A DNA stretch of 64,000 bases. It comes from Hanstruepera ponticola. GTDB taxonomy: Bacteria; Bacteroidota; Bacteroidia; Flavobacteriales; Flavobacteriaceae. The notes beneath the pieces are model-generated. The model made no database searches and was not told the origin of the DNA. It saw only the letters and a list, made by a program, of their open reading frames with translations. The stretch's first letter is position 1, and every line of letters starts with the position of its first letter. Location of the stretch: NCBI RefSeq assembly GCF_012931685.1, contig NZ_JABANC010000001.1, positions 620,001 to 684,000 of the forward strand. The letters run 5' to 3'. This document shows positions 1 to 64,000 of the stretch, piece by piece. A program made the translations under genes and the position numbers.

Positions 1-633
1 TCCTTTAGCCATCATACCTTTTATACCATCATTTATTTGGTACTCACCTCCATTTACAATATTATTATCTAAAACATGTTGTAATTCCTCTTTTAAAACG
101 GAAACATCTTTAAAGTAGTATATACCAATAACCGCCAAGTCACTAACAAAGAATTTAGGCTTTTCAACTAGCTCAACAATTTCGTTTTTATCATTAAGCT
201 TTACGACACCATAGGCTTCTGGTTGGTCTACTTTTTTTACCCAAATTACAGAATCTGCTTCTTGGTCTAAATTGAAATCAGCTCTAATCAACGTATCAGC
301 ATATGCAATTACAGCTGGTCCAGACAACGAATCCTTGGCGCACATTATAGCGTGTCCAGTGCCTAAAGGTTTGTCTTGCCTGTAAATAGATGGTTTTGCA
401 CCTAACGATTCGGCTAAAGCCTTTAAACTACTTACAACGTCATCGCCAAAAAAAGCAAGATCACCTAATACAAATGCAATCTCATCAATTGGCTGATTAA
501 TAACTTTAGCTATGTCTTTTACCAATCTATGAACAATGGGTTCGCCTGCTACTGGAATTAATGGTTTTGGAACTGTTAAACTATGAGGTCTTAATCGTGA
601 ACCTCGTCCTGCCATTGGTACTATTATTTTCAT
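1..633 (-). CDS. Sugar-1-phosphate nucleotidyltransferase, C-terminus cut by window edge
   Basis: Reading leftward from an ATG at 631-633, 211 codons stay open to the window edge, so the 3' part is missing. The N-terminus carries the nucleotide-binding signature of NTP_transferase enzymes (MAGRGSRLRP near residues 7-16, then KPLIPVAGEPI), and later GEYQINDGI resembles the sugar-binding region. Such enzymes transfer a nucleotide from NTP to a sugar-1-phosphate in the cytoplasm to make a sugar donor. The exact sugar cannot be told. It lies downstream of dut and a flippase on the same strand, with a palindrome-flanked GIY-YIG gene between it and dut. Family call is firm; substrate is unknown. 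Confidence 0.88.
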   Translation of the reverse strand, partial: MKIIVPMAGRGSRLRPHSLTVPKPLIPVAGEPIVHRLVKDIAKVINQPIDEIAFVLGDLAFFGDDVVSSLKALAESLGAKPSIYRQDKPLGTGHAIMCAKDSLSGPAVIAYADTLIRADFNLDQEADSVIWVKKVDQPEAYGVVKLNDKNEIVELVEKPKFFVSDLAVIGIYYFKDVSVLKEELQHVLDNNIVNGGEYQINDGIKGMMAKG

Positions 634-640
634 TATTTTA

Positions 641-656
641 TGCCTGCGAAAGCAGG
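641..656 (-). repeat. Palindromic intergenic element, GCAGG type (left flank of GIY-YIG gene)
   Basis: CCTGC and GCAGG arms surround GAAA on the + strand. On the minus strand it reads ATACCTGCTTTCGCAGGCAT, close to the copies at 1035, 18799 and 19845. Judged by its loop bases this copy is inverted relative to the one at 1035. It sits just upstream of the nucleotidyltransferase start. Confidence 0.65.
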
Positions 657-703
657 TATCTTTTTAATTAAACTTTATTCCTATAAAAATAGAAATCTCT
701 TTA

Positions 704-1018
704 TTACTTTCTTAATGTATTAAAATTCAGATTCCAATTAGTACTTAAATCTGACCAATTTGGATTCATTTCTTCTATTAGTTCTATCTTCCAATCTCTT
801 TTCCATTTTTTGAATTGTTTTTCTCTCTTTATTGCATCAAATCCTTCTTCAAACTCTTCAAAATAAACCAATTTATTACAATTATATCTAGAGGTGAATG
901 CTTTGGGGTAAACTTTCAATTTATGCTCTTTTACTCGCTCCTCAATATTATCTGTTACTCCAATATACAAAACCCCTTTTGGTTTGTTTGCCATAATATA
1001 GACCTGCCAAAGTTTCAT
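704..1018 (-). CDS. GIY-YIG domain endonuclease-like protein (UPF0213/YhbQ type)
   Basis: A 104-residue protein made almost entirely of one GIY-YIG domain. VYI (residues 6-8) and LYIGVTDN (17-24) form the two halves of the GIY-YIG motif, followed by a basic helix (ERVKEHK) and a charged tail with KREKQFKKWKRDWK. Members cleave DNA through a conserved Tyr, Arg and Glu; cellular roles of these stand-alone proteins are poorly known. Palindromic repeats lie on both sides, with no tight operon coupling to dut or the nucleotidyltransferase, so it may be an accessory or mobile gene. Family call is strong, function unknown. Confidence 0.85.
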   Translation of the reverse strand: MKLWQVYIMANKPKGVLYIGVTDNIEERVKEHKLKVYPKAFTSRYNCNKLVYFEEFEEGFDAIKREKQFKKWKRDWKIELIEEMNPNWSDLSTNWNLNFNTLRK

Positions 1019-1034
1019 TTTTACTTATAACTAG

Positions 1035-1054
1035 ATTCCTGCCTCCGCAGGAAT
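1035..1054 (+). repeat. Palindromic intergenic element, GCAGG type (right flank of GIY-YIG gene)
   Basis: ATTCCTGCCTCCGCAGGAAT, a perfect 8-base-arm palindrome preceded by TAG. Its last base is the first base of the dut stop codon. Same family as 641, 18799 and 19845. Confidence 0.8.
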
Positions 1055-1488
1055 TATTTTACACCAGTACTGCCAAACCCACCTTCTCCTCTAGCTGTTT
1101 CACTTAAGTTTTCTACCTCTTCCCATTCAGTACGTTCATGTTTGGCTATTACTAATTGAGCTATGCGTTCTCCATTATCTATGGTAAAGTCTTCATTTGA
1201 TAAATTTACCAAAATGACACCAACTTCACCTCGATAATCAGCGTCAATAGTGCCTGGCGCATTAAGTACTGTAATGCCTTTTTTAGCGGCTAAACCACTT
1301 CTTGGTCTTACTTGTGCTTCAATACCTACTGGTAATTCTATAAATAAACCTGTGCCTACTATACTTCGTTCCAGTGGTTTTAAAACTCGTGGCTCTGAAA
1401 TACTCGCGCGTAAGTCCATTCCTGCCGAAGCAATAGTTTCATAATGTGGTAACGCGTGATTAGATTTATTGATTATTTTTATTTTCAT
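1054..1488 (-). CDS. dut: Deoxyuridine 5'-triphosphate nucleotidohydrolase
   Basis: dUTPase hydrolyses dUTP to dUMP and pyrophosphate, keeping uracil out of DNA and supplying dTMP synthesis. All five trimeric-dUTPase motifs are visible: AGMDLRA (residues 22-28), RSGLA (63-67), [12 protein letters not shown] (77-88, catalytic Asp and Tyr), GERIAQLV (106-113) and the C-terminal [10 protein letters not shown] (133-142). Length of 144 residues is normal. The start overlaps the end of the upstream DUF6090-type gene by 23 bases, indicating co-transcription. The stop codon touches a palindromic repeat. Confidence 0.97.
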
Positions 1489-2236
1489 TTTTTTCGATTT
1501 CTGATTCTAATAAATTGATGATAGATAATATTTTTTTTCTTAAAACTGGACCTTCTATAAAAATGCCCCTCATATAGCCGTATACATATACCAATAAGTT
1601 TTCATATTTATCTGACTCTATTACTTGAAGCAGGTTTTGTTTAAACTCTAAACGTTCATCTATTGAACTTTCTTTGGTATTGTATGAAATATTAAAATTA
1701 ATTTTAGAGCGCTCTATTTGAAAGGGGTAAAGATTATTTTGGGTAAACCCCATAGTATTTGTTTCTTCTTCTTTATAATCATTTAACAAATCCTGAATTC
1801 TAGCGATTTTTATTTTTAAAGAGTCATTAGAAATCAACTCAATCTTTCCTGAATTAATAACTGAATTATAAATACCTTGAAATGGATCAAAGGTATAATT
1901 ATTATTAATGATTTGATTCAAACTTCTCAAACTATCTAAAGATAGTTCTCTTGGGTTAGAAGTCATCATTGTTTCAATAGCTTCTTTTCGCTTTAAGTGA
2001 AATCTATAGGCACTATCAAAATTTGTGAGATTTTCATTGAACTCTTTATGAAGGCTTTTAAGCACTTTTAATTCTTCTCTTTTTAATTGCCGATTATTGT
2101 TCCAGTTATTGACTTGAAGCGCCAATAGAATACCAATCATCACTAAAATAATTTCGCCAATGGCATACTTTAAATAACGCCCTGTTTGATTGTCATTTAC
2201 AAGTTGCTTGCGCATTTTATTGAAGAATTTTATCAT
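1466..2236 (-). CDS. DUF6090-type membrane-anchored protein
   Basis: A 256-residue protein with a short basic N-terminus, one TM segment at about residues 27-42 (in the [16 protein letters not shown] block) followed by QVNNWNN, then a long charged, partly coiled-coil region. The TM-plus-NNWN signature is typical of a family common in Flavobacteriia (DUF6090). No catalytic motif is seen, so function is unknown. It starts 3 bases after the flippase stop and overlaps dut by 23 bases, so it belongs to the flippase-dut transcription unit. Confidence 0.75.
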
Positions 2237-2239
2237 GTA

Positions 2240-3700
2240 TTAACGCTTTAAAAATTGCTTTATAATCGTTTTTTCAGAATAACTAACAATTCCCAAAAAT
2301 ACAATTAAGAGGCTAATACCTATGACATTATAGTCTCTAAATTGATAAAAACTTATAAACGAAAACATAACTGACACAAACAAATACAATGCTATTTTCT
2401 TGATATTATAAGGTATTGGGTAATATTTTCTCCCATAGTAGTATGATAATACCATCATAACTGCATAAGCAGCTAAAGTTGCAATTGCAGAGGCTTTATA
2501 ACTGAATGCTTTTATAAATAAAATATTAATTGCTAATGTGATTATAGCGCCTATAGCCGAAATATAAGCACCGAATTTTGTTCTGTCAGTTATTTTGTAC
2601 CAAACCGATAAGTTATGATAAATGCCTAAACAGAAATTGGCTAAAAGTATAATAGGCACAACCCACATAGCTTCCCAGTAATCTTCACTTCTAACTATAA
2701 ATGGTTTTATGAAATCCGCAAAAACAACAACGGTCAGGAATATCACTGAACCAACTGCAACAAAAAACTCTAATATTCTGGCGTAGTTTTTTTGTGGGTT
2801 TTCTGAATTAGCATGACTGAAAAAGAAAGGCTCAATTCCTAATCTATAAGCTGTTGCAAACAGTGTCATAAACAGTGCTAGTTTATAGCAAGCAGAATAC
2901 ATACCTATTTGCGTTTCGGCAATATTCTCTGGTAATAATTCTTTTAACAAAATCCTATCAAATGTTTCATTGATGGAAAAAGCCACGCCTGCAATGAGCA
3001 CGGGATAAGCATAACGCATCATATGTTTCCACAACTGTTTATCAAAAGTGAACTTTACTTTAACATAAAAGGATGCCATTAACAACAGGGTTAATGCACT
3101 TGCTATTAAGTTAGCTATGAAAATATAGCTGATTTCAAAATTAGGCTTATAGATTGTTTCGAAAATATTATCATCTGTTGCTAAATCTTTTAACGCTAAT
3201 AGGAAAAATAAATTAAGCCCCAAATTTACTGCAACATTCAAGATTTTAATTACAGCATAGCGCATAGGTTTCTGCGTAGCACGTAACCATGCAAAAGGAA
3301 TAATGACCAATGCATCTAGTAGAAGAATCCAAATTACAAGATTGATATATTTAACGTTAATATCAATGAATTCAGCTATCTGACTTTGAAATAGTAACGC
3401 TAATATAAAGAAACCGAAAGAAGAAATAACCAAAGAAATAGTAGATGTACCTACAACGCTGTCTTTATTTTGTTCTTTGTTATAATATCGAAAAAAGGCT
3501 GTTTCCATACCATAAGCCAAAACCACATTAAACAAGACAAACCAAGAAAAAATAACATTAACCTGACCATATTCTGCCACAGAAGATAAAACGCCTTTGG
3601 TAGTGTAAAGTGGCACTAATAGAAAGCTTAACATTCGTGGCAATACTGTTGCTAAACCATAAATGACTGTTTGTTTAAAAAGAGTTTTTAATGCCGCCAA
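2240..3700 (-). CDS. Polysaccharide/lipid-linked oligosaccharide flippase (MOP superfamily)
   Basis: A 486-residue, very hydrophobic protein with about 14 predicted TM helices, the size and pattern of Wzx/MOP-type transporters that move undecaprenyl-linked oligosaccharides across the inner membrane. The conserved N-terminal block includes YGLATVLPRMLSFLLVPLYT. The start is TTG at 3698-3700: an in-frame TAG lies just upstream with no ATG between, and family members begin at the same point. It is the first gene of a unit running into DUF6090 and dut. Substrate unknown; this is a different gene from the flippase inside the large polysaccharide locus. Confidence 0.85.
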   Translation of the reverse strand: MAALKTLFKQTVIYGLATVLPRMLSFLLVPLYTTKGVLSSVAEYGQVNVIFSWFVLFNVVLAYGMETAFFRYYNKEQNKDSVVGTSTISLVISSFGFFILALLFQSQIAEFIDINVKYINLVIWILLLDALVIIPFAWLRATQKPMRYAVIKILNVAVNLGLNLFFLLALKDLATDDNIFETIYKPNFEISYIFIANLIASALTLLLMASFYVKVKFTFDKQLWKHMMRYAYPVLIAGVAFSINETFDRILLKELLPENIAETQIGMYSACYKLALFMTLFATAYRLGIEPFFFSHANSENPQKNYARILEFFVAVGSVIFLTVVVFADFIKPFIVRSEDYWEAMWVVPIILLANFCLGIYHNLSVWYKITDRTKFGAYISAIGAIITLAINILFIKAFSYKASAIATLAAYAVMMVLSYYYGRKYYPIPYNIKKIALYLFVSVMFSFISFYQFRDYNVIGISLLIVFLGIVSYSEKTIIKQFLKR

Positions 3701-3757
3701 AAGTTCGTGTTTATTCTGCTAAAAATACGTTTTTAGTAAACGCTAACCAAAGATTAG

Positions 3758-4264
3758 TTATTCTTCGTTAGGAGGTCTTCTTGGGTAGTATTCAGCCTGC
3801 TTTTCTATAATACTATCAAGCTTTAAATATTTTATTTTATCTTTTTCATAATAGCTAATCACACATTCATTGGATTCTAGTTGATGAGGAAAAATATTTC
3901 CATATTCATCTAGCAATTCACCACTCATTTTTATGTCTGATTTTTGATTTAAAGCTGATTTAAAACTGGCTATATATCCTATTTTTGCTGGTGTGAGTTT
4001 TGCTTTTAATCCTCGAAAATAAGCACTGTCAAAAACAACATGTTTTTTATTTTCTTTTACAATCATATATAAATGATATCCTGATCCACCACCTTGAACA
4101 CCTGCAATCCATTTTTGAAAAAACACATCCCCTAGAACAAAGGATGGTTTTGTTTCAAACTCAACAAATCCTTGATTATTATTTGTTTTAGAGCTTGAAC
4201 ATTGTGTAAGACTTGTGGTGAAAAAAAACAAGCTCAATGCATACGGTATTAACTTGAATTTCAT
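3758..4264 (-). CDS. Hypothetical lipoprotein
   Basis: A 168-residue protein with a signal peptide ending in a lipobox (LTQC, Cys22) followed by SSSK, so it should be lipid-anchored. The mature part has features of a small beta-rich domain (FVLGDVFFQKWIAGVQGGGSGYH) and no motif I recognise. It lies downstream of the atpG terminator and has a TAATTTTG box at 4302-4309 about 40 bases before its start, suggesting its own promoter. Function unknown. Confidence 0.7.
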   Translation of the reverse strand: MKFKLIPYALSLFFFTTSLTQCSSSKTNNNQGFVEFETKPSFVLGDVFFQKWIAGVQGGGSGYHLYMIVKENKKHVVFDSAYFRGLKAKLTPAKIGYIASFKSALNQKSDIKMSGELLDEYGNIFPHQLESNECVISYYEKDKIKYLKLDSIIEKQAEYYPRRPPNEE

Positions 4265-4316
4265 TTGTTTTAATTTCTTAAGATTAATAAATATACAATT
4301 TCAAAATTAATACCAT

Positions 4317-4345
4317 AAAAAAAGCCTTACTCGTAAGTAAGGCTT
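4317..4345 (-). terminator. Intrinsic terminator of the atp operon
   Basis: On the minus strand GCCTTACT-TACG-AGTAAGGC (stem 4324-4343) is followed by seven T residues (4317-4323). It lies downstream of atpG, last gene of the ATP synthase operon. Confidence 0.85.
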
Positions 4346-4361
4346 AATAATATTATTATAA

Positions 4362-4386
4362 ATGCTCAATCAAGTTCAGCATGACA
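4362..4386 (-). repeat. Decayed palindromic intergenic element, TTCAG-ATGACA type
   Basis: ATGCTcAA-TCAAG-TTcAGCAT followed by GACA: an imperfect palindrome with one mismatched pair, matching the ends of the elements at 5316 and 45127. It lies between the atpG-end duplication and the terminator. Confidence 0.55.
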
Positions 4387-4387
4387 A

Positions 4388-4407
4388 TTAATTGTTTAAC
4401 GCTTCCG
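4388..4407 (-). repeat. Duplicate of the atpG 3' end (second copy of the EALNN-stop segment)
   Basis: Twenty bases matching 4444-4463, the last codons and stop of atpG, at 17 of 20 positions. The three differences (TAA/TAG, TTA/TTG, GCG/GCA) are all synonymous third-position transitions. The copy is 56 bases downstream and out of frame with atpG. Confidence 0.8.
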
Positions 4408-4443
4408 ATTGGATTGGAACATTTGACTTCGCTTTCGCTTCGC

Positions 4444-5304
4444 CTAATTGTTCAATGCTTCCGCACCACCAACAATTTCAAGGATTTCGTTAGTAATCGC
4501 TGCTTGACGTGCTTTGTTATAAGTCAGTTTTAATTGATCTCTTAATTCAGTAGCATTATCAGTTGCTTTATGCATTGCTGTCATACGTGCTCCATGTTCG
4601 CTAGCAAACGAATCTCTAATACCTTTAAACAACTGCGTTTTTAAAGATTTTGGAATTAATTGCTCAACGATTTCAAGTTTTGATGGCTCAAAAATATAAT
4701 CAAGATTTGTATTTACTTCACCTTCAACAGGAACAATTGGCAAAAATTGTTCTCTAGTAACAATTTGTGTCGCAGCATTCTTGAATCGGTTGTAAACTAT
4801 CTCAATTCTATCATACTCACCTTCAACAAATTTATCCATCAACATTTGAGCAATTTCTGCTACATTATCGAATGTTAAATCATCAAAAATTTCACTTTTA
4901 TTAGCAATAACCTTCTTTGACTTCTTCAATGCATCATTAGCTTTTTTACCAATTACTAAATAAGACACATTCTTATTAGCATAGGTTTCTGAAGTCAACT
5001 TTGTTACTTCCTTTATAATATTGGAATTAAATGCTCCAGCCAATCCTCTGTTAGATGTTATAGCTACGATAAGTACATTCTTTACTTCACGTTGCTCGGA
5101 GAATTTACTTCCAGAATCTGCATCTAAAGTTGCACTTAAGCTTTGTAAAAGTTCAGTTAACTTATCTGCATAAGGACGCATAGCAGTAATAGCATCTTGA
5201 GCCTTCTTTAATTTTGCAGCAGATACCATTTTCATGGCACTGGTAATCTGCATGGTAGAAGACACCGATGATATTCTGTTACGTATTTCTTTTAAATTTG
5301 CCAT
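4444..5304 (-). CDS. atpG: ATP synthase F1 gamma subunit
   Basis: The gamma subunit is the central rotating stalk that couples proton flow through the c-ring to ATP formation in the alpha/beta hexamer. Of 286 residues, both terminal helices fit the family: the N-terminus MANLKEIRNRISSV with TSAMKMVSAAKLKKA, and the C-terminus LTYNKARQAAITNEILEIV. The central region has the typical ITSNRGLAGAFN. It is the last gene of the atp operon; a palindromic element fills the 48-base gap to atpA. Its last codons are duplicated downstream, followed by the operon terminator. Confidence 0.98.
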   Translation of the reverse strand: MANLKEIRNRISSVSSTMQITSAMKMVSAAKLKKAQDAITAMRPYADKLTELLQSLSATLDADSGSKFSEQREVKNVLIVAITSNRGLAGAFNSNIIKEVTKLTSETYANKNVSYLVIGKKANDALKKSKKVIANKSEIFDDLTFDNVAEIAQMLMDKFVEGEYDRIEIVYNRFKNAATQIVTREQFLPIVPVEGEVNTNLDYIFEPSKLEIVEQLIPKSLKTQLFKGIRDSFASEHGARMTAMHKATDNATELRDQLKLTYNKARQAAITNEILEIVGGAEALNN

Positions 5305-5315
5305 CTGTTCTTTTT

Positions 5316-5343
5316 GAGATCCTGAAACTAGTTCAGGATGACA
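5316..5343. repeat. Palindromic intergenic element between atpA and atpG
   Basis: GAGATCCTGAA-ACTA-GTTCAGGATGACA: arms ATCCTGAA/TTCAGGAT flanked by GAG and GACA. It shares the outer GAGAT and ATGACA ends with the other elements in this window. Confidence 0.75.
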
Positions 5344-5352
5344 TTAAACTTA

Positions 5353-6933
5353 TTAAGCTCTAAACTTTCCTGATAAATCTTTTGCTACAGCTATTAACGT
5401 ATCTGTAACCTCATCAGTTAATTTACCTGATTTTAAAGTATCTAAAATACCTCTATGTTTTGCGTTTAAGAATTCAATGAAATCTCTTTCAAATTCTTTT
5501 ACCTTTTCAACTGGCACATCTCTTAATAAGTTTTTAGAACCTGCATAAATGATTGCAATTTGGTCTTCAACTGTATAAGGATCATTTTGTGCTTGCTTTA
5601 AGATTTCAACGTTACGTTTACCTTTTTCAATTACATTTAATGTAGCTGCATCTAAATCTGAACCAAACTTCGCAAACGCTTCTAATTCACGGAACTGCGC
5701 TTGGTCTAATTTTAATGTACCTGCTACTTTTTTCATAGACTTAATCTGTGCGTTACCACCAACACGTGATACTGAAATACCTACGTTAATCGCTGGACGA
5801 ACACCAGAGTTAAATAAATCACCATCCAAGAAAATTTGTCCATCGGTAATCGAAATTACGTTTGTTGGAATATAAGCTGATACGTCACCTGCTTGTGTTT
5901 CAATAATTGGTAAGGCTGTTAATGAACCTCCACCTTTTACCATTGGCTTTAGGCTGTCTGGTAAATCGTTCATTTCTTTAGCAATATTATCGTCATTAAT
6001 TACCTTTGCTGAACGCTCTAATAAACGTGAGTGTAAGTAGAAAACGTCTCCAGGATACGCCTCACGTCCTGGTGGACGACGTAATAATAACGATACCTCA
6101 CGGTAAGCTACCGCTTGTTTAGATAAATCATCATAAATAATTAAAGCCGGACGACCAGTATCTCTAAAATACTCACCAATTGCAGCACCTGCCATTGGAG
6201 CATATACTTGCATTGGAGCTGGATCTGATGCGTTTGCTGCAACAATAGTTGTATAGGCTAATGCACCTTTTTCTTCTAGTGTTTTAGCAATGTTTGCAAC
6301 CGTAGATGCTTTTTGACCTACAGCAACATATATACAATATACAGGCTCACCTGCATCGTAAAACTCTTTTTGATTAATAATGGTGTCAATACAAACAGTT
6401 GTCTTACCTGTTTGACGGTCACCAATTACCAACTCACGTTGACCACGACCAACCGGAATCATGGCGTCAATAGACTTAATACCTGTTTGTAATGGTTCAG
6501 TTACTGGCTCACGATAAATTACACCAGGCGCTTTACGCTCTAATGGCATTTCAAAAGTTTCACCTGTTATTGGACCTTTACCATCAATTGGCGTTCCTAA
6601 TGTATCTACTACACGACCAACAATACCCTCACCTACGTTAATAGATGCAATACGGTTAGTACGTTTTACAGTCGAACCTTCCATTACTTCTTTAGAGTGT
6701 CCTAGTAATACGATACCAACATTATCTTCTTCTAGGTTAAGAACAATTCCTTCTAAACCGCCGTCGAATTCTACTAACTCACCATATTGTGCATTAGATA
6801 ATCCGTAAGCACGTACAATTCCGTCACCTACGGTTAACACTGTTCCTACTTCGTCTAGAGAAGCTCCTGCTTCAAAACCCGAAAGTTGTTGCTTTAAGAT
6901 TGCTGATATTTCAGCTGGTTTTACTTCTGCCAT
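5353..6933 (-). CDS. atpA: ATP synthase F1 alpha subunit
   Basis: A 526-residue F1 alpha subunit; it binds non-catalytic nucleotide and forms the alpha3beta3 hexamer. Visible motifs are Walker [11 protein letters not shown] (171-180), the Walker B-region [11 protein letters not shown], and the arginine-finger region [10 protein letters not shown]. The N-terminal beta-barrel and C-terminal helical bundle are complete. An unrelated exported-protein gene lies between it and atpH, with a 65-base gap holding a small hairpin. The beta and epsilon genes (atpD, atpC) are not here, as is usual in Bacteroidota where they form a separate locus. Confidence 0.99.
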
Positions 6934-6964
6934 CTTTGTTTATTTAGATTTTAGATGCTATACA

Positions 6965-6983
6965 TTAGGCTTTTAATGCCTAA
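6965..6983 (-). other. Small hairpin between atpA and the unknown gene
   Basis: TTAGGC-TTTTAAT-GCCTAA, a 6-bp stem in the intercistronic gap between the inserted gene (stop at 6999) and atpA. It could be a processing or RNA-stability element; there is no T-run. Confidence 0.35.
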
Positions 6984-6998
6984 CAATTAAGCTTTAAT

Positions 6999-7502
6999 TT
7001 AATTTCCTATTTTAATATTTACTCCTGAACCATTATTAGAACTCTCGTTGATAATGATTGTTGTATTATTTAATCTATCAGAAAAAGCCGTTCCGTATTT
7101 CTCAATTAATCGATTAACCTTTTCATCATTTAAAGATCCGTCATTATTAACTACATTGGCTTTATATAAATCTGAAATTATACCTTTATACGTTTTTCCC
7201 TTGATTTCATACTTTAGGTCTTTTCCTAAAAAACTCACTTCTGTAAAAACAAGATTCCCATCAGGGTTTGATTGGGTTCTTGGTTCTTCTCCAGGGATTT
7301 TGACTAGCTTTATAAAAATAATTTCACTTTCGTTAGAATTATAAAGCGAACAAACACCATCAAACATACCACACTCTTGATATGTTAACCACTGTTCTCC
7401 ATCAACTAAAACATTACCTTTCTTTAGCTTCACTTTTTGAGCGGACACATTAAATGAAACCGCCAAAATCAATACTGTAAGTAACGTTTTAATTAATCTC
7501 AT
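6999..7502 (-). CDS. Unknown exported protein inside the atp operon
   Basis: A 167-residue protein with a clear signal peptide (MRLIKTLLTVLILAVSFNVSA, cleavage before QK) and a predicted beta-rich mature part, CGMFDGVC near residues 44-51 offering two cysteines. I recognise no family. It begins one base after the atpH stop, so translation is probably coupled, and ends 65 bases before atpA. It resembles no F-type ATPase subunit, and an exported protein has no obvious place between the delta and alpha subunits. Either it is a recent insertion or a clade-specific member of the operon. Function unknown. Confidence 0.75.
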   Translation of the reverse strand: MRLIKTLLTVLILAVSFNVSAQKVKLKKGNVLVDGEQWLTYQECGMFDGVCSLYNSNESEIIFIKLVKIPGEEPRTQSNPDGNLVFTEVSFLGKDLKYEIKGKTYKGIISDLYKANVVNNDGSLNDEKVNRLIEKYGTAFSDRLNNTTIIINESSNNGSGVNIKIGN

Positions 7503-7503
7503 T

Positions 7504-8040
7504 TTAGTTTAGAGAAAATTCTCTTTTTAACTTGTTTAAATTATTTTGAATACTCGCATTGTATTCAACGTCACCAATACGTAAAATGAAACCGCCTAAA
7601 ATATCTTCATCAATTACATTTTTTACTGTAACCGCCTTATTGGTTAAGTCTTTAATTTTGGCCAACACTTTCATTTCAATATCATTAGTCATTGGAATAG
7701 CTGTAGTTACTACAGCACTTTCTTGACCAATTTGAATATTGTATAGCTTTGAATATTGAGTAGCTACTTGCTCAACTAGTTCCATGCGCTTGTTTTCTAA
7801 AAGCACATTGAAAAGTTCCTTTGTAATTGTGTTTGAGTTTGGAAAAGCTTGTAAAAGAATAGTTTTCTTTACTTCAGCTTTTACTACTTCATTTTTTAAA
7901 GCTTCGCCTAATTCTTTATTATCTGAAATGGCATTTGCAATAGCTTGCATATCGCCATTAACAGCATCAGCAGACTGTTTATCAGTTGCTAAACTTAATA
8001 CCGCTTTCGCGTATCGTATTGCTGCTCTTGTTCCTGCCAT
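7504..8040 (-). CDS. atpH: ATP synthase F1 delta subunit
   Basis: The delta subunit links the F1 head to the peripheral stalk. At 178 residues it has normal length. It starts MAGTRAAIRYAKAVLSLA, as the OSCP/delta family does (the RYAKAL block), and ends with the conserved region DEDILGGFILRIGDVEYNAS. It follows atpF with a 6-base gap and is followed one base later by the unknown exported-protein gene. Confidence 0.97.
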   Translation of the reverse strand: MAGTRAAIRYAKAVLSLATDKQSADAVNGDMQAIANAISDNKELGEALKNEVVKAEVKKTILLQAFPNSNTITKELFNVLLENKRMELVEQVATQYSKLYNIQIGQESAVVTTAIPMTNDIEMKVLAKIKDLTNKAVTVKNVIDEDILGGFILRIGDVEYNASIQNNLNKLKREFSLN

Positions 8041-8046
8041 TATACT

Positions 8047-8547
8047 TTAGTTTAAAGTTGCTTCACCTAACATAGACTCAACAAGTTTCATTTGTTTGTC
8101 TTTATTAGATAATTCTTCGCGAACCACTTTTTCTGCAATTTCAATTGATAAGCTAGCTACTTGCGTTTTTAATTCAGCAATGGCAGCTTTCTTTTCAGTT
8201 TCTATAGATGCTTGTGCAGCAGCAACTAATTTATTTGCTTCTTCTTTAGCATCAGTTTTTGCGTCTTCAATCATTTTAGCTTTCATTTCACGTGCTTCTT
8301 TTAACATGGCCTCACGTTCTAATCTAGCTTCTTTTAATAGCTTTTCGTTATCCGCTTGAAGGTTTTGCATATCTAATTTTGCTTTTTCAGCAGAATCTAA
8401 TGCTTCTCTAATACCTTCTTCTCTACTATTAACTGAATCCAATATTGGCTTCCAAGCAAATTTTCTTAATAGAAAGATAAGTGCTATAAATAACACTGCT
8501 TGCCAAAAAAACAACCCTAATGAAAAGTCTTCAAATAATTTTTCCAT
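8047..8547 (-). CDS. atpF: ATP synthase F0 b subunit
   Basis: A 166-residue peripheral stalk subunit: one N-terminal TM helix (about residues 11-27, FFWQAVLFIALIFLL) followed by a long charged coiled coil (residues about 35-150) that dimerises and reaches delta. The sequence FAWKPILDSVNSREEGI just after the membrane is typical. A strong hairpin sits in the 84-base gap to atpE upstream. Confidence 0.97.
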   Translation of the reverse strand: MEKLFEDFSLGLFFWQAVLFIALIFLLRKFAWKPILDSVNSREEGIREALDSAEKAKLDMQNLQADNEKLLKEARLEREAMLKEAREMKAKMIEDAKTDAKEEANKLVAAAQASIETEKKAAIAELKTQVASLSIEIAEKVVREELSNKDKQMKLVESMLGEATLN

Positions 8548-8585
8548 AATATATTATCTCTAAAATATTTCAGTTTAATTTTTTA

Positions 8586-8622
8586 AAAGAACAGTTATAA
8601 CCAACCGTTACAACTGTTCTTT
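8586..8622 (-). other. Strong hairpin between atpE and atpF
   Basis: On the minus strand an 11-bp perfect arm AAAGAACAGTT/AACTGTTCTTT extends by GTAAC/GTTAT (one G-U pair) to a 16-bp stem with loop GGTTG, followed by TTTT then A residues. It lies between atpE and atpF and could act as a partial terminator or as a 3' stabiliser raising atpE mRNA over downstream cistrons. Confidence 0.75.
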
Positions 8623-8631
8623 AGTTTTGAT

Positions 8632-8844
<213 letters not shown>

Positions 8845-8871
8845 TTAAACATTCAATTTAATAATCACTAT

Positions 8872-9954
8872 CTAGTGATCGTCATGCTCTTCAACAGCCA
8901 TACCGAAGTATAATGCTGAAAGCACTGTAAATATATACGCCTGTAATGCTGCTACTAATAATTCTAGTATTGCTAATACAAACGCCAACATAAATGATAA
9001 TCCGCTTCCTAACCAATTTTGGAATAAAAATACCATTCCTATAATACTCATTAATACTACGTGACCTGCTGTAATGTTAGCATACAAACGAATCATTAAG
9101 GCGAAAGGCTTAATAATTGTTCCTAACAATTCAATAGGTGCTAAAATAATTTTCATTGGCACTGGCACGCCTGGCATCCAGAAAATATGCTTCCAATAAT
9201 TTTTATTACCAGAAAATGTAGTGATTAAGTAAGTGATTAAAGCTAAACATAATGTAACTGCAATGTTGTTAGTTACATTCATACCAATTGGTGTTAAGCC
9301 AAATAAATTTACTATCCACACAAAAAAGAACACCGTTAATAAATAACTCATGTACCTTTTATAGTGCTTTTCTCCAATATTTGGTCTAGCTATTTCATCT
9401 CTAACATACAGTACAATTGGCTCCAAGAAACGACCAGTTCCTTTTGGCAAACCACCATTTTTCTTGTAAGATTTTGCCATACGGCTAAACATAAAGAACA
9501 TAATAGCAAATACCATCATAATCATCAATACGTTTTTAGTAATCGAAAAATCTAAAGGCTTTTCATTTGTTGCGTGATGTTCTTCGTCATATTTAATAGT
9601 TCCTTCGGCATCTGTTTTGTAAATTTTACTGTGGTAAACTTTGTAGTAGTTACCATCCACTTCTGCTACAGACTCACCATGATGAAATTTAGATGATGAA
9701 AACACCTTCAATCCGCCATCCCAAAGAATTACCGGTAATGGAAAACCAAAATGCTTTTCCTCGCCAGAATCTGACGTCCAAGAAAATAAATTAAAATCGT
9801 AAGAGTCTTTTAAGTGATGCTGAATGTAAGCTTTTACTTCAGACTTTCTATCGCTACCAGAATCGGAATGACCGTGTTCTTCTTGACCATAAGTAACAAA
9901 TGATACTAAAAGTAGTAATAGGGTAATTGTTTTTACAGTTATTTTTCTTCGCAT
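8872..9954 (-). CDS. atpB: ATP synthase F0 a subunit with exported N-terminal extension
   Basis: The a subunit forms the proton half-channels next to the c-ring. The C-terminal two thirds contain the family helices, with the essential Arg in LMIRLYANITAGH and a final helix ending in AVEEHDDH. At 360 residues it is longer than the roughly 270 of E. coli because the N-terminus carries a signal-peptide-like segment ending near TYGQ and about 110 polar, His-rich residues before the first channel helix, as seen in Bacteroidota. First gene of the core operon, with a good promoter at 9989-10016. Confidence 0.97.
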   Translation of the reverse strand: MRRKITVKTITLLLLLVSFVTYGQEEHGHSDSGSDRKSEVKAYIQHHLKDSYDFNLFSWTSDSGEEKHFGFPLPVILWDGGLKVFSSSKFHHGESVAEVDGNYYKVYHSKIYKTDAEGTIKYDEEHHATNEKPLDFSITKNVLMIMMVFAIMFFMFSRMAKSYKKNGGLPKGTGRFLEPIVLYVRDEIARPNIGEKHYKRYMSYLLTVFFFVWIVNLFGLTPIGMNVTNNIAVTLCLALITYLITTFSGNKNYWKHIFWMPGVPVPMKIILAPIELLGTIIKPFALMIRLYANITAGHVVLMSIIGMVFLFQNWLGSGLSFMLAFVLAILELLVAALQAYIFTVLSALYFGMAVEEHDDH

Positions 9955-9988
9955 ATCAAGCTTTCTAATAGTGGCTTAAAAATCGCTG

Positions 9989-10016
9989 CAAAGGTAGGTT
10001 TTTATCTCAAAAACAA
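9989..10016 (-). promoter_or_regulatory. Promoter of the atp operon
   Basis: On the minus strand TTG (10014-10016), 17 bases, then TACCTTTG (9989-9996): a full match to the Bacteroidota pattern TTG-N17-23-TAnnTTTG, about 35 bases before the atpB start. Confidence 0.7.
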
Positions 10017-10059
10017 AAACTATTTTTTATTTTATTTTACGGGTTGATTTTTAAGGGTT

Positions 10060-10446
10060 TTAACCCAACTTATTTAACCATTTTGAAAGGCTTGTAGTTT
10101 CAATAATAAGGCAAACAACATAGGGAACAAAAAATGCAGCAAATTCCATTTTTGTTATGGTATTATCAGCCTTATAAAAAGGATAAAAAACAATGAAGAA
10201 TACTATAAATTTCAGAAAGCTTCCAAACATAAATATAAATCCTAACTGACTTTGATATTTATGCTTCAATAAAAGCATTGCTAGGTAAATAATAATAGCT
10301 AAAACAAAATTTACAATATATGCTGAAATAATTCGGTTATCAAACAAAGGTAAATCAATGAAGAGGAGTACTGATAAATGTATGGCAAAAACTACCAACA
10401 TTAATAAAGCTAAAATTCCAGAAAATTTTAGAATGTTTTGCGTCAT
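10060..10446 (-). CDS. Four-helix membrane protein (DUF6168-like)
   Basis: A 128-residue protein with four predicted TM helices (about 9-30, 42-62, 70-90, 100-120) and few polar residues. Its start overlaps the AtpZ-like stop by one base and it sits just before the atpB promoter, a position in which Flavobacteriia often have such a protein (assigned from memory to DUF6168). By position it may assist ATP synthase assembly, like AtpI, but no motif shows this. Confidence 0.7.
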   Translation of the reverse strand: MTQNILKFSGILALLMLVVFAIHLSVLLFIDLPLFDNRIISAYIVNFVLAIIIYLAMLLLKHKYQSQLGFIFMFGSFLKFIVFFIVFYPFYKADNTITKMEFAAFFVPYVVCLIIETTSLSKWLNKLG

Positions 10447-10691
10447 TAATATTTGATTCTATTAACTTGTTTTAAAACCACGTAAAAAGAAATTGCTACG
10501 CCAAGTAAGGTTAAAATAATTGTGTAGAGTTTTTCGCCTTGATTGTACTCGCCATCCAACCATTTACCCAGTAGTGCAAACAAATAGATTGTAACACCCA
10601 TTTGAATAGCGATTCCGGAAAGAATGGCTACGTTTTTAAGCTGTTCTTTCGGACCCTTCTCTTTTTTCTGGTGTTGTTGTTTGTCTTTCAC
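10446..10691 (-). CDS. AtpZ/AtpI-family ATP synthase accessory protein
   Basis: An 81-residue protein with a charged N-terminus and two TM helices (about 21-43 and 55-75); GKWLDGEY between them matches the AtpZ/AtpI pattern. Members help c-ring assembly or act with AtpI as a divalent-ion channel. The first 56 bases overlap the end of the bactofilin gene in another frame, and no later Met precedes the first helix, so the overlap looks real. It lies directly upstream of the ATP synthase genes, consistent with the call. Confidence 0.85.
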   Translation of the reverse strand: MKDKQQHQKKEKGPKEQLKNVAILSGIAIQMGVTIYLFALLGKWLDGEYNQGEKLYTIILTLLGVAISFYVVLKQVNRIKY

Positions 10692-11070
10692 CTTTGTTGA
10701 ATTCTTTAACAGCGCCTTTCATTGTACAATTGACATTGAATGTTGCCCCTGGCTCTACGGCCAATTTACCTAAAACCACTTCGCCTTCAATATGAGCTGT
10801 TGATTTTAATGTTAAGGTTCCTGAAAGAGTAAGTTTTCCAGAAAATTTACCTTCAAAATAAGCATCGGTTCCCACCAATGTTCCTTTAACAAAACCTGAT
10901 TTCCCAACAACTATTTTGCCTGGTGAGCGCAAGTTTCCTTCAACATTGCCATCAATCCTAAAGTCGCCATCACTAACTAAATCACCTATCACTTTAGTTC
11001 CTTGTGCAATTATGTTTTGATTAGATGTACTTTCGTTTGTTGGTCTATCTTTTTTATTTTCTGAAAACAT
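10636..11070 (-). CDS. Bactofilin-family cytoskeletal protein
   Basis: A 144-residue protein with a central bactofilin domain (about 22-125): regularly spaced short beta strands with Gly and Val/Ile, such as GDFRIDGNVEGNL and KIVVGKSGFVKGTL, which wind into a beta-helix that polymerises without nucleotide. Disordered charged tails at both ends are typical. Bactofilins scaffold cell shape or envelope machines from the cytoplasmic face. It lies 19 bases after the SprE gene and overlaps the AtpZ-like gene by 56 bases. Confidence 0.93.
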   Translation of the reverse strand: MFSENKKDRPTNESTSNQNIIAQGTKVIGDLVSDGDFRIDGNVEGNLRSPGKIVVGKSGFVKGTLVGTDAYFEGKFSGKLTLSGTLTLKSTAHIEGEVVLGKLAVEPGATFNVNCTMKGAVKEFNKGERQTTTPEKREGSERTA

Positions 11071-11089
11071 AACTTATATATTTAATTAG

Positions 11090-13648
11090 TTATTCAATGT
11101 TTAAATAGGCATCCATATTTTTGTGAACCTGAATGATTTTGTAATTGGTTGATGAAGCCGCAAAATGTTGGTGAACAATATTGTCCTTTTTCTTTTCGGT
11201 AAGAGCATCGGCATATCCCAAAGCTCCTTCTTTACTTGTTAATCCATGAACAACAACAAATGTTGTGGTTGGGTCGTATAAATCAACTGACAAGGACAAG
11301 TCAAAAACATTTACTTTATCTATTTCTTTTTGAAGTTTTTCAGTGAAATCTGTAACAGTTTCTTCCGATGGATTATCAAAATAATACACCAGTTTATAGT
11401 TCTTTTCCTCTGGGTTGTCTACAAAATCTTTAGTGCCTAGTTTAGGCAAAAGTTCATCAGTAATAGTTTGCGCTTGTGCTCCTTCGGGTGTGTTAGCATA
11501 ATTATAAGCAATATAGGCAATGGCTTTACTATACTCTTCAAAGCCCAATAGACGCCCTTTTGCATTAGCTTTTAAAAGCTCAAATTTTGGCACTATTTTT
11601 TCGCCTTCAAATACAGATATATACTTGTTGCTTTCGTCTATTACGTATTGGTAATTTTGATTTTTAAGCTCTCGATATAGTCTGTTGTAAACATTCTCTG
11701 GACTACTATCATCTTCAGCAAGCGCAGACTCCGGATTGAGTAAAATAGCTGCATAACGCGAATCTGGATAATTGTTTATGATGTCGTTTTTCACACCTTC
11801 AGATTGGGTATTATATCCTTGTAGTTCATAAATTTTATACAAGTTATATTTTGAAGGCAGGATTAGTTTCTCATCTGGGCTTGAACCTAACAAGGTTTGA
11901 AACTTGTCTTTAGACAAATCGTACTCCTTGAATTTTTCTTTATAAATAAGTCCTAATTGATAGTAAGCTAAATTTCTTTCGGCTTTAATGCTGTCAATTT
12001 TTACTGGGTCCGTTGGTATTTGATCCATATAATATTGCGGGTCAAATAGTTCGCTATCTGTTTCTACTTGAGCCAAATCAGTGACTTCATTTTTTGAAGA
12101 TGATTTTATCTCACTTCCCCATCGCCAATTGTCCTCTAACTCTCTATCACCCCAAATTTTCTTAAACTCATTTTTACCATATGCAATTGTTGATGTGTTG
12201 TAAAAATAAAAAGTTGGTACGCCTCCAGGTGTTGGACCTCCAATATTTTTACCAACAGACTTAACACCTGCAGGATTACTTGAATTTACCGTAACAAGAC
12301 CTTGATTACGTTCAGCTATTTCCTGTTTTTCTTTTTCTTCTTGAGCTGCCAGTTTTAAAGATTCTGTATATTCTAAAAAGTACGCATTTCTATCGGCTTC
12401 AGACATGTTAGTTAAAATCAAAATACTATCATTACGAAATGCCATGTCTTCATAAAGAATCACATCGTCCAGATTATCACGTTTACGTTTAATGATTCTG
12501 TATGGTTTGCTATTTTCCCTCATATTGAGCATGGTACTATCGTAATAAGCTCCGGCAATTTTGTATTCGGTATAATCAAAAAAGATGTCTCCTAAATTTT
12601 CATAGTTTTTAGAAACCAATATCTTATCAGTAGGGTTTGTCCTTAAAGATTTATTATAAAACTCTACTGCGAGAGAATCTGATGCGTTTTTTAGATGATA
12701 CTCTGCAATTTGATAATATATCTTACTTAAAAAGGGTCTGTTTTCTCTATTTGCTTCAAGCTCATACAATAATTCAATCAAAGCTTCTTTATCCTCATTA
12801 GTGAAATCAAAATTTCTTGCTTTACCTACATAAGCTGCAATTAAATAAGCCCTTGGCGTTTTTCGGTTTAATTCTATAACCTTGTCAAAAGCTAAATTGG
12901 CACTGTCTTTTTGGTTGAGCCTGTTATATAGTTGCCCTTGTATAAATCTGTAACGACCTCTTTCATCATGACTTTTGGTGGCTTTAGCTGCAATTTTCAA
13001 TTGCCAAACAGCACTATCAAGTGATTTGGTATTAATGTATGCTTGAGCAAGCATAGATGTCGCATCTGCCAAGTCTTGACCTTCCAACTCTTCTTGGTAC
13101 ATTAAGGTTTTAAGATTCTTGATAGCCAATTCATCGTTCTCGAGGCGAATATTTGTTTTTTCTCGCCAAATTCGAGCGTGATTAATATTATCACTAGCTG
13201 GATATTTGTAAAGAATGTAATTAAAAGCTTGTAAAGCGGGTACAAAACGTTGGTCAAAATATCTGGCTTTACCCAAAAGCAGATAAGCTTCATCAATTTG
13301 AGGGTTCTTCTCCTTACCCTTGATATTCATTCCGTGTTTCTGAATAGCCTTAATCGCTTTTTCTTCAGCTCGTTCAAAATTCTCATTTTTAGATTGACCA
13401 GGAAGTAATATCTCTTCAGAAATCTGCATGCGTTCTATTGGAAGTATTTCCCAATAATTATCATCATAAGATTCGTTTACTGTTTTCCTACCCTCTTCTA
13501 AAGCTAGATAACCATTGTAAAGCGTATTGTATTCAGCAGTAACGGCATGATAGTTTCGGCTCAAGAAACTATCCTTTTTTCTAGAACAACCAGAAAAAAC
13601 GATCGCAATAACCAAAAAAGTGACTATTATTTTAAAAGATGCTTTCAA
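11090..13648 (-). CDS. sprE: Gliding/type IX secretion TPR lipoprotein SprE (PorW)
   Basis: An 852-residue lipoprotein: signal peptide with lipobox FSGC (Cys20), then several tetratricopeptide-like repeats, including the characteristic PQIDEAYLLLGKARYFDQRF block near residue 115. SprE/PorW is an outer-membrane-associated component of the type IX secretion system needed for adhesin export and gliding in Flavobacterium. The start is TTG at 13646-13648; no ATG lies suitably upstream and this start gives a complete signal peptide. The C-terminus has two small domains typical of the family. It heads the unit with bactofilin and AtpZ-like genes. Confidence 0.9.
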   Translation of the reverse strand: MKASFKIIVTFLVIAIVFSGCSRKKDSFLSRNYHAVTAEYNTLYNGYLALEEGRKTVNESYDDNYWEILPIERMQISEEILLPGQSKNENFERAEEKAIKAIQKHGMNIKGKEKNPQIDEAYLLLGKARYFDQRFVPALQAFNYILYKYPASDNINHARIWREKTNIRLENDELAIKNLKTLMYQEELEGQDLADATSMLAQAYINTKSLDSAVWQLKIAAKATKSHDERGRYRFIQGQLYNRLNQKDSANLAFDKVIELNRKTPRAYLIAAYVGKARNFDFTNEDKEALIELLYELEANRENRPFLSKIYYQIAEYHLKNASDSLAVEFYNKSLRTNPTDKILVSKNYENLGDIFFDYTEYKIAGAYYDSTMLNMRENSKPYRIIKRKRDNLDDVILYEDMAFRNDSILILTNMSEADRNAYFLEYTESLKLAAQEEKEKQEIAERNQGLVTVNSSNPAGVKSVGKNIGGPTPGGVPTFYFYNTSTIAYGKNEFKKIWGDRELEDNWRWGSEIKSSSKNEVTDLAQVETDSELFDPQYYMDQIPTDPVKIDSIKAERNLAYYQLGLIYKEKFKEYDLSKDKFQTLLGSSPDEKLILPSKYNLYKIYELQGYNTQSEGVKNDIINNYPDSRYAAILLNPESALAEDDSSPENVYNRLYRELKNQNYQYVIDESNKYISVFEGEKIVPKFELLKANAKGRLLGFEEYSKAIAYIAYNYANTPEGAQAQTITDELLPKLGTKDFVDNPEEKNYKLVYYFDNPSEETVTDFTEKLQKEIDKVNVFDLSLSVDLYDPTTTFVVVHGLTSKEGALGYADALTEKKKDNIVHQHFAASSTNYKIIQVHKNMDAYLNIE

Positions 13649-13750
13649 CGTTGGTTTGTTTATTCTTATTAACTATAAACGCCTGCTATTATTATGCAGA
13701 AACGTAAAAATAAACATCTTTTTTGATTAACCTATAAAATTGAAAGACTT

Positions 13751-14458
13751 TTAGACCGCTTCAGAACCAGAGAAATGTGCCTCTAATTCCTTCAAAGTTT
13801 CGGTACTGGTTTTTAGATCTTTAACTATTTCTCCTTTTTCTAAAACTACGATTCTTTCACAAACATCTGTTACATGCAGTAAATCATGACTCGATATTAA
13901 CACCGTTATCCCCTTGGTTTCGGCTAAATCTTTTATAATGGCTTTAAGCCTGATTTGAGTAGTAGGATCAAGGTTTGCAAACGGCTCATCAAGAATAATT
14001 ACTTCAGGGTTTCCAATAAGAGCTGCCACAATTCCAGCTTTCTTTTGATTTCCTTTACTTAAATCACGTAAATATTTTTTCTGGTTTAAAATTTCACCAT
14101 GAAAGAAATCTTCAAATTGCGCTATTAACGCATCAACATCTGATTTGTTTTGACCTCGCAATTCGCCAATAAAGTAGAAATATTCTTCAGCTGTGAGATA
14201 GCCAATTAGGAAAGTTTCGTCAATAAAAGCTGACGTAAAAGGCTTCCAGTTTTCGCTTTCGTCTACCTGAATATCATTGTTTTTAATAAACCCTGTCGTA
14301 GGCTGAATTAAATCTAAAAGCAGACTAAAATAGGTGGTTTTACCAGCTCCATTGTTACCAACCAAGCCAAAACTTTGACCTTTAGGTATTTCAAGACTAT
14401 CAATGTTTAAAACAAGATTGTCATTATATTTTTTTGAAAGATTGGTTGTGATTATCAT
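13751..14458 (-). CDS. ABC transporter ATP-binding protein
   Basis: A 235-residue nucleotide-binding subunit: Walker A GNNGAGKTTYF (34-44), signature LSKGNQKKAGI, Walker B VIILDEPFANLD and switch His in SSHD. It should energise the membrane partner encoded 8 bases upstream. The substrate is unknown; pairing with a large DUF5687-type permease and a PadR regulator suggests an exporter induced by membrane stress or small toxic compounds. Last gene of a four-gene operon. Confidence 0.93.
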   Translation of the reverse strand: MIITTNLSKKYNDNLVLNIDSLEIPKGQSFGLVGNNGAGKTTYFSLLLDLIQPTTGFIKNNDIQVDESENWKPFTSAFIDETFLIGYLTAEEYFYFIGELRGQNKSDVDALIAQFEDFFHGEILNQKKYLRDLSKGNQKKAGIVAALIGNPEVIILDEPFANLDPTTQIRLKAIIKDLAETKGITVLISSHDLLHVTDVCERIVVLEKGEIVKDLKTSTETLKELEAHFSGSEAV

Positions 14459-14466
14459 ACGTGATA

Positions 14467-15939
14467 TTAGTTTTTTTGTTTGTAGGCTGCTAAAGTTTTA
14501 TACTTTTCAGTTTTATATATTTTTTCGATTATTTCGAAAACTTTATTCTTAAACATAAATCCAATTAAGCCAAATACCGCTACTAATAAAAACCCTAAAA
14601 CTTCTCCATGAAGAAAATGTCCTAGAGCATAAATAACCATTGGTAATAACAATTTTGGTATTGTAAGTAGAAGGGTTTTAACATTGAAAGCTTTTTTATC
14701 GCCAAAGGCTTTCTTGTTGGACGTCAAATCTATTGGTGTTTTTATGTAAGCACCTCCCCAAAGCACAATATGTGAATTAACACCTATATTATAAATAGCG
14801 CCTACAACAACAGCTGCATAGGCTTGCCAGCCAAAGTAAAGGTAAAAGGATGCTAAAAGCGTGGTGACAATAGTAGCAATGACCATGAGAAACCATTTTG
14901 ATTCCAAATATTCCCTATAACGAATATTTTGACTCATCATCAACGGATAATATGAACTATCCCAACTAGGCACAAATTGCCCGAAACTAAAAAGAAATCC
15001 ACCTGATACAAATATTCCTGCAAAAACCCTCCAAAATGGGCCATCATATGCTTCAATGGAACCTGTAAAAAACAACAATCCATAAAAAATGAACAACACG
15101 CTCATGAGAACCGTTGTTTTTGATCGTTTGTTTCTTCTAATCAGTTTAATATCATTTTTAAGAAAGGTTGAAACACTACCAAAGCGATCTAACCAGGTCA
15201 TATTATCAGTTTGAGCGATGTCAACTTTTTTTGCTAATCCTGCATCTAAATAGAAGTTTTTTCTAAAGTAATTAAATGCCATTTTGTATAATATAAAAGC
15301 CAGAATTATACTTGTAATTGCCAAATAAGGCATGTCATAAAAAGCTTGAAATACAGGAGCTGTATAGACAGTTACATCAAATAAGTCATAATAAATTGAT
15401 GCACCTAATACAATTATAATCCCAACAACAGTATAGAAAATTACGTCTTTATTATTGACAAAAATATTTATAAAATTATTGCAGTATATAAGACCTAAAA
15501 TAGCTACATGCCATCCTAAAACATTTATAAAAGGATGTCCCTTAAACAACATAACAATTGAAAACGGTATAAAAAAGAAAGCATGAATTATATTGAAAAA
15601 TGAGAGTATGGTTTTATTAATTCCAAAAGACACGACCTGATTTTTTGTAAGCGGTAAATATAATAAGGGCTTAATGTTTAAAATGGGCATTTTTTGTAAA
15701 AAATAACGCATTACCAAATCGGCTAAAAGGTAGAATATTAAAAACCTATTGATTACTCCTAAAGGATTTGGACTTATCTTTTTTTCGATTAAGAAATAAG
15801 CCCAAACGCCTAAAGCTAGAAAATATAATATTCCGAATAAAGCACCTAAAAGCATCAGGATTTTTAAAGCTAGATTTACTTTGAATGAAGCTGAACGTGT
15901 AAAAGACTTCCACTCTAATCTAATAAACTGTTTTATCAT
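14467..15939 (-). CDS. ABC transporter permease-like membrane protein (DUF5687 type)
   Basis: A 490-residue protein with about 10-12 TM helices and a cytoplasmic stretch around residues 230-265 (DNMTWLDRFGSVSTFLKNDI). Its N-terminus, FIRLEWKSFTRSASFKVNL, resembles large ABC-2-type permeases of Bacteroidota grouped as DUF5687. It is 8 bases upstream of the ABC ATPase gene and downstream of the PadR unit, so it is the likely membrane half of that transporter. Substrate unknown. Confidence 0.85.
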   Translation of the reverse strand: MIKQFIRLEWKSFTRSASFKVNLALKILMLLGALFGILYFLALGVWAYFLIEKKISPNPLGVINRFLIFYLLADLVMRYFLQKMPILNIKPLLYLPLTKNQVVSFGINKTILSFFNIIHAFFFIPFSIVMLFKGHPFINVLGWHVAILGLIYCNNFINIFVNNKDVIFYTVVGIIIVLGASIYYDLFDVTVYTAPVFQAFYDMPYLAITSIILAFILYKMAFNYFRKNFYLDAGLAKKVDIAQTDNMTWLDRFGSVSTFLKNDIKLIRRNKRSKTTVLMSVLFIFYGLLFFTGSIEAYDGPFWRVFAGIFVSGGFLFSFGQFVPSWDSSYYPLMMSQNIRYREYLESKWFLMVIATIVTTLLASFYLYFGWQAYAAVVVGAIYNIGVNSHIVLWGGAYIKTPIDLTSNKKAFGDKKAFNVKTLLLTIPKLLLPMVIYALGHFLHGEVLGFLLVAVFGLIGFMFKNKVFEIIEKIYKTEKYKTLAAYKQKN

Positions 15940-15984
15940 GGTTTGGTAGTTATGTAAACATTAGTATACAAATAAGCGCATTTG

Positions 15985-16668
15985 TTACAAGCTATATTCT
16001 GGATAGGTCTCTAATAGATGAATTTCGGCGTTTTTTGGTATCACAACTGTGCTAACATAGGTGTAAATTATTATCAATGTAAAAACCAAAGCACAAATAA
16101 AAGGTTTATAACCTTCTAACCCATCAACGGTGTACATAAAATGAAATACTTGAGGTGCAAAAAACAGGCCTCCAGCCGATGCGTTTCTATAAATAATATC
16201 TTCTAAAAGCCACAATTTTTCTTTGGTTTTTTGCTTCTTCTTTATTTTACGATTCATAGAAAATGCTTTGTACATTAAGAAGATACACAACAATAAAAAC
16301 GCAGTAACAAAAATCAATGAACTAACTTCAAATGAAAAAATGGTATAAAAAATAAGACACATAGAGATGGTTGCCATAATCTGCGGCAATCTAAACCAGT
16401 CTTTAGTATAGTGCCATAGCAGTTTCGCATATTTTTTATTCATGGCTTTTGCGCGTTGTTCTACGACTTCCATAAATCCAAATACTCCAAATTTTTTAAA
16501 AGCTTTATCACGTGCTTGCTCAAAACTTAAACTTGGATCATCTTCTAAAATCGCTTCAATATCGTTTGCCATATGATCCACCAATTCGGTTTGTAAATCA
16601 TAATACTCAACGAAGTGTTTTCTGGTAAAAGCATATAAGTTTTTAATTTGTTCTTCCGAAAGCGTCAT
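15985..16668 (-). CDS. Membrane protein with N-terminal permease-prefix-like (HAAS) domain
   Basis: A 227-residue protein. The N-terminal 75 residues form a helical domain (LYAFTRKHFVEYYDLQTEL, VDHMANDIE, ARDKAFKKFG) like the HAAS/permease-prefix domain often paired with PadR regulators. Four TM helices follow (about 103-125, 127-150, 170-190, 195-215). Its start is one base from the PadR stop, so the two are translated together. A likely role is membrane sensing for or modulation of PadR; this is inference from pairing. Confidence 0.8.
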   Translation of the reverse strand: MTLSEEQIKNLYAFTRKHFVEYYDLQTELVDHMANDIEAILEDDPSLSFEQARDKAFKKFGVFGFMEVVEQRAKAMNKKYAKLLWHYTKDWFRLPQIMATISMCLIFYTIFSFEVSSLIFVTAFLLLCIFLMYKAFSMNRKIKKKQKTKEKLWLLEDIIYRNASAGGLFFAPQVFHFMYTVDGLEGYKPFICALVFTLIIIYTYVSTVVIPKNAEIHLLETYPEYSL

Positions 16669-16669
16669 A

Positions 16670-17005
16670 CTAATAACTTAATTTAGGATTTAACAAAGCT
16701 TGAAGCGTGGCAAGGTACTGCTCCAATTCTTCAAGTTTACTTACGGTTTCTTTTGTGCCTTTTTCTGTAAGTTTATAGTATTTGCGTAGCCTATTATCTA
16801 CTTTGGCAACCTCAACATCTAATAAACCTTCAGATTCTAGTTTATGCAACGACGGATACAAAGCGCCTTCAGTAATCTGCAATTCACCTTTTGTTAATGC
16901 CTTTACTTTTTGTGTGATTTCGTACCCATACATTTTGTTGTGTTCACTTAAAAGCTTTAAAATAATGGTAGTTAAACTTCCTTTGTATAGTTTGGAATTT
17001 GCCAT
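16670..17005 (-). CDS. PadR-family transcriptional regulator
   Basis: A 111-residue winged-helix protein: MYGYEITQKVKALTKGE and TEGALYPSLHKLESEGLL are the PadR DNA-binding blocks, then a short dimerisation helix. PadR proteins are repressors, often of adjacent transporters. The reading frame extends to a TTG at 17009-17011, but the ATG at 17003-17005 gives MANSKLYKG, a normal family start, and the TTG lies inside a TATATTTG promoter box, so the ATG is preferred. It heads the operon with the HAAS protein, permease and ATPase; a palindrome at 17016-17036 is the probable operator. Confidence 0.9.
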   Translation of the reverse strand: MANSKLYKGSLTTIILKLLSEHNKMYGYEITQKVKALTKGELQITEGALYPSLHKLESEGLLDVEVAKVDNRLRKYYKLTEKGTKETVSKLEELEQYLATLQALLNPKLSY

Positions 17006-17008
17006 ATT

Positions 17009-17036
17009 CAAATATATACATAAAATTCTTATGCAT
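17009..17036 (-). promoter_or_regulatory. PadR operon promoter and probable operator
   Basis: Minus strand: TATATTTG box at 17009-17016, directly preceded by an imperfect 21-base palindrome (17016-17036) with outer arms ATRCATAA/TTATGYAT. The layout fits autorepression by the encoded PadR. The box lies so close to the ATG that the mRNA may be nearly leaderless. Confidence 0.5.
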
Positions 17037-17090
17037 GCAAATCCTTATATTATTTTTTGCTATTTAGCTGTCTAGAAATCAAAGGTTCGT

Positions 17091-17098
17091 TATTTTTG
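17091..17098 (+). promoter_or_regulatory. -7 box upstream of the reductase gene
   Basis: TATTTTTG, a full TAnnTTTG match 14 bases before the ATG at 17113. No TTG at standard spacing was found. Confidence 0.4.
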
Positions 17099-17112
17099 TC
17101 AAAAATTTATTT

Positions 17113-18171
17113 ATGTCACATTTTCATACACTTATCATAAAAGAACTTAAACGCGAAACCGACAAAGCTGTAACTATTAGTTTTGATGTTCCAGAACATT
17201 TAAAAGACCTATATGTATTTAAAGCTGGACAATATATCACGCTTAAAACAAGTCTTAATGGTAATGAGGTTCGTAGAGATTACTCCTTGTGTGTAGCTCC
17301 AAAAAGTGGTGAATTGAAAGTTGCCGTTAAGGAAGTTGTAGATGGTACGTTTTCATCTTATGCAAATAATAACTTAAAAGCTGGTGACACATTAGAAGTA
17401 GGAACACCAACAGGACGTTTTATTTTTGAGCCAAACGATAAGAAAACCAAAAACATTGCGCTTTTTGCTGCTGGAAGTGGCATTACACCTATTTTAAGTA
17501 TTATTAAATGTGCATTAGAGGAAGAAATACACAGTAAAGTTATTTTAGTTTACGGAAACAAATCGACTCAAGAAACTATGTTTTTAAATGAATTGCTTGA
17601 GTTACAACATGCCTATAAAGACCGTTTCTCAATACAATTTATTTTTAGTCAAGCCGATGAACCTGATGCCATGTTTGGCCGTATAGAAAAAAGTACGGTT
17701 AATTTTGTGATGAAAAATAAGTATAAGCATATTGATGTTGATGCTTACTATTTGTGCGGTCCAGAAGCCATGATTCACACTGTAAAAGATGTTTTAACTG
17801 AACACGACGCACCAAGTGACCGTATTCATTATGAGCTATTTAAAGCTGCAAAACCTGCAGATGTTTCAAATGACACTGCTGTACCAGAAGGTAGAACTCA
17901 CATTACTGTAATTGTTGATGATGAAGAAAGTACTTTTGAAATGTCGCAAAAACAAACCGTTTTAGAAGCTGCTTTAGATGAAGATTTAGATGCACCATAT
18001 TCGTGCCAAGGTGGTATTTGTAGCAGTTGTTTGGCTCGTGTAAAAGAAGGTGAAGCTACTATGAGGCAAAACAATATTTTAACAGATAACGAAGTAGCAG
18101 AAGGGTTGATTTTGACGTGTCAAGCACATCCTACCACACCAACGATTGTTGTGGATTATGATGATATCTAG
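17113..18171 (+). CDS. FAD/2Fe-2S oxidoreductase (PaaE / ferredoxin-NADP reductase type)
   Basis: A 352-residue electron-transfer protein with three parts: an FAD-binding barrel (about 1-100, RRDYSLC near 56-62 being the FAD motif RxYSxx), an NAD(P)-binding domain (about 105-230, AAGSGITPILSII and YLCGPEAMI) and a C-terminal plant-type 2Fe-2S domain with ligands Cys298, Cys303, Cys306 and Cys336. This matches the PaaE reductase of phenylacetyl-CoA epoxidase and related enzymes. No paaABC genes are nearby, so its partner is unknown and it may be a general reductase. Single-gene unit facing away from PadR. Confidence 0.9.
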   Translation: MSHFHTLIIKELKRETDKAVTISFDVPEHLKDLYVFKAGQYITLKTSLNGNEVRRDYSLCVAPKSGELKVAVKEVVDGTFSSYANNNLKAGDTLEVGTPTGRFIFEPNDKKTKNIALFAAGSGITPILSIIKCALEEEIHSKVILVYGNKSTQETMFLNELLELQHAYKDRFSIQFIFSQADEPDAMFGRIEKSTVNFVMKNKYKHIDVDAYYLCGPEAMIHTVKDVLTEHDAPSDRIHYELFKAAKPADVSNDTAVPEGRTHITVIVDDEESTFEMSQKQTVLEAALDEDLDAPYSCQGGICSSCLARVKEGEATMRQNNILTDNEVAEGLILTCQAHPTTPTIVVDYDDI

Positions 18172-18220
18172 AAAAAAGACGCTAGAGGTTAGACCGCTTT
18201 GCTTTTAGAGGGTAGATGCT

Positions 18221-18775
18221 TCAATCTGAATAACAGTTTGTTTTTGGATAATCTTGCACATCAATATAGATAGATTTCCTTTTTTCATAAATTGAAATAT
18301 TGTCTTTGCAAATAAAATAATGCATCTCTTTTTTGAAATCACCTGTATTTATTATTGGTAAATAGTCGGGAATCTTATAATGTGAAGAATCAATAGCGTT
18401 ATATTTATTCATAAAATCAATTATTTCTTTAGTTATTTTTGCTTCAGGCTCATGCCATAAGAAAAGGTTGTTGTCGATTTCAATGTATTTATTAGGAAAG
18501 TAACCTGTTGGATATCCTCCAATGGAATCTGTTAGTTTTAATAATGATTTTTCATTTTTATAAAACTTAAAACAATATAATTCTTCTGCTTCATCGCAGC
18601 TATAAACTATGTAAAACTTATTTGAAACTAACTTATTTGTATTAGAAAAATATTTTATTGCATTTATTCTTGCATCATCTTTAGTTCCTGTTTTCTTGAT
18701 GCTTTCAAGATAAGATGATTGGCATGAAACAAGTATTAGAACAAGTATCAATCCTCTAAAATATTGGGGTTTCAT
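18221..18775 (-). CDS. Hypothetical lipoprotein
   Basis: A 184-residue protein with a short signal peptide and lipobox LVSC (Cys18). The rest holds no motif I recognise; four cysteines lie in the mature part, including C-E in SCDEAEELYCFKF and one near the C-terminus. It lies downstream of GT9 on the same strand and converges with the reductase gene. Function unknown. Confidence 0.7.
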   Translation of the reverse strand: MKPQYFRGLILVLILVSCQSSYLESIKKTGTKDDARINAIKYFSNTNKLVSNKFYIVYSCDEAEELYCFKFYKNEKSLLKLTDSIGGYPTGYFPNKYIEIDNNLFLWHEPEAKITKEIIDFMNKYNAIDSSHYKIPDYLPIINTGDFKKEMHYFICKDNISIYEKRKSIYIDVQDYPKTNCYSD

Positions 18776-18798
18776 AATTTATATCTAAATAAAATTAG

Positions 18799-18818
18799 AT
18801 TCCTGCCTACGCAGGAAT
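18799..18818 (+). repeat. Palindromic intergenic element overlapping the GT9 3' end
   Basis: ATTCCTGCCTACGCAGGAAT, preceded by AG and followed by GACA. On the minus strand it encodes the final residues Ile-Pro-Ala and the TAG stop of the glycosyltransferase at 18807-19829. Confidence 0.85.
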
Positions 18819-19829
18819 GACAGATTTCACCTTATTTACTATCGTTTCAACAGAAATACTTCCAGCGGCATCTTTATAACCTTCAGGAAATTTATTACCA
18901 TAAATAGAGGTTGGAATTTTTAGGTATTGATTTCTGTCTGCCAGCAAACAATAATCATCTGGTTGCTTAAATGGTGCAAAGCCAGCATAAGGATGGGTGA
19001 CTCCCCAAATTGTTATAACTTTAATTCCAAACATAGCGGCTAAATGCGCATTACCAGAATCCATAGACAGCATAACATGTAAATTAGAAATAACATCCAG
19101 TTCCTCATCAAGGCTTAATTTTCCAGCTAGGTTAATAATACCTTTATCTTCAGATTCAAAATAGTTTAAAATTTGTATCTCTCTACTTCCTCCTCCAAAC
19201 AAGAGCACTTGGTAATCTTCTGAAAGCTTTTCAATTACCCGTTCCATGTGTTCTAAAGGATACATTTTACTGTCGTGAGCAGCAAAAGGTGCAATACCTA
19301 TTCGCTTTTTGTTTGGTTTTCCAATAAGCTTTAAACAGCTGTCATTTAGTGTTGTAGGTTTTGGAAATGTTGGGTTACTCAAATCTATAGGATAACCCAA
19401 TGTATTAAAAACATCAGCGTAGCGTTGATGTGTGGTTTTCAATTGCTTGAAATCTTTGCCTTTTATTAATCGCTTTTTTTCTTTTCGGCCTTTGTTAATT
19501 GTAGCCACTTTGCGAATACCCAACATAGGTTTTAAAACCTTGCTGCGTAGAACTTTGTGTAAATCGGCCACAGCATCGCATTTTAGTGGTCTAATTTCTC
19601 TAGACAGTTTATAAAGTCCTTTTAAGCCTTTATGTTGGTCTTTTACATGGGCAGGATAAACCGTTACATTTTTTAAATCACGAAAAAGGGGTTTAAAAAA
19701 ATCCCGAGTTAAAACAGTTAGTTTAACATCGGGATATTGTCTTGTAAAGGCTCGTAAAACAGGGACTGTCATAGCTACATCACCCATGGCAGAGAGACGA
19801 ATGACTAGGATGTGTTTTGGTTTTGACAT
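18807..19829 (-). CDS. Glycosyltransferase family 9 (heptosyltransferase-like)
   Basis: A 340-residue GT-B protein: N-terminal HILVIRLSAMGDVAMTVPVL, the family's acceptor/loop block, and C-terminal donor-site sequence LSMDSGNAHLAAMFGIKVITIWG with TGHPYAGF-like THPYAGFAPF. GT9 enzymes move heptose or related sugars onto lipid A-core in the cytoplasm. It is followed by a DUF4254 gene upstream in the same direction, a common pairing in Flavobacteriia. The last codons (VIPA-stop) are supplied by a palindromic repeat, so the native C-terminus probably ended slightly differently. Confidence 0.9.
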   Translation of the reverse strand: MSKPKHILVIRLSAMGDVAMTVPVLRAFTRQYPDVKLTVLTRDFFKPLFRDLKNVTVYPAHVKDQHKGLKGLYKLSREIRPLKCDAVADLHKVLRSKVLKPMLGIRKVATINKGRKEKKRLIKGKDFKQLKTTHQRYADVFNTLGYPIDLSNPTFPKPTTLNDSCLKLIGKPNKKRIGIAPFAAHDSKMYPLEHMERVIEKLSEDYQVLLFGGGSREIQILNYFESEDKGIINLAGKLSLDEELDVISNLHVMLSMDSGNAHLAAMFGIKVITIWGVTHPYAGFAPFKQPDDYCLLADRNQYLKIPTSIYGNKFPEGYKDAAGSISVETIVNKVKSVIPA

Positions 19830-19844
19830 CTTAATTAAGATGAG

Positions 19845-19864
19845 ATTCCTGCTTTTGCAGGAAT
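19845..19864 (+). repeat. Palindromic intergenic element downstream of DUF4254
   Basis: ATTCCTGC-TTTT-GCAGGAAT, preceded by GAG. It fills the gap between the DUF4254 stop and the GT9 start. Confidence 0.8.
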
Positions 19865-19865
19865 T

Positions 19866-20474
19866 TTATTTTTGAGAACGCAGAACTGGATTCAATTCAT
19901 CGTCGTTGTACATTTTCATTTGCTTGTAAACCTTCATATACTTATCGCCTTTTTCGATATCAGCTAATAAGGTATCAATAGCAGTTGATAAATCTACACG
20001 TTGCTCTAACAATACATTTAATTTTATCTGACAACCATCACGATGTGCTTCAGAAGCATCTGTACGTGTAGCTTCTTCATTCATATGATAAATTTTAAGC
20101 GCTAAAATCGATAATCTATCAATTCCCCAAGCTGGACTTTCAGTATTAATTGTGGCATCTGCTTTTGGCGTGACATCTTTATATTTTTCTAAAAAATAAC
20201 TATCAATGTACTCAACCATATCAGTTCTATCTTGGTTTGAAGCATCAATTTGACGTTTCAATTTTAAAGCCGCAACAGGATCTATTTGTGGATCGCGAAT
20301 AATATCTTCATAATGCCATTGAACCGTATCTATCCAACATTTTCTGTATAATAAATGCTCAATTAAATTAGCGTCTTTATCATACGGATTTGTAAAAGGT
20401 TGGTCAACGGTATTAACAACGTGATAGGTTTTAATAACCTCTTGAAATAGTTTATTCGCTTTTTCTGTAAACAT
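19866..20474 (-). CDS. DUF4254 family protein
   Basis: A 202-residue, mainly alpha-helical soluble protein of a Bacteroidota family (DUF4254). The conserved core reads NLIEHLLYRKCWIDTVQWHYEDIIRDP, then NQDRTDMVEYID and WGIDRLSILALKIYHM. It has no signal peptide. It lies directly upstream of GT9 in the same unit; DUF4254 genes are often next to glycosyltransferases, so a role in LPS or glycan assembly is possible but not shown. Promoter box at 20494-20501. Confidence 0.85.
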   Translation of the reverse strand: MFTEKANKLFQEVIKTYHVVNTVDQPFTNPYDKDANLIEHLLYRKCWIDTVQWHYEDIIRDPQIDPVAALKLKRQIDASNQDRTDMVEYIDSYFLEKYKDVTPKADATINTESPAWGIDRLSILALKIYHMNEEATRTDASEAHRDGCQIKLNVLLEQRVDLSTAIDTLLADIEKGDKYMKVYKQMKMYNDDELNPVLRSQK

Positions 20475-20493
20475 GATACTAGATTTTAAAAGG

Positions 20494-20501
20494 CAAATAT
20501 A
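20494..20501 (-). promoter_or_regulatory. -7 box for DUF4254-GT9
   Basis: TATATTTG on the minus strand, 20 bases before the DUF4254 start in the divergent gap with upp. A TTG lies 24 bases further upstream, slightly beyond usual spacing. Confidence 0.5.
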
Positions 20502-20548
20502 AACCTATTTATTAACTTTACGATTCAACTTAAACTACAAAAGCGGCC

Positions 20549-21208
20549 ATGCAGATTCATAATCTATCGAAAAAAAAATCTATTCTTAACACGTTTATTG
20601 CTGAAATGCGCGATGTGGATATACAAAAAGACGCTATGCGCTTTAGACGCAACATTGAACGTACAGGTGAAATTTTAGGTTATGAGTTAAGTCAATCGCT
20701 CCATTTTGCAAGCACTACAGTGAAAACACCTTTAGGAAATGCTGAAACGTCTTTGATTTCTGATGACATTGTATTATGCTCTATTTTGCGTGCTGGTGTA
20801 CCACTGCACAATGGTCTATTGAATTACTTTGACACTTCTGAAAATGCTTTTATTTCGGCATACAGACATCATAAACATAATCCTGAAAGCTTTGAAATAA
20901 TTGTAGAATATTTGGCTTGTCCAACACTTGAAGGCAAAACCTTAATATTAGCTGACCCCATGTTGGCTACTGGACAATCTATGGTTGCCACATTTGAAGC
21001 CCTTAAACCATTTGGAACACCAAAATCTGTGCATTTAGTGAGTGTAATAGGTGCGCAACAAGGTGTTGATTTTGTGTCTAAACACTTTGATTCTGAAACC
21101 CATTTGTGGATTGCAACTGTAGATGAAAAACTTAATGACAAAGGTTATATTATTCCAGGACTTGGTGATGCTGGTGATTTAGCATTTGGTGAAAAATTAC
21201 AACAATAA
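20549..21208 (+). CDS. upp: Uracil phosphoribosyltransferase
   Basis: Converts uracil and PRPP to UMP in pyrimidine salvage. The 219-residue protein has the PRPP-binding loop DPMLATGQS (136-144), the flexible-loop region LCSILRAGVPL (77-86) and the C-terminal uracil site IIPGLGDAGDLAFG. A TAACTTTA sequence at 20513-20520 is a one-mismatch -7 box. Its 3' end overlaps the convergent DUF6427 gene by 12 bases. Confidence 0.97.
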   Translation: MQIHNLSKKKSILNTFIAEMRDVDIQKDAMRFRRNIERTGEILGYELSQSLHFASTTVKTPLGNAETSLISDDIVLCSILRAGVPLHNGLLNYFDTSENAFISAYRHHKHNPESFEIIVEYLACPTLEGKTLILADPMLATGQSMVATFEALKPFGTPKSVHLVSVIGAQQGVDFVSKHFDSETHLWIATVDEKLNDKGYIIPGLGDAGDLAFGEKLQQ

Positions 21209-22120
21209 GGTAATTGCTGGAGCTATTATTAATATCCAAATAAGGACTTCTTTGAACCATTTTTCTTTTATTAATTCCATGTAATTTGCTACTATAATTG
21301 ACAATGGTGCAATTAAAAAAAGAAATAAAGCTTCTGATTTGTCATTCGCAAAAACAACAATTGCTAAAGCTACAAGAGCTGTAATAAGTATTAGTATGTA
21401 TGATGCTTTGTAGTTTTTTGATTTTGACTTTAGGTTCCTTAAATAAAAAATTAATGACCATAAAAAGTATGTGAAAAATATAGTAGCAGCTACAATAACA
21501 TGTTTTGAATTTAAAGCACTAAAATCTAAACTTACTTTAGGAATGTAATATTCCAAAGGCATAACAGGTAAATTAAATAATATTATAACAGATAGACCTA
21601 TGATAAGTACTGATAATATCCCTAAAAAAGGTATAATCCAGTTCTTGATATCAGAAATTTTGAAAATGAACAATGCAGCAAAAATTATGATATAAAATGA
21701 AGATGCCCAAAAACATAAAAAAGATGCCAAAGTAATCCAAAATGCAGCATCAAATATCTTTTTCTTTTGTTGTTTTTTAGACCGCAAACTTATAATTCGT
21801 CTCAATGCAAACAAGACAAATAAGTTGGCAATAATAATTTTTGGCTCCAAAAAAGATTGAGGTATTAAAATAACAAACAAACTGTAAAGGAGTAAATGAT
21901 AACTGTTTTTTTTAGTCAGGTTATTTCTTCCAGTAAGAAAATCAAAAATAAACAGTGAAAAAAAACACAATGCAAATAATGATGCTTGCTTTAAGACATA
22001 GACTAAATCAACTTCACTTTTGGTTCCAACTAACACAGTCATTAAAAATGCAGAAAATAAAACCAGTGTAATAATCACAAAATGGATAGGTTTGGTTTTA
22101 CTAAAAAAATTTGCAATCAT
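21197..22120 (-). CDS. DUF6427 family multi-pass membrane protein
   Basis: A 307-residue protein with about ten TM helices, starting MIANFFSKTKPIHFVI. The spacing of helices and conserved NLFVLFALRRIISLRSKK block fit a Flavobacteriia membrane family (DUF6427) found beside upp, DUF6341 and purD. No catalytic residues are evident. It overlaps the end of upp by 12 bases in convergent direction. Function unknown. Confidence 0.75.
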   Translation of the reverse strand: MIANFFSKTKPIHFVIITLVLFSAFLMTVLVGTKSEVDLVYVLKQASLFALCFFSLFIFDFLTGRNNLTKKNSYHLLLYSLFVILIPQSFLEPKIIIANLFVLFALRRIISLRSKKQQKKKIFDAAFWITLASFLCFWASSFYIIIFAALFIFKISDIKNWIIPFLGILSVLIIGLSVIILFNLPVMPLEYYIPKVSLDFSALNSKHVIVAATIFFTYFLWSLIFYLRNLKSKSKNYKASYILILITALVALAIVVFANDKSEALFLFLIAPLSIIVANYMELIKEKWFKEVLIWILIIAPAITLLL

Positions 22121-22218
22121 GGGTTAGATAGATGCTTTGAATATTGATTAATGAAAGTGTAAATTAAGTTATTTACTAATATTTGTGTTGAATGGTAAAA
22201 TATAAATTGAAAAATATG

Positions 22219-22226
22219 TAATTTTG
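22219..22226 (+). promoter_or_regulatory. -7 box for the DUF6341 gene
   Basis: TAATTTTG, a full TAnnTTTG match 60 bases before the start at 22286. The leader then contains GCTCAACTTGAGC (22257-22269), a 13-base palindrome close to the start codon. Confidence 0.45.
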
Positions 22227-22285
22227 TGCTATAAATATATTGATAATACTTTGCACGCTCAACTTGAGCTTTAAAATTTTATAAA

Positions 22286-22513
22286 ATGAAAGATTTCTTT
22301 TACGCTATTCAAGATTTATTTGTAGATGTTTTATTTGCGCCTTTTGATGCATTAAGAGCATTAGAACTGGATAACTGGTTTGCTGCAAATATTATGTCTT
22401 GGATATTTATGCTAATTGGCTTCGTTGCTTTTGTTTATTGGATGATTCAATTAAAGTCGTTTAACGACAATAACGAGGAAGATAAAAGCATTACATCTCA
22501 CTCTTATCTATAA
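22286..22513 (+). CDS. DUF6341 family small membrane protein
   Basis: A 75-residue protein: an amphipathic N-terminus (MKDFFYAIQDLFVDVLFAPF), the conserved ALRALELDNWFAANIMSWIF block and one TM helix at about 37-58, then an acidic tail. It matches a small family restricted to Flavobacteriia (DUF6341), sometimes mislabelled uracil phosphoribosyltransferase because it neighbours upp. Function unknown. The 3' end overlaps the convergent purD end by 6 bases. Confidence 0.8.
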   Translation: MKDFFYAIQDLFVDVLFAPFDALRALELDNWFAANIMSWIFMLIGFVAFVYWMIQLKSFNDNNEEDKSITSHSYL

Positions 22514-23779
22514 ATCAAAACCAATATCTTTACGATAATACATCTTATCAAAATGTAATTTTTCTATGTTTTGGTAAGATTTTTTTATGGCTTCGTCATA
22601 AGTTTTGCCATAGCTAGTAATTGCCATTACACGACCTCCAGATGTTACTATTTTATCATCTTTAATAATTGCTCCAGCATGAAATGGTATAGCGTCTTGA
22701 ATGTTATTTAATCCTGTTATTTCCTTTCCTTTTTCATAGGCTTCAGGATAACCACCAGACACCATCATTATAGTAGTTGCAGCACGTTCATCTATTTCAA
22801 TGTCAATTTCATTTAAAGTTTGATTTGAAATGGCTTGGAAAATTTCGACTAAATCGTTTTTTAATCTTGGTAAAACCACTTCTGTTTCAGGGTCTCCCAT
22901 ACGCACATTGTACTCAATTACCTTTGGATCATCACCAACTTTTATCAAGCCAATAAATACAAAACCCTTGTAAGGTAAATTATCTTTTTGAAGTCCACTA
23001 ATAGTTGGTTTGACAATTCGTTCTTCAATTTTGTTTAAGAAACTAGGTGTGGCAAAAGGAACTGGCGAAACTGCTCCCATGCCGCCAGTATTCAATCCCG
23101 TATCACCTTCACCAATACGTTTATAATCTTTGGCTGTGGGTAAAATTTTATAATTTTTGCCATCAGTTAAAACAAAACAGCTTAACTCTATACCATCTAA
23201 AAACTCCTCTATAACAACTTTAGAACTTGCGTTTCCAAACTTGGCATCAACCAACATGCTTTTAAGTTCTGCTTTGGCTTCATCTAAATCGTTGAGAATT
23301 AACACCCCTTTACCAGCTGCTAAACCATCTGCTTTTAAAACATAAGGCGGATTTAATGTCTCTAGAAAGTCATAACCCTCATCAACATTACTCGCATTAA
23401 AACTTTGGTAAGCTGCAGTAGGTATATTATGACGCATCATGAATTCTTTGGCAAACTGCTTACTACCTTCCAATTCGGCCGCTGCTTTTTGAGGCCCAAT
23501 TACAGGAATGTGCTTTAATGATTCACTAGCTAAAAAGAAATCGTGAATACCTTGCACAAGTGGATCTTCAGGGCCAACAACTACCATATTGATATCATGT
23601 GACAGAACAGCTTTTTTGATTGCTTCAAAATCTGTAACTTTTATATCTAGATTCGTAGCTATTTGATTTGTTCCAGAATTTCCTGGAGCAACAAATAAAT
23701 TGTTACACAAAGGGCTCTGTATTATTTTCCAAGCAAACGTATGCTCTCTTCCTCCTGATCCAAGGATTAAAATATTCAT
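22508..23779 (-). CDS. purD: Phosphoribosylamine-glycine ligase
   Basis: GAR synthetase, second step of de novo purine synthesis: phosphoribosylamine, glycine and ATP give GAR. The 423-residue protein starts MNILILGSGGREHTFAWKI (dinucleotide-like loop and family signature), has the ATP-grasp region YVLKADGLAAGKGVLI and the metal-site sequence RMGDPETEVVLPRL. Single gene with a TATTTTTG box upstream, divergent from the polysaccharide gene at 23850. Confidence 0.97.
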   Translation of the reverse strand: MNILILGSGGREHTFAWKIIQSPLCNNLFVAPGNSGTNQIATNLDIKVTDFEAIKKAVLSHDINMVVVGPEDPLVQGIHDFFLASESLKHIPVIGPQKAAAELEGSKQFAKEFMMRHNIPTAAYQSFNASNVDEGYDFLETLNPPYVLKADGLAAGKGVLILNDLDEAKAELKSMLVDAKFGNASSKVVIEEFLDGIELSCFVLTDGKNYKILPTAKDYKRIGEGDTGLNTGGMGAVSPVPFATPSFLNKIEERIVKPTISGLQKDNLPYKGFVFIGLIKVGDDPKVIEYNVRMGDPETEVVLPRLKNDLVEIFQAISNQTLNEIDIEIDERAATTIMMVSGGYPEAYEKGKEITGLNNIQDAIPFHAGAIIKDDKIVTSGGRVMAITSYGKTYDEAIKKSYQNIEKLHFDKMYYRKDIGFDL

Positions 23780-23796
23780 GTTGATGTTGTTTACCG

Positions 23797-23804
23797 CAAA
23801 AATA
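23797..23804 (-). promoter_or_regulatory. -7 box for purD
   Basis: TATTTTTG on the minus strand, 17 bases before the purD start. It is interleaved with the opposing promoter at 23806-23837. Confidence 0.5.
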
Positions 23805-23805
23805 A

Positions 23806-23837
23806 TTGCTTTTACGGTTAAAAAATAATTAGTTTTG
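23806..23837 (+). promoter_or_regulatory. Promoter of the CapK-like gene
   Basis: TTG (23806-23808), 21 bases, then TAGTTTTG (23830-23837), a full match in spacing and sequence. The upstream TTG codon of the open frame lies inside this box, which supports the ATG at 23850 as true start. Confidence 0.65.
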
Positions 23838-23849
23838 AAAAAAGATTTA

Positions 23850-25169
23850 ATGTCCTTTTATAAATCCTTCCTAAATGCAATTATACTACCTATTGGTAAT
23901 ACATTAATTGGTGGACATTATTTAAAAAATATTAATGCTTGGCGAAAATTTGATTCACTATCTGAAAAGAATTTACATGAGTTACAAAAGCAGCGATTGG
24001 ATGAAATCTTAGATTATGCTAAAAAGCATGTACCCTATTACATAGATAAGAATGTTTCAAGTATAGATACCTTCCCGATTTTAACCAAATCTATTTTACG
24101 AGAAAAAACTAATGAGTTAGTATCTAACGAATATGATATTGATGATCTAGATATGCATCATAGTAGTGGTAGTTCAGGAATTCAATCTTATACTTACATG
24201 ACCAAAAATCACACATTCTATCTTCGTGCATTGCAAACTCACTGGTGGAATTGGAGTGGTTATGAAATAGGAGACAATTTGTTACAATTTGGTATTTCAC
24301 AAAAACGTACAGCGCTTAAACGTTTAAAAGATGTTTTTTACAAATGCACATATGTGAAAGCTTTTGGTTTGTCAGAAAATGAACTTGAAGAAACGCTATT
24401 AAAAATTTCAAGAAAAAAACGTGTTTTTATTGCTGGATATCCTTCAGTTGTTAATCAATTGGCAAAAGCTGCTATTGCTAAAGACATAAAAACCGATATT
24501 GCAGGAATTATTTGTTTTGGTGACAAACTATTTGACCATTATAAAAAAAGAATGCTAAATGCTTTTGGTGAAACTTGTGAAATAGTTGACACTTATGGTT
24601 GTGCTGAAGGATTATTAATGGCTTGTAAACATGATCTGGATTATTACTATATTATGTCGCCTCATGTATATTTGGAAATTGTTGATGATTTAGGTAAGCC
24701 TGTTTCTGATGGAAAAATGGGTCATGTTCTAGTCACTTGTTTAACTAACAAGGCCATGCCATTAATTCGTTACAAACTTGGGGATTTGGCTATTAAACTC
24801 CCTGAAGAAGAATTTCCCAAAAACAGAGCTTTCAACTATCCATTAATACAGAAAGTAATTGGAAGAGAGACTGATGTTATTAAAACAACCCAAGGGATTA
24901 CACTTAACGTACATAGTTTCACTGGTGTTATGGAATATTACCAAGAAATCAAACAGTATAAAGTTATTCAGAATGAATTAGAACGTATTCGAATAGAGTA
25001 TATTAAAGATGAAAATAGATTATTTAAAGAATCTATTTTAGTGGAAATTAAAAACAAGTTAAATACATTAACAAAAAACTGTTTGGACATACAGTTTCAA
25101 GAAGTAAAAAAAATCAAGTCATTAAAATCTGGTAAACCGCAAATTATTGAATCTAACTTGAAGAGGTAA
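23850..25169 (+). CDS. CapK-like adenylate-forming enzyme (phenylacetate-CoA ligase family)
   Basis: A 439-residue protein of the CapK/coenzyme F390 synthetase branch of adenylate-forming enzymes. It has the Ser/Gly-rich phosphate loop HHSSGSSGIQSYTY, a mid-protein TYGCAEG motif (A5 type) and YKLGDLA (A7 type). CapK relatives are common in capsule loci, where they are thought to activate acyl or aminoacyl groups for transfer to a glycan; the substrate is unknown. The frame extends to a TTG at 23835, but that codon lies in the promoter -7 box, so the ATG is chosen. Three bases separate it from the next glycosyltransferase. Confidence 0.88.
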   Translation: MSFYKSFLNAIILPIGNTLIGGHYLKNINAWRKFDSLSEKNLHELQKQRLDEILDYAKKHVPYYIDKNVSSIDTFPILTKSILREKTNELVSNEYDIDDLDMHHSSGSSGIQSYTYMTKNHTFYLRALQTHWWNWSGYEIGDNLLQFGISQKRTALKRLKDVFYKCTYVKAFGLSENELEETLLKISRKKRVFIAGYPSVVNQLAKAAIAKDIKTDIAGIICFGDKLFDHYKKRMLNAFGETCEIVDTYGCAEGLLMACKHDLDYYYIMSPHVYLEIVDDLGKPVSDGKMGHVLVTCLTNKAMPLIRYKLGDLAIKLPEEEFPKNRAFNYPLIQKVIGRETDVIKTTQGITLNVHSFTGVMEYYQEIKQYKVIQNELERIRIEYIKDENRLFKESILVEIKNKLNTLTKNCLDIQFQEVKKIKSLKSGKPQIIESNLKR

Positions 25170-25172
25170 TAA

Positions 25173-26333
25173 ATGAAAGAGGTATTAATTATCACAAACT
25201 ATTTCCCACCTGAAACTGGTGCAGCATCTAATAGAATATTTCATTTAGCTTCTGGTTTACAAAAAAGTGGTTTTAATGTTTCGGTGTTGACGCCTTTACC
25301 CAATTATCCCACTGGACGCGTTTTTAAAGAGTATAAAGGAAAACTTCGTGTTTCTTGTAGTGAAAACAATATAGAAATCCATAGACTTTGGATATTTGCT
25401 AGTAATTCAAAAAACAAAATACTGCGTTTAATAGCTATGCTGTCTTACAGTTTTAGTTTGATTTGGTATTTTCTTTGGCATAAAATACCTAATAAAGTTA
25501 TAGTGCAATCACCTCCATTAATAGTTGCCTTTACCTGCATGCTTTTTTTAAAATCCAAAAAGCGAAAATTAATCCTAAATGTTAGTGATTTATGGCCACT
25601 TGCAGGTTTTGAACTAGGTGTTTTTAAAAAGAATCTAGGATATAAAATTTTAGAAAAAATAGAATATCATAATTACAAAAAAGCAGATTTAGTATTAGGG
25701 CAGAGTCAAGAAATTTTAAATCATGTTTTAAAAATTTATCCAAAAAAAGCGGTTTTTTTATATAGAAATTATCCCGATATAAAAATTCAAAATCTTAGGC
25801 TTAACACTCGTTCTGATAATAAACTTAAAATGGTGTATGCTGGTTTATTGGGAATAGCTCAAGGTGTTTTTAAGTTATGCCAAGAACTTGATTACAAAAA
25901 CATGGAATTTCATATTTATGGAGCTGGTGCAGAAAAAGAGAAAATTGAGGCTTTTGTATCTAATAATAATCTTCCCATTTTTTATCACGGTGAAGTGACA
26001 AGAGAGCAGCTTCATGTTGAACTTTTAAAATATGACCTAGCAATAATTCCATTACTCAACAGAATTTACGGCTCTGTTCCCTCAAAAATATTTGAATATG
26101 CCAAATTGGGCTTGCCTATGCTGTATTTTGGTGGAGGTGAAGGCGAGGATATTGTTAAAAAATATGGTTTAGGTTGGGTAGCAGAATCTGGTGATTATGA
26201 AGAGCTCAAAAAAGTTCTCTCTATCATAAAAACACAAAATATTCCACCTCCTTTAAGTAACCATATCAAGAACACTGCATTAGAAAATTTTAATTTTGAC
26301 ATTCAACTAAAAAGCCTAAAGAACATTATTTAA
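25173..26333 (+). CDS. Glycosyltransferase family 4 (WbuB-like)
   Basis: A 386-residue retaining GT-B enzyme. The N-terminal acceptor domain begins with ITNYFPPETGAASNRI, as in WbuB-type enzymes; the C-terminal donor domain has YGAGAEKEKI and the EX7E-type segment PSKIFEYAKLGLPMLYFGGG. It follows the CapK-like gene by 3 bases and converges with the phosphoglycosyltransferase gene with a 4-base overlap. It probably adds a sugar to the lipid-linked repeat unit in the cytoplasm. Confidence 0.92.
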   Translation: MKEVLIITNYFPPETGAASNRIFHLASGLQKSGFNVSVLTPLPNYPTGRVFKEYKGKLRVSCSENNIEIHRLWIFASNSKNKILRLIAMLSYSFSLIWYFLWHKIPNKVIVQSPPLIVAFTCMLFLKSKKRKLILNVSDLWPLAGFELGVFKKNLGYKILEKIEYHNYKKADLVLGQSQEILNHVLKIYPKKAVFLYRNYPDIKIQNLRLNTRSDNKLKMVYAGLLGIAQGVFKLCQELDYKNMEFHIYGAGAEKEKIEAFVSNNNLPIFYHGEVTREQLHVELLKYDLAIIPLLNRIYGSVPSKIFEYAKLGLPMLYFGGGEGEDIVKKYGLGWVAESGDYEELKKVLSIIKTQNIPPPLSNHIKNTALENFNFDIQLKSLKNII

Positions 26334-27688
26334 TAAGCTTTTTCCTCTCCTTTGATTGTGTTGATAAAGGTTTTAGTAATTATTTTCAAGTCTAATAATA
26401 AGGACCAATTTTCAATATAAAAAATATCATATTTTACGCGTCCTATAATATCCTTATCAGTTTCTACCTCACCTCTAAAACCACTTATTTGAGCTAATCC
26501 TGTAATCCCAGGTTTCACAAAATGTCTTACCATAAATTTGTCAATTTTTTTGGCATACATATTTGTATGGCTAACCATGTGTGGTCTTGGTCCAACAACA
26601 GACATGTCTCCAAACAAAACATTGTAAAATTGTGGCAACTCATCTATACTAGTTTTCCTGATAAACTTTCCAATTTTTGTTACCCGAAGATCTCCTCTTG
26701 TTGCCTGATGAAGATGTGCATCTTTGTTTGGTGTCATAGAGCGGAACTTATAACAATCAAACTCCTTGTAATTAAAACCATTTCTTGTCTGTTTAAAAAA
26801 AACTGGCCCTCTAGATTCTAATTTAATAAGAATGGCTATGATTGGTGTCAACCAAGAAAGTAGAAAAATAATAACCATCGATGAAAATAAAATATCAAAT
26901 GTTCGTTTAAAAAACTGATTTGCAGCATCTTCAAGAGGTATATCTCTCAATGATAAAATAGGGATATAATCGTAATATTCGTATTTAAGTTTTTTAGAAT
27001 AAATATCTTTATTGTCAGGAACGAACTTTAATATCTTAAGATTATTATCTGAAAAATCAATCACTTTATGTAACTGTGAATTGGATAATTCAGATATTGA
27101 ACAGTAGATTTCATCAATCATCTCATCCTTTAAAAATCTAAAACAAGCGTCTAGATCAAAATTTTCACGATCTCTTACATTGAAAGTTTTTTTGTGTTTA
27201 TAACCATATTCGGGATTACTATTAAAAAAATTTTCCAGAGATAACGTTTGCTTATTCTTTCCTAAAATTGCTGTAACGCGGTAATTTCCACCAAATGCAG
27301 TTCTATACTTCTGCAGCAAGTAGTAGGTGGCAAATTTAAATATTGTGATTAATGCAAAAGCTGACAGTACATATTTAATAATGGTCTTATGATCTATATT
27401 CAATTCATGGTAGAATCCGGAAAAGGCAAAAATTATCAACAAAAACAATATCATTTGCCTTATTATCAATGAAAGAATTGTTATTTCCCTTGTATATCTA
27501 TAAACCTCATAAAATTTTGAAAATAATGACAGTATTATCCAGGATAGACTAATTATTGAAAAGTATATGTAAGGATTGATAGATTCAAAAAAATAAAAAA
27601 TAGCCAAGAAGTTAATAATACCCAAATCCAATAAATAGGTTATTGGCCTTAAGTATATTGAATACCTTCCGTGTCTAATTGTGCTCAT
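26330..27688 (-). CDS. Polyprenyl glycosylphosphotransferase (WcaJ type, initiating enzyme)
   Basis: A 452-residue polytopic phosphoglycosyltransferase: four to five TM helices in the first 125 residues, a Rossmann-like middle (about 140-250), then the catalytic domain with a membrane re-entrant helix (KRTFDILFSSMVIIFLLSWL). Diagnostic motifs are FKQTRNG, FRSM, TSIDELPQFYNVLFGDMS and VGPRP. It moves sugar-1-phosphate from a UDP-sugar to undecaprenyl phosphate, starting each repeat unit. Last gene of the long minus-strand series; the UXS gene abuts it. Confidence 0.95.
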   Translation of the reverse strand: MSTIRHGRYSIYLRPITYLLDLGIINFLAIFYFFESINPYIYFSIISLSWIILSLFSKFYEVYRYTREITILSLIIRQMILFLLIIFAFSGFYHELNIDHKTIIKYVLSAFALITIFKFATYYLLQKYRTAFGGNYRVTAILGKNKQTLSLENFFNSNPEYGYKHKKTFNVRDRENFDLDACFRFLKDEMIDEIYCSISELSNSQLHKVIDFSDNNLKILKFVPDNKDIYSKKLKYEYYDYIPILSLRDIPLEDAANQFFKRTFDILFSSMVIIFLLSWLTPIIAILIKLESRGPVFFKQTRNGFNYKEFDCYKFRSMTPNKDAHLHQATRGDLRVTKIGKFIRKTSIDELPQFYNVLFGDMSVVGPRPHMVSHTNMYAKKIDKFMVRHFVKPGITGLAQISGFRGEVETDKDIIGRVKYDIFYIENWSLLLDLKIITKTFINTIKGEEKAY

Positions 27689-28675
27689 TTACTTCTTTAT
27701 ATGCTTTGAAAAATCTTTGTGTTCGCTTTTTCTAAGTTCTTCTTCTGATAAACTTTTGAAATAGTTAAACGTTTTAGTCATCCCTTCCTCACGGTCAACT
27801 TTTGGTGTCCAGTTTAATAGTTTTTTGGCTAAAGAAATATCAGGCTGCCTTTGTAATGGGTCATCTTTAGGTAAATCTTTATATATTACCTTTTGAGCGG
27901 TACCAGTGAGTTTAATTATTTCATTGGCAAAGTCCTTGATAGTTATCTCATTAGGATTACCTATGTTTACAGGATAAGAATAATCACTAAACATTAGTCT
28001 GAAAATGCCTTCTACTTGATCATCAACGTAGCAAAAGGATCTAGTTTGAGACCCATCACCAAAAATAGTCAAATCCTCACCTCGTAATGCCTGACCCATA
28101 AAGGCTGGAATAACACGTCCATCATTCAGACGCATTCTAGGACCATACGTATTAAATATTCTGACAATTCTAGTTTCTAGACCGTGAAACCTATGATATG
28201 CCATAGTAATGGACTCCTGGAAACGCTTGGCTTCATCATATACACCTCTTGGACCAATTGTGTTTACATTACCATAATAGTTTTCGTCTTGCGGATGTAC
28301 TAATGGGTCACCATAAACTTCAGAGGTTGAAGCTATTAATATTCGAGCTTTTTTAGCTTTAGCCAAACCTAATAGATTGTGAGTCCCCAAGGAGCCTACT
28401 TTCAATGTTTGTATTGGAATCTTTAGGTAGTCTATTGGGCTCGCTGGTGAAGCAAAGTGAAGTATGTAATCTAATTCGCCATCTATTACTATATGGTTTG
28501 TGACGTCATGATCTATAAAATTGAAATTTGAATGGTCAAATAAATGATTGATGTTTTTTTTATCTCCAGTAATAAAATTATCCATCCCTATTACATAGAA
28601 TCCTTCATCTAAAAATCTATCACATAAATGTGACCCTAAAAATCCTGCTGCACCTGTAATTAAAACTCTTTTCAT
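27689..28675 (-). CDS. UDP-glucuronate decarboxylase (UDP-xylose synthase)
   Basis: A 328-residue extended short-chain dehydrogenase/reductase. NAD-binding GAAGFLGSH (8-16), catalytic YDEAK preceded by GPRGVY, and [13 protein letters not shown] and [12 protein letters not shown] are hallmarks of UXS enzymes that convert UDP-glucuronate to UDP-xylose by oxidation, decarboxylation and reduction. The substrate comes from the ugd gene 9 bases upstream. UDP-xylose then feeds a glycosyltransferase of the locus. Normal length. Confidence 0.94.
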
Positions 28676-28684
28676 ACTAAAACA

Positions 28685-29986
28685 TTATGGTCTTCCTATT
28701 GAAAAATAATCAATATTTTGCTCGACTAATTCTTTTGAATCATATAAATTTCTTCCATCAAAAATAACGGGTTGATTTAAATTACTCTTTATTTTCTGAA
28801 AACTTGGTGTTCTAAAAATGCTCCATTCAGTACAAATTATCAAAGCGTCTGCACCTTCAGTTGCATCATACATATCAGAAGCAAATGCTATTTTATCACC
28901 TAACTTTCGCTTTACATTTGGCATTGCTTCTGGATCATAAGCTATTACATTTGCTCCAGCATTAAGCAATTCATTAATTGTATAAAGCGCAGGCGCCTCT
29001 CTAATGTCATCAGTTTCGGGTTTGAAAGCTAATCCCCAAACAGCAAATGTTTTCCCTTTTAAACCATCATTAAAATACTTTTTTATTCTAGGTACTAGAA
29101 TGGTTTTCTGTTTTTGGTTAACATCTATTACCGCATCAAGTATTTTAAAATCATAATTAGAATCCTTTCCTGATTTGTGTAAAGCTTTTACATCTTTAGG
29201 GAAGCATGAGCCACCATAACCAATTCCAGGAAATAAAAATCGCTTACCAATTCGAGAATCAGTTCCCATTCCAATTCTAACTTTATCCACATCAGCCCCA
29301 ACTCTGTCACAAAAATTTGCTATTTCATTCATGAATGTGATTTTTGTAGCCAAAAATGCATTGGCAGCATATTTAGTCAATTCAGCAGATTTTTCATCCA
29401 TGACTATAATTGGGTTTCCAGACCTAACAAAGGGTTTATAGAGTGTTTGCATTGTTTTGATGGCTTTCTCTGAAGAAGCTCCAATAACAATCCTTTCAGG
29501 TTTTAAGAAATCATCCACAGCAAAACCTTCACGTAAAAATTCTGGGTTAGACACAACATCAAATTCCACCTTACTGTTTTCAGAAATAGCAGCTTTTACT
29601 TTATCAGATGTTCCAACTGGTACAGTGCTTTTATCCACAATAACCTTATAATCAGTCATTAAAAGACCTATGTCTTTGGCAACACCAAGAATATACTTTA
29701 AATCAGCTGATCCATCTTCATCTTCAGGAGTTGGTAATGCTAAAAAAATTACATCTCCATGATTTAAGCCCTCTTCCAATGAAATGGAAAATTTAAGTCT
29801 TTCTGCTTTAATATTTCTGTCAAATAAGACATCTAAATGTGGTTCATAAATCGGGACTTCGCCTCGTTGCATTTTCTCCACTTTTTGGGCATCAATATCA
29901 ACACATAGAACTTCATTACCGGTTTCGGCTAAACAAGTTCCTGTAACCAATCCCACATAACCTGTGCCTATTACTGAAATTTTCAT
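28685..29986 (-). CDS. ugd: UDP-glucose 6-dehydrogenase
   Basis: A 433-residue NAD-dependent enzyme making UDP-glucuronate from UDP-glucose by two oxidations. The N-terminus has the Rossmann motif GTGYVGLVTGTCLAE (7-21), the catalytic Cys lies in GYGGSCFPKD near residue 258, and the C-terminal domain has AVWGLAFKPETDDIREAP. Two bases after the GT4 gene and 9 before the UXS gene, so the three form one unit. Confidence 0.97.
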   Translation of the reverse strand: MKISVIGTGYVGLVTGTCLAETGNEVLCVDIDAQKVEKMQRGEVPIYEPHLDVLFDRNIKAERLKFSISLEEGLNHGDVIFLALPTPEDEDGSADLKYILGVAKDIGLLMTDYKVIVDKSTVPVGTSDKVKAAISENSKVEFDVVSNPEFLREGFAVDDFLKPERIVIGASSEKAIKTMQTLYKPFVRSGNPIIVMDEKSAELTKYAANAFLATKITFMNEIANFCDRVGADVDKVRIGMGTDSRIGKRFLFPGIGYGGSCFPKDVKALHKSGKDSNYDFKILDAVIDVNQKQKTILVPRIKKYFNDGLKGKTFAVWGLAFKPETDDIREAPALYTINELLNAGANVIAYDPEAMPNVKRKLGDKIAFASDMYDATEGADALIICTEWSIFRTPSFQKIKSNLNQPVIFDGRNLYDSKELVEQNIDYFSIGRP

Positions 29987-29988
29987 AT

Positions 29989-31107
29989 TTAATTATTTAA
30001 GTATATTGATTCTAAAATTTTTATATTTTGCTCCATGTTGAACTTTTCATCAAAGAACTTTTGAGAATTTTCACCCATACTTTCCCTTAAATCATCATCA
30101 TTTATTAATTTTAAGACCGCTTGGGAAATTTGGTCTTTGTTTGCATTATCAATCAAAAAACCATTAAAATTATTTTTTACTAAATCTTTATTTCCATCAA
30201 CATTTGTGGCTACTATAGCCTTTCCCATTGCCAAACTCTCTATTACTGAATAGGGCAAACCTTCATATCGTGATGTTGTCAAATATAAAGTAGAATAATG
30301 AATTATATTGAATATATCCTTTCTATCTATCCATCCCAAAATAGTAATGTTATTTTCTATATCTAATTCTTTTATCTTTTTTTTGATATACTCCAAATTG
30401 GGAGAATAAAGTCCAGCTCCCAACAAAACTAAATGAATATCTGGTTTGGATTTCTTGATTTCAAAAATAACATCAACCATTAATTCAATGTTTTTTTGAA
30501 ACGATGGTCTTCCTACTGAACATATATATTCTGAAGGCCAAGTTTTTTCTATTGAAAGTGGAGGTACTTGTTTAATTGGGTAAACTGAATTATTGAATAA
30601 CTTCGCTTTGCTTTTTTTGTATCCTATATCTTTTAATCCTCTATCCAATTCTGATTGAGAGGTTGCCACTAAAATAGAATTAATGTGTTTAAATCCCCTT
30701 TCAATTGTTAAAAACAACCGCTTTTTAAGTTTTGACTGTGTGCTTAAATAAGAGTAAGCGTGAGGCGTATGTAACACATTTACCTTATAAAAAATTGAAG
30801 CTAATCTTGCAATAATTCCTCCTTTGGCACTATGTGAATGAATAACGTCTGGTCTTTCCTTTCTTAATATTTTCACCAATAAATATACTGAATTCAAATC
30901 TTTGAATAGGTTTATCTCACGGTCTATGGGTATTTGATATTCCTTTATTTGGTTGTTTTGTGAGTCAAAATATGCTGTACGACTATCTGTTTTGCCATGA
31001 ACAATTACTGTCTCAAAAGTATCTGGGTTTAAGTTTTTTGTTATTAATCGTAAATAAACATCAACTCCGCCAACAGCATGTAAAACGTGTAATACTTTTC
31101 TTTTCAT
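29989..31107 (-). CDS. Glycosyltransferase family 4
   Basis: A 372-residue GT-B glycosyltransferase. The N-terminal part has LHAVGGVDVYLRLI and HSHSAKGGIIARLA; the donor-binding half has SVGRPSFQKNIELMV and TSRYEGLPYSVIESLAMGKAIVATNVDG with the EX7E Glu pair. It should extend the lipid-linked oligosaccharide on the cytoplasmic side. First gene of the GT4-ugd-UXS-phosphoglycosyltransferase unit; a 137-base gap separates it from the sulfotransferase. Donor unknown. Confidence 0.93.
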   Translation of the reverse strand: MKRKVLHVLHAVGGVDVYLRLITKNLNPDTFETVIVHGKTDSRTAYFDSQNNQIKEYQIPIDREINLFKDLNSVYLLVKILRKERPDVIHSHSAKGGIIARLASIFYKVNVLHTPHAYSYLSTQSKLKKRLFLTIERGFKHINSILVATSQSELDRGLKDIGYKKSKAKLFNNSVYPIKQVPPLSIEKTWPSEYICSVGRPSFQKNIELMVDVIFEIKKSKPDIHLVLLGAGLYSPNLEYIKKKIKELDIENNITILGWIDRKDIFNIIHYSTLYLTTSRYEGLPYSVIESLAMGKAIVATNVDGNKDLVKNNFNGFLIDNANKDQISQAVLKLINDDDLRESMGENSQKFFDEKFNMEQNIKILESIYLNN

Positions 31108-31244
31108 TTATAAAAAAGTTCCAAAACACAAAAGAAAGAAAAATTGCATTAAAACCCTCACTATTATAGGTAATTAAATGCGTTTTATTAAAATTCAACA
31201 AGTAATAAAATGAAAATAGTATAGCAAGAATTACAAATTATTTA

Positions 31245-32156
31245 TTAGTATTTTTTGACCCAGTGTGCTAAATCCTCATCCAATAATTCTTCAAGTTTTT
31301 TATAGTCTTCCAGAAAACAAGCGTTCAAGTCTGCTTTTAATTGAGATGAAATTTCGATTTTTTCAAGATTATTTTTTTGAATAGTACTTTTAATTCTAAT
31401 TGCAAGGTCCTTTCCCACTAATCTCGCCAAAGATCTTCTTAAAATTGTATCTCTGCTAATAAGTGAATTAATAATTTTATTTTTCGGTTTTCCGGAAATA
31501 TTAAGCCTCAAGTCTTTATCAATTGGAATTCTTGAAATGCTTAAGAAGTCAGTTATTTCATTTATTGTTTCTTGTGGGCTGCTAACTAAATCTTCAAAAA
31601 AACAGATTTTTACATTTGAAAAACTGTCTATATAACTTTTTACTTGGTCATGGTAAAACCCACATTGTTTATATCCCCAGATAAATTCATACCCTTTTTC
31701 CAATCTACTGTTTTCAATTTCCAGTGCTTCTTCAAAAGTTAAATTTTCCCTGTCATCTCTCACTAAATGTGAATATGCAGATATAGCTCTGTCAACTGGG
31801 TGTCTTAAAAGAATAATAATTTTAGGGTCCCCAAGATGCTTTTTTATATCAGGAATAACCTTATCGTGGTAATATAAATTATCAACACTCGCTTCTCCTA
31901 TACACTTAAACTTTTGGCTCTTGTCAAATAATTTAAAATAGTCCTTAAGTGTTTTAGTTGCTTTTTTTTGCGTAAATGCCACATCACCCGGTCCCGTGTA
32001 TTTAGCATAGTTATATGAAAAGTGTTTTGGCTCTTTTGGCGTTGCCATAAAAACTTCATCATGTCTTTCTAAATAATAGCTTACGGTAGTTGTTCCAGAT
32101 TTGGCCGCACCAACTATCAAAAAATTAGGTATATTATTTTTTAAGTCTTTCTGCAT
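31245..32156 (-). CDS. Sulfotransferase (PAPS-dependent)
   Basis: A 303-residue protein of the sulfotransferase-1/heparan NDST-like fold. The 5'-phosphosulfate loop is IVGAAKSGTTTVSYYL near residue 14 and the 3'-phosphate loop is IILLRHPVDRAISAYSHLVR. It moves sulfate from PAPS to a hydroxyl, here probably of the exopolysaccharide. PAPS supply is encoded in the same series (cysD, cysN, cysC). The frame opens at a TTG (32178-32180), but the ATG at 32154-32156 starts the family-like sequence MQKDLKNNIPNFL, so that is chosen. Overlap with the polymerase gene is removed by this start. Confidence 0.92.
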   Translation of the reverse strand: MQKDLKNNIPNFLIVGAAKSGTTTVSYYLERHDEVFMATPKEPKHFSYNYAKYTGPGDVAFTQKKATKTLKDYFKLFDKSQKFKCIGEASVDNLYYHDKVIPDIKKHLGDPKIIILLRHPVDRAISAYSHLVRDDRENLTFEEALEIENSRLEKGYEFIWGYKQCGFYHDQVKSYIDSFSNVKICFFEDLVSSPQETINEITDFLSISRIPIDKDLRLNISGKPKNKIINSLISRDTILRRSLARLVGKDLAIRIKSTIQKNNLEKIEISSQLKADLNACFLEDYKKLEELLDEDLAHWVKKY

Positions 32157-32176
32157 ATTAAACAAGTTATTGTTTA

Positions 32177-33466
32177 TCAAATCTCCAATTGTTGTTTAGA
32201 ATCATGATTCAAATAACAGTTGGCAAATATACTGAACCAAAATCCACTAAATACAATACCACTATAAGAAATTAAAAAATCGTCAGTAATATTTGAGACG
32301 AAAAAAAGAACACAAAAAATTATTGGGATAGGATGCCTCAATTGTATTCCCAAAAAACCCATACTCAAGATATAAATAAAAACTACTAATAATCCCAATA
32401 TTCCAAATTTTAATAAAAAATCAAGAAATTGATTATGAACTGGGAACTTGTATTTATAAAGGAATTTTTGATCGCTTTTTTTGTAATAATTATTTAACGC
32501 TGTTTTAGAGTCGGAAGCTCCAAAACCAATCCAAGCACTCTCTTTGGATAATTCGTACGCGGATTGCCATATGGTGAGCCTAGTAACCAACGAATTAAAA
32601 ATTTTCTTTTCTGGGTTCTCAAATTCATCTAGCCGTCCGACCATATCCATATTTGAAAATGTCACATTTGTGAATTTTTTTACAGTGAACGGAAATGCTT
32701 GAGTAAACAAAAAAGCACCAACGATAATTATTGCAGCATATAGAATCAATCTCTTTACTGTTAGATGTATAAATGTGCTGTTCTTAACAAAATATATAAA
32801 TATTATACAAAAGCCAACTAAACTCATTATTATAGAAACCCTTGTATTGACATAAAGCACAACCCCAAAAGATATGAAAAAAGTGACTAAATGAAATGCC
32901 TTTTTAAGGCCTTTGTCTTTATTTGATTTAAGCAACAAGTATAAACTAACTATCGAAACAAATGCCATGTGTAAATTTAATGCAGGAGCGTGAGCCCCAA
33001 AACTATTAGCAAAATTGTAACCCATTTCCCAGAGATGTTTGCCGCTTAAATACTTTAAAAAATTATCATTGAATAAAACTATATATCTAAAAAACAAAAC
33101 AACTAAAATCAGAGCCGTTCCTTTAGAATAGTAGCTGAATAATTGATCAAGATTAATCCTGCGTTTCTGTCCAATAATAACTACCGAAAAGACTAACAGA
33201 CTAAAATATTTTTCTGTAGCCTTAAAGCCATATAACAAAGAATCATTATTAAAAATAAAAAGTAGGTTTAATAATAAAGGAGAAGTAATAATAAGTATAA
33301 AGTAAAGTTTCTTCTTGTTAAAGTTTAGCTTGTTAATATAAAGGATATTGAATATGGCAAAAAACAATATCAATACTGTATTAACCTTTCTGAATATAAG
33401 AGTTATTGCGATAAGTGAAATTAACGCATTGTTGATATCATGATAATTTCTTTCTAAAATCTTCAT
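32177..33466 (-). CDS. O-antigen ligase/polymerase-like membrane protein (Wzy/WaaL)
   Basis: A 429-residue protein with about 11-12 TM helices and a large periplasmic loop near residues 265-345 (TVKKFTNV to NQFLDFLLKFG). The segment LTIWQSAYELSKESAWIGFGASD and HNQFLDFLLKFGILGL match the Wzy_C/O-antigen ligase family, which polymerises or ligates lipid-linked repeat units outside the inner membrane. Its 5' end overlaps the next polymerase-like gene by 29 bases. Which of the two is the actual polymerase cannot be told. Confidence 0.85.
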   Translation of the reverse strand: MKILERNYHDINNALISLIAITLIFRKVNTVLILFFAIFNILYINKLNFNKKKLYFILIITSPLLLNLLFIFNNDSLLYGFKATEKYFSLLVFSVVIIGQKRRINLDQLFSYYSKGTALILVVLFFRYIVLFNDNFLKYLSGKHLWEMGYNFANSFGAHAPALNLHMAFVSIVSLYLLLKSNKDKGLKKAFHLVTFFISFGVVLYVNTRVSIIMSLVGFCIIFIYFVKNSTFIHLTVKRLILYAAIIIVGAFLFTQAFPFTVKKFTNVTFSNMDMVGRLDEFENPEKKIFNSLVTRLTIWQSAYELSKESAWIGFGASDSKTALNNYYKKSDQKFLYKYKFPVHNQFLDFLLKFGILGLLVVFIYILSMGFLGIQLRHPIPIIFCVLFFVSNITDDFLISYSGIVFSGFWFSIFANCYLNHDSKQQLEI

Positions 33467-34508
33467 AATACAATAAATAATAAATTAAAGGAAGGATTCC
33501 AATTTTATGTCTAACAGCTGAACCTAGATCAGGCTCAAAAACTCCTTGAACAACAAAATATGAAAACAACATATAAAATAACCATAGTTCATAATTCTCA
33601 TTTCTTCCTTCTTTCATGCTCCTCTTGTATCTAAAAAAAAGAATGATGATTAAAAATGTTTGCCAAATGATAAATGCTAATATTTGAGGTGAGCGAAAGT
33701 GTTTTAAGCCGTTGAAAGGTAAATTGACCGAAAAAAAGCCGTAAACAATTCCAAAAGATTCTCCATACCAAGTGTCAGGATCCAAAGGAGGTCTAATCAT
33801 TGAATTTGCGTTCTTCGAATCTTTTTCAATACGTCTTTCATTAAAAGCATGCCTGGAGTCTTCAGAAATGAATCTACCTTTAACAATACCATAAGAAAGT
33901 GAAAAACCAATAACTATAATTATTGCCGAAACAATCGTTGTTACGCGCTTTATCTTAAAATTTATTAAGCTTACTAAATACATTGATATTGCTAATAAAA
34001 CAACAAGAGCAAAATATTGTCTGAAAAAATACGCAAAGAAAAATAATAGTGTAAAACTAATCAGTAAAACTGTTTTAAGTTTTCTTTTTCTGTTTTTGTA
34101 CATCAATACAATCCATGTGATATAAATAAATGTAATAAACTCTTTTGAAGGTACAGAAATAAAAACTGCAATTAAGATTATAGCAAGATAAACTAAAAGG
34201 TTTTTTAGCGTAACAACATGAAAGTTTTTAGGAATACCTATTTTATACAAACAATAAATTAAAATAGGGTACTGTATTAGTGCTACTATTGGGAATGAAA
34301 GCGATCCCAGACCTGTATGCTTATAAAACCACATAGAGAATGGATAGCTGCCTACTAGGCCAATCTCATTATACTTGTCAAGAATAATTATATAAGCATC
34401 AATAAAAAAGCTTTCAGGTAAAAAATAGCTAGAAAAAACAGCTATCAATAATCCAATAGCAGCTATTATAAAAAATGTTGAATTTGCTTTTTTAAGTCTT
34501 AAAATCAT
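33438..34508 (-). CDS. Polymerase-like multi-pass membrane protein
   Basis: A 356-residue protein with about ten TM helices and a hydrophilic loop around residues 210-245 (GRFISEDSRHAFNERRIEKD). The final loop SAVRHKIGILPLIYYL resembles Wzy-like or EpsG-like proteins of capsule loci, though identity is low-information by eye. It lies between the flippase and the O-antigen ligase-like gene and overlaps the latter by 29 bases, so both are probably translated together. Confidence 0.7.
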   Translation of the reverse strand: MILRLKKANSTFFIIAAIGLLIAVFSSYFLPESFFIDAYIIILDKYNEIGLVGSYPFSMWFYKHTGLGSLSFPIVALIQYPILIYCLYKIGIPKNFHVVTLKNLLVYLAIILIAVFISVPSKEFITFIYITWIVLMYKNRKRKLKTVLLISFTLLFFFAYFFRQYFALVVLLAISMYLVSLINFKIKRVTTIVSAIIIVIGFSLSYGIVKGRFISEDSRHAFNERRIEKDSKNANSMIRPPLDPDTWYGESFGIVYGFFSVNLPFNGLKHFRSPQILAFIIWQTFLIIILFFRYKRSMKEGRNENYELWLFYMLFSYFVVQGVFEPDLGSAVRHKIGILPLIYYLLYYEDFRKKLS

Positions 34509-34660
34509 TTAACAAAATCTATTTCAAACTAAATAGATTATTTAATAAATATACCTAGTTATAGAGAGCTTTTACTAATAACGAAAAATTACGGGAGTTA
34601 TTAAAAATCATTACGAAAATACATTTTATAAATTAATTTCTATTGAAGATAGCGCATGAT

Positions 34661-35947
34661 TTATTTAAATGTTTTATAATTTACAAATAGTAATATTTTA
34701 TCGTTTTTGTAAACATATATAACTCCTGATAAATTCCAAAGAATCAATGAAAAGGCTGTACTAATTGCAGCGCCAACCATACCATATTTCGGTATCAGAA
34801 TTAAGTTTAGAACAATATTGGCTAAAGCTGATACAATCAAAAAGTACAACAATATCTTCTGCCTCCCAGTCATATTTAAGTATAGAGCTACAGAACCAGA
34901 TAGCGAATTAATAATTTGTCCTGAAAGTAAAATGAGTAATGCGTGTTTGGATTTGTAATAATTAGGTCCAAAAAAACCTAGAATATATTCATGAAAGAGA
35001 ATCATTACCACAATCAATGGTATCGTTGCAATGAAGTTTAATTTTATGGCCTTTTTTATTAAATTATTTAATCTTTCTAAATCATTCTGAAACCAAAATT
35101 TTGAAATATCTGGCGCTATTACTGAATTTATGGCTTGTAACATCACACCAACGATTAAAGTCAGTTTAACACTTACGCCATAATAAGCAACTAGTTCGAT
35201 ATTTTTAAAATATTCCAACATGATGATATCAAAGCTTTGCATAAGCAGTAAAGAGATAAAGCTTAATGACATAGGGAAAGAAATCTTAATAATTTCTTTG
35301 GTGCTAAATGCTAATTTAGAAGCGTTTAATTGCGACTTGGTAAGATTCAAAATATAACCTGTAGTAATAATTGAAATTAATGAAAATGTAATAATAAATG
35401 CATCAAGTATAAAATATTCAGGAAGATTGAAGAGCATAACGGTAATTATCCAAATTAATATCAATCCGTACCTAAATACATTTCTAAAAAGTTCCGAAGA
35501 GAATAATTTTCTTAAAGCCCTAATCACTTGTATATTTAGCATTGATAGCGATAAGAAAAATAATGCTATAAAAATTTTATCAAACAAATACACGCTCTCG
35601 GTATCAAAAAATGAGACTTCAAGAACCCTAGCAAAAAAAATATATATTCCTAAAAAAAAGATAAAAGATAGAATGAGTATTTTCAACTTTTTAAAATAAA
35701 GTGCCTTTATTTTATCCTGATTCTTTTCTGCTTCCAACTTTCCAGAAAACTGTATAAAGGATTCATTCATGCCTAACAAGCAAATTGAACTCAACAGTAT
35801 TAGTACAGAATTGATATAATTAAACTGTCCAACAGTTTTATCAAGAAAGAAATTAGTGATTAAAAGTAAGGTTGCAAATTGAAAAATAATTCCTATGATT
35901 CTTAAAAGAAGGACGCTAAAACTCTTTTTATAAAAGGTTTTTTTCAT
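34661..35947 (-). CDS. Lipid-linked oligosaccharide flippase (Wzx-like, MOP superfamily)
   Basis: A 428-residue protein with 12-14 TM helices; SFPMSLSFISLLLMQSFDII and YYGVSVKLTLIVGVMLQAIN match polysaccharide flippases. It should carry the finished undecaprenyl-linked repeat unit to the periplasm. The frame opens at a TTG overlapping the CotH-like gene, but the ATG at 35945-35947 starts MKKTFYKKSFSVLLLRIIG and lies 11 bases after that gene's stop, so it is chosen. A 152-base gap with no recognisable signal follows its stop. Confidence 0.9.
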   Translation of the reverse strand: MKKTFYKKSFSVLLLRIIGIIFQFATLLLITNFFLDKTVGQFNYINSVLILLSSICLLGMNESFIQFSGKLEAEKNQDKIKALYFKKLKILILSFIFFLGIYIFFARVLEVSFFDTESVYLFDKIFIALFFLSLSMLNIQVIRALRKLFSSELFRNVFRYGLILIWIITVMLFNLPEYFILDAFIITFSLISIITTGYILNLTKSQLNASKLAFSTKEIIKISFPMSLSFISLLLMQSFDIIMLEYFKNIELVAYYGVSVKLTLIVGVMLQAINSVIAPDISKFWFQNDLERLNNLIKKAIKLNFIATIPLIVVMILFHEYILGFFGPNYYKSKHALLILLSGQIINSLSGSVALYLNMTGRQKILLYFLIVSALANIVLNLILIPKYGMVGAAISTAFSLILWNLSGVIYVYKNDKILLFVNYKTFK

Positions 35948-35958
35948 AAAAGTGTTTT

Positions 35959-37806
35959 TCAATTTTCGCCAAGTACAGTTAATGAATCATCCATTTGTTT
36001 TATTTGAATACTTGAAACATCAATTAAGATAGCATTTATATTTCTAGATGGTCTTTCCCATTGGGAAACCCAACTATTTTGAGAGGCAGGCCCAATAAGT
36101 AAATCTATGTTATGAGTATTTGCTATTGTCTCGATTTTTAATTCAGCCCAACCATTATTTAATAATTTAATTTCGGCTTTTTCTGAAGAAAAACCATGGG
36201 CAGATCTGATGCCTTTTAACTTGCCGCTTCTCAAATTAAAAACAGCATCTGTACGGCTTGGATAACTCCCTTGAATTCTTAATCCAAAGAAATCTCCTTT
36301 ACCATCTGGTTTAACTCTAACAGTGACTTCAACTCTTTTGGTGCTTTTTAACTTGATATCTTTAATGGCAACATAAGCATTGTTTATGGTATCTTTTCTC
36401 TCTACTTTATAAATAGATTTATTAGATGATAAAGACTTTAAATCAATATCTTTTTTTCTCCATAAATTTATTTTTGGTAATTCAAGATTAATCCTATTTG
36501 ATGTATTTATTGAGTCAATGTTTAGGGTAATATCAGATAAATTAAAGCGCTCTTTTAAACTTATTAGTTCTTGTTTTAAAACAGCCTGATTAGATCTTAA
36601 ATGATTTATATTTAAAAGATTCCATTTAAACTCTTTTTTTAAAACAGAGTTATAGTTTGCAAGTTCATTTTTATATTTATTTAAAAGATTATCGAGGTAG
36701 TTTGGTTTATATACCTTATTTATAGCATAAGCTAATTCTTTTAAATAAACAGTGTCTTTAGATTTATCTAAAAACGGAACATGCTTGTATTCGTCCAATA
36801 ATTGACCTGAATTACCGTCAAAAGCAATGGGTTCTAGTTTGCTCGTTATTGGGTTGTAATAGTATCGTACATTAATAAGAGGTAGTCCATGAGTTGCCCC
36901 AAACAAATTTAAAATGGCATTTTGCATTGCCAACTCTTTAATATCAAAAACTTCATCAAGTGTTTTGTTACCTCTATATGAATCCAACAAAAGTGCTTTA
37001 CCTGTTTTAAAATAGTTTCGCATACTTTGGTTTTCAAGAACTTTACCTTCACCAAATACAGAAATAGGATAATCAACCTTATAATCCATGAATTCTTTCC
37101 ATTCAATACCAGAAAGATTACCAGTTCTTTTTGAAATTTTTACATTATTCCAAAATGGATCTTCAGAGAATTTCAAAATAATACTTTCCTTACGTTTGTT
37201 ACTTTCGATGGTTCTTTTATCAAACGATTCTTCAATAGCATAAATACCAACATCTTTTGAAATATAATTAGAACTGTTATCTAATTTAACATGAATTGCA
37301 CTCTCTAAAAAATCATAACGCAGCCCTATTAAATCTTCATCTTTAATGGCTCTATGGTATAGCCATTCATTAATAAATCCTCGAGTTCCTGGTCTATGAA
37401 TTGAGAATTTACGCATTCCCATTATGGTTTGGTCGTCCTTTAATTTCACTCTAAAAGACCATTTGTCACCCCTTAAGTGATCTATCCAATCACCTTTAAG
37501 TCTTACTTCGGCTCTGTATTCTTTAAAGTTATAGGTAACTGTAGCTGGAACATAATCAGAATCACTAGTCTCTAGAATCCCAAGTTCTAATGCTTTATTT
37601 TTTTTCTTTTTTAGTTTTTGGTAGCTTTTTTCATTAAACGTGAGCTGTAAAAAATTTAATGTGGTTTTTTGCTCAATATTTTCAGGTGCTGAAATATATT
37701 TTGATGATTTTTTGCTAAAATTCTTCAATGAGGTTAAGAGGACTATTAAAATTAATAATCCTCCTAAAAGGTAATAGTTGTTGCTATTTGAAGTTTTTAG
37801 CTTCAT
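35959..37806 (-). CDS. CotH-like kinase with C-terminal sugar-binding-like domain
   Basis: A 615-residue membrane-anchored protein: TM at about 12-26, then a CotH-like region (about 85-400) with VRLKGDW (101-107), KWSFRVKL (115-122), a lysine-rich fold ending VGIYAIEESFDKRTI (186-200), the helix NAILNLFGATHG (296-307) and the metal-site-like FDGNSG (329-334). CotH proteins are atypical secreted kinases. The last 145 residues form a beta-sandwich-like domain resembling carbohydrate-binding modules. It precedes the flippase and follows the DUF4956 gene by 6 bases. Surface phosphorylation of protein or glycan is inferred; the catalytic motif is not canonical. Confidence 0.75.
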   Translation of the reverse strand: MKLKTSNSNNYYLLGGLLILIVLLTSLKNFSKKSSKYISAPENIEQKTTLNFLQLTFNEKSYQKLKKKKNKALELGILETSDSDYVPATVTYNFKEYRAEVRLKGDWIDHLRGDKWSFRVKLKDDQTIMGMRKFSIHRPGTRGFINEWLYHRAIKDEDLIGLRYDFLESAIHVKLDNSSNYISKDVGIYAIEESFDKRTIESNKRKESIILKFSEDPFWNNVKISKRTGNLSGIEWKEFMDYKVDYPISVFGEGKVLENQSMRNYFKTGKALLLDSYRGNKTLDEVFDIKELAMQNAILNLFGATHGLPLINVRYYYNPITSKLEPIAFDGNSGQLLDEYKHVPFLDKSKDTVYLKELAYAINKVYKPNYLDNLLNKYKNELANYNSVLKKEFKWNLLNINHLRSNQAVLKQELISLKERFNLSDITLNIDSINTSNRINLELPKINLWRKKDIDLKSLSSNKSIYKVERKDTINNAYVAIKDIKLKSTKRVEVTVRVKPDGKGDFFGLRIQGSYPSRTDAVFNLRSGKLKGIRSAHGFSSEKAEIKLLNNGWAELKIETIANTHNIDLLIGPASQNSWVSQWERPSRNINAILIDVSSIQIKQMDDSLTVLGEN

Positions 37807-37812
37807 AAGAAT

Positions 37813-38490
37813 TTAATAGTTTTCTATAAAACTGAATTGAATATCTCCTAAAGTCTTTAAATCATTTTTAGCATTTATTATATCATTAAAGTCAGTAAAC
37901 TCTACACTCAATGATAATTCTGTTGTGTTATTTACTTCGTCTAATCGTCTTAAGCTTAATTGGGAACTGTGCTTTTTAAGTATATCCAGTATTTGGTTCT
38001 CATCTAGGGCTTTATCAGATGTATTTGATAGCGTAATGATTAAGTTTTGCTGAACAGTTCTCTTAACTGAATTATAATTTTGAATTACAATATAGAATAT
38101 GATAATTACAGCTCCAATGAGTGTAACAATACGCTGATTGGCTCCCATTCCCAATCCTAGTGCTATGGCAACAAAAAAGTAAACTAGTTCTTCAGGCTCT
38201 TTAATAGCCGTTCTAAACCTAACAATAGATAATGCTCCTACAAGACCTAGTGATAATGCTAGAGATGATTTTACTATTGATATGACCAACATAACCGTGA
38301 CCGCTATCAGAACGAAGGTTTGTGTTAGTTTTTTTCTGTTAGATAATGAATTTCCATATTTAGAATACACCAATCCTATGATGTAAGATAAAATGATGGT
38401 AATAAAAATATTAATTAAAAAATCAATTAGTGATGATTCTCCGGATCCAAATTGATTTGCAATGTCGGTTAAAAAAGATTGTTCTTGCAT
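37813..38490 (-). CDS. DUF4956 membrane protein
   Basis: A 225-residue protein with four TM helices in the first 135 residues and the family signature LGLVGALSIVRFRTAIKEP with ELVYFFVAIALGLGMG (about 81-115), then a small soluble C-terminal domain (about 145-225) of ferredoxin-like pattern. DUF4956 proteins recur next to VTC polyphosphate-polymerase-like and CotH genes in many bacteria, which is the arrangement here. Function unknown; a membrane partner or channel for the neighbouring VTC protein is plausible. Spacing of 6 and 20 bases to its neighbours supports one unit. Confidence 0.88.
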   Translation of the reverse strand: MQEQSFLTDIANQFGSGESSLIDFLINIFITIILSYIIGLVYSKYGNSLSNRKKLTQTFVLIAVTVMLVISIVKSSLALSLGLVGALSIVRFRTAIKEPEELVYFFVAIALGLGMGANQRIVTLIGAVIIIFYIVIQNYNSVKRTVQQNLIITLSNTSDKALDENQILDILKKHSSQLSLRRLDEVNNTTELSLSVEFTDFNDIINAKNDLKTLGDIQFSFIENY

Positions 38491-38510
38491 TGTATAATAA
38501 TGTTAGTTGC

Positions 38511-39266
38511 TTATTGTGGAAAATGTTTAATCGTGTTTACGCCGTTTACGTATTTTGAGTTTTTGTTTAATCTAAAGGGAAATTGTGTTGATATCGCATT
38601 AGCTTTTTGGTCATCATCTAATCCATACTTTAATTCAATAATCTTGTTTTCGTCGTACTTTGGCGCTAAATTAAAATTATTAAATCGTTTATCAATTCTA
38701 TGATACAATAAATTAAAATCCAAAGTGGTTCTATACTTATTATCTGCAGATAAATAGTATTTCCTTGAATAAGAATTAAGCAGTGTTGGAACAACCATTT
38801 TCACTGATTCCAAAATTGGTTCTGGTAAATTAGATTTTCTAAATATACCTTGTATGTATTGATTAGTAAACTTATTGTCTAAATCAAATGACTCAAGTTT
38901 ATAAGACCACTTATCTCCAACAATTCCTTTTTTAATTTTAATTTCTAAAACAGGTTTTTGAATATTCCCAAAGGTATCTCCATACCATCGAATTCTAATT
39001 TTTTTTCGATTAGAAACGCCAAGTACATTATCAAAATAGTCATTGTAACCCGCAGTATCAAAGTAGATGTTATTAACCTGACGCAAGTGGAAAACTTCTC
39101 TAAAAAGAGCTTTGTTTTGTTTTATATACTGTTCTATTGTTTTAAGAGAAAAGTTATCTGGTACTGTAAATTTTCGTTCATAACGAAAGTTATGTTTTTT
39201 ATCAATTGCAGAAAAATTGCTATCTCCAAGAAACTCTTTCAATTTATTTACAAACACATTTTCCAT
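38511..39266 (-). CDS. VTC-domain polyphosphate-polymerase-like protein
   Basis: A 251-residue soluble VTC domain. Visible tunnel residues match those of yeast Vtc4: Glu30-Arg-Lys32, YFDT (68-71), Arg91 and Arg93 (in KIRIRW), Glu108 and Lys110 (LEIK), Arg168 (SRKY), Arg179 and Asp183 (RTTLDF), Glu211 and Lys213 (ELKYG). With this set intact it could make polyphosphate from ATP, or use the triphosphate tunnel fold for a related phosphoryl transfer. No signal peptide is seen, so it acts in the cytoplasm, probably beside the DUF4956 membrane protein. Its stop is 20 bases from that gene. Confidence 0.88.
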   Translation of the reverse strand: MENVFVNKLKEFLGDSNFSAIDKKHNFRYERKFTVPDNFSLKTIEQYIKQNKALFREVFHLRQVNNIYFDTAGYNDYFDNVLGVSNRKKIRIRWYGDTFGNIQKPVLEIKIKKGIVGDKWSYKLESFDLDNKFTNQYIQGIFRKSNLPEPILESVKMVVPTLLNSYSRKYYLSADNKYRTTLDFNLLYHRIDKRFNNFNLAPKYDENKIIELKYGLDDDQKANAISTQFPFRLNKNSKYVNGVNTIKHFPQ

Positions 39267-39269
39267 AGG

Positions 39270-41795
39270 TTATTGGCTATTTCTGGTTTCTGCACTACTT
39301 CTACCAAACTCCACACCGTACATTCTGTCCTTAACATTCTCTGTTGATTCTATTTTTTGCCCATCAACTATTAATGATGATGTGTTTTCAATAAGATATT
39401 TTGTTTCAACATCGGTCATCTTAACTATATTAACAGTAATATTTGATGGTCCAAACTCTGGTTTCTTTTGAAAAGCAGTAAAAGCTAATTTGGTTTTATA
39501 AATTTTCAAGTTTTCAATTTTGACTATAGATAAATCTTTACCTGCAACCGCTATTTCGCTTTGTGAAACTTCAACATTTATAATGGTCATTCTACTGTCT
39601 TCGCCTGCGCTTAGGCCTTTGTCTCCAGCATTGGTTATATAAACATTGTCAACAATTAAGTCTGACCCTGAAACATCAATTGCATCATTACCCAAATTAT
39701 CAAAGCGACAATTCTTTATTGTTCCATTGACAAAATCACCATCAAATGCATCTGATTGCGTTTCAGAAATACTACTATTAGTCATTATGAATTTTGCTCT
39801 CACAACATTTAGCGCATCTTCACATTTATTACCTTTTATTGAAATATGATTTAACTTAACTGGCGATTCATAAAATGTAACTGCTCCTGTAACACTCCAG
39901 TTTTGATGAATCGGGTTTCTTAAATTATTAAACTCAACATAATTTAAAATCGATTGTTTTTGATCACTTAAAATTAGTAACCCTTGGCCTTTATTATCCG
40001 TGGATTCAAAAACTATAGGATTATCAGCAGTACCTTGAAAATTTAATGGTGAGTGAGATATTATTTTTCCGCCTTCTAAAATATCGATAACTGTTCCTTT
40101 TTCAATTTTAAAAATGTGATCACTAGGAATAACCAAGGGTTCACTAATGGTTACGTTTTTATTTTTAAAGGAGATGGTGTCGTTAGAAACCACAATATCA
40201 CTATGATTATTAATATATTTTGGGTTTCTAAATAAATCGTCTTCTATAGTTTCTCTTTCAGTATAAGGTAATATTGTTGATGTTAAAGAGTTGTTTAAAC
40301 CAAGTATTGTATATGAAATATTTAAATCAAAAATATGTTTGTGTAAAATAAATCCTGTTTGTTTATTTTTTTTGCTTACAAATAGATTTTGAAAACTTTG
40401 AGGTAAATCAATACGTATTGTATCATGATTTCCGCTTAATAATAATTGCTTAGGGTTTAGTTCAGTTATCAATTTATTTTCATAATTCAACCCATTAATC
40501 TGAATTGGATAGTGGCTTATGTTAGAAACCAGTAGTTCTATTTTTTTGTTATCGATTGATACTAATTCTGGTTTTATTGATTTGTTTATATAAAGATTAC
40601 TGTTAATGCCTCTTTGGTTTATTTTTAAAATATCAAAATCAAAAATAACCTTTGGATAATAACTATTTATCAAAACAAGCTCTTTTTCAAAGGTTTCAAT
40701 ATCATTTAATAAACTATTGAAAATGTCTTGGTTTGAAAGTTCCTCTAGGGTTTTAATATATAGTTCTTGAAATTTTAGGTCATTTATTAATGGTTTCTCT
40801 AAATAATCAATAGTCTTTCCTAAGTGACTTGAACTAACAAAAAACGGTTCAAGTAAGTTTGTGTCTTTATTATAAATCAAATAAAAAGTGTCATCAATTT
40901 TATTGGCATATACCGTAAATAAAGCCATATAGTTTGCTAACTTATCTATTGCAATAAATTTATCTAAACTAATTTTAGAAGCAGCAAAATCATTACAAAG
41001 CTTGATAGCCAACTTACTTTGTTCGCCTTTAAAATCTATAAAATCTAAAAGGCTTTTATGGTCATTAATAGCTTGGAAAAAAGCATTAGTATTTTTGATT
41101 AGGCCAATTGTTGCACCACTATTTTTAGAATAATTTGTCACATTTTCTCTTGTAGAAAACAAAGAATCATTTTCCACATAATAAAATGTTGGTAAATATT
41201 GAATGTCATACGCATTTAAATGATTCTGAAATAAACTAGTGTATGGATTAGGAACACTTTTAATCGGTTTCGCGCTTTGATTGATTAATTGGGGAGCAAC
41301 TGCTTTAAGTGAGTTACTAATTGTGTCAAACCATTTTTCTTGAAACTTATTATAGGTTTTCTTCTTTATTGAAGCTGTATTAAAGTTAATAAAAGGCAAA
41401 GCCTTTCTAAAAACACAATAAGATTTTTGATTATAATTATAAATAACCCCAGAGTTGTTTATTGAAAGATTAATTATACTCGCTTTAGGGTCAATACTGT
41501 GTAATTGTATGTCAAAATCAGACTCTAAATCTTGGCGCTGTGTAGAAGCTTTAGCAACTATCAATTCTCTGCTGCCATATTTTTCAATAATTGCTGAAAA
41601 AAAAGTAGAGTCATTTTTCCTGTTTTCAAATAAGACGTTACCGTAATCTAGTGGCGCTTTGGGGTAGTAAGGATTAAAATCGCTAGTTATTGCTTCAGAA
41701 TCATTACTTTTATAAAACAATAGGCTCAATACGAGAAGAATTAAAGGAATTCCCAGTATAAATCTTAAGTTAGTATTTGTAATCCAATTAAGCAT
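39270..41795 (-). CDS. Membrane-anchored beta-helix protein with degenerate CotH-like region
   Basis: An 841-residue protein with one TM (about 11-27) and an outside part. Residues about 275-350 repeat the spacing of the CotH-like neighbour: LANYMALFTVYAN, then FYLIYNKDTNLLEPFFVSSS where the neighbour has YYYNPITSKLEPIAFDGNSG. The metal-site Asp of the neighbour is Ser here, suggesting a pseudokinase. Residues about 560-830 form a right-handed parallel beta-helix with repeated short strands (for example NDAIDVSGSDLIVDNVYI), a fold used for binding or cleaving polysaccharide. Three bases separate it from the VTC gene. Role unknown; the kinase-like reading is my inference. Confidence 0.65.
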   Translation of the reverse strand: MLNWITNTNLRFILGIPLILLVLSLLFYKSNDSEAITSDFNPYYPKAPLDYGNVLFENRKNDSTFFSAIIEKYGSRELIVAKASTQRQDLESDFDIQLHSIDPKASIINLSINNSGVIYNYNQKSYCVFRKALPFINFNTASIKKKTYNKFQEKWFDTISNSLKAVAPQLINQSAKPIKSVPNPYTSLFQNHLNAYDIQYLPTFYYVENDSLFSTRENVTNYSKNSGATIGLIKNTNAFFQAINDHKSLLDFIDFKGEQSKLAIKLCNDFAASKISLDKFIAIDKLANYMALFTVYANKIDDTFYLIYNKDTNLLEPFFVSSSHLGKTIDYLEKPLINDLKFQELYIKTLEELSNQDIFNSLLNDIETFEKELVLINSYYPKVIFDFDILKINQRGINSNLYINKSIKPELVSIDNKKIELLVSNISHYPIQINGLNYENKLITELNPKQLLLSGNHDTIRIDLPQSFQNLFVSKKNKQTGFILHKHIFDLNISYTILGLNNSLTSTILPYTERETIEDDLFRNPKYINNHSDIVVSNDTISFKNKNVTISEPLVIPSDHIFKIEKGTVIDILEGGKIISHSPLNFQGTADNPIVFESTDNKGQGLLILSDQKQSILNYVEFNNLRNPIHQNWSVTGAVTFYESPVKLNHISIKGNKCEDALNVVRAKFIMTNSSISETQSDAFDGDFVNGTIKNCRFDNLGNDAIDVSGSDLIVDNVYITNAGDKGLSAGEDSRMTIINVEVSQSEIAVAGKDLSIVKIENLKIYKTKLAFTAFQKKPEFGPSNITVNIVKMTDVETKYLIENTSSLIVDGQKIESTENVKDRMYGVEFGRSSAETRNSQ

Positions 41796-41822
41796 TTGTT
41801 TTTATTTAAATCCTCGATTGCT

Positions 41823-42689
41823 TTAATCAATCGAGATTGTATAATCTTCTAATTTTCCTAATGAATTTATGTCATTTCCGTTCAAGTGAATTAACCTGAA
41901 GCTTACTATGCCTTCTTTGGAAACATCTACAATAACAAAGTTATCACGAACGCCTCCTCCCATTCCAGATGATATATAGGTAATATTATCTGTATTTTGG
42001 TAAGAATATTCAATTATATGATTTTTTTTCTTTCGTTCTTTAGAAAATGCACCAACATCGCCTGCAAACAAATATACAGGCTTTTCTAATTCTCTTAAAA
42101 TGGGTTCAATCACTGACCAATAATTTGGAGTTTCAGCTTTGTTTTGCAACGAATTAGGTCTAGGTATTGGGGATTTGTCTTTTGACCACCAAATTACCTG
42201 ATGACAAAAAATAAATATGTTTTTCACATTTTTCCCCTCAATTCTTAATCTGTTTTTTAAAAAAACCAATTGTTCATTTGATATATTCCATTTATCAATA
42301 TTTGGATCTAAAATCACAAATAGATTATCATTTAAAACAAAGCTTTTGTATGATTTTCCAAAGTCAGCTTCAAACTTATCCAATGGTCCATCGTGATTAC
42401 CTCTTGCAACATAAATAGGCATATTGAATTTAGAAATATCAGCTTTGGCTTGTTGCCACTTGTTCGGTTTCCAAACAACATCACCCAGCAAAACACCAAA
42501 CTCCATATTGTTCTGGCTGTTTATAAGCGGTATTTTATTAGTAAATGGCTTGTATAAACCATTATTACCTCCTTTTTTCAAAGGATCTCCATAAGTGTGT
42601 CCTGCAATAAAAAAAGAAAAGTCTTTTTGCTCTGTTTCTTTACACGAAACCATTGAAATTAACAATAAGAAGAAAAAATAACGTTTCAT
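41823..42689 (-). CDS. Exported metallophosphoesterase-like lipoprotein
   Basis: A 288-residue lipoprotein (lipobox MVSC, Cys16) with a calcineurin-like pattern: LLGDVVW, RGNHDGP and FIFCHQVIWW give the GD, GNHD and His motifs. Two standard metal-ligand sites differ: the first DxH position reads AGHTYGD, and the final GHxH reads AGDVGA. So it may be a divergent phosphatase or a non-catalytic member. Its start overlaps the pyrophosphatase stop by 4 bases. A periplasmic role on phosphate esters is inferred from fold and context. Confidence 0.75.
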   Translation of the reverse strand: MKRYFFFLLLISMVSCKETEQKDFSFFIAGHTYGDPLKKGGNNGLYKPFTNKIPLINSQNNMEFGVLLGDVVWKPNKWQQAKADISKFNMPIYVARGNHDGPLDKFEADFGKSYKSFVLNDNLFVILDPNIDKWNISNEQLVFLKNRLRIEGKNVKNIFIFCHQVIWWSKDKSPIPRPNSLQNKAETPNYWSVIEPILRELEKPVYLFAGDVGAFSKERKKKNHIIEYSYQNTDNITYISSGMGGGVRDNFVIVDVSKEGIVSFRLIHLNGNDINSLGKLEDYTISID

Positions 42690-43285
42690 ATTTTTAGGTT
42701 ATTATTAATCTCTTTTAAAGCCTCTTGTTCATTCCCCCATCCATGAATTTGAGTCTCGTCATTTTTGTTGTAGTTTAAGAACCACATCTCAATGATTTGT
42801 TGTATTTCGGGATAATACTCCTTTAAGTCTTTATAGCTGTTAGCATTAATAATTTGTTGGTCTATGTTTTTGGGAATAGCGATAATTTTGTAATCTAACT
42901 CTCCGTCATCAATCAGTTTTAAAACAGATATAGGAATTATTTCCATCACGGAGCCTGTTTTTACACTTTCAGATAATACTAATACATCTATAGCGTCTCC
43001 ATCACCTCCTTTATTGGGGTCTGAAAATGTAGCTGGAATAAAGCCATAATTTCCCAGATAGGGTAAAAAATTTATAATTCTATCCTGCCCATTTTCTTTA
43101 TCTATTTTGAAGGTATTTTCTTCCTTATGAAACTCATATTTTTTATTTGTTCCAGCTGGAATTTCTATTACAGCATTTAAAACACCATCATTTGAAAAAG
43201 TTGGTAGATTATAATAGTTTACTTTTTCAGTACATGATATAATTGTAAAGATAAAAATTAATAAAATGCTGCTTTTAACTAACAT
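42686..43285 (-). CDS. Inorganic pyrophosphatase (family I) with lipoprotein signal
   Basis: A 199-residue protein with family I PPase motifs: EIPAGTNKKYEFHKE (start of the fold), NYGFIPATF, and the metal-binding GGDGDAIDVLVL with Asp95, Asp97 and Asp100 intact (Ala replaces the usual Pro between them). It hydrolyses pyrophosphate to phosphate. Unusually it carries a signal peptide and lipobox (IISC, Cys18), placing it outside the cytoplasm. The frame opens at a TTG, but the ATG at 43283-43285 gives a proper signal peptide start (MLVKSS). Overlaps the phosphoesterase start by 4 bases. Confidence 0.85.
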   Translation of the reverse strand: MLVKSSILLIFIFTIISCTEKVNYYNLPTFSNDGVLNAVIEIPAGTNKKYEFHKEENTFKIDKENGQDRIINFLPYLGNYGFIPATFSDPNKGGDGDAIDVLVLSESVKTGSVMEIIPISVLKLIDDGELDYKIIAIPKNIDQQIINANSYKDLKEYYPEIQQIIEMWFLNYNKNDETQIHGWGNEQEALKEINNNLKI

Positions 43286-43310
43286 AAATAACAATTAAGA
43301 GAAAATTAAA

Positions 43311-43841
43311 CTATTCTCGTAACTTTTTGATAAATGATTTCTTTAGGGTCATGTAAGGTACATGCTTACCATTAATTTTTTTTGTAACTAGTTTATTTGA
43401 ACTTTTTTCAAAAGAAATAAATTTGTTAAACTTAAAATACTTGTCAATTTCATTACCAGAAATGTGTAGATTATTATCAGCAAATGAAATATCAATAGAT
43501 TTTATTTCAACTTCCTTAACTTCTTTACCACCTAAACTAATTTGAAGAACATTTGAAATATTATTTGCTCCAAATTTCGCAACTATTTTTCCATAATCAG
43601 TTGTAGGAATAGTTTTTTCAAGAATATGAATGTTTTTTTTTTGAAATTCATCAATAAAAATATTATTTAATATGAATTTGAATGTATCTGGTTTGTTAGT
43701 GTTAAAAGTCATAATTACCACTAACTCATTGGGTTTATTTAAAGCTAAACTGTCGTTGCTGGTTTCTCCTTCTATTTGCTCTTTTTTATTGTTGTTACAT
43801 GAAACTAATATTAATAAAAACAAAAAAGATTTTTTTAACAT
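43311..43841 (-). CDS. Hypothetical lipoprotein
   Basis: A 176-residue lipoprotein (lipobox LVSC, Cys15, then NNNKKEQ). The mature domain is predicted beta-rich with no motif I recognise. It is third in a row of lipoprotein genes, 16-17 bases from the pyrophosphatase and cysN genes, so it is probably co-expressed with both. Function unknown. Confidence 0.75.
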   Translation of the reverse strand: MLKKSFLFLLILVSCNNNKKEQIEGETSNDSLALNKPNELVVIMTFNTNKPDTFKFILNNIFIDEFQKKNIHILEKTIPTTDYGKIVAKFGANNISNVLQISLGGKEVKEVEIKSIDISFADNNLHISGNEIDKYFKFNKFISFEKSSNKLVTKKINGKHVPYMTLKKSFIKKLRE

Positions 43842-43858
43842 GTAATTTTAATTTTCAA

Positions 43859-45112
43859 TTAAACAATCATCCCGGCAGCAACCGTTTCATTGGTTGCGTC
43901 ATCAACAAGTATAATACTTCCTGTTGTTCTGTTTTCTCTGTAAGAATCAACCATTAGCGGTTTTGTAGTACGAATTTTAACTTTAGATATATCATTCATG
44001 CCTAAGTCTTTATCATGCATATTACGCTCAAGTGTATTAATATCATACTTGTAAATAACTTCTTTTATCATGGCCTTTTGCTCGTTGGAAGTATGCTTGA
44101 TAGTGTATTTAGCTCTTGGCTTGGCGGCATCATTGTGTAACCAACAAAGCATGACTTCCAAGTCTTGTGACGCTTCAGGTTTGTTATTTGATCTAACAAT
44201 CATATCACCACGACTAATATCTATATCGTCCTCTAATGTGATTGCAACTGACATTGGGGCAAAGGCTTCATCATGTTCGCCTTCCAGAGTGTCAATAGAT
44301 TTAATTTTTGAAGTAAAACCAGAAGGCATAACCGTCACCTCATCGCCTTTTCTTAATACACCACTAGCAACTCGTCCTGCATACCCTCTATAGTCAATAA
44401 AACCATCACGCTGTGGTCTTAAAACAGTTTGAACAGGAAAACGTGCATCTACTTTGTTAATATCACTGCTAATGTGCATGGTTTCAAGTGTGTGTAATAA
44501 TGGTGCTCCTTGATACCAATCCATGTTTTTTGAGCGATTAACCACATTATCTCCTAATAAGGCGCTAATGGGTATAAAACGAACATCTTTAACCAACATT
44601 TTAGAAGAAAATTCTTCAAATTGCTCAATGACTTTGTTGTACGCTTCTTCAGAATAATCAACCAAATCCATTTTATTTATACATACTATAACGTGTGGGA
44701 TTTGAAGCAATGAAGCAATAAAAGAATGCCTCCTTGTTTGTTCAATAACGCCATGTCTAGCATCTACCAAAATAATAGCTGCATTGGCTGTTGAGGCTCC
44801 AGTAACCATATTTCTAGTATATTGAATATGACCTGGAGTGTCGGCAATTATAAACTTCCTTTTTGGGGTTGTAAAATAACGATAAGCCACATCAATGGTG
44901 ATACCTTGCTCCCTTTCGTCTCTTAATCCGTCAGTAAATAGAGCTAAATCAACTCCGTTGTGTCCTTTCTTTTTACTCGTGTTTTCAATAGCTTGTAATT
45001 GGTCTTCAAAAATAGATTTTGAATCGTAAAGTAAACGGCCAATTAATGTGCTCTTCCCATCGTCAACACTTCCTGCTGTTGTAAACCGTAATAATTGATT
45101 GTTATCTAACAT
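43859..45112 (-). CDS. cysN: Sulfate adenylyltransferase subunit 1 (GTPase)
   Basis: CysN is the GTPase partner that drives ATP sulfurylase (CysD) to make adenosine 5'-phosphosulfate. The 417-residue chosen protein has P-loop GSVDDGKST, DTPGH switch, NKMD and the elongation-factor-like beta-barrels. The open frame runs 12 codons further to a TTG at 45146-45148, but those codons lie in a palindromic repeat; the ATG at 45110-45112 gives the family start MLDNNQLLRFTTAG, so it is chosen. No fused CysC kinase domain is present; cysC is separate. cysD is upstream. Confidence 0.96.
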   Translation of the reverse strand: MLDNNQLLRFTTAGSVDDGKSTLIGRLLYDSKSIFEDQLQAIENTSKKKGHNGVDLALFTDGLRDEREQGITIDVAYRYFTTPKRKFIIADTPGHIQYTRNMVTGASTANAAIILVDARHGVIEQTRRHSFIASLLQIPHVIVCINKMDLVDYSEEAYNKVIEQFEEFSSKMLVKDVRFIPISALLGDNVVNRSKNMDWYQGAPLLHTLETMHISSDINKVDARFPVQTVLRPQRDGFIDYRGYAGRVASGVLRKGDEVTVMPSGFTSKIKSIDTLEGEHDEAFAPMSVAITLEDDIDISRGDMIVRSNNKPEASQDLEVMLCWLHNDAAKPRAKYTIKHTSNEQKAMIKEVIYKYDINTLERNMHDKDLGMNDISKVKIRTTKPLMVDSYRENRTTGSIILVDDATNETVAAGMIV

Positions 45113-45126
45113 GCTACTTTTTATAT

Positions 45127-45175
45127 GAGATACTGAACTATCTTTCAATGCTTCAATGTAGAATTCAGTATGACA
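45127..45175. repeat. Long-loop palindromic element between cysD and cysN
   Basis: GAGATACTGAA ... TTCAGTATGACA: arms ATACTGAA (45130-45137) and TTCAGTAT (45164-45171) with a longer inner loop that contains two CAATG-type repeats. Same outer ends as the elements at 4362 and 5316. It is read through by the cysN open frame. Confidence 0.7.
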
Positions 45176-45193
45176 ATTGATTTATAAATTTGA

Positions 45194-46099
45194 TTAAAAA
45201 TATCCTTGACGCTTACGGTCTTCCATAGCGGACTCTGAACGTTTGTCATCACTTCTGTTTCCACGCTCAGTTTGGCGCATACCAGAGACTTCATCGGCAA
45301 TTTTTTCTAAAGTATCAGCGTCTGACTCTATTCCACCTGTAATGGTAATATCACCTAAAGTTCTAAAACGAATTTTTTTAGTTACAATTTCCTCATGGTC
45401 TTCTAAAACCAGAAACTCTGAATTTGGAATCCATGAGTCTTGACGCCAAACCACTTCGCGTTCATGAGCAAAATACAAAGATGGAATAGCTATATTTTCA
45501 CGTTTTATATAATTCCAAACATCCATTTCAGTCCAATTACTTATTGGAAACGCTCTAAAATGCTCGCCTTCAAAGTGTTTCCCGTTAAAGATGTTCCATA
45601 ATTCTGGACGCTGGTTTTTTGGATCCCACTGCCCAAAATCGTCTCTATGTGAAAAAAAGCGTTCTTTCGCCCTTGCTTTTTCTTCATCTCGTCTTCCGCC
45701 TCCTATGGCGCAATCTATTTTATTGGTCTCAATGGCATCTAAAAGCGTTGTGATTTGTAAAGCATTTCTAGTAGCATTTTTACCACGTTCTTCAGCTACC
45801 CGTCCTTCATCTATTGATTCTTGCACAGAGCCAACTATTAACTGAACACCCAATTCTTTAATGATGTCATCTCTAAATTGAATGGTTTCAGGGAAATTAT
45901 GTCCTGTATCCACATGCATAAGTGGAAAAGGAATCTTTGCTGGATAAAATGCTTTTTTAGCTAAATGTGTCACAAGAATAGAATCCTTGCCTCCTGAAAA
46001 CAAGATGACAGGGTTTTCAAATTGAGCCCATACTTCGCGCAAAACAAAAATAGCTTCGCTTTCTAACTCGTCTAGATAATTTAAATAATACTTACTCAT
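45194..46099 (-). CDS. cysD: Sulfate adenylyltransferase subunit 2
   Basis: ATP sulfurylase small subunit: ATP and sulfate give APS and pyrophosphate. The 301-residue protein has the PP-loop SGGKDSILVTHLA (35-47), FPLMHVDTGHNFPET and GGRRDEEKARAKER, and the C-terminal FRTLGDITITGGIES. Its start overlaps cysC by 8 bases and a palindromic element separates it from cysN. With CysN and CysC it forms a PAPS supply route; no sulfite-producing genes are in the window. Confidence 0.97.
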   Translation of the reverse strand: MSKYYLNYLDELESEAIFVLREVWAQFENPVILFSGGKDSILVTHLAKKAFYPAKIPFPLMHVDTGHNFPETIQFRDDIIKELGVQLIVGSVQESIDEGRVAEERGKNATRNALQITTLLDAIETNKIDCAIGGGRRDEEKARAKERFFSHRDDFGQWDPKNQRPELWNIFNGKHFEGEHFRAFPISNWTEMDVWNYIKRENIAIPSLYFAHEREVVWRQDSWIPNSEFLVLEDHEEIVTKKIRFRTLGDITITGGIESDADTLEKIADEVSGMRQTERGNRSDDKRSESAMEDRKRQGYF

Positions 46100-46694
46100 T
46101 TTTGAGTTGTAATTTTGGTCTTATATAATCTAATATCTGTTTCACTGCTGTTTCAACAGATACTTCTTCAGTATTTATCTCAATATCAGGATTTTCAGGT
46201 GCCTCATAAGGAGCTGATATTCCTGTCATGTTTTTTATTTCACCAGCACGAGCTTTTTTATAAAGTCCTTTTACATCGCGTCGTTCACATTCTTCTAAAC
46301 TGGTGTTCACATAAATCTCAACAAAGTTAACATCTTTAACGACACTTTTAATGTTCTCACGGTCTTTTTTATATGGCGAAACAAAGGCCGCAAGGGTTAC
46401 AATTCCTGCATCAACAAGTAAGTTGGCTACTTCTGCAATTCTTCTTATGTTTTCAGTCCTATCTTCCGGAGAAAATGTTAAATCGCTATTTATACCTTTC
46501 CTAATATTGTCACCATCTAATGAATACGTATTTATGCCTAAACGAAATAACTCTTGTTCTACGACATTTGCTATTGTGGATTTTCCTGATCCTGAAAGAC
46601 CTGTAAACCACAAAAGAAAAGAATTGTGCTTTTTTAATTTTTGTCTATCTTCCTTTGAAATTTGATAATCGTGAGGAACAATATTTTTGTTCAT
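46092..46694 (-). CDS. cysC: Adenylylsulfate kinase
   Basis: Phosphorylates APS to PAPS, the donor for sulfotransferases. The 200-residue protein has P-loop GLSGSGKST (33-41), LDGDNIRKGI (APS site) and FVSPYKKDRE and GLYKKARAGEIKNMTGISAP. Cytoplasmic. Five bases after the DUF2061 gene and overlapping cysD by 8, so one unit. Confidence 0.97.
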   Translation of the reverse strand: MNKNIVPHDYQISKEDRQKLKKHNSFLLWFTGLSGSGKSTIANVVEQELFRLGINTYSLDGDNIRKGINSDLTFSPEDRTENIRRIAEVANLLVDAGIVTLAAFVSPYKKDRENIKSVVKDVNFVEIYVNTSLEECERRDVKGLYKKARAGEIKNMTGISAPYEAPENPDIEINTEEVSVETAVKQILDYIRPKLQLKNE

Positions 46695-46699
46695 TAATT

Positions 46700-47149
46700 T
46701 TAGTTTTTCTTAAAGAAATTTCGAATTTTTCCAAGCGGTAATTTCAACCACATACGTTCGTGTAAATAATACAGTGCAAATTTCGTAAATAATTCGGTAA
46801 TAGCTATATATAATGCAATTTCATCATAGGCGTTTAATATTGCTCCAGAAATAAAGAATGTCATAGTTGTAGCCACTATACGCCAAGATATTGTTTTGTA
46901 AAGTGTTTTTCTTGATGTTACAACACCATCACGTTGTACAAATTGCCATAATCGTTCATGAAAGTAATAAATAATAAATTTGATTAGAAATTCAGCAGCA
47001 CCAATTTTTATGGCATGATCTATACTACAATTACCAGTAAGACAGGTTACCAAAAGAACCACCAGAATAGTATCTGAAGTTGCAACTATTCGCCAAGAAA
47101 TACCTTTTAAAAGGCTTCTAGCATGAGATTCTTGTTTGTATTTCGTCAT
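46700..47149 (-). CDS. Tandem DUF2061 membrane protein
   Basis: A 149-residue protein with two copies of the DUF2061 unit: KGISWRIVATSDTILVVLLVT (about 15-35) and KTISWRIVATTMTFFISGA (about 83-101), each followed by a YYxHERxW sequence (YYFHERLW, YYLHERMW). Each copy has about two TM helices. DUF2061 genes frequently lie beside or fused to cysC/cysN genes, so a link with sulfate activation or sulfate uptake is likely, but the biochemical role is unknown. Five and six bases from cysC and cysQ. Confidence 0.9.
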   Translation of the reverse strand: MTKYKQESHARSLLKGISWRIVATSDTILVVLLVTCLTGNCSIDHAIKIGAAEFLIKFIIYYFHERLWQFVQRDGVVTSRKTLYKTISWRIVATTMTFFISGAILNAYDEIALYIAITELFTKFALYYLHERMWLKLPLGKIRNFFKKN

Positions 47150-47155
47150 ACTATA

Positions 47156-47950
47156 TTATTTGGATACAAGAAACCAAGGGTTTAACAAATTTTCTTTGTT
47201 ATATAATAATGGTTGATTGGTTTCATGAGAAATTACTTGAACGCCAACCGCATTACAAATGGCCTGACCTGCAGCTGTGTCCCACTCCATAGTTGGTGCA
47301 TACCTTGGGTAAACATCTGCTTGACCTTCAGCAACCAAACAAAACTTTAAGGAGCTTCCTTTTGATACAATTTCTACAGATTTCCCTGATTGTTTTAAAT
47401 TCTCTACAAAATCCAAAGTCTCCTGACTCATATGTGAACGGCTTCCAACAACATGAACTTCGTTTGAATCTGTACGTTTAGGTTTTAGAATTTCAGAATT
47501 TTTGACAACCTCATCAATTAATGCATCATGCGATTCTAGCTGTGCCTTGTGAGCTAAATTGTTTGATACATCAGCAAAATAAAGAACTTTTATAGCCGGA
47601 ACATAAATTACTCCTAAAATTGGTAGGCCATTTTTGACATAAGCAATGTTTACTGTAAATTCACCATTTCTTTTTATAAATTCTTTGGTGCCATCAACTG
47701 GATCTACAACCCAGCAATCTGTCCACTTACTTCTCACATTATAATCCGTTTGTTTGTTTTCTTCACTGATAATCGGTATGTCTGTGTCAAATAAATAAGA
47801 ATTAATAATATCATTAGCTTTTTTATCAGCTTCAGTTAAAGGTGATTTATCATCCTTTAATTCCACATTAAAAGCAGTGTCATACACCTCCATAATGACC
47901 TTTCCTGCTTTTAAAGAGGCTTCTATCGCGATTGCTAAATTTTTATTCAT
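47156..47950 (-). CDS. cysQ: 3'(2'),5'-bisphosphate nucleotidase
   Basis: Hydrolyses the 3'-phosphate of PAP (and PAPS), removing the inhibitory product of sulfotransferase. The 264-residue protein has inositol-monophosphatase-family motifs DPVDGTKEFI (about 84-93, metal Asp), KADKK-like LTEADKKAND near 39-48, and EWDTAAGQAICNAVG near 220. Overlaps the rfbD end by 8 bases and lies 6 bases from DUF2061. Confidence 0.95.
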   Translation of the reverse strand: MNKNLAIAIEASLKAGKVIMEVYDTAFNVELKDDKSPLTEADKKANDIINSYLFDTDIPIISEENKQTDYNVRSKWTDCWVVDPVDGTKEFIKRNGEFTVNIAYVKNGLPILGVIYVPAIKVLYFADVSNNLAHKAQLESHDALIDEVVKNSEILKPKRTDSNEVHVVGSRSHMSQETLDFVENLKQSGKSVEIVSKGSSLKFCLVAEGQADVYPRYAPTMEWDTAAGQAICNAVGVQVISHETNQPLLYNKENLLNPWFLVSK

Positions 47951-48800
47951 ATAGTTTGGTAATAGCTTTTTTTAAACTTGTTTTCCAGTTTGGTATTTCT
48001 AATTTATAGGCTTCTTCAATTTTGTCACAATTTAAAACACTGTATTGAGGCCGTTTGGCTGCCGTTCTATATTCTTCTGAATCTATTGGTTTAACTTGAG
48101 TATTACCTCCTGTTAGTTGAAAAATTTCTTTGGCAAACCCATACCAGGTAGTTTGACCTTTATTACTATAATTATAAAGACCATAATTTTCCGAATCATC
48201 TTCAATTATTTTAAGAATTACTTCAGCTAAATCACCTGCATAAGTAGGTGAACCATTTTGATCGTTGACTACTTTTAATTCATTATTGTTTTTAGACAAA
48301 CGTAACATGGTTCTTAAAAAGTTCTTACCATATTCAGAATAAAGCCAGCTTGTCCTTATGATATAATATTCTTTAAGTGCTTTCTCAATTTCTAGTTCTC
48401 CTTGTAGTTTTGAAAGCCCATAAGTATTAATAGGGTTAGTAATACTGCTTTCTAAATAAGGTGTTTTACTAGCACCATCAAAAACAAAATCTGTTGAAAT
48501 ATGGATAAGTTTTGTATTATTTTCTTTACAAATATTTGCTAAATTTTTGGAGCCTTCTTCATTAATTAAAAAAGCTATTTCTGGTTCAGATTCGGCTAAA
48601 TCGACTTTGGTATAAGCGGCACAATTAATGCACCAGTCTATTTTGTTCTTGTCAAATATACTTTTGATGCTTTTATAATTGGTAACATCTACTTGAGGTT
48701 GATTTGTGAAAATGAAATGGTATTGAGAGTGCTTTTTTACTATATCTAAAATAGACTTCCCTAGCTGACCTCGTGATCCAGTAACTAAAACTGTTTTCAT
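47943..48800 (-). CDS. rfbD: dTDP-4-dehydrorhamnose reductase
   Basis: Last step of dTDP-L-rhamnose synthesis. The 285-residue SDR protein has GSRGQLGKSI (7-16), YTKVDLAE with INCAAYTKVD, TDFVFDG, and catalytic YGLSKLQGE (Tyr-X3-Lys). It ends with the motif-like PNWKTSLKKAI. Overlaps cysQ by 8 bases; a 32-base gap separates it from rfbC. Supplies rhamnose to the surface glycan. Confidence 0.96.
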   Translation of the reverse strand: MKTVLVTGSRGQLGKSILDIVKKHSQYHFIFTNQPQVDVTNYKSIKSIFDKNKIDWCINCAAYTKVDLAESEPEIAFLINEEGSKNLANICKENNTKLIHISTDFVFDGASKTPYLESSITNPINTYGLSKLQGELEIEKALKEYYIIRTSWLYSEYGKNFLRTMLRLSKNNNELKVVNDQNGSPTYAGDLAEVILKIIEDDSENYGLYNYSNKGQTTWYGFAKEIFQLTGGNTQVKPIDSEEYRTAAKRPQYSVLNCDKIEEAYKLEIPNWKTSLKKAITKLYE

Positions 48801-48832
48801 CTGATTTGTTTAGATTTTGAATCGAATACTCC

Positions 48833-49378
48833 TTAAAATTCAGCATTTTCCAATTTTGGTAAAGCTAAATCTTTTTCTGAAATAATGAGGTCTTTATGAG
48901 GTAATTGCCAGTTTATATTCAATTTTTTATCATTGAATAAGATACCTCTTTCAGCAGGCTTATTATAATAATTATCACATTTATATGAAAAAATAGCTGT
49001 ATCACTTAGCACAATAAATCCGTGTGCAAAACCCCTAGGTATAAACATTTGCCTTTTGTTTTCACTTGACAACTCTGTTGCTAAATATTTTCCACAGGTT
49101 GAAGAATTCTCTCTTAAATCTACCACGACATCCAAAATTCTTCCGCTAATAACTCGTACTAATTTTGCTTGAGCAAATTCCCCGATTTGATAGTGAAGAC
49201 CTCTTAATACACCTTTAGTGGAAAATGATTCATTATCTTGAACAAATTTCACATCAAGATTGGTTAATTTGTTAAATTTATCTTGATTAAAACTTTCAAA
49301 AAAATAGCCTCTTGAATCACAAAAGACATCGGGTTCAAAAATTAAACAGCCTTCTAATTTTGTTTTGATTACTTTCAT
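48833..49378 (-). CDS. rfbC: dTDP-4-dehydrorhamnose 3,5-epimerase
   Basis: Epimerises C3 and C5 of dTDP-4-keto-6-deoxyglucose. The 181-residue cupin-like protein has GVLRGLHYQ (catalytic His), ARLVRV-like [19 protein letters not shown] and PRGFAHGF. Overlaps rfbA by 4 bases. Confidence 0.97.
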
Positions 49379-50241
49379 TCTCTATCTAGCAAACCTAATA
49401 GATTATTACCATAACCACTTTTTAACAAGGGTTTGGCTAATTCTTTAAATGCATCACGATTTATAAAACCCATTTCAAAAGCTGCGGCTTCAATTGAACC
49501 AATTTTTAACCCTTGTCTTTCTTCAATCACCTCTATGAACTGTGAGGCTTGCATTAGAGATTGAAATGTTCCAGTATCCAACCAAGCGGTTCCGCGATCT
49601 AGAATACTTACACTTAATTTCCCTTGACTTAAATAGGCCTTGTTTATATCTGTTATTTCCAATTCTCCTCTATGACTTGGTTTGATGTTTTTGGCTATAT
49701 CAATTACTGAATTATCGTAGAAATAAATACCGGGAACAGCATAATTTGACTTTGGGTTTTCTGGCTTCTCTTCTATTGAAATGGCTTGACCCTCTTTATC
49801 AAACTCAACTACACCATAACGTTCAGGGTCATGTACACGATAAGCATAAATAATGCCTCCGTCCGGATCATTGTTACTTTGTAATAATTTTGCCAGACCT
49901 GTTCCGTAAAAAATATTATCTCCCAGAATCAAAGCTACTTTATCAGCACCTATAAAATCGGCTCCAATTAGGAATGCTTCAGCCAATCCATTAGGCTTTT
50001 CTTGAGTTGCGTAACTAAAGTTGCATCCATATTTTTGACCATCTCCCAACAAATCTTCAAATAATGGTAAATCTTTTGGGGTAGAAATTATCAGTATTTC
50101 TTTAATTCCAGCATACAAAAGAGTTGAAAGCGGATAATAAATCATTGGTTTATCATAAATAGGCATGAGTTGCTTACTTATTGATAGTGTTAATGGATGA
50201 AGCCTAGTTCCTGATCCTCCTGCTAAAATTATTCCTTTCAT
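49375..50241 (-). CDS. rfbA: Glucose-1-phosphate thymidylyltransferase
   Basis: Makes dTDP-glucose from dTTP and glucose-1-phosphate. The 288-residue protein starts [18 protein letters not shown] with the nucleotidyl-binding loop, then [26 protein letters not shown] and [17 protein letters not shown]. Overlaps rfbC by 4 bases and rfbB by 1 base. Normal length. Confidence 0.97.
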
Positions 50242-51296
50242 TATTTGTATTGCTTTTCGTAATATGTTTGATAAGCACCTGATGTTACATTCTCTAGCCA
50301 GTCCTTATTGTTTAAATACCAGTCTATTGTTTTAGACAGCCCTTCTTCAAAAGTGACGGAAGGCTTCCAACCGAGTTCTTGGCTTATTTTAGAAGCATCA
50401 ATTGCATAACGTAAATCATGACCTGGTCTATCTTTAACAAAAGTTATGAGTTTTTCAGATGTCCCTTTAGGTTTACTTAATTTTACATCCATTTGTTGGC
50501 ATAACAATTTTACTAAATCAATATTTTTCCATTCATTAAATCCTCCAATATTGTAAGTTGCTGTATTCTTGCCTTTATGAAAAACTAAATCAATTGCTTC
50601 TGCATGATCCTTAACGTAGAGCCAATCTCTTGTATAATTGCCGTCGCCGTAAACAGGAAGCATTTTGTTTTCCAATATGTTATTAATAAATAAAGGTATT
50701 AGTTTTTCAGGAAACTGATTCTCACCATAATTATTAGAGCAATTTGAAATTATATAAGGTAATTTATATGTTTCACCATAAGCTCTTACAAAATGATCAG
50801 AACTAGCTTTTGAAGCCGAATATGGTGAATTAGGATCGTATGGTGTCGTTTCAGAAAATAATCCTGTATCACCTAAAGTCCCATAAACTTCATCGGTACT
50901 AATATGATAAAAACGCTTTCCGTTAAAATCTCCCTCCCAAATTTTTTTGAATGCATTCAAAAGCACCATGGTACCCATAACATTGGTTTTTACAAATGCT
51001 AATGGATCAGAAATGGATCGATCTACATGCGATTCAGCAGCTAGATGAATAACCCCTTCAAACCTATATAAATCAAAAAGTTTATTGATTTCAGGTTCAT
51101 TGGTGATATCGGCCTTTAAAAAAGAATAATTTGAGCTTTTTTCAACATCTTGTAGGTTTTCAAGGTTGCCTGCATAAGTTAGCAAATCTAAATTGAAAAT
51201 GTGATAATCAGGATATTTGTTTACAAATAAACGCACCACATGAGAACCAATAAAACCTGCGCCACCTGTAATTAAAATTGATTTTTTATGCTTCAT
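50241..51296 (-). CDS. rfbB: dTDP-glucose 4,6-dehydratase
   Basis: Makes dTDP-4-keto-6-deoxyglucose. The 351-residue SDR has GGAGFIGSH (11-19), the catalytic [20 protein letters not shown] with the DE pair and [17 protein letters not shown]. Overlaps the Wzz-like gene by 11 bases and rfbA by 1 base. Confidence 0.97.
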
Positions 51297-52350
51297 ATTG
51301 AACTACGTATCTAACTAGTTTTTTGGTTAGGTAAATACCACATAAAATGAAAAATATTAAAACAGGAAATACCAAAAGATAATTTGTGTACCATTTAGAT
51401 GTTTTCTTTCCAACTTTTTGGAAACTTGAAATAACCTCAAAAAACACATCTTCATTTACTTTTCGTTCTTCCAAGCTTTTTAATTGATTTCTTAATTCAA
51501 TTTCTTTGTTCAGTAACTCATATTCCTTGGTGTTTGATTTATCACTGCTTAATGTAAATCCACCATCACCTAAACTAATTTCTGACTTTTTAGCTTGAGA
51601 TTCATCCGCTAGAACTTTGATATATACCTGTTGTAAGGAATCAACTTGGTTTAACTGATCCAATATGTTTTTCTTTTGAATCCCAATAAGAGAGTCACTT
51701 TTCTGTTTTTTCTTTAACGAATAAAGATTTGTAAATGAGTTCTCCAACCCTGTATTCAATTTTGGAAAAATATCTTTTTGTAATGAAGTAACAGTAATGG
51801 AAAAGAAGTCTCCATAATATTCACTTCTATTATCAATAAATTCTTGCAACGTAATTTCATCTTTCACAGCCACAGAATCTAATGACTTAAGAAATTTGTT
51901 ATACTCTTTTACTTGATCATTTTCTGTTTCGGGTCCTCGATCAATTTCAAAGCTAACTATACTGTTCAAAACATCTTCATTAACTTCAAATATTTCTGAA
52001 AGTGTTGTATAGTCTTCTTCGGCTACTAATGAATTATAGTAATTAATATTATCAACTAGTTGATACTTTGAATCGTAATATGTTTTTACCAACATAGTTG
52101 ACTCATAGGTGTTTGGTTTGAGCTTTTGTAAACCATAACCTAAAAGACCTGCTACAATCAAGCTAATGACAATAATCTTGAAGTTTACAACAATCGCTTT
52201 TAGCCCATAAATAAAAACTGAAAAAATTGCTTTAAATATAGAACCAATGAAATTTATAAATCTATTGAATACATCACCTATAAGTCTAAATAATTGCCCT
52301 AAATCTACTTCGTCATTTGTGTTTTGAGGCTGTTGTGGTTGACTGCTCAT
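51286..52350 (-). CDS. Wzz-like chain-length/polysaccharide co-polymerase protein
   Basis: A 354-residue protein with an N-terminal cytoplasmic part, TM at about 52-70 (IIVISLIVAGLLGYGL), a large periplasmic region with coiled-coil (about 185-300), and a second TM near 322-342. This two-TM layout fits Wzz-type co-polymerases, which set polymer length. No BY-kinase domain follows, so phosphorylation control is not visible. It lies between the DUF6909 gene and rfbB, in a typical polysaccharide gene order. Confidence 0.75.
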   Translation of the reverse strand: MSSQPQQPQNTNDEVDLGQLFRLIGDVFNRFINFIGSIFKAIFSVFIYGLKAIVVNFKIIVISLIVAGLLGYGLQKLKPNTYESTMLVKTYYDSKYQLVDNINYYNSLVAEEDYTTLSEIFEVNEDVLNSIVSFEIDRGPETENDQVKEYNKFLKSLDSVAVKDEITLQEFIDNRSEYYGDFFSITVTSLQKDIFPKLNTGLENSFTNLYSLKKKQKSDSLIGIQKKNILDQLNQVDSLQQVYIKVLADESQAKKSEISLGDGGFTLSSDKSNTKEYELLNKEIELRNQLKSLEERKVNEDVFFEVISSFQKVGKKTSKWYTNYLLVFPVLIFFILCGIYLTKKLVRYVVQYEA

Positions 52351-52358
52351 ATCTACTG

Positions 52359-54050
52359 TTAGTTATTAAATATTTGTTGTAATATTTTTCTTGTTATTAA
52401 ATAGGTTGGTTTTACACCTGAAGTTCCCAATCCTCCTGAAGCCAAAGTACTACCTGTCTCTAAAGGGTTGTCACTGGCGTAGTAAGCGTAGCGTACTTTA
52501 ACGTCTGGATTAATAGTTTTTCTTATTTTTGAAGCGGCTTGTATAGCTTTTTGATAATGCGCTCCTTCCATTTCCAAACCAATAACATTCCATGTAGAAT
52601 TGAAAAAGAATTTTAAAATGTCTTTATTCTGTAAAGATGTTCCAAGCACAGTTATCATGGCGCCTTCAAAAACATTTACGTTGTCTCCTTCTAAATCGGA
52701 CTTACTTAACTCGTTTGTAAAAGGGTAATTATCAGCAGTTCCTTCAAAAATATGCGCAGAAGGAATCATAATATCTCCTTTTCCACCTTCCAAAATTCCA
52801 GCTTTTCCCATTATTGAGATTGATGACACATTAAGGTGTACGTTTTTCTCGTCACTTTTTATTGGTTTAAGGAGTTCATCAATAGTTTCGTAAGCTTGTT
52901 CGCCAAAAGCGTAGTCCATAACCAAAATTACAGGTTTGTCAGAATTATCATTTAATTTATTAACACCTAAATCCAAAGTTGAAACATCTATTTTGTTTGT
53001 GTCAAAAATTTGAACATCAATATTCGTTCCCGATGTATCAGGAATATAAATCATTCCATTCTGCAACGCCTCTTTACTCACTTTATTGCGTAGTGATTCA
53101 TTTTCTTTTTTGCTTAAGTCCTCATAAACCCCAAAAACACCTTTTTTGTTTTGTAATGTTTTTAATGCTCTATTTGAAAACAGCGTATTCATAACACTAT
53201 GCATGTTGGCACTTATAATATGAATAGGTTTGTTTATTAACTCATTCTTTAGAAGGATATTCTTAATATTGTCTGCCCAAATTTCCCCATGTATGTGGTG
53301 TCCTAATCTTTCTCTTAAAACCGGACTAAAAGTTACTGTACGCTTGTTGTTATTTACAACTTCTTCTATGGCTAATTTTCCTAACCAATAGACTATATGC
53401 AGAAGTCTTTCTGGTTGATCCTTGGTGCTAAATTGGTTGTAAACTTGACTCAATTCGTTAAATGTTCTGCCAAGTATGTTAGCAGTATGAGTTATGGCTA
53501 TTTCACGTTCATTTTGAGAGAGTTTGTTTTTAGATAAAACGGCTTTTTCAAGTTTAATCCAATCTCTTGTTGTATTTCCGTTTTCATCTATAATAACTCG
53601 CTTACTTATTTTATGTGATTCAATAAACATAAACGTTAGATGTGTAAGAATATCATAAATTTCTGAACGCCCTCTAGTGATCTCAATGTTCATTTGCTCG
53701 TCATCAATGCGGTAACAGTTTCGGCGTCTTTTAGGCGGAATAATAGCTTTAAAATGTGAATTGGCGTAACCTTCATCACTAGTAAGGTTTATAAATGTGC
53801 ATTCTTCAATACCTTGAGGTAGTCTATCAATAACATACAAAAGTCCTTCTAATTCTGCTTTATCATCAGCAATAGAACCATAAATTTCTGGCCGTAACAA
53901 TAATAATGCCTCACGTAGAGTTTCTCCAGAAACACCCATTGGTTTGTAAAACCCTCTGTTAAATAAGTGCCGCATGGTAATGTACATTCTTTCAATAGCA
54001 TTTGAGCTTTCTTGAGCTCTCGTTCTAGCATGATGTTTTTTATTACTCAT
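52359..54050 (-). CDS. DUF6909 family protein with nucleoside-phosphorylase-like C-terminus
   Basis: A 563-residue protein found in Flavobacteriia (placed in DUF6909 from memory). The N-terminal half is helical and unlike known domains. The C-terminal half follows the purine nucleosidase/phosphorylase pattern: GKAGILEGGKGDIMIPSAH, then GLEMEGAHY (491-499, EME motif) and YASDNPLE (the catalytic-Asp region). No signal peptide. It is first in the series from Wzz to cysN, with a TATATTTG box 18 bases before its start. The substrate is unknown; it may act on a nucleotide rather than the glycan. Confidence 0.75.
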   Translation of the reverse strand: MSNKKHHARTRAQESSNAIERMYITMRHLFNRGFYKPMGVSGETLREALLLLRPEIYGSIADDKAELEGLLYVIDRLPQGIEECTFINLTSDEGYANSHFKAIIPPKRRRNCYRIDDEQMNIEITRGRSEIYDILTHLTFMFIESHKISKRVIIDENGNTTRDWIKLEKAVLSKNKLSQNEREIAITHTANILGRTFNELSQVYNQFSTKDQPERLLHIVYWLGKLAIEEVVNNNKRTVTFSPVLRERLGHHIHGEIWADNIKNILLKNELINKPIHIISANMHSVMNTLFSNRALKTLQNKKGVFGVYEDLSKKENESLRNKVSKEALQNGMIYIPDTSGTNIDVQIFDTNKIDVSTLDLGVNKLNDNSDKPVILVMDYAFGEQAYETIDELLKPIKSDEKNVHLNVSSISIMGKAGILEGGKGDIMIPSAHIFEGTADNYPFTNELSKSDLEGDNVNVFEGAMITVLGTSLQNKDILKFFFNSTWNVIGLEMEGAHYQKAIQAASKIRKTINPDVKVRYAYYASDNPLETGSTLASGGLGTSGVKPTYLITRKILQQIFNN

Positions 54051-54067
54051 AGAAAAAATTTAGTGCC

Positions 54068-54075
54068 CAAATATA
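54068..54075 (-). promoter_or_regulatory. -7 box for the DUF6909-Wzz-rfb-cys series
   Basis: TATATTTG on the minus strand, 18 bases before the DUF6909 start and within the short gap after the GH3-type gene. Genes from here to about 34661 are nearly gapless in the same direction. Confidence 0.5.
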
Positions 54076-54078
54076 CTA

Positions 54079-55581
54079 TTATTTAGTCAATCCTAATTGT
54101 TCCAATCTATCGACTATTTTTCTGTCATTTGACAAGCGCGGTAGTTTGTTTTGACCGCCTAATTTTCCAATAGATTTCATATAGTCCTGAAAACCATTTT
54201 TTTGGACTTTAGTTATTTTTAATGGCCTTAAAACTTGCCCTGAAATTAAATCATTATAATAGCTATTCTGTTCTTGAAGTGATTGGTCTATTTTTAATTC
54301 TAAAGCATTAATATCTATTGAATGATCTTCAAATTCTATAAACCATTCATGATATGGTAATCCAGCGTCAGGATTTATCTGTGGTGCTACGGTAAATTCT
54401 GTTATTTGGATTCCCAACCCCTCAACACCTTCTTTTAGTGCTTGTTCAACTTCTTTTCCAATAACATGCTCTCCAAATGCAGATATAAAATGTTTGATTC
54501 TACCTGATACAATAATCCGAAATGGTTTTATGGATATAAACTCCACCGTGTCTCCAAGATTATATGCCCACAAACCTGCGTTTGTTGAAACAATCATAAC
54601 GTAATTTACACCAACTTCAACATCTTTTAAGGTTATACGTTTAGGGTTTTCATCAAAAAAATTGTCCGCTTTTATAAATTCATAGAAAATTCCTGAATCT
54701 AATTGTAACAGCATACCTTTTTCGTTTTGCTTATCCTGAAATGCAAAAAAACCCTCACTAGCTGGATATAATTCTATGCTGTCAACCTTTCTTCCAATTA
54801 AATTTTCAAATTTTGAACGATAGGGCTCGTAATTAACACCCCCAAAAATAAATAGGCTGAAATTCTTAAAAACATCACCCACCTTTTTTCCTGTTCGTTC
54901 TTGTATTTTTTTAAAATACATCTGAACCCATGAAGGAATTCCTGAAATTACCGTCATGTTTTCAGGTAAAGTTTCGGTTACAATCGCGTTTACTTTTTCC
55001 TCCCAATCCTCAATACAATTAGTCTCCCAAGATGGCATTCTGTTTTTTTGGAGGTATTTTGGTACATAATGAGCAACTATTCCAGACAATCGACCGAGTT
55101 GAATATCATTTTTCTTATTCAAAACTGGACTCCCTTGTAAAAAAATCATCTTACCATTGACAAACGTACTATTCCCTGTTTCGGCTATATACATCAATAT
55201 AGCATTTCTAGCAGCCTTAATGTGATAAGGCATACTTTCTGAAGTTAAAGGAATATATTTTGAACCAGAGGTTGTTCCAGCTGTTTTGGCAAAATATAAT
55301 GGTTTACCTTTCCATAATATGTTTTCACGACCTTCTACAACTAGATCTATATAATTTCTCAACATTTCATAATCTCTAACCGGAACGTGTTTAACAAAAT
55401 CATCATGACTCTGAATATTGTCAAAACTATGATCTTTCCCGAATTTGGTCTGTTTGGCTTCGCTTATGAGTTTAGAGAAAACTTTTTCTTGAGTCTCTAT
55501 TGGGTTGTTTGCCCATCTATTTATTTTTCTTGCAACAATTTTGGCAAATGGTTTTGCTAATGCAGATTTAATTGAAAACAT
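54079..55581 (-). CDS. GH3-type acyl-adenylate/amide-forming enzyme
   Basis: A 500-residue member of the GH3 family, adenylate-forming enzymes that in plants join hormones to amino acids; bacterial members have unknown substrates. The phosphate loop is FAKTAGTTSGSKYIPLT, followed by YPASEGFFAFQD (A5 type) and VNYVMIVSTNAGLWAYNLGD (A7 region). It starts one base inside the M23 stop (TAATG), so the two are co-translated. Cytoplasmic. No acyl carrier or ligase partner is adjacent. Confidence 0.9.
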   Translation of the reverse strand: MFSIKSALAKPFAKIVARKINRWANNPIETQEKVFSKLISEAKQTKFGKDHSFDNIQSHDDFVKHVPVRDYEMLRNYIDLVVEGRENILWKGKPLYFAKTAGTTSGSKYIPLTSESMPYHIKAARNAILMYIAETGNSTFVNGKMIFLQGSPVLNKKNDIQLGRLSGIVAHYVPKYLQKNRMPSWETNCIEDWEEKVNAIVTETLPENMTVISGIPSWVQMYFKKIQERTGKKVGDVFKNFSLFIFGGVNYEPYRSKFENLIGRKVDSIELYPASEGFFAFQDKQNEKGMLLQLDSGIFYEFIKADNFFDENPKRITLKDVEVGVNYVMIVSTNAGLWAYNLGDTVEFISIKPFRIIVSGRIKHFISAFGEHVIGKEVEQALKEGVEGLGIQITEFTVAPQINPDAGLPYHEWFIEFEDHSIDINALELKIDQSLQEQNSYYNDLISGQVLRPLKITKVQKNGFQDYMKSIGKLGGQNKLPRLSNDRKIVDRLEQLGLTK

Positions 55582-56450
55582 TAATTAAAGTCTATAAAAT
55601 TTGTTGGATTAATTGGGTAACCATCACTCCACAATTCAAAATGTAAGTGTGGTCCTGTTGTTAATTCGCCTGTATTTCCAGTTGTCGCAATCACTTCACC
55701 TGCCAATACTAAATCACCTTGAGATTTAGTTATAAATGCATTGTGTTTATAAACCGAAATTAACCCTTGTGAATGCTCTAAAATAATAACATATCCGGCT
55801 TCAGTAGTCCATTCGGCAAAAATAACTGTGCCATCAGCTGTTGCTTTTACAGGTGTATCTTTTTCAGTTACAATGTCAACAGCGTAATGTCTTTCTTTAG
55901 CATTATAGTCTTGAGATATAGTACCTTTCACAGGCGGGAACAGTATAAAACTCGAATTGAGTTTGGCTGATTCAAACAAATTGTATTTATCTTCTTTTTT
56001 TACTTTATCGCGAAGTATAGAGTCCTCCTTAATAGGTGTTAGATTGATGTTCTTTGCTTCGGTTTTTGTCGCTTCTATTATAGAATCCCTATTAAAATCT
56101 ACAGTACTAACCTCACCATATAATACCTTTTTAATACTTGAGAAATATTGTTCGTTAATGGCTATCACTTGCTGTAAAGAGTCCGTTTTATAATTTAATT
56201 CTGTAGCTCTCTTTTTTAGTTCGGTTGAAGAATAACCTGGTATATATTCTCTTAAAGGCGTAAAGGCTATTAGAATAGTTGTAGCTACAATGAGAAAAAT
56301 AGATAGCAGTGATATTAAAACAAATACGTTTAGCCTTGTAAGCTTGAAAGATATTCTTTCTTCAAAAGTATCTTCATTTAAAATCACTAAACGGTACTTG
56401 TTTAGTAATTTTTTAGCGAATCTTCTCTGCTTTTTATTTTTATTGCTCAT
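55581..56450 (-). CDS. M23-family peptidase (LytM-like)
   Basis: A 289-residue membrane-anchored protein: basic N-terminus, TM at about 40-65 (LNVFVLISLLSIFLIVATTILI), a coiled coil (about 75-110) and a C-terminal LytM/M23 domain with metal-site RHYAVDI and GPHLHFELW. It should cleave or regulate cell-wall peptide links in the periplasm. The frame extends to a TTG at 56490-56492, but the ATG at 56448-56450 gives the family start MSNKNKKQRRFAKKLL, so that is chosen. The GH3-type gene overlaps its stop by one base. Confidence 0.9.
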   Translation of the reverse strand: MSNKNKKQRRFAKKLLNKYRLVILNEDTFEERISFKLTRLNVFVLISLLSIFLIVATTILIAFTPLREYIPGYSSTELKKRATELNYKTDSLQQVIAINEQYFSSIKKVLYGEVSTVDFNRDSIIEATKTEAKNINLTPIKEDSILRDKVKKEDKYNLFESAKLNSSFILFPPVKGTISQDYNAKERHYAVDIVTEKDTPVKATADGTVIFAEWTTEAGYVIILEHSQGLISVYKHNAFITKSQGDLVLAGEVIATTGNTGELTTGPHLHFELWSDGYPINPTNFIDFN

Positions 56451-56540
56451 ACGTATCGCTAAATTAAATAAAATAATATCATACCTAGACAACTAAATAC
56501 TAAAGTTAGAGATTAAACGAGTATATTAAAGTATAATTAT

Positions 56541-56548
56541 TAACTTTG
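56541..56548 (+). promoter_or_regulatory. -7 box for tatA
   Basis: TAACTTTG, a full TAnnTTTG match 19 bases before the tatA start. Confidence 0.5.
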
Positions 56549-56567
56549 TAGCTTAAATAACAAAGCG

Positions 56568-56744
56568 ATGATTTCATTAAGTATATTTTTAGCACCAGGA
56601 CCATGGCAAATTATATTGATTGTAGTGGTTGTATTGCTTTTATTTGGCGGAAAAAAAATACCTGAATTAATGCGTGGTTTAGGAAGTGGTATCAAGGAAT
56701 TTAAAGACGCTAGTAAAGAAGAAGATAAAGATAAAAAAGAGTAA
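56568..56744 (+). CDS. tatA: Sec-independent translocase subunit TatA/E
   Basis: A 58-residue gene. The N-terminal TM (about 12-26, [18 protein letters not shown]) is followed by the hinge and amphipathic helix [16 protein letters not shown] and an acidic/basic tail, the full TatA/TatE pattern with the conserved Phe-Gly. It forms the pore component that exports folded twin-arginine substrates. Divergent from M23 with a TAACTTTG box upstream, and followed by a strong terminator. Confidence 0.95.
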
Positions 56745-56765
56745 ATTCTTTTTTAATAAAGCAAA

Positions 56766-56793
56766 AACCCAACTAAATTAGTTGGGTTTTTTT
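56766..56793. terminator. Bidirectional intrinsic terminator between tatA and the DUF4837 gene
   Basis: AACCCAACTA-AAT-TAGTTGGGTT (10-bp stem, 56766-56788) followed by T residues; A residues on the 5' side serve the opposite strand. It lies between two convergent genes. Confidence 0.88.
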
Positions 56794-56814
56794 GTATTTA
56801 ATTTTGTTGAATCG

Positions 56815-57792
56815 TTATTCAAACTTGATAGATTTTATAATTGATTCCAATTCGAACATATAATCACGTTTTTCAACAGATGGCGCAAAAGCAAAACCTT
56901 CTACTACAAGTTGTCTGTTATTTGCTTCATCATTGATAACATAATTTACAAAAGGACCAGACATAAAAGCATTTTTCACATCCCAAAGACCTTTAGTTTC
57001 ATATGCGGTTTTATCATCTATTGTGGTTTTTGTTAAGAAAGGAGAATAAGCCATTTCTGTTACCATAAAGGAACCGTCTGTTGGTCCTGGAATATGAATT
57101 TGACCTATTGAATCACGCATTTTGATAATTTGATTTACCAAACTATCATTCTCTTTAATAGTGCCATAAGGCAGTTCATAAAGCATGATATTAGTTGTTC
57201 CTGTTGTAATATCTTTTCGTATCCAATAGAAATTATCCGTTTCTTTCGCAATCCTATATGCCGATGGAAACTCAATACTTATTCCTAAATTCTCTTTAAT
57301 ATTATTATTCTTATGCAGAGATAATTTGGTACGACGTTGTCGCTCTTTAATTTCTTCATTTTTTAATGACATAATCATACGATCTGCATTTTCTTGTATT
57401 TGATCAATAATTTCTTGATTGGAATTCCCAGAGACAATAACTAATTTTTGTGGTTTGGCAAAAGCGTCTTTAGCAATTTTGACTTGAGCTTCATTTCCTT
57501 TTTCAATTTTTAATACTATTCTATTTTTAGTAGCAAACCCAGAAAAAACTGAAGGTGGAATTTGACTTAACTTAAATAATGGTTCATCCTGATTAAGACC
57601 ATGTACTGGAGCAGCAAAAACATCTCTTACGGCCTCTCCCACTGATCCTTCCCATAGGTCATTATCAATGACTACTGACAAATTGTTTATGTTTCCAGAT
57701 GATTTTGAAAGTATTTTTTGGTTTGAGTTTTTACCATCTTGACATGAAAAAATTACTGTGATAGCTACAAAAGCAGTTAGAATTTTACGCAT
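56815..57792 (-). CDS. DUF4837 family lipoprotein
   Basis: A 325-residue lipoprotein (lipobox IFSC, Cys17). The conserved core reads NLSVVIDNDLWEGSVGEAVRDVFAAPVHGLNQDEP, a sequence typical of DUF4837 proteins of Bacteroidota, and the C-terminal half has a ligand-binding-like pattern. No known enzyme activity. It lies 21 bases after the LysM transglycosylase gene, and the two may act together at the envelope. Confidence 0.85.
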   Translation of the reverse strand: MRKILTAFVAITVIFSCQDGKNSNQKILSKSSGNINNLSVVIDNDLWEGSVGEAVRDVFAAPVHGLNQDEPLFKLSQIPPSVFSGFATKNRIVLKIEKGNEAQVKIAKDAFAKPQKLVIVSGNSNQEIIDQIQENADRMIMSLKNEEIKERQRRTKLSLHKNNNIKENLGISIEFPSAYRIAKETDNFYWIRKDITTGTTNIMLYELPYGTIKENDSLVNQIIKMRDSIGQIHIPGPTDGSFMVTEMAYSPFLTKTTIDDKTAYETKGLWDVKNAFMSGPFVNYVINDEANNRQLVVEGFAFAPSVEKRDYMFELESIIKSIKFE

Positions 57793-57813
57793 ATTTAAAT
57801 TGTTTTGATGAAA

Positions 57814-59394
57814 CTAACTTTTTGAAATCTTAAGTTTCATTCCTGGTTTTAATTTGTTACCACTAATATCGTTCCAATCTCGAATATTTTGTACAGAAAC
57901 TCCTGGAAATTTTTGAGAAATGCTCCAAAGCGAATCACCACTTTTAACGGTATAAGTGCTTGATGACCCACTTGAGCTTGATTTTGAAGTGCTTGAACTT
58001 GCTACTTGACTTGTTGCCACTGGTTTTCTGGGATAAATAGTTAATCGCTGGCCTATTCTTAAATTATTACTTCGTAATCCATTCCATTGTTTTATTTGAC
58101 TCACCCTTACACCATATTTTCGAGCAATTTTACCTAAATAATCACCAGAGCGAACACGATAGCGCACCTTACTATCACTATCAAAAAATTGTGGAAGTGG
58201 TTTTTCTCTAGCATCAAATTCAGCTTGAGCAGCTGCATATATGGCTTGTTCGTTATTTACAAAAACTCCAATTGCCGAACGAGGTAAACGTAAAGCGTAA
58301 TTTTCTCCTTTTATATATGGAATGATGTCTAGTTTATAAGAAGGGTTTAAAAACTGTAACTCTTCCATTTTAACACCTGTAGCTTCTGAAACTTGATCAA
58401 GTGTAATCATTTGTTTAACAACAATAGTATCTGTTTCAATATGATGAAACGCTGGTTTTTCGGAAATTAAGCCGTGTTCTTTCGCGTATTCCATAATATA
58501 CATGGTTGCTAGAAATGCTGGGACATATCCTGCTGTTTCACGTGGAAGATTATGACGAATATTCCAGTAATTCTGATAACCACCTGAACGTCTAATGGCT
58601 TTAGATACATTTCCTGGTCCGGAATTATAGGCGGCCAATGCCAAATCCCAATCGCCAAAAATAGTATATAGTGATGATAAATATTTGGCTGCTGCTTCGG
58701 TTGACTTTATGGGATCTGAACGTTCATCTACATAACTGCTTACATTTAACCCATAATATTTACCCGTTGCAAACATAAACTGCCATAGACCAGTTGCGCC
58801 AACTCTAGATTTTGCCCTAGGTTTTAAAGCAGATTCAACTATAGCAAGATACTTTACCTCCAATGGCACATCATAGTTGTCTAGTTCTCGCTCAAACATT
58901 GGAAAGTAAAAATGACTCAAGCCAATTAGTCTTTCAAAATATTGTCTTCTATTTTTTAAGAACGATTTTATAACACTTTCTAAAGATGGATTGTATTCAA
59001 CATTAAACGGTGTTTTGGCATTCAACAATGCCAAGCGTGCTTTTAGAGTGTCTGTAGGTAATTCCGGATAATAAACCTCCTTGTAATCTAATTCTGAAAT
59101 GGTGTTGTAAATCGTATCAAATAAATCGTTACTATATAATTCGTCTAGCCACTTTTGATCTAATTCTGCTGCAAAATCATTGTCTTCCAAAGACTTTATA
59201 ACTGTAGAATCTGGTGTAATTTGAATTTGTTTTTTGTAGAATTCCTTACCGTCTATAATGGTATCTAATTCATATTGCTCACTTGCAACCAATTTTTCTT
59301 GTGGAATTCTTGAAGTATTTGGAATAGTATCTTGTGCTGACAAACTATATGTCAGGAAGAAAATTAAAAAGTAGCATATTGTAGGTTGTTGCAT
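57814..59394 (-). CDS. Lytic transglycosylase with two LysM domains (MltD-like)
   Basis: A 526-residue exported protein: signal peptide (cleavage near LSAQD), SLT transglycosylase domain (about 130-300) with catalytic Glu in ESALKPRAKSRVGATGLWQF, AAYNSGPGNVSKAI and LPRETAGYVPAFLA, and two C-terminal LysM modules (YRVRSGDYLGKIARKYG and YTVKSGDSLWSISQKFP). It cleaves glycan strands with formation of anhydro-muropeptides. A near-parS sequence overlaps LPRET codons (58534-58549). First gene of the unit with DUF4837. Confidence 0.93.
   Translation of the reverse strand: MQQPTICYFLIFFLTYSLSAQDTIPNTSRIPQEKLVASEQYELDTIIDGKEFYKKQIQITPDSTVIKSLEDNDFAAELDQKWLDELYSNDLFDTIYNTISELDYKEVYYPELPTDTLKARLALLNAKTPFNVEYNPSLESVIKSFLKNRRQYFERLIGLSHFYFPMFERELDNYDVPLEVKYLAIVESALKPRAKSRVGATGLWQFMFATGKYYGLNVSSYVDERSDPIKSTEAAAKYLSSLYTIFGDWDLALAAYNSGPGNVSKAIRRSGGYQNYWNIRHNLPRETAGYVPAFLATMYIMEYAKEHGLISEKPAFHHIETDTIVVKQMITLDQVSEATGVKMEELQFLNPSYKLDIIPYIKGENYALRLPRSAIGVFVNNEQAIYAAAQAEFDAREKPLPQFFDSDSKVRYRVRSGDYLGKIARKYGVRVSQIKQWNGLRSNNLRIGQRLTIYPRKPVATSQVASSSTSKSSSSGSSSTYTVKSGDSLWSISQKFPGVSVQNIRDWNDISGNKLKPGMKLKISKS
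58534..58549 (-). other. Near-match to parS inside the transglycosylase gene
   Basis: TGTTTCACGTGGAAGA matches the reverse complement of the exact site at 63552 in 15 of 16 bases. It is coding sequence for conserved PRET residues, so chance is plausible. Confidence 0.25.
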
Positions 59395-59494
59395 TGTTGC
59401 TTATTTATATCATCTTAACGCTTATATTCTATTTTTCTTATGAACTATCTTGGTCATGCAACGATAGCATTGAGGCTCAACGAAATATACTAAA

Positions 59495-60682
59495 TTATTC
59501 TAAAATAGCAGCTATTCCCGGTAAAGTCTTCCCTTCTAAACTTTCTAGCATGGCACCTCCACCTGTACTTACGTAACTTACTTTATCTTCAAAATCAAAC
59601 TGTTTGACTGCCGCAACCGAATCACCTCCACCTACAAGTGAAAAAGCACCATCTTCAGTAGCTTCAGCTATAGCATAACCTAGAGCAATAGTTCCTTTGG
59701 CAAAATTTGCCATTTCAAAAACGCCTAAAGGTCCATTCCATAAAATAGTTTTAGAACTTTTTATCACATCGGCAAATAAAGCTTCAGTTTTAGGGCCAAC
59801 ATCAAGTCCCATCCAGCCATCCGGAATTTTATTAACCTCACAGGTATTGGTATGAGCATCATTACTGAAAGCATCAGCTATAATAGCATCAACGGGTAAA
59901 TGAATTTCAACGTTTTTCTCTTTTGCTTTTCTTAAAATGGTATTTGCTAATTCTAACTTGTCATCTTCAACCAAAGAATTTCCTATTGCACCTCCTTGAG
60001 CTTTAACAAAAGTAAAAGTCATGCCACCACCTATTATTAAATGGTCTATTTTATCTAGAATATTATCTATAATTGTAATTTTTGATGACACCTTTGCACC
60101 TCCCAACACTGCACAAACAGGTTTTTCACCTGTTTCCATTACTTTTTTAATGCTTTCAATTTCTTGTTGTAATAGGTAACCAAAACATTTTTTATCTGAA
60201 AAAAATTGAGCAACAACCGTTGTTGAGGCATGTGCTCTGTGCGCTGTACCAAAAGCGTCATTAACATAAATGTCCCCTAATTCCGAAAGTTGTTTAGCAA
60301 AGGCTTCATCACCTTTTGTTTCTTCTTCATGAAAACGTAAATTTTCTAACAATAATATTTCTCCTGGTTGAAGGTTTTTAGCAGCTTCTTGTGCTTCAGG
60401 ACCAACACAATCTTCAGTAAACTTAATTTCAACACCCAAAATATCTTCGGCCTTATCAACAATATGTTTTAAGGAATACTTATCTTCTTTTCCTTTTGGT
60501 CTACCTAAATGAGACATTAAAATACAACTGCCTCCGTCTTCCAGTATTTTTATAATAGTTGGTTTGGCAGATTTAATTCGGGTAGCATCGGTTACCTGAT
60601 AGTCTTCATTTAAAGGCACATTAAAATCTACACGAATAAGTGCTTTTTTGTTTTCAAAATTAAAGTCATTTAGGGTTTTCAT
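59495..60682 (-). CDS. pgk: Phosphoglycerate kinase
   Basis: Glycolytic enzyme transferring phosphate from 1,3-bisphosphoglycerate to ADP. The 395-residue protein has the RVDFNVPLN motif (17-25), [18 protein letters not shown] near 196 and GGGDSVAAV with [13 protein letters not shown] near the C-terminus. A TATATTTG box lies 20 bases upstream, divergent from holB. Confidence 0.98.
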
Positions 60683-60702
60683 GATGTAATTAATTAGATT
60701 GA

Positions 60703-60710
60703 CAAATATA
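60703..60710 (-). promoter_or_regulatory. -7 box for pgk
   Basis: TATATTTG on the minus strand, 20 bases before the pgk start. The opposing holB has only a one-mismatch TATCTTTA box just before its ATG. Confidence 0.5.
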
Positions 60711-60757
60711 ATTTTTTCAATTCAGAAAAACAGTAGCAAATCTGTTATCTTTACCGC

Positions 60758-61912
60758 ATGTTATTTAGTGAGATTTTAGGTCAAGAACATATAAAAGCGC
60801 ACCTAACACAAAGTGTTGATAATGGTCGCATAGCTCATGCGCAACTGTTTGTGGGACCTGAAGGTTGTGGTACGCTTCCAATGGCTATTGCTTATGCGCA
60901 GTATTTACTTTGCAATAACACGAGGAATGAAAATACTAGCGGAAATGAATCCTGTAATTTAAAGTTTAAAAATTTATCGCATCCCGATTTACATTTTGCT
61001 TTTCCAGTTGCCACCAATGGTATTATAAAAAGCCATCCTGTTTCAAGTAATTTTATAGCAGAATGGCGCGAATTAATTGATGAGCAGCCTTATGGTAATT
61101 TATTTGATTGGTATAAAAAAATTGGTATTGAAAAAAAGCAAGGTCAAATTGGTGTTGATGAAGCTCAAGATATAGTAAAGGCTTTATCATTAAAATCTTA
61201 TGAAGGTGGCTACAAGGTGATGATTATCTGGATGGCTGAAAAGCTGAACACTCAAGCAGCTAATAAGTTGTTGAAATTGATTGAAGAACCACCTAACAAA
61301 ACTATTTTTATTCTTATTGCAGAAGATGAAGAGCAAATAATTAATACCATCAGATCGCGTTGTCAGGTTTTACATTTCCCGCCTCTATCTGAAGAAATAA
61401 TCAAACAAGGCCTTATTAAAAAATACGCCATTCCCGAAGATGTTGCTGGTAAAATTGCACATGAAGCCAACGGAAACTTCAACAAGGCTTGTGATTTAGT
61501 CTATCATGATTCTGAAGACACACAGTTTGAAGACTGGTTTATATACTGGATTCGTAGTGCATTTCAGGCTAAAGGCAACAAAAGCGCTATTCATAACCTT
61601 ATATCTTGGAGTGAAGATATTGCCAAAACTGGTAGAGAAACTCAAAAACAGTTCCTTCAGTTTTGTCTAACCTTTTTTAGACAAGCACTTTTAATGAACT
61701 ATAATACCAATGAATTGGTCTACATGGAGCCAAAATCTGAAGGATTTAAACTAGAGAATTTTGCTCCTTTTGTACACGGCAACAACATTCTAGAAATATC
61801 AGAAGAGCTTCAGAATGCCATTTATCATATAGAGCGTAATGGAAACTCAAAGATTATTCTAACTGATTTGTCAATAAAACTTACACGTTTACTACATAAA
61901 AAAGCCAGCTAA
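60758..61912 (+). CDS. holB: DNA polymerase III delta' subunit
   Basis: Clamp-loader subunit of the replicative polymerase. The 384-residue protein starts FSEILGQEHIKAHLTQSV and has VDEAQDIVKALSLKSYEGGYKVMII and IRSRCQVLHFPPL (SRC sensor motif). The Walker A position reads GPEGCGTLPMA with no Lys, as in other delta' subunits that do not hydrolyse ATP. Its last codons form part of a terminator stem for the convergent OmpH-like gene. Confidence 0.93.
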   Translation: MLFSEILGQEHIKAHLTQSVDNGRIAHAQLFVGPEGCGTLPMAIAYAQYLLCNNTRNENTSGNESCNLKFKNLSHPDLHFAFPVATNGIIKSHPVSSNFIAEWRELIDEQPYGNLFDWYKKIGIEKKQGQIGVDEAQDIVKALSLKSYEGGYKVMIIWMAEKLNTQAANKLLKLIEEPPNKTIFILIAEDEEQIINTIRSRCQVLHFPPLSEEIIKQGLIKKYAIPEDVAGKIAHEANGNFNKACDLVYHDSEDTQFEDWFIYWIRSAFQAKGNKSAIHNLISWSEDIAKTGRETQKQFLQFCLTFFRQALLMNYNTNELVYMEPKSEGFKLENFAPFVHGNNILEISEELQNAIYHIERNGNSKIILTDLSIKLTRLLHKKAS

Positions 61913-61922
61913 TAAGCTGGCT
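61898..61922 (-). terminator. Terminator of the OmpH-like gene, overlapping the holB end
   Basis: Minus strand: AGCCAGCT-TATT-AGCTGGCT (61903-61922) followed by T residues (61898-61903). The holB stop codon lies inside the stem, so the site serves both genes. Confidence 0.75.
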
Positions 61923-61948
61923 AAAATTTTATATAAATAACAGGAAAA

Positions 61949-62464
61949 TTAGTCTTTTTTATAACTCTCGTTAAGAGTTTTCAAAATAGTTTCTGAAATA
62001 TTATTTTCCTCTTTACCATACATAACACCTGATGCTGCATCACTAGTGCCTAAAATGTAAGTGTAATTATTCTCTTTCCCGTGTTTTTTTACAAAGGTTT
62101 TAACTTTTGATATTAGCGAATCTATTTCCGTCTGGCTATCCTTTGAAATTTGTTGCTCCTCCATTTGAAACTGCTGCTGCAACATTTGTTGTTTTTGCAT
62201 CAATGCATTGTATTCTGATTGGGCATCACTTTCTGTCATAGATTGGGATTTTAATTGAAATGCTTGGTAATCTAACTGTAAAGCTTTGCCTATACTATCC
62301 CTTTTTTTATTGTAAGCCTCAATTTTAGATTTGTACTTAGATTCAATATCTTTCTTTTCTTGGTATTCGTTAATCACATAACTATTATCTATATATGCGA
62401 TTTTTTCTTGCTTACAAGAAACAACCATTACTAAGGTTAATATTCCAAAAATTATTTTTTTCAT
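61949..62464 (-). CDS. OmpH/Skp-like lipoprotein
   Basis: A 171-residue protein with lipobox VVSC (Cys17) and a long coiled coil (about 30-120) with Gln/Met-rich MQKQQMLQQQFQMEEQQ, then a short C-terminal strand region ending near YKKD. The pattern fits Skp/OmpH periplasmic chaperones, which hold unfolded outer-membrane proteins, but here lipid-anchored. TACATTTG box at 62487-62494; terminator at 61898-61922. Confidence 0.85.
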   Translation of the reverse strand: MKKIIFGILTLVMVVSCKQEKIAYIDNSYVINEYQEKKDIESKYKSKIEAYNKKRDSIGKALQLDYQAFQLKSQSMTESDAQSEYNALMQKQQMLQQQFQMEEQQISKDSQTEIDSLISKVKTFVKKHGKENNYTYILGTSDAASGVMYGKEENNISETILKTLNESYKKD

Positions 62465-62486
62465 GATTCTATATTTTTAAGATGCG

Positions 62487-62494
62487 CAAATGTA
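62487..62494 (-). promoter_or_regulatory. -7 box for the OmpH-like gene
   Basis: TACATTTG on the minus strand, 22 bases before the start codon. Confidence 0.45.
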
Positions 62495-62659
62495 AAAAAG
62501 TAATTACGATTTAAAATTTTTATTGCCAAAATTGTTAGTATAAGCAAAATTGATATTGAGGTTGTTTTAAAATAAATGAAATTTATTATTGTAAGGCCGA
62601 TTAAAGCCGCTCTGAAGTCATTTAAAAATTAGTCAATAGGATTTTATGGTAAGGAATTC

Positions 62660-62688
62660 AAAAATTGATTCTAAAGCTTTAAAATCAA
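62660..62688 (-). terminator. Probable terminator of the methyltransferase gene
   Basis: TTGATTCTAAAG-CTTTAAAATCAA (62665-62688, one mismatched pair) with a run of T residues on the minus strand (62660-62664). It lies just after the methyltransferase stop at 62697. Confidence 0.6.
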
Positions 62689-62696
62689 TAAATAGG

Positions 62697-63542
62697 TTAT
62701 TTTAGTATATAAATATGCGATGAGTATTCATTTGTTGACTTTCCTTTGATGTTTGATTGTAATCCTATCCAAAATGCTTTAAACGGATTCATAAATCCTG
62801 TTTTATACTTTTCTGATAATAGGCTCACATAAAATGAATCAAATATCATGGGTTTGGTTTCTACTAATTTTAGATTTTCTTTTTTAAGTAATCTAGAAAT
62901 AGCTGTTTTAGAAAAATGCCATAAATGTCTTGGTACATCATAAGCCGCCCAAAACGATTTGTAATATTGAGCATCATAACTTTTAAAATTTGGAACGGCT
63001 ATAATCAATGTTCCATTTGGTTTTAAAAGCTTTTTAAAAGTAGATAGATGTTTTTCAATATTTGGTAAATGTTCCAACACATGCCATAATGTAATAACAT
63101 CAAATTGATTTTCTTTCAATTCAAACAACTGTTTCGAATCTAACACATTATTATCAGTTTTTGAATTAGCAATAATTCTTGCTTTTTCATTTGGTTCAAT
63201 CCCTGTAACCTGCCAGCCATTTTTTTTTGAAGCCTGTAAAAAATCGCCTGTACCACAACCTACATCCAAAAGTACTTTTCCTGATTTTGAATAGTTATTA
63301 ATAAGTTTCACTTTACGCTTTAAAGTAAATTCACGGACAATATGGTAAATAAACTCCATGACATTCCGCTTGGAATCGGTATGTGAAATGTAATCTTCTG
63401 TTTTGTAATATTTACCTAAATGTTCCTCTGGTGGTTGTGGATGTGTTTCAAGTATATCCAATTCCTCGTTATAAAGTAGCTGAAATTTTTCTCCAGAAAC
63501 TGAATGGTCTATAACTTCTAGATATATGTTTTTTAATTTCAT
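62697..63542 (-). CDS. Class I SAM-dependent methyltransferase
   Basis: A 281-residue protein with the SAM-binding motif VLLDVGCGTGDFLQA near 91-105, then ITLWHVLEHLPNIEKHL and NGTLIIAVPNFKSY. It has the look of a small-molecule or lipid methyltransferase; substrate unknown. The N-terminal 70 residues are extra to the core fold. It lies 25 bases after the mnmG stop on the same strand, with the parS-like site in that gap. Confidence 0.85.
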   Translation of the reverse strand: MKLKNIYLEVIDHSVSGEKFQLLYNEELDILETHPQPPEEHLGKYYKTEDYISHTDSKRNVMEFIYHIVREFTLKRKVKLINNYSKSGKVLLDVGCGTGDFLQASKKNGWQVTGIEPNEKARIIANSKTDNNVLDSKQLFELKENQFDVITLWHVLEHLPNIEKHLSTFKKLLKPNGTLIIAVPNFKSYDAQYYKSFWAAYDVPRHLWHFSKTAISRLLKKENLKLVETKPMIFDSFYVSLLSEKYKTGFMNPFKAFWIGLQSNIKGKSTNEYSSHIYILK

Positions 63543-63551
63543 TTGTAGAAT

Positions 63552-63567
63552 TGTTCCACGTGAAACA
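63552..63567 (+). other. parS-like centromere site
   Basis: TGTTCCACGTGAAACA, an exact match to the parS consensus TGTTNCACGTGAAACA bound by ParB/Spo0J. It abuts the mnmG stop codon. Such sites cluster near the replication origin. Confidence 0.75.
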
Positions 63568-64000
63568 TTAGCGTCCCATATACACTAAAAGCACTGAAAC
63601 ATCGCTAGGTGACACACCACTTATACGTGATGCTTGTGATATGGTTACCGGTTGAATTTTATTTAATTTTTCACGCGCCTCCATACTCATGGATTTAAGT
63701 TTAGAGTAATCAAAATCTTTTGGGATCTTAATATTCTCAAGCCTAGAAAGTTTGTCCGCATTGTTTTTTTCTTTCTCGATATAACCTGAATACTTAACTT
63801 GGATTTCTGCTTGCTCAATCACCTCATCGTCTAAATTATTGTCTACAATATAATCATTAACCGATTCAACTTTTCGCATATCATCTATGGTAATATTAGG
63901 TCTAGCGAAAATTTTAAACATTTTATCTGACTGCTTCATCAAAGAGGAATCATTAGCGTCTAAAATGGGATTAATCTCTTCCGGTTTAACACTAGTATCT
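63568..64000 (-). CDS. mnmG: tRNA uridine-5-carboxymethylaminomethyl modification enzyme MnmG, 3' part
   Basis: The reading frame enters from the right edge (DTSVKPEEINPIL...) and runs to a stop at 63568-63570. It holds the C-terminal MnmG/GidA domain: KQSDKMFKIFARPNITI, DDMRK, EIQVKYSGYIEKEKNNADKL (basic helix) and PSDVSVLLVYMGR. MnmG with MnmE modifies wobble uridine-34 of some tRNAs. N-terminal FAD domain is outside the window. In many bacteria mnmG is near the origin, as the adjacent parS-like site suggests here. Confidence 0.95.
   Translation of the reverse strand, partial: DTSVKPEEINPILDANDSSLMKQSDKMFKIFARPNITIDDMRKVESVNDYIVDNNLDDEVIEQAEIQVKYSGYIEKEKNNADKLSRLENIKIPKDFDYSKLKSMSMEAREKLNKIQPVTISQASRISGVSPSDVSVLLVYMGR

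Follow-up and report, generated by a model that had tools for sequence, protein, structure and literature searches.

The window, a 64,000-nucleotide stretch of the Hanstruepera ponticola genome, contains a set of seven genes combining a CotH-type kinase fold, a polyphosphate-polymerase-type VTC protein, a DUF4956 membrane protein and a beta-helix protein with exported phosphate-releasing proteins, and conservation across the closest loci shows that this cluster is not a product of chance. The exported phosphate-releasing proteins are supported as a recurrent part of the module, and a clean residue difference, His versus Asp, splits the CotH proteins of these clusters into two types. Marine bacteria carry such a set next to their genes for surface sugars. 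The reading favoured here, held tentatively and at somewhat below an even chance, takes it for a phosphate module of the envelope that serves a surface polysaccharide, in which polyphosphate would be made, exported and used by CotH, and its remnants cleared.

The seven open reading frames, whose identities and predicted export signals were established by computation, occupy 35959-43841, all on the minus strand, and by their coordinates are nearly gapless, as had been claimed (spacings of 6, 20, 3, 27, -4 and 16 bp from low to high coordinate, a range of -4 to 27 bp):

35959..37806, minus strand: COTH, 615 aa, CotH-type kinase domain (AF2 fold, 5jd9/5jda)
37813..38490, minus strand: DUF4956 membrane protein (PF16316, 2.9e-22)
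38511..39266, minus strand: VTC, cytosolic polyphosphate-polymerase-type tunnel protein, 251 aa (PF09359, 2.6e-24)
39270..41795, minus strand: BHELIX, degenerate CotH plus right-handed beta-helix, 841 aa (AF2 model)
41823..42689, minus strand: MPE, exported metallophosphoesterase-fold lipoprotein (Metallophos, 4.7e-6)
42686..43294, minus strand: PPASE, family I inorganic pyrophosphatase, lipoprotein (PF00719, 4.7e-37)
43311..43841, minus strand: LP7, 176-aa lipoprotein without a Pfam/NCBIfam match (E<=0.1)

These matches recovered the DUF4956 membrane protein and the exported lipoproteins resembling a metallophosphoesterase and a pyrophosphatase named in the original prediction, and its layout of an intracellular polymerase, a membrane protein and an envelope kinase fold holds by Pfam, profiles and fold. 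The lipoprotein leaders of MPE, PPASE and LP7 were judged by eye. The sole clear relative of LP7 among the 1080 ORFs of the best 80 of 121 loci is in L013. A 17 bp gap separates cysN from the set, the flippase and CotH genes overlap by 4 bp, and a promoter/terminator scan was not clearly above shuffles (108 versus 106.2; 9 versus 6.8).

Recurrence of the gene set

Two samples were used, the best 80 of 121 loci, some on short contigs and two of them near-copies (L016 and L017), and 299 genomes of the family, including the window's own; they overlap by coordinates (G012 = L013, G022 = L087, G136 = L011, G287 = L015). His-type denotes the members of one protein cluster together with L024 and L088, which were added by hand, and the site residue was read in the window and 45/49 His-type loci (unread in L017, L024, L028 and L088). 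Four loci with a canonical CotH outside the DUF4956 arrangement (L055, L073, L077 and L079) were assigned to a 'none' group; Ser occupies the site in three of the CotH proteins of these loci.

Among the 12 closest loci, the four-gene core of beta-helix, VTC, DUF4956 and CotH is present in all 12, with CotH, VTC and DUF4956 contiguous in each as in the window, and exported MPE and/or a lipoprotein pyrophosphatase is also present in 10. With the 176-aa lipoprotein left aside, the other six genes keep their order in five, including that of Xanthomarina spongicola DSM 22637 (L015), where the MPE is only 18% identical. The full seven-gene order was rejected as a fixed unit, being exact in 1/12 loci (L013, from another genus and the same MAG as G012). 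Across the best 80 of 121 loci, DUF4956 accompanies VTC-linked CotH in 55/60 (45/49 His-type and 10/11 remaining loci), and MPE lies near VTC in 25/49 His-type loci versus 0/31 others, a comparison whose p-values ignore shared ancestry.

In the 299 family genomes, cut-offs were set after the tables had been inspected (pyrophosphatase >200 bits, MPE >180 bits, VTC E <1e-14, the last giving 15 genomes, of which one has an in-frame stop). At these values, the eight genomes with both VTC and the lipoprotein pyrophosphatase all have the pair less than 4 kb apart, and the seven strongest MPE genomes all carry VTC. Together with the MPE counts above, this upholds the claim that exported phosphate-releasing proteins belong to the module. 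Another VTC genome, G072, has a weaker lipoprotein pyrophosphatase (147 bits) 57 kb from VTC, and MPE-like matches at E<=1e-20 occur in 17 genomes, of which seven, all scoring 78-91 bits, have no VTC match. The pyrophosphatase was rejected as a VTC-only gene, as no VTC match exists in 12 of the 20 family genomes where it scores above 200 bits; its tree, which is poorly resolved, intermixes VTC-linked and unlinked copies.

A special link to PAPS synthesis had also been suggested. CysN/CysD/CysC occur in only 4/49 His-type loci, all four among the 12 closest (counted within 10 kb each side, some flanks being ended by contig ends), and the pyrophosphate of ATP sulfurylase is cytosolic, out of reach of an exported pyrophosphatase; the link is therefore unsupported and was treated as incidental.

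Features of the encoded proteins

COTH, which has no Pfam match at E<=0.1, models as a CotH kinase, because the family profile matches 5jd9 (E 1.6e-6), the AF2 model (pLDDT 90.9) has 5jd9/5jda as its top PDB match (E 8.6e-14; TM to 5jd9 0.64 by target length) and 22/46 family members, the window's protein not among them, match PF08757 at E<=0.01. Alignment of the His-type to 30 canonical CotH proteins by hhalign gave a probability of 97.5%. An N-terminal helix is a likely anchor, and the C-terminal domain resembles carbohydrate-binding modules and phage tail-fibre domains, with further PDB matches to tail-fibre and CBM4/CBM16 folds. The predicted fold was recovered, but not the usual catalytic residue: of the two catalytic Asp, which we take to be D228 and D251 in B. 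subtilis CotH, the first is replaced by His306 (codon 36889-36891) and the second kept as Asp330 (codon 36817-36819). His occupies the first site in 46/46 aligned relatives, against Asp/Asp in 30/30 ordinary Bacteroidota CotH proteins used as a control. His306, Glu193, Glu201 and Glu325 are invariant in these 46 and position 330 is always acidic (Asp 41, Glu 5), which argues for a retained active site. With His at this position, it would be unsafe to presume the usual kinase reaction with ATP, and the change may mean that kinase activity was lost and not that a new one arose.

BHELIX, also lacking a Pfam match at E<=0.1, contains the expected beta-helix, right-handed and of polysaccharide-enzyme type (AF2 pLDDT 87.7; weak PDB matches to GH87, PL6, GH28 and AlgG beta-helices), fused to a second, degenerate CotH domain that had been overlooked. 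Both the catalytic His and Asp are missing from this domain (His in 0/12 aligned, the window and 11 loci), and fused single-gene relatives were found elsewhere.

The claim of intact VTC tunnel residues is confirmed by a PF09359 match over the cut-off and by K32, R91, R93, R179, E211, K213, S237 and K238, invariant in 30/30 aligned (30 of 82 VTC proteins). The family profile matches Vtc4 (3g3q, E 6.4e-6) and Vtc2 (3g3o, E 9.1e-8); K32, R91, R93 and R179 pair with Lys/Arg of Vtc4 in the alignment, and R91/R93 correspond by position to Vtc4 R264/R266 at a constant chain offset of 3. Pairing of E211, S237 and K238, which lie outside the significant Vtc4 alignment, is inferred, and from the family motif E211 is probably the equivalent of E426. 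Yeast VTC is impaired by R264A/R266A/E426N in the excerpted text of PMC9911596. R28 and K213 of the family are basic, at positions where, by a pairing made in this analysis, tripolyphosphatases may have Glu (PMC4641920, in excerpt). E30 is acidic, possibly as in tripolyphosphatases, so hydrolysis instead of polymerisation would be possible. PPK1 is encoded separately in the window's genome, and ordinary storage polyphosphate may therefore already be covered.

DUF4956 conserves the motif SLGLVGALS..R.R.AIK.PEEL, set in a hydrophobic stretch, with R91, R93 and K97 invariant in 19/19 aligned, and is proposed from these features as a polyphosphate path through the inner membrane. Assignment to MgtC, matched by only 4/19 members at E<=0.1 (best 1.7e-4), was left as weak.

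Calcineurin-like metallophosphoesterases have the metal motifs DxH, GDxx, GNHD, H and GHxH. The MPE site (22/30 members aligned, the 30 being 29 from the cluster and the window) diverges from these, AGH and GDxG replacing DxH and GHxH: in 22/22 the first Asp is missing, H31, D70, N98, H99 and H163 are present and the middle ligands are kept, and most have GDxG at the GHxH position (D211 in 20/22, G213 in 21/22). PPASE retains the catalytic residues of family I pyrophosphatases; the lipobox Cys and 12 pyrophosphatase residues are present in 9/9 aligned, and at the position of E. coli K142 eight have Asn and one has Asp.

Proposed function and alternatives

Under the envelope phosphate module, VTC at the inner membrane face would convert ATP phosphate to polyphosphate, and DUF4956, through its conserved basic intramembrane motif, would pass the chain into the periplasm, much as the yeast VTC complex does at the vacuole. 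On the outer side of the membrane, the anchored His-type CotH, which bears a sugar-binding-like domain, would transfer phosphate to a glycan or glycan-bound protein, assisted by its pseudokinase/beta-helix partner gripping or trimming polysaccharide, and the exported MPE and pyrophosphatase would turn leftover chains and pyrophosphate into phosphate. In this scheme the activity of the polymerase, the route of export, the donor and acceptor and the MPE/pyrophosphatase role are all inferred. Counted in favour of the module were the tunnel residues, the basic R28 and K213 of VTC, the separate PPK1, the DUF4956 linkage and basic motif, the MPE/pyrophosphatase linkage, the sugar-active folds and the S. 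intermedius deletions described below; counted against it were VTC E30, the VTC-less pyrophosphatase and MPE genomes, the lost MPE ligands, the CotH Asp-to-His change and the S. intermedius VTC result.

A more specific form, considered somewhat unlikely, would make the His-type CotH a polyphosphate-dependent extracytoplasmic phosphotransferase, with periplasmic polyphosphate from VTC/DUF4956 replacing ATP: His306 would take phosphate from polyphosphate, possibly as phospho-His, before passing it to a surface glycan, and MPE and pyrophosphatase would clear the short remnants. PPK1 works through phospho-His. We know of no ATP outside the inner membrane, and phosphorylation there without it is a largely open question, which the conserved set makes directly testable; if true, this form would answer how such phosphorylation is powered and give the bacterial envelope its own counterpart to the acidocalcisome.

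The Asp-to-His change and the degenerate second CotH would also suit a surface phosphate store, in which exported polyphosphate is tethered to the envelope and serves as polyanion or reserve, with CotH and the beta-helix as scaffolds and the hydrolases, which are exported, reclaiming phosphate under starvation; a parallel is the yeast vacuole, where the VTC product shares its compartment with the endopolyphosphatases Ppn1 and Ppn2 (PMC10657179, excerpted text). However, the invariance of the CotH residues in 46/46 speaks against such a store, which is judged unlikely. Ranked after it, and improbable, is regulation with a nucleotide donor, in which CotH would phosphorylate an envelope protein belonging to the polysaccharide machinery, VTC would act either as a tripolyphosphatase or as a sensor of nucleotides, and MPE would be the opposing phosphatase. 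Bacillus CotH is an ATP-dependent kinase, the 5jda structure contains Mg/AMP and VTC E30 may resemble hydrolases, but the CotH catalytic Asp is replaced, ATP is not known outside the inner membrane and the pyrophosphatase would be left unexplained. Regulation by phosphorylation is suggested in the excerpted text of Whitfield et al. (PMC7112168). Finally, a chance gene collection in a variable capsule locus would fit module genes not found in 4/4 congeners and matched in only 3/59 relatives (one via the C-terminal domain alone), but is very improbable, being contradicted by the four-gene core in 12/12 closest loci, congruent CotH and beta-helix subtrees and linkage preserved at differing genomic sites.

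Comparison with known systems

VTC, DUF4956 and CotH had been described as known neighbours, and this is published for Gram-positive Pel loci: excerpts of PMC7112168 and PMC12345266 describe contiguous CotH, poly-phosphate polymerase and DUF4956 accessory genes beside polysaccharide genes, with CotH secreted and the DUF4956-type protein described with an MgtC domain. The module here differs in its hosts, which are Bacteroidota and members of other phyla whose genomes lack PelG, and in its His-type CotH and beta-helix and exported MPE and pyrophosphatase. PelG (PF16933), the sole marker used for Pel membership, was found in 0/36 genomes (the window's own, 29 carrying His-type loci and 6 carrying Asp-type loci; L012 and 24 further loci lie outside these 36), with Thermotoga maritima positive as a control. 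The three-gene arrangement, reported as not found outside the Pel locus in the excerpted text of PMC12345266, is thereby extended to genomes without PelG. Deletion of the S. intermedius homologues of CotH and DUF4956 altered Pel level and aggregation, whereas reduced aggregation is not reported for deletion of the VTC homologue in the same excerpts (PMC12345266). No paper among the top matches of an open-licence PMC literature search had a metallophosphoesterase and CotH together.

With the Bacillus CotH kinase (5jd9/5jda), the CotH protein here shares the fold over ~340 residues and the second active-site acid; it differs in the first catalytic Asp, which is His, and in having gained sugar-binding-like or beta-helix domains. 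The fold of the yeast endopolyphosphatases is that of a metallophosphoesterase, and acidocalcisomal pyrophosphatases (5cux/5cuy/5c5v) are among the profile matches. Like the eukaryotic VTC, acidocalcisome and vacuole system, the module would combine a VTC tunnel domain, a basic membrane path and degrading enzymes in the receiving compartment; unlike it, the VTC domain stands alone (251 aa), DUF4956 takes the place of a Vtc1-like subunit, the setting is a bacterial envelope rather than an organelle, and CotH is a partner.

The seven-gene set and its relatives

The gene set is a real, recurrent envelope module and a variant of the already published cluster of CotH, VTC and DUF4956 genes. As the original prediction had placed them, all seven genes lie on the minus strand at 35959-43841; they encode a CotH-type kinase, a DUF4956 protein, VTC, a degenerate CotH fused to a beta-helix, a metallophosphoesterase (MPE), a lipoprotein pyrophosphatase and a 176-aa lipoprotein. 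Gaps between the genes are 6, 20, 3, 27, -4 and 16 bp, and the set follows cysN by 17 bp within a Flavobacteriaceae-type polysaccharide locus. Four of the proteins matched Pfam (DUF4956, VTC, Metallophos, Pyrophosphatase); the CotH, beta-helix and 176-aa proteins had no Pfam match at E<=0.1. A DUF2061 membrane protein (46700-47149) is encoded between cysQ and cysC, and also occurs in all four close loci that have PAPS genes. The window's genome additionally encodes a PPK1 polyphosphate kinase at another site (G000, contig C14:39949-40491).

A search of 60 whole genomes (own one counted) with the CotH protein matched the own genome and three of 59 others, in G019 by the C-terminal domain only, and none of four congeners. 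Genome G012, the same MAG as locus L013, carries the identical seven genes in identical order behind the same CysQ-DUF2061-CysC-CysD-CysN block. A VTC alignment was also scanned against genome contigs; it yielded 121 relatives, and the 80 best of them were retained. In the 12 closest of these loci (L009-L020), the order beta-helix, VTC, DUF4956, CotH was universal, with a pyrophosphatase gene in eight, an MPE-cluster gene in nine (on the opposite strand in L011, and with 18% identity to the window MPE in L015) and one or both in ten. In farther loci CotH and beta-helix are fused as a single gene (e.g. L087, 1013 aa). Two contigs labelled Woesearchaeota (L038, L041) carry a DUF4956, CotH/beta-helix and VTC module, possibly through contamination.

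CotH catalytic site and domain architecture

The 615-aa window CotH was modelled with a pLDDT of 90.9, its top match being Bacillus CotH. Profile alignments with 5jd9 and with 30 canonical Bacteroidota CotH proteins pair His306 with the first catalytic Asp, the catalytic pair in B. subtilis being D228/D251. His occupied this position in all 46 aligned proteins, one from the window and the others from 45 of 49 loci classed as His-type, and Asp occupied both sites in 30/30 controls. The controls were the loci obtained when 99 genomes of the phylum were searched and the best matches in the 38 positive ones were followed up, regardless of VTC neighbours. Among 11 VTC loci with canonical CotH (Asp-type), nine were alignable and all nine had Asp, the other two being unalignable; four more VTC loci carried canonical CotH outside the DUF4956 arrangement, their seven proteins comprising three with Asp, three with Ser and one unalignable. 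None of the canonical CotH proteins read had His at this position. Three Saprospiraceae loci (L073, L077, L079) encode two canonical-type CotH proteins near VTC, one per pair with Ser at the first catalytic position, and have no DUF4956-cluster gene. In Anaerolineae (L043, L044, L048, L054, L056, L058, L082) canonical CotH is followed by a double-length DUF4956 protein (448-480 aa) and VTC.

In a tree of 58 CotH regions, built by a quick method and with the beta-helix set on long branches, a branch with an SH-aLRT of 99 set apart the 12 stand-alone CotH proteins, from the window and 11 other loci, and a separate branch (SH-aLRT 100) held the 12 beta-helix proteins, with similar species order within the two subtrees. 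The catalytic His was found in none of the 12 aligned beta-helix proteins. The simplest reading is that a fused gene was duplicated and labour then divided, one copy keeping the kinase site and the other the beta-helix.

Structure matches relate the CotH C-terminal domain to phage tail-fibre and CBM4/CBM16 folds, and its kin occur in separate exported proteins right after CysN (L008:8577-9215, L009:17336-18256, L010:17339-18253); in L009 and L010 a sulfotransferase comes next. The beta-helix gave weak fold matches to GH87, PL6, GH28 and AlgG. PAPS genes are present in 4/49 His-type loci.

VTC, DUF4956 and the exported hydrolases

The profile of the VTC family could be aligned with two yeast proteins, Vtc2 and Vtc4. 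Residues K32, R91, R93, R179, E211, K213, S237 and K238 are invariant (30/30), the last four falling outside the significant Vtc4 alignment. Since E30 is acidic, polymerase activity is likely, not certain. In DUF4956, an RxRxAIK-type motif within a hydrophobic stretch (R91, R93, A95, I96, K97) is conserved in 19/19; this basic motif may parallel the yeast VTC channel, whose basic residues are described as required for vacuolar polyphosphate (PMC9911596).

Among the best 80 of 121 loci, the MPE cluster was present in 25/49 His-type loci and in none of 11 Asp-type or 20 other loci (25/49 vs 0/31, Fisher p 2e-7, a value that ignores shared ancestry). Across 299 family genomes (own one counted), VTC matched in 24 at E<=0.001 and in 15 at E below 1e-14, and MPE in 17 at E<=1e-20. 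All seven genomes with MPE above 180 bits had VTC (on separate contigs in G215); weaker MPE matches accompanied VTC in G214 (touching it) and G022 (other contig), G006 combined a 132-bit MPE with only a weak VTC match, and seven genomes with MPE matches at 78-91 bits had no VTC match. The pyrophosphatase exceeded 200 bits in 20 genomes, eight of them with VTC, and lay <4 kb from it in all eight; in a ninth VTC genome (G072) a 147-bit match lay 57 kb away. An exclusive pyrophosphatase-VTC tie is disfavoured, because the other 12 of the 20 had no VTC match. Seven of these 12 share one conserved site (L091-L095, L098, L099) resembling topA/miaB/gldK, names taken from reading the sequence rather than a family search; the VTC module occupies this site in G066 and G232 (L102, L104). 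The pyrophosphatase lipobox Cys and 12 catalytic residues are kept in 9/9, and the MPE keeps the middle metal ligands and has lost the first Asp and GHxH.

Comparison with published clusters

PelG was found in none of 36 genomes (the own one, 29 with His-type and six with Asp-type loci), several being MAGs that may be incomplete, in a sample leaving out L012 and 24 further loci. The spread of the cluster beyond Pel, the Asp-to-His change and the exported hydrolases accompanying His-type CotH are the strongest new facts; the module's function is a proposal. CotH, poly-phosphate polymerase and DUF4956 genes adjoining Pel were already described (PMC7112168). For S. intermedius, the relevant passages of PMC12345266 report that deletion of the DUF4956-type and CotH homologues altered Pel level and reduced aggregation in artificial sputum medium, mention nothing of the kind for the VTC homologue, and state that the three-gene arrangement was not found outside Pel. 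The Clostridium perfringens NELoc-2 locus likewise lists VTC and CotH genes (PMC2879425).
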